A stretch of 41,331 nucleotides of DNA from Microcaldota archaeon (GTDB lineage Archaea; Micrarchaeota; Micrarchaeia; Micrarchaeales; Micrarchaeaceae): assembly GCA_030037495.1 (NCBI GenBank), contig JASHRG010000031.1, positions 1 to 41,331 on the forward strand, in the 5' to 3' direction. The notes below the pieces were generated by a model, which was not told the DNA's origin, ran no database searches, and worked only from the letters and a program-made list of their open reading frames with translations. The translations under genes were made by a program, and so were the position numbers. Shown piece after piece: positions 1 to 41,331 of the stretch. Position 1 is the first letter of the stretch, and every line of letters begins with the position of its first letter.

Positions 1-326
1 GCAGAGCACCCGCAGCCTCCTATCACGCCTCCAAGAAGCGTTGTTGCTGTGCCTAGTCCTGTTGACACCTCTTTTGCCTCATTGTTTCTTGTGTTCCTTA
101 TGGAATAAATCCCGATTGTGAGGGCGACGCTTGATGTTATTACAAGAAGGTAAAGAAGATAAATTGGAAACACTACGAGCACAATTCCCCTGCCCTGATA
201 TGCAAGAATCTCCATGAACACATAGTAATAAACAAGGATTGCTGCAAGGTTCAGCGCTATGTACTTTGGCTTGTAGATGCTTCTGAGAGTTGCATAGACC
301 CTGCTTAGCGCACCGTTTCCACTCAT
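1..326 (-). CDS. Membrane protein with a GCGC motif (partial, runs off the window start)
   Basis: Reading down from an ATG at 326 gives about 108 residues with no stop before base 1, so the C-terminus is missing. The N-terminus reads MSGNGALSRVYATLRSIYKP. It is followed by two hydrophobic stretches, roughly residues 20-40 and 45-75, then a basic loop (SIRNTRNNEAKEV) and a glycine-rich third segment ending GGVIGGCGCSA at the window edge. The ATG lies 12 nt after the stop of the thioredoxin-like DUF929 gene on the same strand, so the two look co-transcribed. I do not recognise a named family. The CxC pair in a membrane segment beside a thioredoxin-fold neighbour suggests, by inference only, a thiol-redox or metal-linked membrane partner. 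Confidence 0.7.
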   Translation of the reverse strand, partial: MSGNGALSRVYATLRSIYKPKYIALNLAAILVYYYVFMEILAYQGRGIVLVVFPIYLLYLLVITSSVALTIGIYSIRNTRNNEAKEVSTGLGTATTLLGGVIGGCGCS

Positions 327-338
327 GCTGATTACTTG

Positions 339-1343
339 CTATGACGCCAGGCCAAGCTGTGTGCCTATCGACTTTATTGCTGGAAGCGCACAGACAGGAG
401 CTGTGTCATTTATCGAGGGGCACACCTGCGCTATGTATATGTCTGCGGCTGCGAATTCGCTCCATGCAAATTGGTCATTAAAGCTGGCAAGCTGGCTTAT
501 CACCTGTTCGTGAGTCATGAGCTGCAGCGGGAACGCTTGCCCAGTTGTAGGAGTAGAATTGCCCAGCACAACGGCGTCTGCACCTGGAACCAGTGAATTG
601 CCCCACAGCGTGAAAGGCGTACCCTCGAATTTGCCTGTGCTGTTCATGAAGCTGAGCGCGGATGCATAGGTTGAATTGGGCGCGTTCTGTATGAAGAAGG
701 AAAGCGGGCCGACCTCGAAGCCTTCCACTATAGGGGATTCGTAGTCAGCAGATATGAAGTTTATGTACTTGCTGTTGTAGTAGTTGCCGTAACCAACCCC
801 CGCAGGGGTGGTGTAATTGTCGTCATTCCAGTATATTGTTGGCAGGTCGTAGTCCCCATATGAGCTGTATCCCTGGAACAATTGCGAGAAGTTGCCGAAC
901 TTTGCAAGGGCAAGCGCCATAGCCCACCTGTTCTCGCCGCAGTATACGCAACTGATCGCGCCTATGTATATGACGCTTGGCTTTCCATTAACTATGAAAG
1001 CGTTCGCCGGTATCGGGGCACCCTCGCCGACCTGGTTTGTCAGGGTGCCATTGAGCAGCTTCTCCCCTGCAAACTCGTAGTAGCTGAGCGGTGCGTCATT
1101 TATCGCTGCCAATTGCGATGCATTGAACTGCTGGTCTATCCCGGCTGTTGTGTTCACGTGGCCGAGGGCTGCGTTTGAAGTATTTGTGGCAGTGCTAGGT
1201 ATTATGGTTGTGGTTGCAGAATAGCCTTTTGTGCCAAGCGACTGGTACACTAGCACAAAAGCAAGCACGATTACAGCTGCGCTAAGAATGATGTTGATTA
1301 GCATTGAGGTTTTGAGTATCCTATTTAGGTCGTTTTTTGCCAT
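339..1343 (-). CDS. Membrane-anchored thioredoxin-like protein, DUF929 family
   Basis: The 334-residue protein has a cytoplasmic basic N-terminus and one transmembrane anchor (about residues 13-33). A Thr/Ser/Asn-rich linker follows, then an extracytoplasmic domain starting near residue 110. The core shows KPSVIYIGAISCVYCGENRW, a beta strand leading to a CxxC pair (C132, C135) followed by ENRW. That is the pattern I associate with archaeal DUF929 thioredoxin-fold proteins. Two more cysteines lie near the C-terminus (AQVCPSINDTAPVC) and could form a disulfide. A role in oxidising or isomerising secreted proteins is inferred; the substrate is unknown. It is the first gene of a two-gene minus-strand unit with the CxC membrane protein downstream. 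Its ATG faces the divergent TatD gene across 93 nt. Confidence 0.8.
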   Translation of the reverse strand: MAKNDLNRILKTSMLINIILSAAVIVLAFVLVYQSLGTKGYSATTTIIPSTATNTSNAALGHVNTTAGIDQQFNASQLAAINDAPLSYYEFAGEKLLNGTLTNQVGEGAPIPANAFIVNGKPSVIYIGAISCVYCGENRWAMALALAKFGNFSQLFQGYSSYGDYDLPTIYWNDDNYTTPAGVGYGNYYNSKYINFISADYESPIVEGFEVGPLSFFIQNAPNSTYASALSFMNSTGKFEGTPFTLWGNSLVPGADAVVLGNSTPTTGQAFPLQLMTHEQVISQLASFNDQFAWSEFAAADIYIAQVCPSINDTAPVCALPAIKSIGTQLGLAS

Positions 1344-1436
1344 CGAGCCCCCTAGATTTATGTAAGTTTGTCCTAAAGCCTATTTAACCTTTTGGTATTT
1401 GTAAGTGTTTTAATATTTTGGTTGTGAAAATCAATC

Positions 1437-2270
1437 ATGAATGCAAAGAGCGTTGAGAAGGAAAAGGAACTGACTACCGTCCAAACGCAGAAGGTTGAAC
1501 TGGCGGACGCGCACTGCCACCTTGATTTAATTAAGGATCATTCGTTGGTGCTGCAGGCAGTCAACGGGGGAGTGCTTACGATTGTTACCGACGGTATTGA
1601 CATACTGACAAGCAGGGTGGCAGTAAAGATTGCGGCCGTAGACGAGCACGTGTTTGCTGCCATAGGAATCGACCCTGAGAACGCGCTGAAGATGGAGATC
1701 AGCCATGCCAGGAACAATCTTCTGCATGCGGCGAAGGAACTTGGTGACATGGTGGGCGCAAACAGGGGCAACATTGTCGCCATAGGGGAGATAGGCCTTG
1801 ACTACATGAAGGCAAAGAGCGAAGCTGAAAAGGAGAAACAGAGAAAGGTATTCAACGCAATGATAGAGCTTGCGCTGGAGCTCAATCTTCCGGTCAGCGT
1901 GCACTCCAGGGGGGCTATGGAGGAGGTCCTTGAGACGCTAAGAAGCAGGTCGGTAAAGAGGGCGCATCTCCACTTCTTTGAGGGAAACCTGCAGCAGGCT
2001 AAGGAGGCTGAGAGGCTCGGTTACATGATATCTATACCTCCGTTGAGCTCTGCCAAGCGCGCGGAAGTGATAAAGGACATTGCAATAGACAGGCTCATGG
2101 TCGAGAGCGACTCTCCTGTTGTAGGGGAAAGCCCTTTGTCCGTAAGGAAAGCAGTGGAGATGGTTGCTGAAGCGAAAAGGATAAGTGTTGAAAGGGCCGC
2201 TGAGCAGCTGGTTGCGAACACGAAGAGGTTCTTTAACATACAGCCCAAGCGCAGCTTCATGCGCATGTGA
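1437..2270 (+). CDS. TatD-family metal-dependent hydrolase
   Basis: The 277-residue protein is a TIM-barrel amidohydrolase of the TatD DNase type. Metal-ligand motifs are seen in the family order: DAHCHLD (H26, H28), AIGEIGLDY (E118), VSVHSR (H156), AHLHFFEG (H177/H179) and VESDSP (D225). Length is close to the family norm of about 255-265 plus a roughly 20-residue lysine-rich N-terminal extension. The ATG at 1437 follows an AT-rich stretch (gttttaatattttgg) that could be its TATA box. TatD proteins are Mg-dependent 3'-5' exonucleases or deoxyribonucleases in DNA repair and turnover; the exact substrate cannot be read from sequence. It is monocistronic, followed by tRNA-Arg. Confidence 0.88.
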   Translation: MNAKSVEKEKELTTVQTQKVELADAHCHLDLIKDHSLVLQAVNGGVLTIVTDGIDILTSRVAVKIAAVDEHVFAAIGIDPENALKMEISHARNNLLHAAKELGDMVGANRGNIVAIGEIGLDYMKAKSEAEKEKQRKVFNAMIELALELNLPVSVHSRGAMEEVLETLRSRSVKRAHLHFFEGNLQQAKEAERLGYMISIPPLSSAKRAEVIKDIAIDRLMVESDSPVVGESPLSVRKAVEMVAEAKRISVERAAEQLVANTKRFFNIQPKRSFMRM

Positions 2271-2311
2271 AAGTTAAGCCTTAAATATAATGTTACCTCT
2301 ATTCTTCTACT

Positions 2312-2419
2312 GGGCTCGTAGCTCAGCTTGGATAGAGCGACAGCCTTCTAATAAACTTTTGAAAGAAGTTTAACCAAGAAGAAAGCTGAAGGTCGCGGGT
2401 TCAAATCCCGCCGAGCCCG
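2312..2419 (+). tRNA. tRNA-Arg (UCU anticodon) with intron
   Basis: The acceptor strand GGGCTCG (2312-2318) pairs with CGAGCCC (2412-2418), followed by discriminator G. The D arm is GCTC...GAGC and the T arm is GCGGG-TTCAAAT-CCCGC (2395-2411). The anticodon loop is CTTCTAA, with anticodon TCT at 2347-2349 and stem ACAGC/GCTGA, which has an A-A mismatch at 27-43. About 33 nt (2351-2383) interrupt the gene at the canonical 37/38 site. The intron has an internal hairpin (AAACTT/AAGTTT), and AGAAG in it can pair with CTTCT of the anticodon loop, giving a bulge-helix-bulge-like substrate for the archaeal splicing endonuclease. A TATA-like cttaaatata sits about 27 nt upstream. CCA is not encoded. 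The 3' part is duplicated at 3072-3107. Confidence 0.93.
2351..2383 (+). other. tRNA-Arg intron (bulge-helix-bulge type)
   Basis: This is the insertion at position 37/38 of tRNA-Arg. It holds hairpin AAACTT/AAGTTT, and its AGAAG can pair with the anticodon-loop bases CTTCT, leaving AA-rich bulges on both sides as archaeal endA splicing requires. The exact ends could shift by one nucleotide because both junctions are A-rich. Confidence 0.75.
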
Positions 2420-2462
2420 GTCATTTCCGTTGAACCTAGGTGACGGCAGTGACCATCTTAGG

Positions 2463-2588
2463 CTACGCAAATACAGAATCCTTTATGTGCCCAGGCAAAG
2501 CCAGCGCTACCATTAGCGCTTTGTGTGCCTTGACCTCCTCTTTTACGAGTTTATCAAGTTCCTCTTCCGTAAGTTTTTCATCTTTCAT
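2463..2588 (-). CDS. 41-residue charged protein overlapping the Doc-like gene (possible antitoxin)
   Basis: An ATG at 2588 overlaps the last 11 nt of the Doc-like gene in another frame and opens a 41-codon ORF ending TAG at 2463-2465. The product begins MKDEKLTEEELDKLVKEEVK and continues with a helix-prone, partly hydrophobic tail (AHKALMVALALPGH). The overlap implies translational coupling with the upstream toxin-like gene. No family is recognised. Position and size would suit an antitoxin or neutralising peptide, but typical Phd antitoxins precede Doc and are longer, so this is an inference. A chance ORF is possible. Confidence 0.4.
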   Translation of the reverse strand: MKDEKLTEEELDKLVKEEVKAHKALMVALALPGHIKDSVFA

Positions 2589-2949
2589 CTAGATCAACTA
2601 TCCATGTCAAAAATATTTTTGAGAAGGCCTCTCTCGAAAGTCTACCGTCCCTGATTTTTTGACTTGTAGATTGCACGTCTGCTATAGAGATTTCAGTAAT
2701 CTTCTTAGCATGCCAACGAAGGAACATGTCTGTAGCTATAAATGCTGTTCTTCGATTTGCACCCCTGAATGGATGTTCGTAGATAATCCTGTAATAATAT
2801 GTGGTTGCGGCTGCGATTGGCGGCATCTCGTACGCTTCCTTGGCTATTGACCTTATAGTTTCTTTCTTGAAGTTTGTCTGCTTCTTGCCTTCGTATTCAT
2901 TGAGGCGTTTGTTTATCCCAACCAGAACGTCATATGTGAGATATCTCAT
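2578..2949 (-). CDS. Doc-like Fic-domain protein (putative toxin)
   Basis: From the ATG at 2949 the product has 123 residues, close to the roughly 126 of phage P1 Doc. The reading frame extends to a TTG at 2985, but that codon abuts a TATA box (2988-2995), so transcription should begin downstream of it and the ATG is preferred. The Fic core is present: a helix with EAYEMPPIAAATTYYYRI, then HPFRGANRRTAF (H59-A69), matching the Doc-type HxFxxANKRT rather than the AMP-transferring HxFxDGNGR. The Lys of Doc is Arg here and the Asp is Gly (G63). Doc proteins phosphorylate EF-Tu; activity and target here are unknown. A 41-codon ORF overlaps its 3' end. The cassette lies between tRNA-Arg and a repeat of its 3' half. 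Confidence 0.8.
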   Translation of the reverse strand: MRYLTYDVLVGINKRLNEYEGKKQTNFKKETIRSIAKEAYEMPPIAAATTYYYRIIYEHPFRGANRRTAFIATDMFLRWHAKKITEISIADVQSTSQKIRDGRLSREAFSKIFLTWIVDLDER

Positions 2950-2987
2950 TGCAAGCGCCTCGTACAACACATATAACGCCGTCAAAA

Positions 2988-2995
2988 TATATAAA
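2988..2995 (-). promoter_or_regulatory. TATA box of the Doc cassette
   Basis: On the minus strand TTTATATA lies about 40 nt before the ATG at 2949. That puts the expected start site near 2965 and argues against the TTG at 2985 as start codon. Confidence 0.55.
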
Positions 2996-3071
2996 GATGC
3001 CGATATACAAGAGAGCGCTTAATCTGAGTTGCTGTGTATGGCCAAAATTTAATCAGAGGTTATGCAAATTT

Positions 3072-3107
3072 AAGCTGAGGGTCGCGGGTTCAAATCCCAC
3101 CGAGCCC
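3072..3107 (+). pseudogene. Orphan 3' half of tRNA-Arg (putative attachment-site repeat)
   Basis: This copies 2383-2418 of tRNA-Arg with two changes. One converts the T-stem strand CCCGC to CCCAC, breaking a pair, and no 5' half precedes it, so it cannot fold into a tRNA. It begins almost exactly where the tRNA 3' exon begins and ends at the acceptor CCC. It is best read as the displaced 3' end of the original tRNA after insertion of the Doc cassette. Confidence 0.85.
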
Positions 3108-3150
3108 ATACTGATAAATATTTTAGTAATCATACTTGATAGGGGATTCT

Positions 3151-4134
3151 GTGGAAGTGAAAGCAGAAGACGTTAACAACAAAGTAGTGAAAATTCTTGG
3201 GAAGAGCTTTGGGAAGGCGAAGGCAAAGAGGATAGCCGAAGTGCTAATGTGGTCTGAGATGTGCGGGATAAAGACGCAGGGGCTGGTTAAGCTCACTGGC
3301 GCTGTTCCATTGCAAAATGTCAAGCCAACTGGGAAAATAACGATAACAAAGAAGGGCAGGAACTCATCAGTGATAAATGGGTATAATAACTCGGGGGCGC
3401 TGGTTGCACAGGTTGGAGTTGACCTTGCGATAAAGAGGGCGAAGAAAGCTGGGATATATGCTGTCGGGATCAATGGATACAATACGAGCACAGGAACGCT
3501 GAGCTTCTATGCAAACAGGATTGCCGATGCAGGCTTCATAGGTGTGGTGATGGCGCGCTCTATTGCAAGCGTTGCCCCATTTGAAAGCATTGATCCTCTT
3601 TTTGGAACAAACCCGATGTGTTACGCATTTCCTACAAAGGATAAGCCATTGATTTTTGATATGGCAACGTCTGCGCTCACCTGGTATGGATTGGTCCGCG
3701 CAAAGATGCTAAATGAAAAGATACCTAGAGGGGTTGCAATCGACAAGAATGGGAATATCACTGAGGAGCCCGTTGAAGCCCTTGAGGGAGCACTGCTTCC
3801 TTTTGACAAAGGCTACAAGGGATCTGGCCTTGGCATGGTGGTTGAGATTTTTGCTGGTATACTTGCAGGAGGCAGGTTTTCGGATACAGAACCGGAAAAC
3901 AGCGCAAGCCTATTCATACTTGCGATAGACCCTAGTGTGTTGGTAGATGCATCTGAGTTCAGGAGCAAGTGTTCTGAGATGATAAAAAGGATAAAGTCTG
4001 CGAGGACCAAGAGCGGAAACAACGCAATAAGGCTGCCTGGAGAGAGGGCTCACGAAGCCTATGAAAGATGTATTAAAACAGGAGTGGTGGACATTGATGA
4101 AGCAACGCTCAGGGCCATAGGTTTCATAAAGTAA
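3151..4134 (+). CDS. Malate/L-lactate dehydrogenase (Ldh2/MdlD-type) family protein with altered catalytic residues
   Basis: The 327-residue protein follows the Ldh2/YlbC-type NAD(P)H-dependent 2-oxoacid reductase pattern along its length: GTNPMCYAFPT, IFDMATSALTWYGLV, IPRGVAIDKNGNIT, ALLPFDKGYKGSGLGMVVEI. A GTG at 3151 is preferred over the TTG at 3136 because AGGGG stands 5 nt before it. Two usually invariant histidines appear lost. The SHG motif reads TQG (Q43), and the N-S-x-H-x-G motif reads NTSTG (Ser about 113). The nucleotide-binding part looks intact. It may use another substrate or chemistry, or have lost activity. The promoter must lie in the short gap after the orphan tRNA fragment, where gataaatatttta is TATA-like. 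Confidence 0.83.
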   Translation: MEVKAEDVNNKVVKILGKSFGKAKAKRIAEVLMWSEMCGIKTQGLVKLTGAVPLQNVKPTGKITITKKGRNSSVINGYNNSGALVAQVGVDLAIKRAKKAGIYAVGINGYNTSTGTLSFYANRIADAGFIGVVMARSIASVAPFESIDPLFGTNPMCYAFPTKDKPLIFDMATSALTWYGLVRAKMLNEKIPRGVAIDKNGNITEEPVEALEGALLPFDKGYKGSGLGMVVEIFAGILAGGRFSDTEPENSASLFILAIDPSVLVDASEFRSKCSEMIKRIKSARTKSGNNAIRLPGERAHEAYERCIKTGVVDIDEATLRAIGFIK

Positions 4135-4192
4135 AGCCTAATCCAAGGCAAGTGTTTTTAACCCTTAGGAAGAAATCTAATAGGGTAATGCA

Positions 4193-4849
4193 ATGTTCTT
4201 TGTCTTAGACATAGCCACTGACATAGGGCTCGGGGTCCTTGCCATATTGATAATAATAGTGCTCGGAGTCATTGTGATGTACAACGGCTTTATAGCAAAG
4301 AGGAACCGTGTGCAGGATGCCTGGGCGCAGATAGACGTCCAGCTAAAAAGAAGGTATGACCTGATACCAAACCTTGTGAATACTGTGCAGGGCTACATGA
4401 AGTATGAGAAAAGCGTGCTAACCCAGGTGACAAACCTAAGGAGCTCGATAGTTTCAGGATCTGTGCAGGACAGGGCGCAGGCGAACAACCAGATAAGCCA
4501 GGCTCTTAAGACGATATTTGCAGTAGCGGAAAACTACCCGCAGTTAAAGGCTTCTGACACTTACAAGAACCTGCAGGACCAGCTCGCCAACACAGAGGAC
4601 AGGATATCATTTGTAAGGACATCATACAATGACTATGTTCTCGATTACAACAACGCAATCCAGGAGTTCCCTGGGAATGTGTTCGCCAGCACGTTTGGCT
4701 TCAAGAGGCAGGACTTCTTCCAGACAGCTGAAGAGGAGAAGCAGCCGGTGAGGGTTGACCTGACAAGCGACTCTGCGCAGGGCAACGCGCCGGACCAGGC
4801 ACAGCCTCCGCAGCAGCCACAGGGCAAGAAGCAGAAGAAGCAACAGTGA
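4193..4849 (+). CDS. lemA: LemA family protein
   Basis: The 218-residue protein has one N-terminal transmembrane helix (about 10-30), then the LemA signature AKRNRVQDAWAQIDVQLKRR and YDLIPNLVNTVQGYMKYEK. A long helical bundle with KTIFAVAENYPQLKASD follows, and a Gln/Pro/Lys-rich tail. LemA proteins are membrane-anchored four-helix bundles, often next to HtpX or TPM-domain genes, and are thought to act in membrane protein quality control. It lies 4 nt before htpX, so the pair is an operon. The 5' gap has tgtttttaaccc as a candidate TATA element. Confidence 0.92.
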   Translation: MFFVLDIATDIGLGVLAILIIIVLGVIVMYNGFIAKRNRVQDAWAQIDVQLKRRYDLIPNLVNTVQGYMKYEKSVLTQVTNLRSSIVSGSVQDRAQANNQISQALKTIFAVAENYPQLKASDTYKNLQDQLANTEDRISFVRTSYNDYVLDYNNAIQEFPGNVFASTFGFKRQDFFQTAEEEKQPVRVDLTSDSAQGNAPDQAQPPQQPQGKKQKKQQ

Positions 4850-4853
4850 ACGC

Positions 4854-5750
4854 ATGGCAAGCTACTTTGACGAGGTATCGAAGAATAATATAAGGTCGCT
4901 GCTCCTTTTCCTTGTCTTCGGGGCGTTCTTTGCGGCAATAATATACCTCTTTGTGGTTTTCCTTGGCGGAGGGCTGTTCGCGTTCATAATAGGCATCATA
5001 GTCGTGCTTGCCTATGCGGCATTCGTCTACTTCACGGGGGACAAGGTTGTGCTTGCTGCCTCAAGGGCAAAGGAAGCTGATAGGACGCAGTACAAGGCCC
5101 TGTATGATGTTGTAGAAGAGCTTGCCGTTGCCAACCAGATACCGCAGCCAAAGGTCTACATAATGAATGATCCAAACCCAAACGCATTTGCAACAGGGAA
5201 GAACAGGAAGGCATCGTCAATAGCGGTAACAACTGGATTGCTTGACATAATGGACAAGAATGAGCTGCAGGGAGTGATAGCACATGAGACGTCGCACATA
5301 TTCGAGAATGATGTCCAGGTAATGATGGTCGCGATCGTGTTTGCAGGGGCGATAGGGCTCATGGCAGCGTTCATAAGGAGCATCTTCCTCTTCGGAGGCT
5401 TTGGCGGAAACAACAGGAATGGAGGTATACTTTTGCTGATAGGGCTTGTGATTGGGATACTTGCCCCGATATTCGCGCTGCTGATAAGGCTAGCAATATC
5501 AAGAAGGAGGGAGTACATGGCTGACGCAAACGGAGCGAGGATAATAAGGAACCCTCAGGCCCTTGCAAGCGCGCTTGAAAAGATAAAGTCGTATACCTCA
5601 GACCCCAGGGCGCAGGGAGTAAAGCACGCCAATGAGATCACTGCAAACCTGTATTTCTCAAACCCTTTGAAGAAGAGCAGCATACTTAACATATTCTCAA
5701 CTCATCCGCCAATAGATGAGAGGATAAAAAGGCTAAGGGCCATGTATTGA
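4854..5750 (+). CDS. htpX: HtpX-like membrane zinc metalloprotease
   Basis: The 298-residue protein belongs to the M48B HtpX family. It has two N-terminal transmembrane helices (about 15-35 and 40-60), the zinc motif HETSH at 144-148 inside VIAHETSHIFENDV, two more helices (about 155-180 and 190-215), and the third zinc ligand in RREYMADANGA (E220). The C-terminal STHPPIDERIKRL is typical. HtpX cleaves misfolded membrane proteins from the cytosolic side. The start ATG is 4 nt after the lemA stop, in AGTGAACGCATG, where the stop lies inside a GTGA-type ribosome site. Its stop abuts the convergent gene at 5751. Confidence 0.93.
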   Translation: MASYFDEVSKNNIRSLLLFLVFGAFFAAIIYLFVVFLGGGLFAFIIGIIVVLAYAAFVYFTGDKVVLAASRAKEADRTQYKALYDVVEELAVANQIPQPKVYIMNDPNPNAFATGKNRKASSIAVTTGLLDIMDKNELQGVIAHETSHIFENDVQVMMVAIVFAGAIGLMAAFIRSIFLFGGFGGNNRNGGILLLIGLVIGILAPIFALLIRLAISRRREYMADANGARIIRNPQALASALEKIKSYTSDPRAQGVKHANEITANLYFSNPLKKSSILNIFSTHPPIDERIKRLRAMY

Positions 5751-6242
5751 TTATTGCACGACAAGGGTTGCCCTGGCCCCGCTCAATGAGTCGTTGTTGA
5801 GATTTGATGTGAGCGTGAAGTTACCAGGCTTTGAGAATGTGATCTCAAACTGGGCGAAGCCTCCCATCCCGTTTATCGGCTTTGTGCCATAGCCCTGGCC
5901 AAGTGACCAGATCCCAAAGTCGTGCTCTTCGGAGCCGTTGTTCGTTATGTTGAATATTATAGACTCATTTGTGTAGGCGTAGAATACTGATGGGGTAATC
6001 GCGCTGTCTGTCTCAGTCACATTGAACGTCACAAAAGCAGGGTGTGTGCTGTTGCTCTGGTTTGTTGTGCTTGTTGAGTTGCCATGTGGCGCTGTTGTCT
6101 GCGTAGAGTTCTGGGCCGTTGTCCCTGTTGTTACTGTGCCTGATGGTTGTGGATATGATCCCTGCATTGCAAAATAGGCGATTCCTATTATCGCAGCTAT
6201 TACTATTATGACTGCAATCCCTGCAACTAGTGTATTGACCAT
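5751..6242 (-). CDS. Membrane-anchored secreted cupredoxin-like protein
   Basis: The 163-residue protein has an N-terminal hydrophobic anchor (about 4-27), a Thr/Ser/Gln-rich linker, and a C-terminal beta domain of about 95 residues. That domain holds SIIFNITNNGSEEHDFGIW and FEITFSKPGNFTLTSNL, the strand pattern of cupredoxin-like folds, including the first His ligand position (EEHDF). No Cys-x-x-x-His-Met ligand loop is visible near the C-terminus, so copper binding is doubtful and the domain may be structural. The start ATG follows the upstream winged-helix-like gene by 4 nt in AGTGATACAATG, so the pair is co-translated. Confidence 0.65.
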   Translation of the reverse strand: MVNTLVAGIAVIIVIAAIIGIAYFAMQGSYPQPSGTVTTGTTAQNSTQTTAPHGNSTSTTNQSNSTHPAFVTFNVTETDSAITPSVFYAYTNESIIFNITNNGSEEHDFGIWSLGQGYGTKPINGMGGFAQFEITFSKPGNFTLTSNLNNDSLSGARATLVVQ

Positions 6243-6246
6243 TGTA

Positions 6247-6684
6247 TCACTGTGCCTCTGTTTGCTGTGCTTGCGGCTTCTGGGGCTTGCCGCCGCGCTT
6301 CACCTGCTTGTCTGTGTTTGCGTTTATGAACTGAGTTACAAGGTCCTCTTCTTGCTGCGTGTCCATCCAGGCCTTTATGTATGTGGCTATGTTCCTGAAT
6401 GGTTTTGAGAACCTGTCTGTCAGCATATAGGAGCTGCTCTCATGTTTCAGCATTCCAACTTGAACGGCGAAGTCGAGGTAGCGCTTTGCCGTTGCAATTG
6501 GTATTGATGCTGGCACATCCCTTAATCTTAGCGAGCCCTTCTTCTTCACTTCCAGCATTAGCACAGAGAACCTGTATGCCTCTGTTTCATTGTCATAGAA
6601 TATCCTAGCCACATCCTTTATGTTGACGCTCTTAAGCTTCTCTTTTAATGGAGCATCCTCATATTCCCAGTACTTTATTCCCAT
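6247..6684 (-). CDS. Uncharacterised protein with winged-helix-like C-terminal half
   Basis: I do not recognise a named family in this 145-residue protein. Residues about 40-90 (FSVLMLEVKKKGSLRLRDV, TAKRYLDFAVQVGMLKHES, SYMLTDRF) read like a winged helix: helix, helix with conserved turn, then beta wing. A helical stretch and a basic Gln/Lys-rich tail follow. It is cytosolic, with no signal or membrane segment. It precedes the secreted cupredoxin-like gene by 4 nt. The same layout, a small winged-helix-like gene then a secreted protein, recurs at 21893-19679. A DNA-binding or regulatory role is inferred. Confidence 0.6.
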   Translation of the reverse strand: MGIKYWEYEDAPLKEKLKSVNIKDVARIFYDNETEAYRFSVLMLEVKKKGSLRLRDVPASIPIATAKRYLDFAVQVGMLKHESSSYMLTDRFSKPFRNIATYIKAWMDTQQEEDLVTQFINANTDKQVKRGGKPQKPQAQQTEAQ

Positions 6685-6763
6685 TAAACCACTGATCGCA
6701 GTGATATATGATAAGAAGAATATTTAATTCTATTCCATAATTTCGGAATACTGCGCATTTGGG

Positions 6764-7870
6764 TCATTTGTTCTTTATGAATGTGAGTACGTCTCCGCCC
6801 TTCAGGGTGTGCGAAGTCCCTACTCGTTCGTTTGCAAAGTGTGCGCTTGGCCCGCTAATGAAGGCGCACTTCAGCTCATCGACTATCTGTGTATGGAATT
6901 TCTTTGCTGCGTCTCCCACGGTTGCGCCCCTGCCCAGAACCATCGGAGTAAGCTGGTCTCCGCCCATCCTTGGCTTGAGGTAAACCGTTATTATCCCAAG
7001 CTCTTCGTATATCCTCTCCTTTAATTTATCAGTATTTGTGCGGTTTGTTGCGCTGATTGGGAGCACGTCTATGCTGTATTTCTTTGAAAGCTCTGCTGCG
7101 ACCTTATCGTGGTCTGGATTTGTGTCCATCTTGTTCAGCGCAACTATGGCTCTCAGGTACACCGCCCTTCCTGATATTATTGATATCAGCTCGTCGTCGC
7201 TTGCCCCGCCCCAGATTGAGACTATTGCGTTATGGATTCCCAACCCGGTCAGTATCTCCTTTATGTCCTCCTCTGGTAGCCCTGACTTATTCACCTCAAG
7301 CCTTATGCCTCCTGTGATCTGCTCGCTTATCTGTATGTATGGCTTTTTCTTGTTGATGTTTATTTCAAGGGCATTGAGCTCCTTCATCAGCTTCTCAAAT
7401 TGGTGTATCTGGTTTATGTCTATGACAAAAACTATCAGGTCTGCAGACTTTGCAGCTGCTATCACCATCCTGCCTCCGCCCTTACCAAGGTGCGCGTCCT
7501 CGATGAGCCCAGGCATGTCAAAAACCTGTATGTGCGCATCCTTGTAGACCATTGTCCCCGGTATTATCTGCGTCGTTGTGAAAGCGTACTGTGCAGTCTT
7601 TGACCTTGTGTTTGCTATTACGTTGATAAGGGACGATTTACCCGCACTAGGAAACCCTACCAATGCAACCGTTGCGTCGCCGGTTTTCTTGACAAAGAAG
7701 CCATCCCCCTTTATTTTCTTGCTGGCTACGACAAGGTCGCGCTTTGCCTGGGCTATCTTCATTCGTATAAGGCCAACATGGTAATTGGTCTTCTTGTTGT
7801 CCTTTGTATTGGAATACTCCTCCTTTAGCTCCTCGATTCTCCTCTCCAGGGTCTCCTTGTCCTGTACCAT
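6764..7870 (-). CDS. DRG/Rbg-type developmentally regulated GTP-binding protein (OBG superfamily)
   Basis: From the ATG at 7870 the protein has 368 residues, the usual DRG length; the frame runs 15 codons further up but into SRP54. It has an N-terminal helical segment (1-60), a G1 P-loop GFPSAGKS (72-79), a switch region with FTTTQIIPG, G3 DMPG (118-121), G4 NKMD near 255, and a C-terminal TGS domain (about 290-365: ITVYLKP...DVLTFIKNK). DRG GTPases are conserved in archaea and eukaryotes and associate with ribosomes. The start is 4 nt after the SRP54 stop in ATGTGATACCATG, where the stop codon sits in a GTGAT ribosome site, so the two genes are coupled. Confidence 0.93.
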   Translation of the reverse strand: MVQDKETLERRIEELKEEYSNTKDNKKTNYHVGLIRMKIAQAKRDLVVASKKIKGDGFFVKKTGDATVALVGFPSAGKSSLINVIANTRSKTAQYAFTTTQIIPGTMVYKDAHIQVFDMPGLIEDAHLGKGGGRMVIAAAKSADLIVFVIDINQIHQFEKLMKELNALEININKKKPYIQISEQITGGIRLEVNKSGLPEEDIKEILTGLGIHNAIVSIWGGASDDELISIISGRAVYLRAIVALNKMDTNPDHDKVAAELSKKYSIDVLPISATNRTNTDKLKERIYEELGIITVYLKPRMGGDQLTPMVLGRGATVGDAAKKFHTQIVDELKCAFISGPSAHFANERVGTSHTLKGGDVLTFIKNK

Positions 7871-7874
7871 GGTA

Positions 7875-9170
7875 TCACATGAGCTTCCCGAATCTTTTCT
7901 TGAAGTTCCTGTCATTCTTCAATGAGTTGAACATCTTCTTCATCTTGTTGAAGTCAGAGATTAATCTATGTACATCTGTTTCTGATGTGCCGCTTCCCTT
8001 TGCAATCCTCGCTATCCTTTTCTGGTCGTGAAGAAGGTTACCGTCCTGCCTTTCCTCCTTTGTCATGGACCCTATTATTACCTTGTACTTCTTGAGCTTG
8101 TCCTCGCTCTGCTCGACCATCTCTTTTGGAACGTCTGCTGCACCCAACTGGCCTAGCATGTTTTTGAGCGGGCCCATGCCTCCCATGGCCTTTAGCTGTG
8201 TGTAGAATGTATCGAAGTTCAGCTCGGTTGCTTCCATTTCCTCGGGCTTTATGTTCGCGTTCTTTATTGCATCCTGAACATTTGATATCAGTGATGCTAT
8301 GTCTGGCATGCCAAGAAGCCCGCCTATGAACTTCTCTGAGTTATACGCCTCTATGTTGCTGAGCTTTTCCCCTGTTCCTATGAACATCACATGGACGTTT
8401 GCCGCGTTTGTTGCGCTTAGCGCCCCGCCTCCCCTCCCCGAGCCGTCCATCCTTGTCACTATAACTCCTGATATCTTCACAGCATTGTCGAATTCCCTTG
8501 CCTGCTTTGAAGCCGCCTGCCCTATGTCTGCTGTGATTACGAGTATCTTCTCGTCTGCCCTGAACTCCCCCTCAACATTCTTTAGCTCTGTGATAAGCTG
8601 GTTGTCAAGTGCGCTTCGCCCGCTTGTGTCGCATATCACAACCTGCTTGTCCCTGAACTTGTCGAGGCCGCGCTTTGCTATCTTTGATGCGTCCTTCTCC
8701 CCCTTCTCGCCGTAGAACGCGACGTTGGCCTGCTTTGCCAGCGTCTCTAGTTGCTCATATGCGGCAGGCCTTGAAACGTCGCAGCATATGACTGCTGCGC
8801 TCATGCCCCTGTCTTGGTAGAACTTCGCGAGCTTTGCCGCTGTTGTCGTCTTCCCCGAGCCATAAAGGCCCATTAGCAGTATCCTCTGCCTTTTTATCTG
8901 AGGGGTATAAGTGCTGCCCATCAAGGAAACAAGCTCATCGTAGACTATGTTGGTTATGTAGTCTGTTGGGGCAAGCCCCTGGGGCGGCTTGCTCTTCAGC
9001 GCCTTCTCCTCTATGTCCCTTGTGAACTTGAGAACCAGCTGTACCTCTACGTCTGCGCTGATAAGAGTCTTCTGGAGCTCCTTGTTGAACTCCTTTATCG
9101 TCTTTGCGTCGATTATGGTGGATCTGGTGAGCCTTGCCAGGGCCTTCCTTAGACCTTCTCCTAAGTCCAT
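7875..9170 (-). CDS. srp54: Signal recognition particle 54 kDa GTPase
   Basis: The 431-residue protein has the N helical domain (1-85) and G domain with P-loop GLYGSGKTTTAAKLA (101-115), DTSGRSALDNQL and TRMDGSGRGGGALSA. The M domain runs from about 300 to the end and includes RIARIAKGSGTSETDVHRLI, the RNA-binding helix-turn-helix. SRP54 binds signal sequences and helix 8 of SRP RNA, and docks on FtsY to deliver nascent chains to SecY. The SRP RNA lies at 27901-28163 in this window. It is first in an operon with the DRG GTPase. Length and motifs are complete; the P-loop has Tyr where Gln is usual. Confidence 0.97.
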   Translation of the reverse strand: MDLGEGLRKALARLTRSTIIDAKTIKEFNKELQKTLISADVEVQLVLKFTRDIEEKALKSKPPQGLAPTDYITNIVYDELVSLMGSTYTPQIKRQRILLMGLYGSGKTTTAAKLAKFYQDRGMSAAVICCDVSRPAAYEQLETLAKQANVAFYGEKGEKDASKIAKRGLDKFRDKQVVICDTSGRSALDNQLITELKNVEGEFRADEKILVITADIGQAASKQAREFDNAVKISGVIVTRMDGSGRGGGALSATNAANVHVMFIGTGEKLSNIEAYNSEKFIGGLLGMPDIASLISNVQDAIKNANIKPEEMEATELNFDTFYTQLKAMGGMGPLKNMLGQLGAADVPKEMVEQSEDKLKKYKVIIGSMTKEERQDGNLLHDQKRIARIAKGSGTSETDVHRLISDFNKMKKMFNSLKNDRNFKKRFGKLM

Positions 9171-9258
9171 GACTATCTTCTATACAAATAGCATAAAATA
9201 TGGGTTTTACACATATTTATTATTAATGTTGAGCTAATCCCTAATAGTTGGTGTTCTG

Positions 9259-10395
9259 TTGAAACTAGTGATAGCGCAGCCGTATCTTACACTTATGGGC
9301 GGGCTTGAAAAGGTGCTGCTCAAAGTGGCGCAGCATTACGATGCTGCCATCTACACCTGCGAATACAAAAAGGGCAGCACATACCCTGAGTTCAAGGATC
9401 TTGACATAAGGGTGATGGGCAGGGGCTCTGCCTTCAAGCTGCTTCCTTATGGAAGGGTGTCGCAGGGGCTTGAGTACGGGCTAACTTTCTGGAACCTGAA
9501 GATAAAAGATGACTATGATGTGCTGAACCCTCACCAGGCGCCTGGCCACTGGGCCAGCAACAACAATGACAGGGTTCTCTGGTACTGCCACACCCCGCTC
9601 AGGGACTTCTGGGATTTGTATGAGTTCAGGATGAAGCTTAAGAAGCCGCACCAGAGACCTGTCCATTATGTGGGCGTAAAGGTTGGCAGGGCAATGGACA
9701 GGATTGCTGTGGGGAAGATAGGCACGATAATAGCCAACAGCGAGAACACAAGGTCCAGATTGATAAAATACTTTGGAAGAAGGGACGCAAAGGTGCTTGG
9801 CGGTGGCATAGACTACAAGCTCTACAGCAACAACGGTGATGGGAAATATTTCTATTATCCGTCAAGGATATCGCCAAACAAGAGGCAGCTCTACGCAATA
9901 GACGCGTTTGGGATGTTCAAGAAAAGGAAGAAGGGTTACAAGCTTGTGATAGTTGGTCCGCTCTCAACAGACAGGCTCTTCCTTGACTATTATGACAAGG
10001 TGGTCAAGCGCGCAAAAGAGGTTGGTGATGTGATAGTTACGCCAAACGTGACTGAAGACAAGCTTAGGTCGCAGTACTCGATGGCCACTGCTGTACTGTA
10101 CCCCCCGATAAACGAGGATTACGGGCTTGTGCCTCTTGAGGCTATGGCTGCCGGGAAGGTGCCGATAGTTGCAAATGAGGGAGGACCCACTGTCACTGTC
10201 CTTGACAAGATAACGGGATTTCACATAGGCAGCGAGAGGGAGATGGCTGAGAGGATGCTTTACGTGGCTGATCATCCCTCAGTAGCAAAAGCCATGGGAA
10301 GGAGGGGCGCGGCCCGTGTCAGGAAGCACTACAGCTGGGAGAGATTCTTTGATGTCTTTGACAGGGAGCTGCAAAAGGTAAAGAAAGCTCATTGA
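9259..10395 (+). CDS. Glycosyltransferase family 4 (GT-B)
   Basis: The 378-residue protein begins at TTG 9259, with GGTG a few bases upstream and the sequence KLVIAQPYLTLMGGLEKVL, the typical GT4 N-terminal strand and glycine loop. The C-terminal Rossmann domain has YFYYPSRISPNKRQLYAIDAF and KLVIVGPLS. It also has the E-x7-E-type donor motif in INEDYGLVPLEAMAAGKVP (about residues 283-301), followed by ANEGGPTVTV. Such enzymes add sugars from nucleotide or lipid donors to surface glycans, lipids or glycoproteins. The specific substrate is not readable. It is divergent from SRP54 and overlaps the end of the convergent gene by 7 nt. Confidence 0.9.
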   Translation: MKLVIAQPYLTLMGGLEKVLLKVAQHYDAAIYTCEYKKGSTYPEFKDLDIRVMGRGSAFKLLPYGRVSQGLEYGLTFWNLKIKDDYDVLNPHQAPGHWASNNNDRVLWYCHTPLRDFWDLYEFRMKLKKPHQRPVHYVGVKVGRAMDRIAVGKIGTIIANSENTRSRLIKYFGRRDAKVLGGGIDYKLYSNNGDGKYFYYPSRISPNKRQLYAIDAFGMFKKRKKGYKLVIVGPLSTDRLFLDYYDKVVKRAKEVGDVIVTPNVTEDKLRSQYSMATAVLYPPINEDYGLVPLEAMAAGKVPIVANEGGPTVTVLDKITGFHIGSEREMAERMLYVADHPSVAKAMGRRGAARVRKHYSWERFFDVFDRELQKVKKAH

Positions 10396-10919
10396 ACGGT
10401 GCTTATGTTTACAGTTGCCCATCTCTGGCTTACCGCTGTGCTGTAATAGGTTTGGTTTACATGGACAACAAACAGTATGCTGTTTGTCTGGTATATGTAG
10501 CTGGTTCCAGGCCTTAGTATTTGGTTTCCAACAAAAGCTTTTGCATAATAAAGACTCAGAGTTGCATTGTCTTCAGTGACATTTTTTATTAGCCACGGCG
10601 TCACATTTGCAAGGGTTACGGAGAATCCTGAGCATGACAGGCTGTTGCCCACATGCAAAATGGTTAGAGGGGTGGCGCAATAGCTATTGCTAACTATCGT
10701 TGTGGTTGGCACAGTGGTTGTCGCAACGGTGGTAGTAGACTTTACAGTGTATATTGATGAGGTTGAGCCGTAGCCGCAGTTTCCGCCAACACATATCGGC
10801 GTGTATGTCACATAGTGGTTTGCATATGATATGCTCTCATATGCGTAAAGGCCAAGCGCTACTGCCTCTATTATTACCACAGAAAGCGTGAACAGCGCTA
10901 TTTTGTTGTAGTCTGTCAT
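10389..10919 (-). CDS. Secreted, membrane-anchored protein of unknown function
   Basis: The 176-residue protein has an N-terminal hydrophobic anchor (about 7-25), a Thr/Val-rich linker (TTTVATTTVPTTTIV) and a C-terminal beta-rich domain of about 95 residues. That domain carries two cysteines (SYCATPLTIL, NSLSCSGFSV) and several N-x-S/T sites. Two further cysteines (CVGGNCGYG) lie before the linker. No family is recognised; it resembles small cell-surface lipobox-free proteins common in DPANN archaea. Its ATG overlaps the stop of the TBP-like gene (ATGA), so the two share a transcript. Confidence 0.7.
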   Translation of the reverse strand: MTDYNKIALFTLSVVIIEAVALGLYAYESISYANHYVTYTPICVGGNCGYGSTSSIYTVKSTTTVATTTVPTTTIVSNSYCATPLTILHVGNSLSCSGFSVTLANVTPWLIKNVTEDNATLSLYYAKAFVGNQILRPGTSYIYQTNSILFVVHVNQTYYSTAVSQRWATVNISTVQ

Positions 10920-11289
10920 TTTGCCGGCTCCTTCTTGCCCTTTGATGCACCTATTGGTGTTACTTCAATCACATACTTGGATATTACCTTTGATGCGTAG
11001 TCAAGCACTCTTTTTATGTTTGCCTCGGTGTTTGTCCCTGTGCAGATCATCTTGCCGTTCTTGAAAAGTATTATGACTGCTTTTGGCTCTGCAATCTTGA
11101 ATATTGCACCTGGGAACTGCTCTGGTTCATAGTCAACCGCCTTGACCTCCTTTGATAATGAGTACAGGTCTATTACCGCATGGAGATCTGCACTTACAAC
11201 TATGTTCTGTATCTTTATTGCCGGTATAGGTATGCTGTCTCCTCGTGTGCTCTTGCTCGGGTGCTTTGGCTTTGCCGTTTAACCACCAT
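10916..11289 (-). CDS. Single-repeat TATA-binding-protein-like gene with apparent frameshift at codon 4
   Basis: An open frame from 11278 to a TGA at 10918-10916 encodes 120 residues holding one TBP repeat: IKIQNIVVSADL, DYEPEQFPGAIFKIAEPKA, LFKNGKMICTGTNTE, with a basic tail (ASKGKKEPAK). Archaeal TBPs normally have two such repeats in about 180 residues. No ATG, GTG or TTG lies in frame before the repeat. An ATG at 11289 reads MVVKRQ in another frame. Restoring one A in the GTTAAACGG run would join MVVK to TAKPKHPSKS and the repeat. So either one base is missing, by mutation or sequencing error, or initiation is unusual. Promoter or DNA binding is inferred from family membership. The downstream secreted gene overlaps by ATGA. 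Confidence 0.75.
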
Positions 11290-11369
11290 TGACAATATAG
11301 ATTTAAATAGAAAGGTTTAAATATTAAAGATAGGGGTTGCGGCGTATCGCCGGCCCTCGCGCTGGTTTT

Positions 11370-12482
11370 ATGGGGAAGAAAGTCGTGATAGTTGGCGCTG
11401 GCATTATAGGGCTCAGCCTTGCGGATGAGCTTGCTTCTTCAGGAATTGAGACAACTGTCTACGAGTCAAAGCCTTCGGTGTCGCACAACGCGGCAAAAGC
11501 TTCTGGGATTTTCTCTAAGGATGGGCTGAGCAAAATAGGCATAGAGTATGCTGATGCGCTGGTCAACACACTTGACGGCGCGGTCATACATGGCGGCGGC
11601 GAATCCTTCAGGGTGCAGACAGGCAGCACAAAGGCGCTTGTGCTTGACAGGGGAATACTTGCAGAACTCTGCGCGAAGAACGCGCTGGAGAGCGGCGCAG
11701 CGATAATTTTGAACAGCAGGCTTGGAAGGGAGGACCTTGTGCAGATGTCGCATGACAAAGATACTATAATAGCCGGGGCTGACGGCGCGGTGTCAAGCGT
11801 GGCTAGCGCCTTTGATTTCCCGAAGATAAACGAGTATGTTCTGACATACAAGGCAGAGTACACCGGAGCCAGCATAAACGACATGCACAAGGTGGAGCTC
11901 TTCTTCTCAAACAGCATGGCAAGCAGGTTCTTTGGCTGGACAGTTCCATACACTGCCACAAAGCTTGAGGTCGGCATAGGGATAAGCACGCTCTCCAAAA
12001 AGACCAGCACTGCGGCATTTGCAAGGTTCCTCAACAATGCAACGATAAGCGAGATGGTGGAAGGTGCAAGGAAAACTGCAGGGTACGCGAGCATAATACC
12101 GCTTGAGTACAGGAAGGCAACGGTTCTTGGCAACGTGCTCCTTGTTGGCGATTCTGCCGGACAGGTGAAGGCAACCACTGGCGGGGGCGTCATATTCGGG
12201 GTTTCATGCGCAAAGATCGCTGCAAGGGCAATAATCGCAACCATGAAGACTGGGGCTCCGCTTGCAAACTACGAGAGCATGTGGAGGAGGAGCTATGGCC
12301 TTGACCTAAGGCTCCACAGGGCGCTGCACGGATACTACTCTGGATTGGGCGAGAAAGGCATTGCATTTGCGATAAGGCTTTCTAGGCTGATGGGCTTCGA
12401 GAAGTTCCTGAGCGTATACGGCGACATGGACAGCCCAAAGCTGATGCTGAAGAGGTTCTTCCTTAGAAGGATGAGCAACTGA
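11370..12482 (+). CDS. Geranylgeranyl reductase family FAD-dependent oxidoreductase
   Basis: The start ATG at 11370 gives 370 residues. The frame extends 11 codons to a TTG, but MGKKVVIVGAGIIGLSLADE is the expected N-terminal FAD Rossmann start. Other family marks are VLDRGILAELCAKNALESGA after the first motif and the second FAD-binding segment GNVLLVGDSAGQVKATTGGG (about 256-275), diagnostic of geranylgeranyl reductase-like flavoproteins. These saturate the isoprenoid chains of archaeal membrane lipids using reduced flavin. The sequence FGWTVPY fits the substrate-cavity region. Several paralogues with other substrates exist, so the lipid assignment is probable, not certain. It is divergent from the TBP-like gene across an AT-rich promoter region containing tttaaatatta. 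Confidence 0.88.
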   Translation: MGKKVVIVGAGIIGLSLADELASSGIETTVYESKPSVSHNAAKASGIFSKDGLSKIGIEYADALVNTLDGAVIHGGGESFRVQTGSTKALVLDRGILAELCAKNALESGAAIILNSRLGREDLVQMSHDKDTIIAGADGAVSSVASAFDFPKINEYVLTYKAEYTGASINDMHKVELFFSNSMASRFFGWTVPYTATKLEVGIGISTLSKKTSTAAFARFLNNATISEMVEGARKTAGYASIIPLEYRKATVLGNVLLVGDSAGQVKATTGGGVIFGVSCAKIAARAIIATMKTGAPLANYESMWRRSYGLDLRLHRALHGYYSGLGEKGIAFAIRLSRLMGFEKFLSVYGDMDSPKLMLKRFFLRRMSN

Positions 12483-12487
12483 TTACG

Positions 12488-13906
12488 TTACCTGATTAGC
12501 AGAAGGGATCCGCTTGCGAGGGCAGAGGCGCTCATGAGAGACTGCGGGAACAGGCCCATCACAATAACAAACCCAAGGCATATTGCAATCGTTGTATTTA
12601 TTGACCAGGTGGCATCCATGCGCTCCTTGTCGCGTTTTGAATACATGGACATTATCACCTTGGCGTAGTAGTAGACTGATATGAAGCTGTTTATCACAGC
12701 CAGGGCTGTAAGCAGTATGAACCCCACCTGTATTATGCTGGTGAACAGCAGGAACTTGCCGACAAAGCCGACCAACGGGGGCACGCCAATCATTGAGAGC
12801 ATGAATATTGTCAGCGCAAAGGCCGCAAAGCTATTCCTGTAGTTTAGCCCGTTGTAGTCCTGTATAGTCTTTATGTTCTTGGATTCAAGCCAGAGCACTA
12901 TCGCAAATGTGCCTATTATCATAAATGTGTGCGCTGCGATCTGGAATATTGATGCTTCTATGCCATATTGGGTTGCTGTCGCTATTCCAAGCGCTATGAA
13001 ACCTGCCTGGGCTATTGATGAATAGGCAAACAGCCTCTTGATGTTCACCTGGACCATGGCCACAAGGTTCCCGAAGAACATGGTAAGCACGGCTATCACC
13101 TGGAATGCCGAAGAGAAGTACCCTGAAAGGGAATACATGACAACTATCAGTATCTCAAACAGGGCAACGAAGGCCACCTTCTTGTTTATCCCGGCCATCA
13201 TTGCGGTTACGTAGCCAGGTGCCCCAGTGTACACATCTGGAACCCAGAGGTTGAACGGGAAAAGGGATGCATCAAATGAGAGCGCTGCTATGAAGAGAAG
13301 GAGGGCGAGCACTATCAGGTAGCCGCTTGAAACCGATGCGTTTGAAGAGAGCGGCGTGAGCGCGAACTGCGGCCCGTATGGCAGTGTAAGGGACACCGCA
13401 AATGCAAAGGCCGCAACGGCAACAGCGCCCAGAACGAACAGTTTCATCGCCGCCTCGATAAACTTCTTCCCGCTCAGCATTATCATCAGGGCGGTCGGCA
13501 CAGTAATTAGCTCAAGCCCGAGGAGTATTGTTATAAGCGAATTTGCCATTGCTATCGCAAATATCCCGAGGGCGGAGAAGCCCAGTAGCATTGAGAAAGA
13601 CAGGTAGTCTGTTGAATATTCTGAGGCAAGCATGTTGACAAGTAGCAGAGCCATGGAGAACAGCGCTGTGAAAAACATTGAGAACGGATACACTATGAAA
13701 AGGTTGAGCACTATGAAGCTCTGGTTATATGCGGAGAGCGTGAGCGAGCTCACCAGTATGACAAGCAGAATTGCGCTGCTTATTATCAGGTGCAGTCTCT
13801 TGTTCTTGTGCAGCAGGGAGAGAACCCCAGCTGCGAGGAGCGCAGCTACCGCCGCCACCATGACGTAGCCCATGGTCAGGAAGTAAATCTGGGAATAGAG
13901 CACCAT
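12488..13906 (-). CDS. nuoN: NADH-quinone oxidoreductase-like subunit N
   Basis: The 472-residue polytopic membrane protein has about 14 hydrophobic segments and the antiporter-like core LFPFNLWVPDVYTGAPGYVT plus GINKKVAFVALFEIL, typical of NuoN in the Mrp/complex I family. It is the last gene of the H-I-J-K-L-M-N block, 20 nt after nuoM. NuoN forms one of three proton-channel modules of the membrane arm. Electron input subunits are not in this window, so donor and acceptor cannot be stated. Confidence 0.93.
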   Translation of the reverse strand: MVLYSQIYFLTMGYVMVAAVAALLAAGVLSLLHKNKRLHLIISSAILLVILVSSLTLSAYNQSFIVLNLFIVYPFSMFFTALFSMALLLVNMLASEYSTDYLSFSMLLGFSALGIFAIAMANSLITILLGLELITVPTALMIMLSGKKFIEAAMKLFVLGAVAVAAFAFAVSLTLPYGPQFALTPLSSNASVSSGYLIVLALLLFIAALSFDASLFPFNLWVPDVYTGAPGYVTAMMAGINKKVAFVALFEILIVVMYSLSGYFSSAFQVIAVLTMFFGNLVAMVQVNIKRLFAYSSIAQAGFIALGIATATQYGIEASIFQIAAHTFMIIGTFAIVLWLESKNIKTIQDYNGLNYRNSFAAFALTIFMLSMIGVPPLVGFVGKFLLFTSIIQVGFILLTALAVINSFISVYYYAKVIMSMYSKRDKERMDATWSINTTIAICLGFVIVMGLFPQSLMSASALASGSLLLIR

Positions 13907-13926
13907 ACAAACAACAATTCATAGGA

Positions 13927-15342
13927 TTATACACTGAAGAAATTTAATAATATGAACGGGAGGACCCCGAAGAAAAATATGAAGAACATCAGCATCGAAT
14001 AGCCAAGCTTCTGCTCCCTTGCAATATACTCGACATTCTGCGTCACATCCTTTGTTGAGAGCACAGACTTGTTTATCACATAATACAGGTAAGCCCCCGC
14101 CAGCAGCAGCGAGAACAGCGGTATGGTTGCGTATACGGAAAACGCCTTCAAGACTCCTGTAAATATAAGGACATCGCCGATGAACGCTGCTGTTAGCGGA
14201 ACGCCTGTTGTCGCAAATATGCCTATCAGCATGGTGTAGCCGGTTGAGACAGAGCTCTTTATTATCCCGCGGAGTGCCCTGAAGTCCCTGTCTGAGAACA
14301 TGTAGCCTATAGAGCCAGCCGCAAGGAAGAGCATTGCGATCCCGAACCCATGGGCCAGCATTGCGTATGTTGCTCCAGTAGTGCCGTAGACATTCTGCGA
14401 GGCGATTCCAAGCAGTATTATGCTCATCTCGACTATTGTTGTATAGGCAATGATCCTCTTTATGTCGTGCTGGGTCATGAGCGCGAATGCTGCATAAAAA
14501 GCGGAGAATCCTGCAAGCAGGCCGAGGAACCCAGAAAAGGTGTACCCTGATGGAACAAGAAGGAACGTGAGTATCATGCCATAGCCGCCAAACTTCGTCA
14601 ATATTCCTGAAAGCAGCATTGACCCCTGGGTCGATGCCTCGGTGTGCGCATCGGGGAGCCATAGGTGCGCTGGGAACACTGGCATGTTGATCAGGAACGC
14701 CCCTGCCAATAGGAAGAACACTAACCACTGCGTTGATGTTGGAATCAGCGGCGAATTTTGTATTATGGTGTTTATGTCAAAGGAGTGCACTGGCGTATAG
14801 AAGTAGAGCAGCATTATCGCAAACAGGAGCAGCATGCTGGCGAGTATCTCATACACGATGAACTTCATAGCAGCGTGGCGCCTGTTTGCCGAACCCAGCA
14901 GATACAGCATGAAGAACAGCGCAACCACGCCGACGTCCCAGAACAGGAAGAACATTATCAGGTTTGCAGACGCGAAAAGGCCAACAGCTGAAAGCTCGAA
15001 AAGCAGGATCAATACGCTTGATGTCTTCTCGCGCTCGTGTTCGGTATTGCCTGAAAGCGCTGTGATGAATGAGACTATTGTAGCCATCAGGAGCAGCGAG
15101 AATGATATTATGTTTAGTTGGAAGTTGAAATCCACCGCAAACTGCACCATGTAGTATATGTAGTCTTCGTGCACATTCACGCTTCCTGTGATTAACGAGT
15201 AGACAAGTATCCCGAACGCGATTATCATTGTGAGCCCTGTGAACAGGGCTGCCATCCTCCTGCTCCTCCCTTCATCGACGACAGCGGCGGCTATCGTGCC
15301 TATGATCAGGGTCAGGAGCATCATACCTATGAATGGGAGCAT
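13927..15342 (-). CDS. nuoM: NADH-quinone oxidoreductase-like subunit M
   Basis: The 471-residue polytopic protein carries AHLWLPDAHTEASTQGSMLL and SGILTKFGGYGMILTFLL, the hallmark antiporter-like motif of NuoM with its pump-channel lysine. Length is close to the usual 480-510. It starts 4 nt after the nuoL stop in TTGTGATCGCATG, where the stop codon lies in a GTGAT ribosome site. It forms a proton-translocating module of the membrane arm. Confidence 0.94.
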   Translation of the reverse strand: MLPFIGMMLLTLIIGTIAAAVVDEGRSRRMAALFTGLTMIIAFGILVYSLITGSVNVHEDYIYYMVQFAVDFNFQLNIISFSLLLMATIVSFITALSGNTEHEREKTSSVLILLFELSAVGLFASANLIMFFLFWDVGVVALFFMLYLLGSANRRHAAMKFIVYEILASMLLLFAIMLLYFYTPVHSFDINTIIQNSPLIPTSTQWLVFFLLAGAFLINMPVFPAHLWLPDAHTEASTQGSMLLSGILTKFGGYGMILTFLLVPSGYTFSGFLGLLAGFSAFYAAFALMTQHDIKRIIAYTTIVEMSIILLGIASQNVYGTTGATYAMLAHGFGIAMLFLAAGSIGYMFSDRDFRALRGIIKSSVSTGYTMLIGIFATTGVPLTAAFIGDVLIFTGVLKAFSVYATIPLFSLLLAGAYLYYVINKSVLSTKDVTQNVEYIAREQKLGYSMLMFFIFFFGVLPFILLNFFSV

Positions 15343-15346
15343 GCGA

Positions 15347-17125
15347 TCACAATATAAAGCTGAATATCAGCAGTATCAGGCCCAGCACAAATCCCAGTAC
15401 GTATATGTTTGTCTGGCCGTTTACAATGCCCTTTATTATCCCTCCTGAGCTGGTCGCGCCCTGGGATAGCGCGTATGTGCTCCTGTCAAATGCATAGTCA
15501 GTGTAGCCAACCGTGTTTGCCACTCTTGCGGTGAGTTCAGTGATTACTGTGTATGCCCTGTTTACCAGCTGGCTGTTATAGACTATGTTGAACAACGCTT
15601 TGCTGGTTGACTCAAGGTGCAGCCTGTGGCCCTGTTTGTACACCCTGTAGGCTATTATTATGCCGAATATGGAGAGCACCATTGACACGGCTGCGTCTGT
15701 GACTGTTATTTGAGTATAGTTGACCACACCTGCACCGAGCTCTATGTAGCGCAGCACGTATGGGAACGCCGCCGATGCTACTATGGTGAGCACGCCAAGT
15801 ATGTACATTGGTGCAATCATGCTCCTTGGTATGCTCCTGTAGTTGATCTCTACAGGAGCAGACTTGTCGAATGACTTCCTCATTGTCACAAACATCCATC
15901 TGAAGATGTATATGCTGGTGCCAAGCTCCATGAGCAGTATGAGCGCGTATACCACAACATTCTGCGATGCAACCTCAACTGAAACCTTGCCGAAGAAGCC
16001 GCTGAGCGGGAATATCGCGGCTATGGACAGGACACCGACAAGCATCGTAGACGCTATCGATCCGTTTATTGCTGAACCGTATATCTTGTATATGTCCTCG
16101 CGCTCGTCGTTTGCCTTCATTATTGCCCCAGCGTTCATGAAGAGCAGCGCCTTGTAGAAAGTCTGGACAAAGAAGAGCATCAGGGCTGCATATGGCGCGT
16201 TGAGCCCTAGCGCTATGAACATGAGGCCTATGTCTTCTATTGTTGAATAGGCAAGTATCTTCTTTATGTGCCTCTCAGTGAGCGCGTTGGAAACACCTAT
16301 AAGTGCGCTTACGATACCGATAATAAGCATTATGTTGAGTAGCCCGGCACTGTTGTATATAGGAAGCATTACGGCTATGAGGAAAACTCCTGCCTTCACC
16401 ATTGTTGATGAGTGGAGAAATGCTGAAACTGGAGTTGGCCCCTCCATTGCATCTGCGAGCCACTCGTGGAATGGGAACTGCGCAGACTTTGTGAACGCGC
16501 CTATAAGTATGAGTATCAGCGCCACATCAAGATAGCTTGTTATTGGCAGCGTGAATATGGTTGCGAAATTGAATGTGCCTGATGAAGCGCCTATCATTAG
16601 TATGCCTATCAGCATGGCTATGTCCCCTATTAGTATTGTTGTTATCGCCTTCCTTGCAGCATCGGGGGCCTTTTCCTTCCTGTACCAGAAGCCTATCAGC
16701 ATATAGCTGGTTATCCCAAGCATCTCCCATGCAATAAACGTTGTTATAAGGTTTGATGATATCGCAAACAGCATCATTGATGCGGCAAATACGCACATCT
16801 CGAAGTAGAACCTTGGCTGCTCGCTGGGTACGTCCATGAACCCTATGGAATAAAGGAACACCAGCGGGGTTATCACAGAGACAAGCATCAGCAGCAGCAT
16901 GTTTATCGGCTGGGTCGCGGTTCCTATGCTGAAGGCAAGGCCGCCGACATTGAACCACTGGAAGCTCTGTGCACCCGAGGGGTACACAAAAATGTATATT
17001 GCTATGGCAAGGGACACCAGGCTTGCGAGGAGCGCAAGGTATTTTACAGTGTTTGGGCTGCCTCGCAGCAGTATCGCGGCGAATGCCGCCATTATGAGAG
17101 GAACTATTACCAATATTGCCAGCAT
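15347..17125 (-). CDS. nuoL: NADH-quinone oxidoreductase-like subunit L
   Basis: The ATG at 17125, one base after the nuoK stop, gives 592 residues (MLAILVIVPLIMAAFAA). Upstream codons in frame lie inside nuoK and are excluded. The central motif FHEWLADAMEGPTPVSAFLH followed by SSTMVKAGVFLIAV identifies NuoL. A C-terminal extension after the antiporter core corresponds to the lateral helix and final anchor helix of NuoL, at slightly below the usual 610-640 residues. It is the distal proton-pumping subunit of the membrane arm. Confidence 0.95.
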   Translation of the reverse strand: MLAILVIVPLIMAAFAAILLRGSPNTVKYLALLASLVSLAIAIYIFVYPSGAQSFQWFNVGGLAFSIGTATQPINMLLLMLVSVITPLVFLYSIGFMDVPSEQPRFYFEMCVFAASMMLFAISSNLITTFIAWEMLGITSYMLIGFWYRKEKAPDAARKAITTILIGDIAMLIGILMIGASSGTFNFATIFTLPITSYLDVALILILIGAFTKSAQFPFHEWLADAMEGPTPVSAFLHSSTMVKAGVFLIAVMLPIYNSAGLLNIMLIIGIVSALIGVSNALTERHIKKILAYSTIEDIGLMFIALGLNAPYAALMLFFVQTFYKALLFMNAGAIMKANDEREDIYKIYGSAINGSIASTMLVGVLSIAAIFPLSGFFGKVSVEVASQNVVVYALILLMELGTSIYIFRWMFVTMRKSFDKSAPVEINYRSIPRSMIAPMYILGVLTIVASAAFPYVLRYIELGAGVVNYTQITVTDAAVSMVLSIFGIIIAYRVYKQGHRLHLESTSKALFNIVYNSQLVNRAYTVITELTARVANTVGYTDYAFDRSTYALSQGATSSGGIIKGIVNGQTNIYVLGFVLGLILLIFSFIL

Positions 17126-17126
17126 G

Positions 17127-17435
17127 CTATTCCCTGAGCTTTGAGAGCCTTGACACATCCAGGCTTGTCTCATATCTGCCAAGATACCTGTAGAACGCTA
17201 TGAGCGCTATTGCCTCTGTTGCTGCTACTGACCATATCGCAAACAGCAGCGTCATCAGGTCGCCTTCCGCGGTTGCGTAGAAGAACACGGTTGCAAGGAG
17301 CGTTGCGGCCACAAGCGCTATCTCAACAGAAAGTATCATCAGCAAGAAGTTGCGGGTTGCGACCACCCCAACTATGCCTATGGAGAAGAGCGCAAAGCTT
17401 ATTCCTATGAAGTACTCTATTGGTACGTCTATCAT
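17127..17435 (-). CDS. nuoK: NADH-quinone oxidoreductase-like subunit K
   Basis: The 102-residue protein has three transmembrane helices, the standard NuoK size. It reads SFALFSIGIVGVVATRNFL, LMILSVEIALVAATLL with the conserved buried Glu of helix 2, and EGDLMTLLFAIWSVAATEAI with a second Glu in helix 3. The start overlaps the nuoJ stop by 4 nt (ATGA). It belongs to the E-channel region between NuoH and the antiporter-like subunits. Confidence 0.95.
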   Translation of the reverse strand: MIDVPIEYFIGISFALFSIGIVGVVATRNFLLMILSVEIALVAATLLATVFFYATAEGDLMTLLFAIWSVAATEAIALIAFYRYLGRYETSLDVSRLSKLRE

Positions 17436-17911
17436 TTTTCCACGTTTATTTTTCTAAGCAGTAATATGGAGCCGAGCGCGACCCCGAACATGAGCGCAAG
17501 CATTAAGTAGAAGAGCGCAGTTGAAGAGCCGAATGATGCCGCCGCATCAGCCTGGCCGAATACGTTTGGCTGGTAATTTTCAGAGACCGAAACCGTCCTG
17601 AGCGGCAGGAATATTATTATGAATGTCAGCATCCAAACAACGACCAGGGCTGCGATGTTTGTGCGCTTGGGCTCATGGTAAGACGTTGAGGCAACGCCAA
17701 CGAACAGGAATGTTGTTATCCCGCCTATCATTATGAAGAGTTGGATCACTGCCAGAAGGGGCTGGCCTAATAACAGGAAGAGCAGCGAGTTTACAAGAAA
17801 GACTGTTGCCAGCGCAACTGCAGAATGCAGTATGTCCCTGAACGTGAACATCAGCACGGCTGCTATCAGGCCTACAACCGACACTATCACGAAGACTATT
17901 GGGTAAATCAA
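17432..17911 (-). CDS. nuoJ: NADH-quinone oxidoreductase-like subunit J
   Basis: The 159-residue protein has five hydrophobic helices, typical of NuoJ. It contains FRDILHSAVALATVFLVNSLLF split by a polar turn, and AVIQLFIMIGGITTFLFVGV, the helix 3 region with a pi-bulge in characterised complexes. The start codon is TTG at 17911, supported by a GTGAT ribosome site 3 nt upstream (TGTGATACGTTG) and the expected IYPIVFVIVS start. It lies 12 nt after nuoI. Confidence 0.92.
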   Translation of the reverse strand: MIYPIVFVIVSVVGLIAAVLMFTFRDILHSAVALATVFLVNSLLFLLLGQPLLAVIQLFIMIGGITTFLFVGVASTSYHEPKRTNIAALVVVWMLTFIIIFLPLRTVSVSENYQPNVFGQADAAASFGSSTALFYLMLALMFGVALGSILLLRKINVEK

Positions 17912-17923
17912 CGTATCACAAGA

Positions 17924-18301
17924 TTACTCTAGATCTTCAGGGCGCTTTATGAAGTCCCTTCTGTCGAACTTCTCAAGTTCAGTGTCCTTTGTGAGCACCA
18001 GGCAGTCTGTGGGGCACACCTCTTCGCAAAGAGCGCAGAAAAGGCACCTCTCCAGGTTTATTTCCGGGAATAGCTTGGGCCCTGCTGGCTTGAATGCAGT
18101 GTCAGCCTCGCCCTCAACCATCACTATGGTCTGGTTTGGGCATATCTTTGCGCAAGCCTGGCAGTTTATGCATGTTGTTATGTCAAGCTTGTGTATCCCT
18201 CTATAATTGTCTGTGAGGGCCTCCCTGCTCTCCGGAAACTCCATGGTGAATGGCTTCTTTGCAGCCTCTTTTGCAACCTCTATGATTGGCTTGATTATCA
18301 T
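17924..18301 (-). CDS. nuoI: NADH-quinone oxidoreductase-like subunit I, two [4Fe-4S] ferredoxin
   Basis: From the ATG at 18301 the protein has 125 residues. It has two classical 4Fe-4S motifs, CINCQACAKICP and CLFCALCEEVCP, each CxxCxxCxxxCP, carrying clusters N6a and N6b in the peripheral-membrane junction. An N-terminal amphipathic helix (MIIKPIIEVAKEAAKK) fits membrane association. The frame extends three codons to a TTG, but the ATG is preferred. It is the only redox subunit in this cluster, so electrons must come from B/C/D-type partners encoded elsewhere or from another donor. Confidence 0.94.
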   Translation of the reverse strand: MIIKPIIEVAKEAAKKPFTMEFPESREALTDNYRGIHKLDITTCINCQACAKICPNQTIVMVEGEADTAFKPAGPKLFPEINLERCLFCALCEEVCPTDCLVLTKDTELEKFDRRDFIKRPEDLE

Positions 18302-18311
18302 GCGATGCAAC

Positions 18312-19352
18312 TCATATGAATATTACAAATGTTATTAATAAATTAACAACTGACAGTGGCATCAGGTATGCCCATCCCAGCCTTAGCAGCCTGTCTATCT
18401 TCATTCTCACGGTTGTTGCCCTTATCGCTATTATCAGCAGAGATAGGGCTACCACCTTTATCATAAGCCAGCCTATTGGTGGTATGAATGATGGGCCTAG
18501 CCAGCCGCCCAGGAACAGTATGGACATGAGAAGGGTACCGACAAACATCCTTAGATAATCGAGGAAGAGAACAAGACCATAGTACGGCGCGCTAACGTCT
18601 GTGAGCCATCCTGCAATAAGCTCGCTGTCGGCTTCCCTTAGGTCAAATGGAGGCCTGTCAAGCTCGCCGAGCATTGTGATGAAGAATGCTATGAACCCCA
18701 GCGGCATCAGCGCTATGTACCATATGCCAGACTGTGCGTTCACTATTGATGTGAAGCTGTATCCATTGGCAAGGAATGCAACCGCAGCGATCACGAGTAT
18801 CAACGGTATCTCATAGCTGAGCATCATCACAACAGACCTTTGTGCTGCTATTGACGCGAACTTGTTCCCGCTGGTCCACCCTGCAAGGAACACCAGCATT
18901 GGAGTGAACGAGAGCAGCATGAACACCAGTATCAGGGCAACGCTTGTCCCTATGCCGACGAAGTTCTGGGTGAGCGGAATGAACACCAGCATCAGCACAA
19001 ACACCGCAAGCAGCGCAGGTATGCTTGACAGGAAGAGCGGCTTGTCTGCCGTGTCAGGCACAATGTGCTCCTTTGCAATAAGCTTTACGAGGTCTGCGAG
19101 GTTCTGCAGGAAGCCCCACGGTCCCACGTAGGTTGGGCCATGCCTCGACTGCATCCTTGCCATAAGCTTCCTCTCCACCCAGCCGAACACGTACGCGAAA
19201 ACTGAGAATATCACTGAGATTATTATTGTGTAGACGAGAAGCGCGATTAGCAGCGACAGGTATGTGAGAAGGTCGCCGGGGCCGAGCGCCTTTGAGAGGT
19301 AGCTGTAGAAGTAGTTGAAATACGAAGCAATAAATCCTGAAGTTATCCCCAA
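18312..19352 (-). CDS. nuoH: NADH-quinone oxidoreductase-like subunit H
   Basis: The 346-residue, roughly eight-helix membrane protein has the NuoH quinone-site loops: WVERKLMARMQSRHGPTYVG with PWGFLQNLADLVKLIAKEHI, and GELDRPPFDLREADSELIAG. The start codon appears to be TTG at 19352, since no ATG or GTG occurs before the first conserved helix and AAGTGAG lies just upstream. It is the first gene of the operon. A TATA-like ctattaaaagc precedes it and may be shared back-to-back with the small gene at 19412. NuoH anchors the peripheral arm and forms the quinone chamber. Confidence 0.94.
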   Translation of the reverse strand: MGITSGFIASYFNYFYSYLSKALGPGDLLTYLSLLIALLVYTIIISVIFSVFAYVFGWVERKLMARMQSRHGPTYVGPWGFLQNLADLVKLIAKEHIVPDTADKPLFLSSIPALLAVFVLMLVFIPLTQNFVGIGTSVALILVFMLLSFTPMLVFLAGWTSGNKFASIAAQRSVVMMLSYEIPLILVIAAVAFLANGYSFTSIVNAQSGIWYIALMPLGFIAFFITMLGELDRPPFDLREADSELIAGWLTDVSAPYYGLVLFLDYLRMFVGTLLMSILFLGGWLGPSFIPPIGWLMIKVVALSLLIIAIRATTVRMKIDRLLRLGWAYLMPLSVVNLLITFVIFI

Positions 19353-19411
19353 GTTCTCACTTCTATAGGTTGGTAGCTAAGCTTTTAATAGATTATTTGA
19401 AATGATTCGTT

Positions 19412-19678
19412 GTGGAGCTTTCTGAAAACGCTAGGCGCATCCTCAGTGATGGGAGCATAAAGCTGAGGTTGAGGAGGGCCGGAATGTTCCAGTTCCAGAC
19501 ATTCGTTGTTAAAAGGATAAAACTTGGGAACGGCCACTTTGTTGAGCTCTTTCTTGACAGGGTCATAGACATGAGCGAGCTTACAAGACTTGCAAATGAG
19601 ATTGGGCTTCCTATAGAGTCGCAGAACGGAAGGGCGTTTCCTGCTGGGAGGAGCGCAAAGGACTTCGAGGGCCTCTGA
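19412..19678 (+). CDS. Conserved-looking small protein of unknown function
   Basis: The 88-residue protein starts at GTG 19412. It lies about 25 nt after a TATA-like gcttttaatag, so the message may be leaderless. The sequence has a basic helix (ARRILSDGSIKLRLRRAGM), a beta-rich middle (FQTFVVKRIKLGNGHFVELFL) and an acidic helix (VIDMSELTRLANEIGLP). No membrane segment, metal motif or family is recognised. It is divergent from nuoH and its stop abuts the convergent gene end at 19679. The coding call rests on tight spacing and codon usage like its neighbours. Confidence 0.65.
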   Translation: MELSENARRILSDGSIKLRLRRAGMFQFQTFVVKRIKLGNGHFVELFLDRVIDMSELTRLANEIGLPIESQNGRAFPAGRSAKDFEGL

Positions 19679-21397
19679 TCACTGGTTTATCAGCACGCTC
19701 CCGTTTATGATGCTCTGCACGTTGTTTACCGTGTAGTTCAGCGCAAGGTCATAGATCAGAACCGGCTCGAAGATTCCTCCTGGAACGCTGCCCTGGCACA
19801 CTGTCGTCAGGTTGAGCGTCTGGCCCTGCCCCATGGTCTGGTTTACGGTCTGGTTGACCTCGAACTCCGGGTTGAAGCATGCTATGCTGTTTATGTGGAT
19901 ATTGTTAGAATACTCATTGGTCAATTGCATAGACATAGCTGCTGTCTCATAGTTGAACGTGAGAACATTGCACCCCACGTGCACTGACGAGTTGCCAAAT
20001 GAGCACGCGCCGAAGTTGAGCGGCTTCCACTGGCCGTTAGGCCCTGTAACATTCAGGTAGTTTATCAGGTATGCAGCGGATTCGTGCGCGGTTTCTGCTG
20101 AAACAAGCGTACCGTTTATCAGGGATAGCACCCTGAAGGTGTAGTTGGTGTTGAATTCAGTAGTATTGACAAGTATGATGTCGCTGAGACTCTGGTTCAG
20201 CGGGTATACCGCACGTGAGCATACGCTTACGTTCTCATAATCCAGTATGTAGCCGTAGCAAGTGAGGTTCGCTCCGGTGAAGCCAACAGGAGCCGGGTTC
20301 CTTGTTGCATATGCGGCAAACGTGGCGTTCGCGCTCTCGAACATGTTCATGAACGCAATTGAGTTTCCGTAGTCGAACAGCGACCTGCCTACTGGAGTGG
20401 TATTCGTGTATGCGAACTTGCCCTCAAGCTCTGTGAAGTCATTCGATGCCGAAACCTCGTTTGAAACCTTTGTGCTTTCGGTTGACGCGTATTGCGTGGA
20501 TGCCACGCCAACACAGGTCTGCGTTGAATTTGACGAATTTGAGTATTCGGAGAGCTTTGTCCACCCCCTGTAGTAGAGGGCGCAGAAGCTTGTCGTGGAG
20601 TTCAGCCTTGCGTATAGTATGTTTGTGCCGTTGACGGTGGTTATGCTGGGCGCTATCCCGAATGTGCGCACTATGTAGCTTATGTCGCTAAGGTTGGCTA
20701 GGCCCTGTGCCCATGAAACATATGACGAGCTTGAGTTAGAGTACGTGGTGTACGCGCCTGCTACATTGTCAATGAAATCAGATGCAAGGAGGTCCCTGTA
20801 GAGGGCAAGGAGCAACGGGTTGTTGTTGTTTGATATCTGCATGAAGGCACTCTGGTTTGCGAAGTTTTCTGAGATGAACAGTGATGCAAGAAGGCCTTTT
20901 GGCACCAGTATGAAATGCTGAGAATAGGTTATCCCGTTGTTCGGCACCGATGTATACACATCGGGGACCTGTGGTGCGACCACACTGATGTTGAAGCTGC
21001 TTGAGGCCAGGTCCCTGTCCTGCACATTGAGAAGGTGCCCAGGATCCGCAACTGCCTGGAACTGGTATGTGCCGTTTGACGGATAGGCGTAGCTTATGTT
21101 TATCACCGCAGTACTCCTTGGCGGTATTGTAAGCTGATAGTCCTGCAGCTCCAGGTCATTCACGTATACGCCCAAGAGCATGCCGCTAATCTGTTGTGTT
21201 CCGGTGTTGTTGACATATATCCTAAGGTTTGTTGAATTGAATGGATAGAGCACCTTCTGGATACCGGACAGGGAAACCATCTTTACCGTAACTGATACGT
21301 TCTGGCTGAGCACTGTTGAGGCATAGTATGCGGCTGCGCCCGCAACTATTATTGCGATTAATACATATGCTATGATCTCATTTCTTGTGATGTCCAT
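19679..21397 (-). CDS. Large secreted membrane-anchored protein with CARDB/Ig-like N-terminal domain
   Basis: The 572-residue protein has a short cytosolic start and one transmembrane helix (about 8-27, IIAYVLIAIIVAGAAAYYAS). The extracytoplasmic part begins with a CARDB-like beta sandwich: STNLRIYVNNTGTQQISGML, PPRSTAVINISYAYPSNGTY. A long, mostly unrecognised domain follows, rich in Asn/Ser/Thr with many N-glycosylation sequons and scattered cysteines. It ends in a strand-rich region (LALNYTVNNVQSIINGSVLI). A cell-surface role is inferred. The gene follows the winged-helix-like gene at 21408 by 10 nt, probably as an operon. Confidence 0.72.
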   Translation of the reverse strand: MDITRNEIIAYVLIAIIVAGAAAYYASTVLSQNVSVTVKMVSLSGIQKVLYPFNSTNLRIYVNNTGTQQISGMLLGVYVNDLELQDYQLTIPPRSTAVINISYAYPSNGTYQFQAVADPGHLLNVQDRDLASSSFNISVVAPQVPDVYTSVPNNGITYSQHFILVPKGLLASLFISENFANQSAFMQISNNNNPLLLALYRDLLASDFIDNVAGAYTTYSNSSSSYVSWAQGLANLSDISYIVRTFGIAPSITTVNGTNILYARLNSTTSFCALYYRGWTKLSEYSNSSNSTQTCVGVASTQYASTESTKVSNEVSASNDFTELEGKFAYTNTTPVGRSLFDYGNSIAFMNMFESANATFAAYATRNPAPVGFTGANLTCYGYILDYENVSVCSRAVYPLNQSLSDIILVNTTEFNTNYTFRVLSLINGTLVSAETAHESAAYLINYLNVTGPNGQWKPLNFGACSFGNSSVHVGCNVLTFNYETAAMSMQLTNEYSNNIHINSIACFNPEFEVNQTVNQTMGQGQTLNLTTVCQGSVPGGIFEPVLIYDLALNYTVNNVQSIINGSVLINQ

Positions 21398-21407
21398 GAT
21401 TATACCG

Positions 21408-21893
21408 TTATCTGTTCTTCAGCTCCCTCATCGCAGTTACAAGCTTGGCCCTTATCGGGTCTATCTCAGAGCTGAAGTAGTGGTTGACCCAGGCCTCGCC
21501 GTCATATTTCTCCGAGCCGTCAGGCTGCGGCAGGAAGTACTTGCCCTTTGAATGCTTTATTATGTTTGCCTTGCTGAGCTGCAGAAGATGGTACCTCAGT
21601 GTCTTCTCGTTTATTGGTTCGCCCCACGCGCTTACTATGTATTCCATCATCTCTGGCACCTCTGGGTCCTTCCTCTCATGGAACTGAAAGTACATTACAG
21701 AGTCAAAAACCTGTATTGCTGATTGCCTCGTCTCGCCGGGGTTTATCACCCCGAGGGAAACCGCAAGCCATCTTATGAGCGACCTTCTTGTCTCAGCTGT
21801 TTCCTTTGTGAATGTCAGGTTCCTTATGGTAATCTCACGCTCTATGAGTTTTGCCTCGCTCAGCAGGGTCCTGCCCTGTGTCTCTTCATCCAT
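21408..21893 (-). CDS. Uncharacterised winged-helix-like cytosolic protein
   Basis: The 161-residue protein has no signal or membrane segment. The N-terminal half is a charged helix set (EAKLIEREITIRNLTFTKET). The central part (QSAIQVFDSVMYFQFHERKD) and the segment INEKTLRYHLLQLSKANIIK followed by HSKGKYFLPQP look like a winged-helix recognition helix and wing. It heads a two-gene unit with the large secreted protein. It may be a local regulator or a cytosolic partner. The layout parallels the pair at 6684-5751. Confidence 0.62.
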   Translation of the reverse strand: MDEETQGRTLLSEAKLIEREITIRNLTFTKETAETRRSLIRWLAVSLGVINPGETRQSAIQVFDSVMYFQFHERKDPEVPEMMEYIVSAWGEPINEKTLRYHLLQLSKANIIKHSKGKYFLPQPDGSEKYDGEAWVNHYFSSEIDPIRAKLVTAMRELKNR

Positions 21894-21993
21894 CGTAGCA
21901 CTGCAAGAAAGTGTTGTGTAGGAATACTTTAAACAAATAGGTTTATTAACTTAATAACTTTAAAACTTCTGTAATATTCTGGTTCGGTGCCCA

Positions 21994-22410
21994 ATGGAAC
22001 GCGTTGAAATAGAGGTCTCGTTTGTGCCGCCAAGGCTTAGGGCCTTCGCAAGAAACGAGGCGCAGATAAGCATAGTGCTGAAGAGCCTGGACAATGAACG
22101 GACATACTGGAGCGAGTGCGATGTGGTGCTTGCCTCTCCGCTTTCCCTATCTCACGACTCTGAGCTGAACATGGCAAGGACAAGGGTGGGAATCCTGAAG
22201 CCGATGGGAAGAGCAAACAAACAGATAAAATTCTATACAAGGCCGAACAACTACCCTGATGATTACACGCTTGGAATAGTGGCCTATCTATATGACGAGG
22301 ACGGAGCCATAGCTGAAAGGATCGAGAAGAAATTTGCTGTCCAGTGCGTGGCAGAGGAAGGCGCCATCCCTGAAAAAGACGGCAATTCACTTGCGCCCGC
22401 CGACCGTTGA
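21994..22410 (+). CDS. Uncharacterised beta-rich protein
   Basis: The 138-residue cytosolic-looking protein begins MERVEIEVSFVPPRLRAFAR and alternates strands and turns (QISIVLKSLDNERTYWSECD, KQIKFYTRPNNYPDDYTLGI, VAYLYDEDGAIAERIEKKFA), suggesting an Ig-like or C2-like beta sandwich. No family is recognised and no catalytic motif is seen. It is divergent from the gene at 21893, and its last 24 nt overlap the end of the convergent gene at 22387. Confidence 0.62.
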   Translation: MERVEIEVSFVPPRLRAFARNEAQISIVLKSLDNERTYWSECDVVLASPLSLSHDSELNMARTRVGILKPMGRANKQIKFYTRPNNYPDDYTLGIVAYLYDEDGAIAERIEKKFAVQCVAEEGAIPEKDGNSLAPADR

Positions 22411-23064
22411 TCCCAGCGCCTTGTGGACTTTCTTAATTATGTGAATTACCTTTACCCTGTCAGTAAGCTTTGGGTTCTCCATCAATCTGTCTTTCAGCCA
22501 TTGCGTCTTCTCGCTGATTGGCAGGTTGGCTATGAACTCCATGATCGTCTCTGAGCTCGTCTCCCTTGCAACCTTGGCCCTGTGTTCTAGCAGCCTGTCG
22601 CTTGTGAGAACCTTTTTCTGCAGCTCGTCTGAGTGAGGGTCCCTGAGCACCCTCTCTATTGTAGTGAACCTCACTACCTGGTCCTGGGAGGTGATCAGCA
22701 CCATCGTGGCAGGCGCGCAAGTCCTGCTGTCAGTCGCAAGGATAACCTGGAGCTGGGCAGCTTCAGGGAACATTTTTGGGTCGGCCTTTACAATGGACAT
22801 TACAAGTGGCTCCATTGTCGCTGTGAAAAATGTGCCGTTGTTTATCATGGCCCTTATTCCGGATGCGGCTATTTCCCTTACCTTCTCAGAAGCGAATTGG
22901 TCCAGTATAGTTGCCACAAGCGAGCGTTCCCTCGACACTGGCGCGGGCTGCGCCCTTTTCAGCTCTGCTGGTATTGGAGACTTTGTTGCGTCGATCCCCC
23001 TGCCAACGTCAAAGCCTCTGCCTGCTGTGTTTGGCCCGGCTCTTGTTGCTGCAGTATTGCCCAT
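22387..23064 (-). CDS. Hypothetical helical cytosolic protein
   Basis: The 225-residue protein has a Gly/Pro/Arg-rich, probably disordered N-terminus (1-45), then a mostly helical body (SLVATILDQFASEKVREIAA, FIANLPISEKTQWLKDRLME). A basic C-terminus follows (KVIHIIKKVHKALGSTVGGR). There are no membrane segments, metal sites or NTPase motifs. Function is unknown. An AT-rich stretch (tttatagatataaata) upstream may be its promoter, in the 100-nt gap before the pyrophosphatase terminus. Confidence 0.6.
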   Translation of the reverse strand: MGNTAATRAGPNTAGRGFDVGRGIDATKSPIPAELKRAQPAPVSRERSLVATILDQFASEKVREIAASGIRAMINNGTFFTATMEPLVMSIVKADPKMFPEAAQLQVILATDSRTCAPATMVLITSQDQVVRFTTIERVLRDPHSDELQKKVLTSDRLLEHRAKVARETSSETIMEFIANLPISEKTQWLKDRLMENPKLTDRVKVIHIIKKVHKALGSTVGGRK

Positions 23065-23163
23065 TCTGAAACACTTGATTTTCTTCTGTTTTTATAGATA
23101 TAAATACTATTCTGTCTTGCTATTTTTGCTAGCAGAATTTCGCTATTTTGCGCAGTATTTATA

Positions 23164-25170
23164 CTAGAGGATGTGCAGTATTGCAGGAATAGAGTAGCTT
23201 ACTATCGAAGTCGCGATAAGCAGCGAAACCATGTTTATTACCTTGATCAGCGGGTTTATTCCAGGGCCGGCCGTGTCCTTGAAAGGGTCACCGACCGTGT
23301 CCCCTATCACCGCCGCCTTGTGCGTGTCAGAGCCCTTGCCGCCGAACCTGCCCTCTTCTATGTACTTCTTGCCGTTGTCCCACGCTGCACCGCTTGTCGT
23401 GAGGAACAGCGCCAGCACTAGCCCTGACACTATTACACCTGCAAGTAGGCCGCCAAGGCCTGAAGGGCCAAGCACAACTCCGACTATTATCGGTGCGCCT
23501 ATCGCAAGCACTGCTGGCGCAACAAGCGATGAGAGTGCTGACTTTGTAGTTATGTCTACTGCCTTTGCATAGTCAGGCTCGGATGTTCCCTTCATAAGCC
23601 CTTTTATGGTCTTGAACTGGCGCCTCACCTCTTCGACTATCTTTGCAGCTGCTGAGCCAACAGCTCTCATAACTATTGCTGAGAATACATATGGTATCAT
23701 GGCGCCTACAAATAGCCCTGATATCACAAGCGGATTGAGTATGTCAAGTCCTGTAAGTCCTGCAGCGCTGGCAAACGCAACAAAGAGCGAGAGCGCAGCC
23801 AGCGCGGCTGCACCTATGGCGAATCCCTTTGTAACAGCCTTTGTGGTGTTGCCAACTGCATCAAGCGGGTCTGTTATCTCCCTGACCTTGCTGCTCATGC
23901 CAGACATCTCCGCTATGCCTCCTGCATTGTCTGTTATTGGCCCGTAGCTGTCTATAGACACTATTATTCCTGTCATAGACAGCATTGACATGGCTGCGAG
24001 CGCTATGCCAAATACGCCTCCTGTAGAGTAATATGAAACTATTATGGCTATGACTATCACGATTATTGGGAGCATTGTTGCGCGCATGCCATTGGCAACC
24101 CCGTATATTATGTTTGTCCCTGCGCCTGACTTCGACGCTATGGCAATCTCCCTAACAGCCGTGGTGTTCTTGTTTGTGTAGTGCCCGGTTATCTCTGCCA
24201 GGGCAACCGCTACAACTATCCCAAGCAACAGCGGTATGAAGTAGTATGGAAGATGCAGATAATACGTGACTATGGCAAAGCCCACTATTGCTATTGCTGA
24301 GGAAAGGCGAAGCGATCCGTTGAGTGATGCCCAGATCTTGTGCTTGTTGTCCGTGCCCACGATAAACGTGCCTAGTATTGATGCTATTATGGAGACTCCT
24401 CCTACGACAAGAGGCAGGACAAGCGCGTCATACTGCAATCCAGCGTAGTACGCCAGCAGCATTGTTGCCAGAACAGTAATTACATATGATTCGAATAGGT
24501 CTGCTGCCATTCCAGCGCAGTCTCCAACGTTGTCGCCCACGTTGTCTGCTATTACCGCAGGGTTTCTTGGGTCGTCTTCTGGAAGACCTATCTCGCTTTT
24601 TCCTACCAGGTCAGCGCCGACGTCTGCCCCTTTCGTGTATATGCCGCCGCCAACCCTTGCAAATAGGCTTACAAGGCTTGCCCCGAAGCCGAACCCTATC
24701 AATAGCGTTGGGTTATTGTAGGCAAGGAACATTATTGAAAAACCAAGGAGCGCGAGGCCTACAACTGCCATGCCAGTTACTGTGCCTCCCTTGAAAGCAA
24801 CGTTGAGCGCGTGCTTCATGCCCTTCTCTGCTGCCTTTGCTGTCCTGAGGTTTGCCCTGACAGATATCTCCATTCCTATGTATCCTGCAAGCGCAGAGAG
24901 GAATGCCCCGAAAGTGAATGCTATTGGAGTAGCAGCAGGAACCAGCTTGTACACCGATGCTATGTAGAATATTATCGTTAGTATGAGCCAGAATACGAAA
25001 ACTGTCTTGTACTGCCTGTTCAGGAACGCGTTTGCCCCCTTCTGGATCGCTGCAGCAACCTTTACCATTTTCTCGTTGCCCTTTGGGAGCCTGAGCACAT
25101 AGTTCGCATTCCACGCAGCAAATAGCAGAGCCAGTATTGCGACAAGCATTGAAAGCAGTATTATTATCAT
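23164..25170 (-). CDS. hppA: Membrane-bound proton-translocating pyrophosphatase (K+-independent type)
   Basis: From the ATG at 25170 the protein has 668 residues and about 16 transmembrane helices, the normal H+-PPase size; a GTG at 25182 is an alternative start. Substrate-binding motifs are intact: DVGADLVGKSEIGLPEDDP, NVGDNVGDCAGMAADLFESY, and near the C-terminus DTVGDPFKDTAGPGINPLIK. The segment GNTTKAVTKGF has Lys at the position that is Ala in K+-dependent enzymes, so it should be K+-independent. It would hydrolyse PPi from biosynthesis and pump H+. It is monocistronic, with gtatttatacat as a probable TATA box about 60 nt upstream. Confidence 0.97.
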   Translation of the reverse strand: MIIILLSMLVAILALLFAAWNANYVLRLPKGNEKMVKVAAAIQKGANAFLNRQYKTVFVFWLILTIIFYIASVYKLVPAATPIAFTFGAFLSALAGYIGMEISVRANLRTAKAAEKGMKHALNVAFKGGTVTGMAVVGLALLGFSIMFLAYNNPTLLIGFGFGASLVSLFARVGGGIYTKGADVGADLVGKSEIGLPEDDPRNPAVIADNVGDNVGDCAGMAADLFESYVITVLATMLLAYYAGLQYDALVLPLVVGGVSIIASILGTFIVGTDNKHKIWASLNGSLRLSSAIAIVGFAIVTYYLHLPYYFIPLLLGIVVAVALAEITGHYTNKNTTAVREIAIASKSGAGTNIIYGVANGMRATMLPIIVIVIAIIVSYYSTGGVFGIALAAMSMLSMTGIIVSIDSYGPITDNAGGIAEMSGMSSKVREITDPLDAVGNTTKAVTKGFAIGAAALAALSLFVAFASAAGLTGLDILNPLVISGLFVGAMIPYVFSAIVMRAVGSAAAKIVEEVRRQFKTIKGLMKGTSEPDYAKAVDITTKSALSSLVAPAVLAIGAPIIVGVVLGPSGLGGLLAGVIVSGLVLALFLTTSGAAWDNGKKYIEEGRFGGKGSDTHKAAVIGDTVGDPFKDTAGPGINPLIKVINMVSLLIATSIVSYSIPAILHIL

Positions 25171-25448
25171 GATGCAACCCACTACTAGACCTGCTAGGTC
25201 GAAAGAATAGTATTAATAGAAACAAAATGTATAAATACTTTACACAAACAGGCAAAAAGCCCTCGCTGCAGGTGTTGCATAATTTCGTAAATACTTATGT
25301 TTGACGCAGATTCTTGTTAGGCGGTATTTGCTGGACCATGCGTGGGGATAGCTGAACGTTTAAATGCCTTTACGGTTATGTCTTATGGAGTAATTGAGGC
25401 TATGGCTACCTGCCAGGCCCAGGCGTTTGATGGCAGGTTTTTGGAAGG

Positions 25449-25874
25449 GTGTATCAAATCTTGCGCAAAAAATTCGTATTAATAATAACGCTGGTGCTCC
25501 TAGTCATTTTAAATTTGTCAGAGCTGGCTGTTTTGAGCTATGCCTCAATTTGCACCGGCTGTACCTTTGGAACTTGCCCATCGGGATTTAGCTGCACAGA
25601 AATAACAGACACCTCTTGCAGCGGCAACGAGGGCTTCGAGTGTTCTACGACTACCTCAACAACCTCTACTTCAACAACCTCTACTTCATCTACTTCCACT
25701 ACAACTACCATACCTCTCTCGTATGTATCGTGGTCGGCATCAAGCAACCCGATTGTTAGGGGCGAGTATCAAGCGTTAACCGCATTTTGGTCTGGAGGAG
25801 TAGCACCATACACCGCCAATTTCTTAGTTTATGCACCCAGGCTGAGAAGCATTAGTGGTACAGACGTTGTGTAG
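25449..25874 (+). CDS. Short secreted protein, possibly a truncated copy of the giant surface protein type
   Basis: The 141-residue frame starts at GTG 25449, just after GGAAGG. It has a basic N-terminus and a hydrophobic signal or anchor (about 8-30), then a Cys-rich segment with six cysteines (ICTGCTFGTCPSGFSC, TSCSGNEGFEC). A Thr/Ser stalk follows, then the start of an Ig-like repeat (SASSNPIVRGEYQALTAFWS, GGVAPYTANFLVY). That start resembles the repeats of the protein at 30974 (SNPIIDNGQSITLMANPAGG, TSPYSYQWYY), but it stops after about 50 residues. This suggests a truncated gene or a remnant. It is convergent with acylphosphatase, 5 nt apart. A TATA-like gtttaaatgcc lies near 25359. Confidence 0.55.
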   Translation: MYQILRKKFVLIITLVLLVILNLSELAVLSYASICTGCTFGTCPSGFSCTEITDTSCSGNEGFECSTTTSTTSTSTTSTSSTSTTTTIPLSYVSWSASSNPIVRGEYQALTAFWSGGVAPYTANFLVYAPRLRSISGTDVV

Positions 25875-25879
25875 ACTCT

Positions 25880-26188
25880 CTACACGTGTGCTGGAAATTT
25901 ACCATGGATGAATTCAAATCCTTTGTAGTTCTTGTCATCAAACTCCTTTAAGCGCTCGTTCCTGAAATCGATGGCAAAAACCTGGTGGCGCTGGCCTATG
26001 TCAGATTTTATGCTGTCTATGAAGCTTGCCAGGGTTTCGGGGGCTGCCTCTGCCAGGATCTCAACGCTGCCGTCGCTCATGTTCCTGACAAAACCCTTCA
26101 CGGAAAGCCTCTGCGCCTGCTGCGCTACGAAAGCCCTGTAGCCCACTCCCTGCACAACCCCGTGCACAACCAGAAATGTCCTTGACAT
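25880..26188 (-). CDS. acyP: Acylphosphatase
   Basis: The ATG at 26188 gives 102 residues, about the family length; the frame runs on upstream but only into the divergent gene's region. The signature is complete: LVVHGVVQGVGYRAFV with catalytic R18, then GFVRNMSDGSVEIL with N36. It hydrolyses acyl phosphates such as carbamoyl or acetyl phosphate in the cytosol. It is a single gene with tttattag as a possible TATA element upstream. Confidence 0.94.
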   Translation of the reverse strand: MSRTFLVVHGVVQGVGYRAFVAQQAQRLSVKGFVRNMSDGSVEILAEAAPETLASFIDSIKSDIGQRHQVFAIDFRNERLKEFDDKNYKGFEFIHGKFPAHV

Positions 26189-26240
26189 AGATATCGTTTC
26201 TGAAAGAAAACTAATAAAAAATGTTGTTTTGCTATATGCT

Positions 26241-26945
26241 ATGCTTACGGCCGGCCGCGACCCCGTCCTTATGGCATCTAGTCTACCACCAGGAATCCGA
26301 TTGAGCTGGCTGGAGCGTGTGCAAAGCATAGGCAGTGAAACAGTATCACGCGGACTTGCGGGAGCCAATCTCAGCCCATTGAACAGCTATAGCCCATTCC
26401 AGACAAGGGTCAGGGAGGCGCTGGATTTCCTCAGGATACCCTACATCGACTATGGAAAAACGAGGGACCAGTTGGAGCTGCCGCTATTTGACAATGAAAG
26501 GAACAGGTTCTTTGTTTTCAGGCCTGACTTTGAGATTCCATGCATAAGGATAAACGGCAGGCCGGTGTTCATTGAGCCGCATTCTGTTTTCTGGTTAAAC
26601 AAGAAGAACATAAACAAGTTCGAGATAGCACATGCGACATACTGGCGCTCTGCATACATAGTAATAGTGCTTGATTGTACTGATGAAGCCATGGAGCGCG
26701 CGCTTCAAAATGCAGGGATGGCGGGCGCCTGCATAGCCAATGAGACCTGGTGCCTTGCTCAGGGACACCAGAAAGAGCCTGGTGGCAGGCCAAATTCGAC
26801 GATAGACACGAGGAGGGGTCTTCCGCAGGAAACAAAAGTCCTGCTCAGAAACAGGTTGCTGGGACTCCTTGCAAGGTCTGGCGGAGAAGATGGAATTGAA
26901 GCTGACATGTGCCCCGTAGCTACGACAGCATGCCGCGCTCCTTGA
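26241..26945 (+). CDS. Uncharacterised protein, weak PD-(D/E)xK nuclease resemblance
   Basis: The ATG at 26241 gives 234 residues; a TTG at 26229 and an ATG at 26271 are alternatives. The middle has FQTRVREALDFLRIPYIDYG, a helix-strand start often seen before nuclease cores, then RPDFEIPCIRINGRPVFIEPHSVFWLNKK (shown only as key residues D...E-P-H around 93-110). That spacing recalls a PD-(D/E)xK core with His in place of Lys. The C-terminal 70 residues are low in clear motifs. Catalysis is uncertain. The last 26 nt overlap aIF1A on the other strand. Confidence 0.6.
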   Translation: MLTAGRDPVLMASSLPPGIRLSWLERVQSIGSETVSRGLAGANLSPLNSYSPFQTRVREALDFLRIPYIDYGKTRDQLELPLFDNERNRFFVFRPDFEIPCIRINGRPVFIEPHSVFWLNKKNINKFEIAHATYWRSAYIVIVLDCTDEAMERALQNAGMAGACIANETWCLAQGHQKEPGGRPNSTIDTRRGLPQETKVLLRNRLLGLLARSGGEDGIEADMCPVATTACRAP

Positions 26946-27237
26946 GCTTGGTTATATCAAGGACACTGTACCTCCAGACTATGTCTCCCCTTTCATCAGT
27001 CTGGACAACCCATGGCCTTACTATTACAACATCATTTTCCTTGATCCAGAACCTCCTTCTAAGCCTTCCGGGGATTATGCAAAGCCTCTCCTTCCCGTCC
27101 ATGCACCTGACAAGGAACTTGGTTGCGCCGGCAATTTTTATTACAGTACCGACAAGCTCCCCATGGTCAGGCAGCTTCAGCTTGTACTCTATAGGCGCGC
27201 CCCTTCTTTCATCATGCTCCCTGTTGAATCTTGCCAT
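26920..27237 (-). CDS. eif1a: Translation initiation factor aIF1A
   Basis: The 105-residue protein is the archaeal homologue of bacterial IF1. It has a basic N-terminal tail (MARFNREHDERRGAPIEYKL) and an S1/OB-fold: GELVGTVIKIAGATKFLVRC, GKERLCIIPGRLRRRFWIK, NDVVIVRPWVVQ. It binds the 30S A site during initiation. Length is typical. It follows aIF2-beta by 4 nt, so the two initiation factors form an operon. Confidence 0.96.
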   Translation of the reverse strand: MARFNREHDERRGAPIEYKLKLPDHGELVGTVIKIAGATKFLVRCMDGKERLCIIPGRLRRRFWIKENDVVIVRPWVVQTDERGDIVWRYSVLDITKLKERGMLS

Positions 27238-27241
27238 TTTA

Positions 27242-27658
27242 TCAGTAGCTCTTTATGCCATACCTGGCTCCGCATGCCTCGCATACAAAGTAGAACATAC
27301 CACGGCCTGCAGTCTCAAGATGCGAATCTGGCTTGTGGCACTCCTTGCATATGACATACACTTCAAAGTATCTCTCTATTCGCTTGTTGAGCTCATCCTC
27401 GCGGAATTTCCCGGAAATGATCAGCCTGCCCTCCTCTATGTTTACCGGCACTGCAAGCTCCTTGCTCATGTACCTTGAGACCTCTTCTGGGCTCCTCCTA
27501 GCCCTGTCTGCTATTGTAGATAGGTTCCTGATCATGCTCTTGTTGCCCTGCACTATCAGGTCTATCTTCGGTACCTTGAAATCAGACACGTCAACAGCAA
27601 GCTTTGGCGCCTTCTGAAAAGCCACGTCCAGCAGTTTCATGTACTCTTCGTCGCTCAT
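27242..27658 (-). CDS. eif2b: Translation initiation factor aIF2 subunit beta
   Basis: The 138-residue protein has the aIF2-beta layout. An N-terminal helix contacts gamma, and a central alpha-beta domain follows (KIDLIVQGNKSMIRNLSTIA, EEVSRYMSKELAVPVNIEEG). A C-terminal zinc ribbon has C104xxC107 and C126xxC129 (VICKECHKP, FVCEACGARYG). It is part of the heterotrimer that brings Met-tRNAi to the small subunit. A TATA box (TTTATATACC on the minus strand, about 27694-27703) lies about 40 nt before the ATG. Confidence 0.96.
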   Translation of the reverse strand: MSDEEYMKLLDVAFQKAPKLAVDVSDFKVPKIDLIVQGNKSMIRNLSTIADRARRSPEEVSRYMSKELAVPVNIEEGRLIISGKFREDELNKRIERYFEVYVICKECHKPDSHLETAGRGMFYFVCEACGARYGIKSY

Positions 27659-27900
27659 GCTAAATCATCACGCTATTATTGTGTTTAATCAGGTATATAA
27701 AGCATCCAGGGCGAAGCAATAAATATCATGAAAATTAGAGCTCTAGTCTAGTGATTCCATGGACAGGGCACATGCTGCAGGAGAGACGCCTAGGGCTGGA
27801 AGGCCTGAATTAGTCTTTCTTACCTGATGCTAAACCGAAGGTCTTATGTTTCAGCTACCGCTAATAACCAAGCTATTTATATTGCCTTGAAGTGAATACT
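27659..27900 (+). other. Intergenic region with promoters and a possible 22-codon ORF
   Basis: This 242-nt gap holds the aIF2-beta promoter on the minus strand. It also has a TATA-like aataaatatc at about 27719-27728, about 30 nt before an ATG (27759) that opens a 22-codon frame ending 27827 (MDRAHAAGETPRAGRPELVF plus two residues). The SRP RNA TATA element (atttatatt, near 27874) follows. The short frame may be a micropeptide, a leader or an RNA transcript; I see no known RNA fold in it. Confidence 0.3.
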
Positions 27901-28163
27901 ACTTGGCAGATAGGGGGGAGGCTAAGGGTCTCCCATCCGCAAATCCCTTTAGGCGGCCCAATGCCAGCTTGTATCATATATATGCACCAAGCCTCCGCAG
28001 AAGCGTAGACGTTTTGCCTTAGGTGGTGGCGCTATGCGCGAACCAGGCCAGGCCGGAAGGAGCAACCTTAACCGTATAATGGCCATGCTCTTAAGATACA
28101 GAACCGAGCAGATGCGGAGATAACTTGTTTCATGTATGTGCTGCTCCCCTGGCTTCTGCCATT
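27901..28163 (+). ncRNA. ffs: Signal recognition particle RNA (archaeal 7S RNA)
   Basis: Several helices can be traced. Helix 1 pairs TGGCAGA (27904-27910) with TCTGCCA (28155-28161). The Alu-domain hairpins around GGGAGGCTAAGGGTCTCCC and CCGC...GCGG have loops CTAAGGG and CCCTTTAG that can pair with each other. Helix 5 starts with GCCAG (27963-27967) against CTGGC (28149-28153) and includes CTCCGCA against TGCGGAG. The S domain holds the conserved helix 8 core CCAGGCCGGAAGGAGCAACC. Length of about 260 nt is slightly short of the usual 300. Ends are set by helix 1 and by a TATA box about 27 nt upstream. It works with the SRP54 encoded at 7875. Confidence 0.9.
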
Positions 28164-28172
28164 ATAAACATT
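28164..28172 (+). promoter_or_regulatory. TATA box of tRNA-Ser
   Basis: The sequence tataaac, directly after the SRP RNA helix 1, is centred about 26 nt before the tRNA-Ser 5' end. The T-run at 28186-28189 between them may help terminate the SRP RNA. Confidence 0.5.
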
Positions 28173-28191
28173 GTGAGCAAATAACTTTTGG

Positions 28192-28277
28192 GCCGGGGTC
28201 GCCTAGTGGTAGGGCGGCAGCCTGCTAAGCTGTTTAGTCAGAAATGGCTTCCGCGAGTTCGAATCTCGCCCCCGGCG
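28192..28277 (+). tRNA. tRNA-Ser (GCU anticodon)
   Basis: The acceptor GCCGGGG (28192-28198) pairs with CCCCGGC (28270-28276), with discriminator G. The anticodon stem GCAGC/GCTGT encloses loop CTGCTAA with anticodon GCT at 28224-28226. The long variable arm AGTCA-GAAA-TGGCT is the class II mark of serine tRNA. The T arm is GCGAG-TTCGAAT-CTCGC. There is no intron. CCA is not encoded. The 3' 65 nt are duplicated at 29576-29639, flanking an AbiE-type toxin-antitoxin cassette. Confidence 0.96.
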
Positions 28278-28286
28278 TATGCTTCA

Positions 28287-28871
28287 TTACAACATGGTGT
28301 GGGAGCGGACCTGCTGCCTTATTATACCGCTGTAATGCTTGAGGTAGCTCTCCAACCTTTTTTTGTCTACCCTTTCTGCGATAGAAGCATAGACGCTTTT
28401 GCTAAAACGCGAATGGAAGTAGATTGAGTCTATAAGTGTTTTTTCTATATCTGCCATAGGTATGTACAAATTGGTTTTGTACTGGGTCATCGAGTATCCA
28501 AAAAACTTGTTCTGCTGTATCCTCCTGACGCTCGCATTTCTTCCAAGTATGGTTATCGCCCCTCTCCTCACCCTGTTGGTGGTGATTATGCTTATTGGGG
28601 TAATGTAATCCCATAGCTTGTAGTGTGTGAGCGCGGTTTCCATGCCATAGTAGAATGGCGAGAAGGCAAAACCAGCAACCATCGGGTCGTCGTAAAGCGT
28701 GTACCTGCCCCTGGCGACAGTAAACACCTTGCCGCTCGCCGTCATATTGTGAAGAAAGATTTTAGAGTAGCCGGCTGTTGCTCCTTTCTTCTGCAAGAAC
28801 AGCCTGGCATCCCTAACTGTAAATGCCGGGAACTTCAAGAAATATTCCAGAAACTGTTCTGTGTATTTCAT
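28287..28871 (-). CDS. AbiEi-like antitoxin / transcriptional regulator
   Basis: The preferred start is ATG 28871, which overlaps the toxin stop (ATGA) and has GGTGG upstream, giving 194 residues; an in-frame start three codons earlier is less likely. The N-terminus is a winged helix (FTVRDARLFLQKKGATAGYS, NMTASGKVFTVARGRYTLYD). The AbiEi core follows: VAGFAFSPFYYGMETALTHY, then IPMADIEKTLIDSIYF. AbiEi proteins neutralise AbiEii nucleotidyltransferases and repress their own operon. Here it is the second gene, unlike bacterial abiE operons where it comes first. It ends 9 nt from tRNA-Ser. It is clearly related to the protein at 39638-40261. Confidence 0.85.
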   Translation of the reverse strand: MKYTEQFLEYFLKFPAFTVRDARLFLQKKGATAGYSKIFLHNMTASGKVFTVARGRYTLYDDPMVAGFAFSPFYYGMETALTHYKLWDYITPISIITTNRVRRGAITILGRNASVRRIQQNKFFGYSMTQYKTNLYIPMADIEKTLIDSIYFHSRFSKSVYASIAERVDKKRLESYLKHYSGIIRQQVRSHTML

Positions 28872-29515
28872 GTCGCCCACCTCTTTATGAGACCGGCCAT
28901 TTTTGCATACGTTGGTATGGCACCTGCGTATACGGTGGCCTTGAACTCTGTCTGGCTTTGATTATCTTCATCTGGTTCAGGGATATTTTTTGAAAATTCG
29001 AGCAGGGCTCTTTTTACCTTGCCTGGCTGCCTGGCGCTGTTTAATAGGACCGTTATGTCGTAGAGGTCTTTGTATGCCCGCCTGTCCCTGTACGCGTCTA
29101 TCTTCTCAAGGATCAGATCTTCTGGTGATAGCGCCAATATGTTCATCTTCGAACCATCGATACGTTCGTATGGCATCAACAGAGCCTCCTTCTCCAAGTT
29201 TCTCGGCTCTATCTTTATCTCGGTATTATTTTTTCTTACATGTATGAATGTCACGCGCTTTTCCCTGAACTTCGATACGTCTATGCCTAATCTCCCAGCA
29301 GAGCTTATGAATTTCTCTTTGAAACCAGGCTCCCACACGTATACGTCTATATCCATAGAGAACCTCTTGCCGTTGTAGCACCTCCATACCGCAGTCCCTC
29401 CGTGCATGGCCATTTTGTCTGTGATATTTGCCAATATGCCCATGACATCATCCTCAAGCTGCGCGGTTTCAAGCTCGTTTCTGCGTTTCAGGAGGCTTGC
29501 GATTGGTAAATCCAT
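28868..29515 (-). CDS. AbiEii-like nucleotidyltransferase toxin
   Basis: The 215-residue protein is a DNA polymerase beta-type nucleotidyltransferase of the AbiEii/MenT class. The active-site motif is MHGGTAVWR (G39-G40-T41) followed by FSMDIDVYV with S53, D55 and D57. A second conserved block is LSPEDLILEKIDAYRDRRAY ending KDLYDI. Family members transfer nucleotides to tRNA or other RNAs and stall growth; a tRNA target here would fit the location but is only inferred. The ATG sits just behind an inverted-repeat operator (29522-29552) and TATA box. The antitoxin overlaps its end by 4 nt. Confidence 0.87.
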   Translation of the reverse strand: MDLPIASLLKRRNELETAQLEDDVMGILANITDKMAMHGGTAVWRCYNGKRFSMDIDVYVWEPGFKEKFISSAGRLGIDVSKFREKRVTFIHVRKNNTEIKIEPRNLEKEALLMPYERIDGSKMNILALSPEDLILEKIDAYRDRRAYKDLYDITVLLNSARQPGKVKRALLEFSKNIPEPDEDNQSQTEFKATVYAGAIPTYAKMAGLIKRWAT

Positions 29516-29521
29516 AATAAC

Positions 29522-29552
29522 CCTTTAGTTATAGTATTTTATAACTAAAAGG
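29522..29552. promoter_or_regulatory. Inverted-repeat operator of the first AbiE pair
   Basis: Arms CCTTTAGTTATA (29522-29533) and TATAACTAAAAGG (29540-29552) are inverted copies with one extra A, separated by 6 nt. The repeat lies between the TATA element at 29553-29561 and the toxin ATG, so it spans the expected start of transcription. That is where an autorepressor such as AbiEi would bind. Confidence 0.65.
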
Positions 29553-29561
29553 TATTTATAA
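29553..29561 (-). promoter_or_regulatory. TATA box of the first AbiE pair
   Basis: TTATAAATA on the minus strand lies directly upstream of the inverted repeat and about 40 nt before the toxin ATG. Confidence 0.6.
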
Positions 29562-29575
29562 CTTTCCTTGCCGAT

Positions 29576-29639
29576 GCGGCAGCCCGCTAAGCTGTTTAGT
29601 CAGAAATGGCTTCGCGAGTTCGAATCTCGCCCCCGGCGT
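29576..29639 (+). pseudogene. Orphan 3' part of tRNA-Ser (putative attachment-site repeat)
   Basis: This copies 28214-28278 of tRNA-Ser, from the end of the D arm through anticodon arm, variable arm, T arm and discriminator. One T to C change falls in the anticodon loop and one C is missing before the T stem. The 5' acceptor strand and D arm are absent, so no tRNA can form. It marks the far end of the AbiE cassette. Confidence 0.9.
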
Positions 29640-29724
29640 TCTGTCTTAAAATGGCCGCATTCTTATAGCTAAAGAAGCGAAGCAATAGAATAGCAATAAA
29701 AAGCCATTTTACCAAATAGCCCTC

Positions 29725-30339
29725 ATGGGAACAGGATTGGAGGTTGCTGAAGGAGGTCCTGTGAACCAGCTTCTGTATGTAAATCTGGTAAAAAGAGTGA
29801 TCTTGCCACTCAATGACCTTGTTGAATGGGACAGATACGGCCTCCGTGACGACGGTGGTTTTGCATTTGGGTGGATAAAGCGCGATGATGGTTTCTATGA
29901 TTTCGTTTCTGTGACTTTTCAGTTAACCGGAAATGCGTTTGCGATAAGCTACACCACCAGCTCGAAGAAGCATTCTAAGGAGATAGCTGGAAGGTTCAAC
30001 CTTGGGGGAACAGCAGTTTACGACTACCTTGAGTGTAAGCCAGCCAGTGACATACCAGAAGCAAACCTGGTAAAATGGCAGAAAGGCGAGAAGTTCGTCC
30101 TCTGCCTTTTCCTTATCGGCATAGTTGCGCTAAGATTCTTCAGCCCTATATTTGTGGATATTTTCACCAGCAACCTTGGTTATGATACCTCATTTGCGGG
30201 CCTCAAAAAGCCGCCCTCGAGGGCGAACTTCCTGCCGCTCGGCGAAACCGGACAGTTCTACAAGTTAAGCAATGGTGGCCAGACCCAGGCTGGCGGAAAC
30301 CGGGTTTCTGAGCCCATTGCCATGGCAGTGCGCGCTTAG
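29725..30339 (+). CDS. Uncharacterised protein with one transmembrane segment
   Basis: The frame from ATG 29725 gives 204 residues. A GTG at 29761 preceded by GGAGGT is a strong alternative start (192 residues, beginning with NQLLYVNLVKRVILPLNDLV). The N-terminal 110 residues are a mixed alpha-beta cytosolic-looking domain (VEWDRYGLRDDGGFAFGWIK, FVSVTFQLTGNAFAISYTTS). One hydrophobic helix (about 125-147, KFVLCLFLIGIVALRFF) and a Gly/Asn-rich polar tail follow. No family is recognised. It is the first gene after the AbiE cassette, so its original upstream region may have been changed by the insertion. Confidence 0.6.
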   Translation: MGTGLEVAEGGPVNQLLYVNLVKRVILPLNDLVEWDRYGLRDDGGFAFGWIKRDDGFYDFVSVTFQLTGNAFAISYTTSSKKHSKEIAGRFNLGGTAVYDYLECKPASDIPEANLVKWQKGEKFVLCLFLIGIVALRFFSPIFVDIFTSNLGYDTSFAGLKKPPSRANFLPLGETGQFYKLSNGGQTQAGGNRVSEPIAMAVRA

Positions 30340-30393
30340 GTGCAATATAGCTAAGCTTATAAAGCTTCTTTTTGTGTTAATACCGGTGTTATA

Positions 30394-30828
30394 ATGCTGA
30401 CCGTGGTTCCCCTTAACTGGCTGTCTATAATACTAGCAGCAATTGTTTCTGTTATAATAGGCGGCATCTGGTACTCCCCTTCAATGTTCGGCAACGCATG
30501 GATGAGGTCCATGGGTTGGAAGATGGAGGACATAAGGAAGGGCATGAAGAACATGACTACGGAGAAGAGGCTTGCGATGTACGGCAAGGCGTTCCTCATA
30601 TCTCTTGTTATGGCTTTCGTGCTTTCGCTGCTTATACACCTGACACCTCCTCCGTCTGTGCAGAACGCGGTGGAGCTTGGAATCCTGGTATGGCTGGGCT
30701 TCATTGCAACAGCAAAACTTAGCGACATGATGTTTGAGGGCAGGAGCTTCAACTACTACATCATAAACGTGATGTACTACTTTGTCAGCATAATAGTGAT
30801 GTCGTTCATACTTGCGACATGGTTCTGA
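30394..30828 (+). CDS. DUF1761 family membrane protein
   Basis: The 144-residue protein has four hydrophobic helices. Its N-terminal signature NWLSIILAAIVSVIIGGIWY with SPSMFGNAWM is typical of DUF1761. LISLVMAFVLSLLIH and a C-terminal pair of helices follow. Family function is unknown. It is monocistronic, with a TATA-like gcttataaagc about 40 nt upstream. Confidence 0.8.
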   Translation: MLTVVPLNWLSIILAAIVSVIIGGIWYSPSMFGNAWMRSMGWKMEDIRKGMKNMTTEKRLAMYGKAFLISLVMAFVLSLLIHLTPPPSVQNAVELGILVWLGFIATAKLSDMMFEGRSFNYYIINVMYYFVSIIVMSFILATWF

Positions 30829-30960
30829 ATGCTTTGGGCCACAGCTGCGCCATGCTAATACCCATGCCTTGCAATAGTTTTTTATTACTTGAAATCGTAA
30901 CTAGGTTGCGCGAGGGCGTGTGGTTGCTGGATACCTTGCCGGGGGCGCAGACCTGGCGCT

Positions 30961-30968
30961 GGAGTGAT
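30961..30968 (+). promoter_or_regulatory. Near-consensus ribosome binding site of the giant surface protein
   Basis: GGAGTGAT closely matches the complement of the archaeal 16S 3' end and stands 5 nt before GTG 30974. It stands only 2 nt before TTG 30971, so GTG is the preferred start. Confidence 0.7.
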
Positions 30969-30973
30969 GCTTG

Positions 30974-33900
30974 GTGAATAGACTTGTGCTTATCGTGATG
31001 GTGCTGTCTGCACTTGCACCTTTCACAGGTGCATTTGCGATAGACGGCTCCAACTCTGTAAGAACCACATCAGCAACCACTATCAACACCGTACTAACAA
31101 CAACAAACTCCAACGACCTTATAATAGTAATTCTTGGCGAGGGCGGGGACGAGGGTGGGACGTCCTCAATCTCTGATACAGCTGGACTGAGCTGGAACAC
31201 CAGAAACACACTGAACAACATCCTTGGTAACAGCCAGTGGTTCTATTACTGGGCTGTGGCCCCGACAGCGCTGACAAACGACAAGATAACCACCACATAT
31301 TCTCTTGGAAGCGGGAACCTGAACCTTTTCGTGTTTGGAGTCTCAGGGGTGAACGCGAGTTCGCCTTTTGAGTGCAGCTGCTTTGTCGCGAACTACATAA
31401 CATCAGGAACAACAGTGTTTGCGCATTATACGCCCACAAGGGCGAATGACATGGTAATTACATGGGCTTATGCAGGCGACAACCCCACCTTCACCATCCC
31501 AGGAGGCTTCACCGAGATAGGAGCTCAGACAGGAGGGCCAAGCACTGAAGCTGCTTACAACACTCTTACTCCTACATCGTCCATGAATGTAATCTGGACT
31601 TTCGGGACAGCAGAAGCTTCGGGAATGTTTGTAGACGCACTGCATGTACCGATACCTGTGCTATACCTTGCAAATAGCGTATACGGAGGAAACGTGATAG
31701 CGGTCGTGGAGGGATCTGCCTCTGACAATGCAGCGGTGACCGCGGTGTGCGGAAGCGGAGACACATGCCAGATATGGAAGGTTGGCGGAACGTCTAGCCT
31801 CGCTTCAGGGACAACGACTGCAACGCTTTCGTACAATGCGCTTTCTGGAGGTTACACCCAACTGTACGGCAATGACATAACAGAGAACTCAATAAGCACA
31901 TCCAATGTTTTTGTAAATAGGGTTGTGGCAACGCACAATACGGTTGTGACGTTTACGAACAGCCAGGCTGTCAATGCGGTTGCCAACGTGCCAATCTCAT
32001 TCACGCTGAATGCGATGAACTTCACTTCCTGGGAGTCCAAGACCCTGAACAATACTTTTGTGTACTTCAACAACGGAACCATTGCGAGGTCGCTGATTGA
32101 AGGGAATGTTTCAAATGAGATACAGCCAATGAACACTTTGTCCAATTCGAACAGCGTGCTTTACTGGCTGGAGTTTCCGCCAGCAAATACCTTCCTGGGG
32201 AAATCTGGCGCAACCGCGACCGTGCAGCTTGGCTTTGGCACAGTTGGAACAAGCGTGTTTGACTCCAACTTCATAGGCATTGCGCCCCAGCTCACCTGCG
32301 CAAATCCATCATTAACGGTAACCTGCTCCTCGGGCGGCCCTGCTTCAGGAAAATACGGCCAGTTTGATACATCGAACAGGATATTCACGATTGCTGATGA
32401 TTTCCCAGCCGGCTCGCTGAACACGGTTCTCTGGTCCAAGGCTGGCGGCCAGACCACAAACCAAAATGGGATGTACATTAGAAACTTTACCACCACTGCC
32501 GCGGCAATAGAAACGTCGCAGGGTTTCACCGGTGGGCCATACATACTTGAAGGCATGTTTTTCAACTTGACCGGACTGATCCATGGAGCAGGGTACCTTC
32601 AGGAAACAACTGCAACTTCGCTGGGAACCTGCTCAGGAACGCTGTGCGTATTCAACAGTAACTCAATCCCTTTATATACATCAGGCTATGCCGTAGGGAT
32701 TGAGCCGAACGAAGGCGGGGCCGATGTATATGCGATTGGGACCCACTTCGTCAATGGCGGGGGTGGGAACACTGCCACATACACAGGCTACCCGACATCT
32801 GCGGGCTCGGTGACCACTTCAAGCGGTGGCACGCCAATAATAAGCGTGGAATGGGTAAAGACAGGAGTAGAAAACTTCACCTATAACTACACCTACTCTG
32901 CTTCTTCCACCAATTCGCTATCAACGTATGGGACAACCTACTTCGCGGTTGCGGCGGCAAGCGCATCCGGATCTGCAAACGTATACATACAGTGGGTCAG
33001 GGCAAGGCTAGCCCCTCCAAACAGCATAATGCCGAGCATAAGCTTCAACCCGCAAAGCTACTCCCTGCCTGCGCCTGCGCTTTCCAGCTGCGTTGCCAAT
33101 TCAGTTGTTGATGTGGGCCAGTATGAATCATGTACAGAAACCACGACCGGCGGGGACTCGCCATATACCGTAAAATGGAGCGTGGTTAATTCTGTTACAA
33201 CGTCAACAGTGACCAATACTGCAACATATTCCGGAATCGGCGCGTCCAACACATTTACCTGGAAGGTGAACGGCTGGGAGACGACGAATTCGCCTGAGGA
33301 AGTCAACGTTGTTGTAACCGATTCTGCCTCGGGTGCTGGAAACTCGGTTTATTCGTCAACATTCACCGTAAACAACGCGTTGAGCTTCACATCGCTTTCT
33401 CTTTCAAAGCCTGTTTGCGACACTGGGCAGAGCGAGGTGGCAACAGCAGCATGGTCAGGGGGTGCGGCAAATTATAATGTGCTGTATTACAACAGCACAA
33501 GCAAGGTCCTTCTCAATGTGTACAACGGAGTGACGATTGCCAGCAACACCTATACCTTCACTTGCAGCAGCCCAACCCAGGCGAATTCCATAGGCTTCAA
33601 CTCAGTGGTGTTCGACTCTGCGACTACAAATGCGGTTGTAAACTCAGTGATAACCAGCGTGATAGTGAGCCCTGCGCTAGGAGTGCCCACGATAACCGGA
33701 TTCAGCTCTAACTATGACAAGGATCAGCCCGCTACATTCACAGCTTCGACGTCAAGCACAGGCAATCAGCCATACACTTACAATTGGCTAATCTACAACG
33801 GCATAAATCTTGTGGGTAATTTCCTCTATAACAATGTTGGATCAAACACGAATACGATAGCGCCAAGCCTTTCCACGCTTGGCGCCAATTACTACACGAT

Positions 33901-36900
33901 AAACGTGATAGTAACTGATGGGGCAACGAGCCCGGAAACCCAGAACAGCGCGAAGTACTCATTTACCGTGAATAGCGCGCTTGCTGCTCCGCCAGCGCCT
34001 ACGCTTGCTTTGAGCACGGTGGACAACGGGCAGGTTGAGGACATGTATACCCAGGCAGCGACAACAGGGACAGGTCCATGGACGTATAATTTCATAATAG
34101 CCTATTCTGGCAATGACATGATACTGGCAATCAGCAGCTCATCAAGCAACGCGTTCGCTTACACTACTACGATTACTGGGACCTTTGTTGCGAATGTGTT
34201 TGTTACAGATGCAGCGAACACGCCTGAAACCACGAACTCTGTTTATTCTTCATCCTTCACGGTAAACTCTGTCCTGGCCGTGCCTTCTGCGCCTGCTCTT
34301 AGCGCAAGCCTTGTTGACAACGGGCAGGTAGAGAATATGTATGTGCCTGCTGCTACAACAGGGACCGGGCCTTGGACTTATAATTTTGTAGTGTCCAATT
34401 CAGTAAACGGCCAGATTATAGCAAGCAGCAGCTCTGCAAGCAACTCGTTCTCGTATACTACAGCCACAACAGGCGCTTTGGCGGCAAACGTTTTCATAAC
34501 AGACAGCGGAACTCCAGCAGTTACTGTGAACTCAGTGTATTCGCTGGTGTTCACCGTAAATTCTGCGCTTGCGGCGCCGCCTGCGCCAACTCTCAGTTCT
34601 AGTACATTAGACAAGGGCCAGGTTGAGGACATGTACACGCCAGCTTCCACAACAGGGACTGGGCCTTGGACTTATAACTTCTTGGTCTCATATTCTGGGA
34701 ACAGTATGCTGCTTGCAAGCAGCAGCGGCTCATCCAACTCGTTTGCGTATACCACTTCTGCGGCAGGGACATTTGCCACAAACGTGTTTGTAACAGACAG
34801 CGCAAACACAGCTGAAACTGCTAATTCAGTGTACTCATCGGCATTTACCGTAAATAACGCGCTGAAATCCCCGGTAATATCAGTGTCAAATGTTGTGCTG
34901 GACGCTGGCCAGTACCTTAACGTAACTGCGTATGAAACCGGAGGCAGCGCTTCGTATACTTATAATTTCATAATATCAAACAGCGTAACCAACACTGTGC
35001 TCTATTCGCAGCCCTACACCACTTCCCAGTCAAAGAATTCGCTTTTGTGGGAGGCGCAGTCGGCATACTTGGGCAATTCGATTTCTGCCAATGTCATAGT
35101 GACAGACGCAACTGGAGCAAGCGCAAACAGCGCAAGCACTTATAACATTGTGCTCAACCCTGTCTTGTCAACCGGCTGGACGGCGAGCAACAGCGTAATC
35201 GACCCAGGGCAATACCAGACCCTTACTGCAAACGCCAATGGGGGCGCAAATATCATTGAGTATCCGATCTTCAATACCGGATCATCTGTTTCAATCGACA
35301 CGGGAACCAATTCACTGCCGACAGGGGCCTCATCAAGGTCCATGTTTGCATGGATATATTACACTGGGAGCAACAGCAACAACTATTTTGTCTATTCATA
35401 TGGGACGTGGGGCACTGCTGACGAGGTGATAGGGATTGAAATTGACGGCGGCGACCTCTACATAAGCGGATACGATGACGATTACGACACCAATTATGCA
35501 ATACCGACAAACACGTGGATAATGGTGGGGTTGACATACTCTGGAGGCACGGCGATCAAGGCGTACCTGAACGGGAACGTTTTCTCGGGAAGCATAGGGT
35601 CTGCCCTGAATACTGTGCTCTCGTCGCCGCATTCATCTGTGATAGGGGCAACTCCAAGCCCCAATGTGCATGATTACTTCACAGGGAACATAATCAACCT
35701 GCAGGTGTACAACACTGCATTGTCTGCATCATCGGTTAATGCACTGTACCTGGAAGGCCCGCTTGGCTCGCCGCTCTGGAGCACAGGCAATGTGGTTGTG
35801 TGGCTTCCGCTGCAGGACGGCACTGCTGACTTCTCCAACATGAGCAACGGTGGCGCTGCCTACAACGTCGTCTATGGCAGCAATGGCAACGCCTTCCAGT
35901 TCAACAGCGTTGTTTACAACAGCGTTGGCTCGCTTAAGGCAAACTCACTGAGCGGATTTGCGTCCTCATCAAGCAATGCATTTAGCTTCCAAGTGGCATC
36001 AAGCTTTGGGGCAGGGGCAGCCACGGCAAACGTTGCGGTTGCAGACCTGTCGGGGGCCAACGCAGGGAATACGCTGGGCTTCACCGTAGAGAACACGCTT
36101 ACTGCCAGCATAGCAAGCGGCACAACTCTGCCAGCAAACATTGATCTTGGGCAGGGCATCACATTCAGCGGAACAGGGTCTGGAGGGGACAGCCCATACA
36201 CTTATAATTTCATGGTGGCATCAAGCCCGACAAACACTCTTGTTGCTGCAAGCGGAGTACAGGCCTCAAACAGCTACACCTACACTACAACTTCAACTGG
36301 CAATTTCTATGCAAATGTAGTAGTTGTAGACAGCGCAACTACCAATGGCGTAGCAAACTCTGTCTATTCAGGAGTGTTTACCGTGAACACCGCGCTTGCT
36401 GTCCCTGCAGCACCAGCACTGAGCGCAAGCCTTGTTGACAATGGCCAAACTGAGAAAATGTATGTACCGGCTTCAACTACAGGGACAGGCCCATGGACGT
36501 ATAATTTTGTAATAGCCTATTCTGGCAATGACATGATACTGGCAAGCAGCAGCTCATCAAGCAACGCGTTCTCATACACAACAGCACAGACAGGCTCGTT
36601 CTATGCAAACGTGCTTGTCACTGATAGCGCAGCCTCGCCTGTTACGCAGAATTCTGCGTATTCATCAAGCTTCACTGTGAACTCTGCGCTTGCAGTTGCA
36701 GGCATACTTCCATCTAATCCAACGTACAATGTTGGCCAGACCGTGACGTTCACTGAGACGCTTTCAGGAAAGGGCACTTCTCCATACACGTATAACTGGA
36801 TAATCGCAAATGGCATTACAGGTTCACAAGTATACAATGTGCTGTACAAGAGCGTGGCTTCAACGTCAAACGTGATCTCGTTTTCTGCAGGTACGCTCGG

Positions 36901-39154
36901 GGTTGGAACCTACAACGCCCTTGTAATCGTTACAGACGGGGCCAACACTGCTGAGACATCAACCACTGCAAACAACCTGTTCGTGGTAAGCAGCGCCTTC
37001 TCTGCCGGGTATCCAACTCCATCCAACCCCATAATAGATAACGGCCAGTCAATTACTCTTATGGCAAACCCAGCAGGAGGCACATCTCCATACTCTTACC
37101 AGTGGTACTATGCGCTTGGAGGAGCATGCGGCTCATCAAGCAGCATACTGACAGGCGAAACCTCTGACACGCTCACTTATTCCCCTACAGTAAATACGAT
37201 ATTCTGCTATACGGCGACTGACTCAGAGGCGCCGGCGAACACCCAGACCTCGGGTAACAGCATAGTCACTGTAAACGCGACACTTGAGGCAGGGAACCCT
37301 TCGCCGGCTGGCCCTACGGTTGACTCTGGAAGGGGCATAACACTGACAGCAAACCCGAGCGGAGGCACAGTCCCGTACTCTTACCAGTGGTACTATTCTA
37401 CTGGAAGCGGTTGCAGCTCTGCGGACTCTGCTGTTGCATCAGGAACAGGCTTGAGCGTGACAAATGTAATAACTGCAAATACTGAATTCTGCTACACAAT
37501 AACTGACAGCGCATACTCTCCAGCTACGGCCAGCTCAGGCAATGTACTTGTGGCGGTGAACAGCGTGCTTGGCGCTGGCAACCCCACTCCTGCTGTTGGC
37601 GCAATAGATAACGGTCAGTCAATTACCCTGACAGCGAATCCAAGCGGTGGAACTCCAGCATACACCTACCAGTGGTACTACGTTCACAGCGGGGCCTGCA
37701 GCTCTGCGAACTCTGTTGTTGCATCAGGAACATCAGCTACTGTAACGAACGCGCCCGAATCGAACACCATTTACTGCTATACTGTGAGTGATTCCTCGTC
37801 AAACGCGCCTACGGTAACATCTGGGAACAATTTTGTTATGGTTTATCCTGCTCTATCTGTTGCAGCTCCATCGCCAAGCACACAGACAGTAACGCAGGGC
37901 GGCACCGCAGCAATAACAGACGGTGGCGCAAGCGGGGGAAATGCCCCGTACACATACCAGTGGGCAGCCGCAATAGGCAGTGCACCAACGCTTACTTCAA
38001 CAACTGCGGCATTGGCAAACACCCTGCTTGGCACGGGAACATCTTCGGGAGAGGCGCAGTCGCAGAACGCAGTTTTTGCGACAACAACAGGAACGACAGC
38101 AGGGCCATACTGGTTCGTGCTCTATGCAAATGACTCAAACAAGAACAACGCAGGGTCATCCGCTTCTGAGGTTGTGGTGAACCAGCAGAGCAGCGGAGGT
38201 GGTGGTGGCGGAGGGCCTTCGCAGACCAGCGTACAGTTGACAGATAATCTCAATGCAACAGGAGGGGAAACGGTTTTCAATACATATCTGGTTGATACAA
38301 GCGATCACGTGGTCTCAAGCGCATCGTACGCGCAGGATGATGTGCCGATAATAATAAAATTCCCGAGCTCTGAGCTCCTTGTATTTAACTTTGCGTGCTC
38401 GGTAAATGCTGATGGAAGCCTGCATGCGTATACAGGAACAGTGTATGGCCTTGGGCTTGTGCAGTGCAACAGCAACTACACCGTGTCAAACGGCGATTAC
38501 AATGTCATATACTCAACTGGACCACAGGCAACCACATCAACGACTACGACATCGAAGACAACGAGCGTGTCTACCACAACAGTGCCAACAACTACTGTTC
38601 CTACAACCACAGTGCCAGCGGTGAACATGACGCAGCAGGCTGTGGTCAATTCAACGATGAAGAGCGCAAATGTCAACTTCTCCAATGGAGGGGTTGTGCT
38701 TGACATAGGGGTCCTTGGCGCAAACCAGGTGAACGCGTTTGTCACGCTGATAAATGTGACAAGTAACGCAACCGCGCCTGCCAATTACTCCAAGGTCTAC
38801 GTGTTCTACCTCAATGTATCATCTTCAACTAACACGATAACAAATGTGACCGTAAGGTACAACTGCGGGTTGGACCCTGACTCATTGGCTGTGTTCTACC
38901 TGCAGAACAGCACATGGGTGCCAATATACAACTCTGTTGTGCTTCCAGGAAGGTGCGTCATAAAGTTCACAGCTCCGAACATGCACTATGTAGGGGTTTT
39001 CCTGGCAACTCCCACTACCACCACAACAATAATGCAGCAACAAGGATATTCTGCACAGACATACGAGTATGCCGGGGCAGCAGCGGTAGCGGTAATAGCG
39101 CTTGCTCTGCTGTATCACTTCCTTAGAAGGAAACCTCAATCAAAGAAAGGCTAG
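30974..39154 (+). CDS. Giant cell-surface protein with Ig-like repeats and a LamG-like domain
   Basis: About 2,726 residues with a secretion signal at the N-terminus (MNRLVLIVMVLSALAPFTGA, cleavage probably after FA). Domains in order are: a beta domain with the TTNSNDLIIVILG and SDTAGLSWNTR pattern (to about 230); a DUF2341-like region (about 320-680); diverged Ig-like repeats; three tandem 98-residue repeats (about 1003-1296); a LamG/concanavalin-like domain (about 1420-1600, YLNGNVFSGSIG, GNIINLQVYNTALSA); more repeats, including three 95-residue ones (about 2009-2293); a Gly run; and a Thr-rich stalk (about 2518-2552). A beta domain and a C-terminal transmembrane helix with basic tail (FLRRKPQSKKG) finish it. 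An adhesin or envelope role, perhaps host contact, is inferred. It overlaps the Nudix gene end by 4 nt. Confidence 0.88.
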   Translation: MNRLVLIVMVLSALAPFTGAFAIDGSNSVRTTSATTINTVLTTTNSNDLIIVILGEGGDEGGTSSISDTAGLSWNTRNTLNNILGNSQWFYYWAVAPTALTNDKITTTYSLGSGNLNLFVFGVSGVNASSPFECSCFVANYITSGTTVFAHYTPTRANDMVITWAYAGDNPTFTIPGGFTEIGAQTGGPSTEAAYNTLTPTSSMNVIWTFGTAEASGMFVDALHVPIPVLYLANSVYGGNVIAVVEGSASDNAAVTAVCGSGDTCQIWKVGGTSSLASGTTTATLSYNALSGGYTQLYGNDITENSISTSNVFVNRVVATHNTVVTFTNSQAVNAVANVPISFTLNAMNFTSWESKTLNNTFVYFNNGTIARSLIEGNVSNEIQPMNTLSNSNSVLYWLEFPPANTFLGKSGATATVQLGFGTVGTSVFDSNFIGIAPQLTCANPSLTVTCSSGGPASGKYGQFDTSNRIFTIADDFPAGSLNTVLWSKAGGQTTNQNGMYIRNFTTTAAAIETSQGFTGGPYILEGMFFNLTGLIHGAGYLQETTATSLGTCSGTLCVFNSNSIPLYTSGYAVGIEPNEGGADVYAIGTHFVNGGGGNTATYTGYPTSAGSVTTSSGGTPIISVEWVKTGVENFTYNYTYSASSTNSLSTYGTTYFAVAAASASGSANVYIQWVRARLAPPNSIMPSISFNPQSYSLPAPALSSCVANSVVDVGQYESCTETTTGGDSPYTVKWSVVNSVTTSTVTNTATYSGIGASNTFTWKVNGWETTNSPEEVNVVVTDSASGAGNSVYSSTFTVNNALSFTSLSLSKPVCDTGQSEVATAAWSGGAANYNVLYYNSTSKVLLNVYNGVTIASNTYTFTCSSPTQANSIGFNSVVFDSATTNAVVNSVITSVIVSPALGVPTITGFSSNYDKDQPATFTASTSSTGNQPYTYNWLIYNGINLVGNFLYNNVGSNTNTIAPSLSTLGANYYTINVIVTDGATSPETQNSAKYSFTVNSALAAPPAPTLALSTVDNGQVEDMYTQAATTGTGPWTYNFIIAYSGNDMILAISSSSSNAFAYTTTITGTFVANVFVTDAANTPETTNSVYSSSFTVNSVLAVPSAPALSASLVDNGQVENMYVPAATTGTGPWTYNFVVSNSVNGQIIASSSSASNSFSYTTATTGALAANVFITDSGTPAVTVNSVYSLVFTVNSALAAPPAPTLSSSTLDKGQVEDMYTPASTTGTGPWTYNFLVSYSGNSMLLASSSGSSNSFAYTTSAAGTFATNVFVTDSANTAETANSVYSSAFTVNNALKSPVISVSNVVLDAGQYLNVTAYETGGSASYTYNFIISNSVTNTVLYSQPYTTSQSKNSLLWEAQSAYLGNSISANVIVTDATGASANSASTYNIVLNPVLSTGWTASNSVIDPGQYQTLTANANGGANIIEYPIFNTGSSVSIDTGTNSLPTGASSRSMFAWIYYTGSNSNNYFVYSYGTWGTADEVIGIEIDGGDLYISGYDDDYDTNYAIPTNTWIMVGLTYSGGTAIKAYLNGNVFSGSIGSALNTVLSSPHSSVIGATPSPNVHDYFTGNIINLQVYNTALSASSVNALYLEGPLGSPLWSTGNVVVWLPLQDGTADFSNMSNGGAAYNVVYGSNGNAFQFNSVVYNSVGSLKANSLSGFASSSSNAFSFQVASSFGAGAATANVAVADLSGANAGNTLGFTVENTLTASIASGTTLPANIDLGQGITFSGTGSGGDSPYTYNFMVASSPTNTLVAASGVQASNSYTYTTTSTGNFYANVVVVDSATTNGVANSVYSGVFTVNTALAVPAAPALSASLVDNGQTEKMYVPASTTGTGPWTYNFVIAYSGNDMILASSSSSSNAFSYTTAQTGSFYANVLVTDSAASPVTQNSAYSSSFTVNSALAVAGILPSNPTYNVGQTVTFTETLSGKGTSPYTYNWIIANGITGSQVYNVLYKSVASTSNVISFSAGTLGVGTYNALVIVTDGANTAETSTTANNLFVVSSAFSAGYPTPSNPIIDNGQSITLMANPAGGTSPYSYQWYYALGGACGSSSSILTGETSDTLTYSPTVNTIFCYTATDSEAPANTQTSGNSIVTVNATLEAGNPSPAGPTVDSGRGITLTANPSGGTVPYSYQWYYSTGSGCSSADSAVASGTGLSVTNVITANTEFCYTITDSAYSPATASSGNVLVAVNSVLGAGNPTPAVGAIDNGQSITLTANPSGGTPAYTYQWYYVHSGACSSANSVVASGTSATVTNAPESNTIYCYTVSDSSSNAPTVTSGNNFVMVYPALSVAAPSPSTQTVTQGGTAAITDGGASGGNAPYTYQWAAAIGSAPTLTSTTAALANTLLGTGTSSGEAQSQNAVFATTTGTTAGPYWFVLYANDSNKNNAGSSASEVVVNQQSSGGGGGGGPSQTSVQLTDNLNATGGETVFNTYLVDTSDHVVSSASYAQDDVPIIIKFPSSELLVFNFACSVNADGSLHAYTGTVYGLGLVQCNSNYTVSNGDYNVIYSTGPQATTSTTTTSKTTSVSTTTVPTTTVPTTTVPAVNMTQQAVVNSTMKSANVNFSNGGVVLDIGVLGANQVNAFVTLINVTSNATAPANYSKVYVFYLNVSSSTNTITNVTVRYNCGLDPDSLAVFYLQNSTWVPIYNSVVLPGRCVIKFTAPNMHYVGVFLATPTTTTTIMQQQGYSAQTYEYAGAAAVAVIALALLYHFLRRKPQSKKG
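33980..34861 (+). repeat. Three tandem 294-bp repeats (98-residue Ig-like units)
   Basis: Units begin at 33980, 34274 and 34568, each starting LA-x-P-x-APxLS and containing GQVE(D/N)MY, TTGTGPWTYNF and ANVFVTD. Spacing is exactly 294 bp. A further close copy of the same family lies at 36395-36688, beyond the LamG domain, and diverged copies lie on either side. Confidence 0.9.
35244..35760 (+). other. LamG/concanavalin-like domain region in the giant protein
   Basis: The encoded segment runs from about IIEYPIFNTGSSVSIDTGTN to VNALYLEGPLGSP. It has the strand order of Laminin_G_3-type domains: RSMFAWIYYTG, NTWIMVGLTYSGG, KAYLNGNVFSG, DYFTGNIINLQVYNTALS. Such domains often bind glycans. It interrupts the Ig-like repeat array. 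Confidence 0.65.
36395..36688 (+). repeat. Fourth 98-residue repeat unit
   Basis: This 294-bp unit is close to the one at 33980. It shares the NFVIAYSGNDMILASSSSSS stretch and nearly the same codons there (tattctggcaatgacatgat), although a LamG domain and 1.5 kb separate them. Recent duplication or gene conversion is likely. Confidence 0.85.
36998..37852 (+). repeat. Three tandem 285-bp repeats (95-residue SPYSYQWYY-type units)
   Basis: Units begin at 36998, 37283 and 37568, exactly 285 bp apart. Each reads G-x-P-x-P, a D-x-G-x-x-I-T-L motif, ANP-x-GG, Y-x-YQWYY, and two spaced cysteines (A/G-CSS and FCY/YCY) that could form one disulfide per unit. A degenerate fourth unit follows to about 38190. 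Confidence 0.9.
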
Positions 39155-39627
39155 CGACTGGCATTGATCCTTATTTCATGCCTGATTACTGTTTTGTTGC
39201 CCTTGCCAAAATAGAAGTCAGCATCAAACATATCCCCTTTGAGCATGTGGGGCATCCAGTACACATCGTCGTCCCACATCTCCTTATAAGGCAGCTTCTC
39301 TATGGGGAACCACTTCAGCGCACCGCCATCGTCGCTCACCTTGAGAAGCTTCCCCGAGAACTCTCTAACGGAGAAAAGGTGGCCAACCCAGGCCAGCTGA
39401 TTGCCTCCGTTCATGTGGAATTTCAGTACACCGTGGTAAAATGGATTTTCTATCTTTAGCCCAGTCTCCTCCAATACCTCCCTGATCGCGCATTGCTCGG
39501 GTGTTTCCCCTTCTTCTTTGTGCCCACCAGGGCCGTTCCACTTCCCTGCACTCACCCCTCTAGTAGCCTTCTTGAGAAGCAGCTTCCCGTCATGGATTAT
39601 CTCTACCAGCACTCCGTATTCAACCAT
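39151..39627 (-). CDS. Nudix hydrolase, MutT/MTH1-like
   Basis: The ATG at 39627 gives 158 residues; codons further upstream in frame lie in the AbiEi gene. The Nudix box GX5EX7REUXEEXGU is complete at residues 35-57 (GHKEEGETPEQCAIREVLEE, then TGL). Preceding LLLKKATRGVSAGKWNGPGG and later WFPIEKLPYKEMWDDDVYW resemble 8-oxo-dGTP/2-OH-dATP diphosphatases, suggesting nucleotide-pool cleaning; the substrate is inferred. It starts 10 nt after the AbiEi stop, so it may belong to the same transcript. Its end overlaps the giant gene by 4 nt. Confidence 0.9.
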   Translation of the reverse strand: MVEYGVLVEIIHDGKLLLKKATRGVSAGKWNGPGGHKEEGETPEQCAIREVLEETGLKIENPFYHGVLKFHMNGGNQLAWVGHLFSVREFSGKLLKVSDDGGALKWFPIEKLPYKEMWDDDVYWMPHMLKGDMFDADFYFGKGNKTVIRHEIRINASR

Positions 39628-39637
39628 GATACGCACT

Positions 39638-40261
39638 TCAGTATGGATTTGTAAGCTCGCCCCTGTCTGCAGGTGGCTTGTACTTTCTGACAAAGTTCAG
39701 CACTGTCGTCTTAGTGTGCCTGTCATAAGCTTCCAGGTACTTCTGGACTTTCCTTCTGCTTATCGCTTTAAGCAAGTCCCCATAATCCTGGATGGACAGC
39801 CTAAGCCTGTAATGAAATAGATCTATCAGTGTCTTTTCAGGGTCAGACACAGGCACTGTAAGGCCACCGTACTGCAAATTGCGGAATCCGAAGAAGTGCT
39901 TCTTAGAGATGTGGTGCAGTATCAGCCTTGTATCATTGAACGATTCTGACATTTTTCTCCTTATGCTCCTGGTTGTCATAACCTCCATGATAACCTGGTC
40001 GTCTATAAGGTCTTGTATCATTAGTGCGCAAAGCCCACCGTAGTAGAATGGGCTGTACGAGAATCCTGCTACAACGCTGTTATTCTTGAAGCTGAATGCG
40101 CCCTTGGATACCCTAAACAGCCTGCCTGAGCTTGTCATGCGTGAAATCGTAACCTGGACTGTACTCTTAGATACCTTGTGCTTGCTCTTTAGCAGTAAAT
40201 ATGCATCACTTGTGGTAAAGACAGGCCAATCCTTGAAGCGCGCCTGTAGCTCATTTGGCAT
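39638..40261 (-). CDS. AbiEi-like antitoxin / regulator (second copy)
   Basis: The 207-residue protein has a winged-helix N-terminus (FTTSDAYLLLKSKHKVSKST, SRMTSSGRLFRVSKGAFSF). The AbiEi core is VAGFSYSPFYYGGLCALMI, HISKKHFFGFRNLQYGGLTV and PVSDPEKTLIDLFHYRLRLS. It shares its framework with the protein at 28287 but is well diverged. The start overlaps the toxin end by 11 nt. Expected roles are toxin neutralisation and repression at the palindrome at 40940. Confidence 0.85.
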   Translation of the reverse strand: MPNELQARFKDWPVFTTSDAYLLLKSKHKVSKSTVQVTISRMTSSGRLFRVSKGAFSFKNNSVVAGFSYSPFYYGGLCALMIQDLIDDQVIMEVMTTRSIRRKMSESFNDTRLILHHISKKHFFGFRNLQYGGLTVPVSDPEKTLIDLFHYRLRLSIQDYGDLLKAISRRKVQKYLEAYDRHTKTTVLNFVRKYKPPADRGELTNPY

Positions 40262-40928
40262 TGTCGTCTAACCACCTGGTTAACGTTTCTATTATACGAT
40301 CATATGGTATTGAAATTCCGGCCAAGATAAGGCCTTCTAGCTCATTCTCGTTTTTTGGGGGCTTGCCTCTTACTGTGCTAATCATATTCTTAAGGGAAGC
40401 GAGTGTCTTCTTTGACGGGTTATTAACCCTGTCTTTTAGGACCATTATGTCATACATGTCCTGGATCTCGGCCATGCCATCCTTGAATTTGCTTACATAG
40501 ACGTTTATCTTCTCGTTCAGCAGGTTTTCTGGGCTTAGTGCATGTATTATGCGTTTGCTGCCGTCAATGCGTGCGTATTCGACGGCTTCGCCTTTGGCAT
40601 GCGCGAAAGTGATGTCAAGCTTGCCAGTTGTATTATATCCTCTTACAATCACGTGCAGCGTGTTTGTTTTGTTATTAAATTTCTCTTCTCTTATAGGGTA
40701 ATCGTTAGCCGCCAATAGCTTGTGCAGCTCTTTCTGGAAAGCGCTTTCATCCTTTGGGTCAAGGTTTGCATAGAAGTCCACGTCCCTGGAGAACCTGTTG
40801 CCGCCGTAGCAGCGCCATATTGCTGTTCCTCCGTGCATCACAAGGCTGTCGTAACTAGAGTATATCAGGTCTACAAGTGAATCTTCTAGTATGGCCCTGG
40901 CTTTTTGTGCCTCATTTTTAAAGAACAT
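40251..40928 (-). CDS. AbiEii-like nucleotidyltransferase toxin (second copy)
   Basis: The ATG at 40928 gives 225 residues; an in-frame TTG at 40949 lies inside the operator at the predicted transcription start and is rejected. The active site is MHGGTAIWR (G33-G34-T35) then RFSRDVDFYA with S47, D49 and D51. The later block is LSPENLLNEKINVYVSKFKD ending QDMYDI. It matches the toxin at 28868 in layout. Toxin-first order is again unlike bacterial abiE. No tRNA fragment flanks this copy. Confidence 0.86.
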   Translation of the reverse strand: MFFKNEAQKARAILEDSLVDLIYSSYDSLVMHGGTAIWRCYGGNRFSRDVDFYANLDPKDESAFQKELHKLLAANDYPIREEKFNNKTNTLHVIVRGYNTTGKLDITFAHAKGEAVEYARIDGSKRIIHALSPENLLNEKINVYVSKFKDGMAEIQDMYDIMVLKDRVNNPSKKTLASLKNMISTVRGKPPKNENELEGLILAGISIPYDRIIETLTRWLDDNAK

Positions 40929-40939
40929 TAAAATGCACT

Positions 40940-40961
40940 TTAATAACAATATTGTTATTAA
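40940..40961. promoter_or_regulatory. Perfect 22-bp palindrome, probable operator of the second AbiE pair
   Basis: Half-site TTAATAACAAT (40940-40950) is followed directly by its exact reverse complement. It sits between a TATA box (40970-40977) and the toxin ATG, over the expected start of transcription, flanked by two direct copies of ATGCACTT (40933-40940 and 40963-40970). The sequence differs from the first pair's operator, but the position is the same. Confidence 0.7.
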
Positions 40962-40969
40962 TATGCACT

Positions 40970-40977
40970 TATATATC
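40970..40977 (-). promoter_or_regulatory. TATA box of the second AbiE pair
   Basis: ATATATAA on the minus strand lies about 42 nt before the toxin ATG and just upstream of the palindrome. Confidence 0.6.
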
Positions 40978-41007
40978 TAAATACTTTACTCTCAGCCAGG
41001 CGCATGC

Positions 41008-41331
41008 TCAGTACCAGCCCTTTGCCTTCATCGCCTTTGCAACCCTGTCAACTGCAATCACGTATGCGGCCATCCTTGGGCTTATCTTCTTGCCCTTTGC
41101 TGCATATGCCTTCTGCATGTCCATTGTGTCGTGGAAGCTCTTGCTTATTATCTTGTCAAGCTTTGCGTAGAACTCTTCTGTTTCCCAGTAGTATCCGGAC
41201 TGGTTCTGCAGCCATTCGAAGTATGAGCCAACCACACCTCCTGAGTTGACAAGGAAGTCTGGAAGGTCAACTATCCCCTTCTGGAAGAGTATGTCTGTTG
41301 CATCAGGAGTTACAGGACCGTTTGCAAGCTC
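41008..41331 (-). CDS. gdhA: Glutamate dehydrogenase, C-terminal part (runs off the window end)
   Basis: The frame is open from the window edge to a TAA or similar stop at 41008-41010, giving 107 C-terminal residues. It begins [15 protein letters not shown] and contains [20 protein letters not shown], the conserved NAD(P)-domain and hinge motifs of Glu/Leu/Phe/Val dehydrogenases. A helical C-terminus follows ([20 protein letters not shown]). It interconverts glutamate and 2-oxoglutarate plus ammonia. The N-terminal two-thirds, with the catalytic lysine, lies outside the window. Confidence 0.92.

What the first reader, a model, noticed from the sequence alone, without database searches (positions are those of the whole stretch)
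2312..3107. Doc-like cassette framed by intron-bearing tRNA-Arg and its duplicated 3' exon
A 36-bp repeat of the tRNA-Arg 3' half (34/36 identical) closes a 690-bp unit holding a Doc-like gene and a 41-codon partner. The repeat begins at the intron/3'-exon junction, so the attachment core would be the 3' exon only. The intron therefore belongs to the chromosomal side. The displaced copy has lost a T-stem pair, showing decay after insertion.
Basis: partly seen in the sequence, partly recalled or inferred. Interest (0 to 1): 0.75.

Follow-up and report, generated by a model that had tools for sequence, protein, structure and literature searches.

The report
Toxin cassettes anchored at tRNA genes
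In this tiny archaeon (Ca. Micrarchaeota), small DNA cassettes that carry little more than a toxin and its antidote sit directly behind tRNA genes, each closed by a copied end of that tRNA, and the same cassettes recur behind different tRNAs in related species, as expected of minimal mobile units that need no integrase of their own.

Summary
The 36-bp repeat (34/36), the intron-bearing tRNA-Arg(TCT), the Doc-like gene and the 41-codon partner are all real. The partner is under strong purifying selection (9 synonymous, 1 non-synonymous change). The same doc/41-aa pair (85% / 98% aa identity) occurs in another archaeal family behind a different tRNA, Arg(TCG), in the same orientation. The window holds a second case: an AbiEi/AbiEii pair between tRNA-Ser(GCT) and its 3' copy. 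Relatives of that pair abut tRNAs for Arg, Gly, Ser, Leu and His. Across three genomes, 15 of 15 nearby partial tRNA copies lie on the tRNA's strand and 14 of 15 lie downstream. The units are mostly 0.5-3 kb, mostly toxin-antitoxin or defence genes, and most lack an integrase. Orthologous tRNAs carry different cassettes or none. Tyrosine recombinases of the clade also sit right behind tRNAs. Best reading: site-specific integration at tRNA genes by tyrosine recombinases acting in trans, with tandem accretion. The intron predates the cassette here, but in Arg(CCT) arrays displaced copies include the intron, so 'core = 3' exon only' is not general. New variant of a known kind; recombination itself not shown.

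The parts
2312..2419 (+). tRNA-Arg(TCT), intact, 33-nt intron at about 2351-2383 (position 37/38)
   Evidence: Rfam RF00005 56.4 bits; intronless orthologs with identical exons
2383..2418 (+). proximal repeat copy = 3' exon of the tRNA plus 1 nt
2461..3006 (.). conserved cassette core, 86% nt identical to G045:C18 (L091 15371-15919)
   Evidence: blastn
2463..2588 (-). 41-codon partner, putative antitoxin; 40/41 aa identical in G045
   Evidence: no Pfam or NCBIfam match
2578..2949 (-). Doc/Fic-like toxin, 123 aa, motif HPFRGANRR
   Evidence: PF02661 33.1 bits; TIGR01550 29.3 bits, below its cut-off; motif
2984..2996 (-). TATA-box-like promoter element about 35-47 nt upstream of the doc ATG, conserved in G045
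   Evidence: sequence comparison, (inference)
3072..3107 (+). distal (displaced) copy of the tRNA-Arg 3' exon, 34/36, one T-stem pair lost
28192..28277 (+). tRNA-Ser(GCT), anchor of a second unit of the same architecture
28287..28880 (-). AbiEi-like antitoxin of the second unit
   Evidence: PADLOC AbiEi 1.8e-16; Pfam AbiEi_4 below cut-off
28868..29515 (-). AbiEii nucleotidyltransferase toxin of the second unit
   Evidence: PF08843 57.2 bits
29576..29638 (+). distal copy of tRNA-Ser(GCT), tRNA positions 23-86, 97% identical

Best explanation
The 690-bp unit is a minimal integrative cassette: one toxin-antitoxin operon with its own promoter, no integrase, inserted directly behind a tRNA gene by site-specific recombination in the tRNA's 3' half. 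Recombination restores the intact tRNA and leaves the displaced 3' part at the far end of the unit. It belongs to a clade-wide set of such cassettes in Ca. Micrarchaeota that accumulate behind tRNA genes, singly or in tandem. The recombinase is most likely a tyrosine integrase supplied in trans by larger elements that use the same kind of tRNA site. Shown: the anatomy, its repetition, homologous cassettes at different tRNAs and in different families with fixed polarity, unoccupied or differently occupied orthologous tRNAs, and integrases next to tRNAs. Inferred: circular intermediates, the recombinase acting in trans, and present-day mobility. How a cassette changes its tRNA specificity is unexplained; exchange of cargo between elements is the likeliest route.
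For: Copies: 15/15 near partial tRNA copies on the same strand, 14/15 downstream, in G000, G005 and G039. The same doc pair at Arg(TCT) in G000 and at Arg(TCG) in G045, same orientation, nearest relative in another family. AbiE pair closest to the window's: 8 of 10 loci have a tRNA next to the pair, 7 with abiEi facing the tRNA 3' end, at Ser, Gly and Arg tRNAs; more distant AbiE at Leu(TAG) and His(GTG) with 100% identical 3' copies. DUF4143 ATPase at Arg(TCG) in G045 and Val(CAC) in G039, same orientation. Swaps: Arg(GCG) carries a PIN pair in G037 and AbiE in G039 with syntenic flanks; Leu(CAG) carries different PIN cassettes in G000 and G005. Unoccupied orthologs: G005 tRNA-Ser and TatD/tRNA-Arg loci; one-sided synteny for G007 against G002 at the CCT array. 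Crossover: at Arg(CCT) a 5' copy ends and a 3' copy begins with the same heptamer CTCCTAA, the anticodon loop, the overlap region reported for IntSSV1 (PMC8371274). Integrases: 21 of 30 recombinase loci inspected have a tRNA within about 1.5 kb; integrase-bearing element at the orthologous Arg(TCT) in G002; tandem integrase + ATPase + AbiE array at Leu(TAG) in G005. Cargo: 4 of 18 toxin-type genes of G000 in 0.79% of the genome, binomial P about 1e-5.
Against: No circular form or excision is shown. The unit has no recombinase, and the only one found in the 93%-complete genome sits at tRNA-Asn. Homologous cassettes end in fragments of whichever tRNA hosts them, which a fixed attP does not explain. 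The G045 Doc unit lacks a clear distal fragment. The Doc locus itself has no perfect two-sided empty site. The 1e-5 figure was computed after the units were seen, with a chosen list of toxin families.
Confidence: 0.62

Rival explanations
1. Addiction remnants: full-size integrase-bearing elements integrated at tRNAs, then lost everything except the toxin-antitoxin operon, whose loss is lethal. The small units are eroded islands, not mobile cassettes.
For: Larger integrase elements occupy the same kinds of site (G002 5 kb; G040). Integrase-like remnants lie beyond copies in G005 (by eye). Remaining cargo is mainly TA.
Against: Homologous cassettes in different families have the same minimal content, polarity and close spacing to the tRNA (doc 43-48 nt in G000 and G045; AbiE mostly 10-106 nt), which independent erosion would have to hit repeatedly. 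HicAB, VapBC and Doc units are closed by copies with no other recognisable debris.
Confidence: 0.28
2. Target-site duplication: a transposase- or casposase-like enzyme inserts the cassette at the tRNA and duplicates part of it, so the copy always matches the host tRNA.
For: Explains directly why each cassette is closed by a fragment of its own host tRNA.
Against: Copy lengths vary from 10 to 79 nt, unlike a fixed duplication. The Doc, AbiE, VapBC and HicAB units leave no room for a transposase or Cas1 gene. Tyrosine recombinases sit at the same kind of site. The 5' and 3' copies at Arg(CCT) meet at the anticodon loop.
Confidence: 0.07
3. Segmental tRNA duplication or chance similarity with a TA pair that happened to lie between.
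For: tRNA 3' halves are conserved and short matches occur by chance.
Against: 34/36 against at most 25/36 in shuffles; 15/15 same strand; the same cassettes at different tRNAs.
Confidence: 0.03

Closest known systems
Archaeal tRNA-integrated elements with tyrosine recombinases (SSV, pNOB8, pTN3 types; PMC8371274)
   Same: Integration into tRNA genes, intact tRNA kept, 3' copy at the far end, overlap at the anticodon loop in the Arg(CCT) case; a 5'-half variant as for pTN3-type (NYN unit on G000 contig C15)
   Different: Most units here lack an integrase and hold one operon of 0.5-3 kb
Cryptic integrated elements of Thaumarchaeota (PMC6563490)
   Same: Archaeal elements at tRNAs, TA genes on some integrated elements, tandem integration known
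   Different: Those are 2.6-98 kb and are defined by an integrase
Additive genomic island with recurring tRNA-Lys 3' repeats, and tycheposons, in Methylophilaceae (PMC10872708)
   Different: Bacterial; tycheposons are given there as 4-200 kb; here single TA operons at many tRNAs
Integrons, including archaeal ones (PMC9668308)
   Same: Cassette arrays rich in TA pairs, oriented insertion, integrase at one end in G005
   Different: Sites are tRNA 3' parts; the recombinases tested do not meet the integron-integrase model
Caldiarchaeum tRNA-Thr disruption (PMC3293823)
   Same: tRNA fragment about 1.8 kb from an intron-bearing tRNA with mobile DNA between them
   Different: Recombinase cargo and a proposed intron gain; here the intron predates the cassette
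phd-doc of phage P1
   Same: Doc-like Fic toxin with a small partner
   Different: Partner has no match to antitoxin models; gene order toxin first; motif HPFRGANRR lacks the usual acidic residue (comparison with P1 from general knowledge)

Membership tests
tRNA-integrated element (tyrosine recombinase type) | Intact tRNA followed by cargo and a same-strand copy of its 3' part | tested here: met
tRNA-integrated element (tyrosine recombinase type) | Integrase gene inside the element | tested here: not met
   only doc and the 41-aa ORF as plausible genes in the Doc unit; integrases present in other units of the clade
tRNA-integrated element (tyrosine recombinase type) | Unoccupied orthologous site | tested here: met
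   G005 Ser and TatD/Arg loci lack both unit and copy; no perfect two-sided join for the Doc locus
tRNA-integrated element (tyrosine recombinase type) | Circular form / recombination activity | not testable with these tools
   no reads or assays
Integron | IntI integrase | tested here: not met
   integrases of G000 and G002 score 23-26 bits against TIGR02249, cut-off 265
Integron | attC folded recombination sites between cassettes | not tested
   junctions are tRNA 3' parts; no attC model was run
Tycheposon | Large cargo element of 4-200 kb with recombinase (as described in PMC10872708) | tested here: not met
   Doc unit 0.69 kb without recombinase
Casposon | Cas1 integrase gene and terminal inverted repeats | tested here: not met
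   no Cas1-sized ORF in the Doc unit
phd-doc toxin-antitoxin | Fic/Doc domain with HxFx(D/N)xNxR motif | tested here: inconclusive
   PF02661 above cut-off; TIGR01550 below cut-off; motif HPFRGANRR lacks the acid
phd-doc toxin-antitoxin | Phd-family antitoxin | tested here: not met
   41-aa partner has no Pfam or NCBIfam match
AbiE (second unit) | AbiEii nucleotidyltransferase with AbiEi partner | tested here: met
   PF08843 57.2 bits, PADLOC AbiEi 1.8e-16

The most novel reading that the evidence does not exclude
Micrarchaeota run an integron-like system without integrons: tRNA genes are the docking sites, tRNA-resident tyrosine integrases act in trans, and single toxin-antitoxin or defence operons are the cassettes. 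Cassettes are captured in fixed orientation, stacked in tandem and moved between tRNAs of different identity, taking on the 3' end of each new host tRNA.
Probability: 0.3. Interest if true: 0.82.

Novelty: new variant of a known kind. Interest (0 to 1): 0.62.

Why it matters
It would give some of the smallest integrative units in archaea, down to one toxin-antitoxin operon, and show how genomes below 1 Mb acquire and swap defence genes with little extra DNA. It provides sequence-defined pairs of occupied and unoccupied tRNA sites, so the recombinase, the crossover point and the role of tRNA introns (proposed as a shield against integration) become directly testable. It also marks tRNA-adjacent intervals as places to look for new antitoxins and defence operons in DPANN archaea, such as the 41-residue partner.

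Tried and rejected
Viral contigs hold no relative of the Doc protein. An AlphaFold model of Doc from two sequences (pLDDT 70) gave no PDB match below E 0.001, so it says nothing. Considered and rejected: chance repeat, casposon (no Cas1-sized ORF), integron (integrase model not met). The idea that the cassette brought the intron was rejected, because cassette-free orthologs carry an intron at the same place. Whether the displaced copy derives from an intronless tRNA could not be decided from the few bases upstream of it. The downstream neighbour Ldh_2 gave no orthologous locus at the tRNA. A search of held open-access papers found no description of such cassettes in Micrarchaeota; most subscription papers were not searchable.

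Full report
What is there. The repeat is 34/36; shuffled sequence gives at most 25/36. The doc gene most likely starts at ATG 2949, its end overlaps the start of the small ORF, and an archaeal TATA-like element lies about 40 nt upstream. Against the only close homologue, in G045 (Ca. Micrarchaeota MAS1.bin63), the small ORF shows 9 synonymous and 1 non-synonymous codon change and doc 27 and 18. The small ORF is therefore a real, strongly conserved protein.

The same cassette at another tRNA. In G045, a member of another family, the homologous 545 bp lie behind tRNA-Arg(TCG). The order is tRNA, a DUF4143 ATPase unit, a 28-nt 3' fragment of that tRNA, then the 41-aa ORF and doc in the same orientation relative to the tRNA and at nearly the same spacing. 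No clear distal fragment was found there; a 9-nt match is not evidence.

A second case in the window. tRNA-Ser(GCT) at 28192-28277 is followed by an AbiEi/AbiEii pair and a 3' copy of the tRNA at 29576-29638. The ten closest AbiE loci found in the class were inspected: eight have a tRNA gene next to the pair, seven of them with abiEi facing the tRNA 3' end. The tRNAs are Ser(GCT), Ser(CGA), another Ser-like gene with intron, Gly(GCC) twice, Gly(TCC), and a tRNA called Arg(GCG) twice, once on the other side of the pair. More distant AbiE pairs sit between Leu(TAG) or His(GTG) and perfect 3' copies of those tRNAs. The Gly copies are only 10-12 nt and are weak evidence singly, though three lie where a distal copy is expected.

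Genome-wide pattern. I scanned the tRNA-bearing contigs of G000, nearly all of G005 and all of G039 for partial tRNA copies within 20 kb. Leaving out one cross-match between two tRNAs, fifteen were found; all are on the tRNA's strand and 14 are downstream. About 12 of roughly 124 tRNAs carry one or more. Cargo: Doc, AbiE, VapBC/PIN, NYN, a nucleotidyltransferase unit, a NUDIX-like gene, DUF4143 and related ATPases, and, in other relatives, HicAB and a weak ParE-like match. In G000, 4 of 18 PIN/AbiEii/Fic genes lie in units that make up 0.79% of the genome, P about 1e-5. That calculation was made after seeing the units.

Exchange and absence. tRNA-Arg(GCG) carries a PIN pair in G037 and an AbiE pair in G039, with syntenic flanks. 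tRNA-Leu(CAG) carries different PIN cassettes in G000 and G005. G005 has the orthologous tRNA-Ser and TatD/tRNA-Arg loci without cassette and without 3' copy. Near the latter lies the ortholog of window 6247-6684, about 1 kb on, so doc, Ldh_2, LemA and HtpX are all missing there; this is not a clean single-insertion join.

Mechanism. At tRNA-Arg(CCT) on G000 contig C15 an upstream 5' copy ends, and a downstream 3' copy begins, with the same heptamer CTCCTAA, the anticodon loop. That is the overlap region described for IntSSV1, and integrases using the 5' half are known (pTN3 type; PMC8371274). Of 30 recombinase loci inspected, 21 have a tRNA within about 1.5 kb. In G005, tRNA-Leu(TAG) is followed by an integrase unit, an ATPase unit and an AbiE unit, each closed by a copy. 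In G002 a 5-kb integrase element occupies the ortholog of the window's tRNA-Arg(TCT). I therefore infer integration by tyrosine recombinases, in trans for the small units. Neither excision nor trans action is shown. Erosion of larger elements down to an addictive TA pair remains a serious rival.

Intron. Orthologs without the cassette in G001, G002, G003 and G007 have an intron at the same place, clearly homologous in G001, G002 and G007; G006 and G012 have none, with exons identical to the window's. The intron therefore did not come with this cassette. In G002 and G010, displaced copies of tRNA-Arg(CCT) include the anticodon loop and an intron, so the 3'-exon-only core seen here is not a rule.

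Place among known things. Integration at tRNA genes is well known in archaea. Thaumarchaeal cryptic elements start at 2.6 kb and are defined by an integrase (PMC6563490). Recurring tRNA 3' repeats are known from a Methylophilaceae island (PMC10872708). Archaeal integrons carry TA cassettes but use IntI and attC (PMC9668308). Integrase-less, single-operon TA cassettes repeated at many tRNAs of Micrarchaeota were not found described in the papers that could be searched. I rate this a new variant of a known kind.

Noticed in passing
window 2578-2949: The Doc motif is HPFRGANRR; homologues in G045 and G248 share the missing acidic residue, whereas about half of the more distant relatives read HxFxDGNKR and others carry N, A or S at that place.
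   Followed up: partly
G000:C15:42294-43385 (L143): A reverse transcriptase (RVT_1, 73.8 bits) ends right at the distal tRNA-Leu(CAG) copy, on the other strand.
   Followed up: no
window 2312-2419; G005:C3:339737 and G005:C2:12687: The TatD-adjacent tRNA-Arg reads TCT in G000 but CCT in G005, and the other Arg locus reads the reverse; isoacceptors appear exchanged between the two loci.
   Followed up: partly
G000:C33:378-407: Orphan 29/29 match to tRNA-Arg(CCT) positions 40-68, about 140 bp from tRNA-Ala(GGC) on a short contig.
   Followed up: no
window 40272-40919: A second, divergent AbiEii gene near the contig end, with no tRNA copy detected beside it.
   Followed up: no
L081 (G002:C40) 6474-6640 and 9378-9544; L082 4863-5028: A 167-bp stretch with the tRNA 3' part at one end is repeated at 100% within one array, and a 166-bp element end around copy 1 is shared at 92% with the other tRNA-Arg locus of the same genome.
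   Followed up: partly
L279 (G274:C2): A second, nearly complete tRNA-Gly-like gene lies beyond an AbiE unit behind tRNA-Gly(TCC).
   Followed up: no
G000:C12:24961-25923: The only tyrosine recombinase found in G000 (254 aa) sits right behind tRNA-Asn(GTT), at the end of its contig.
   Followed up: partly
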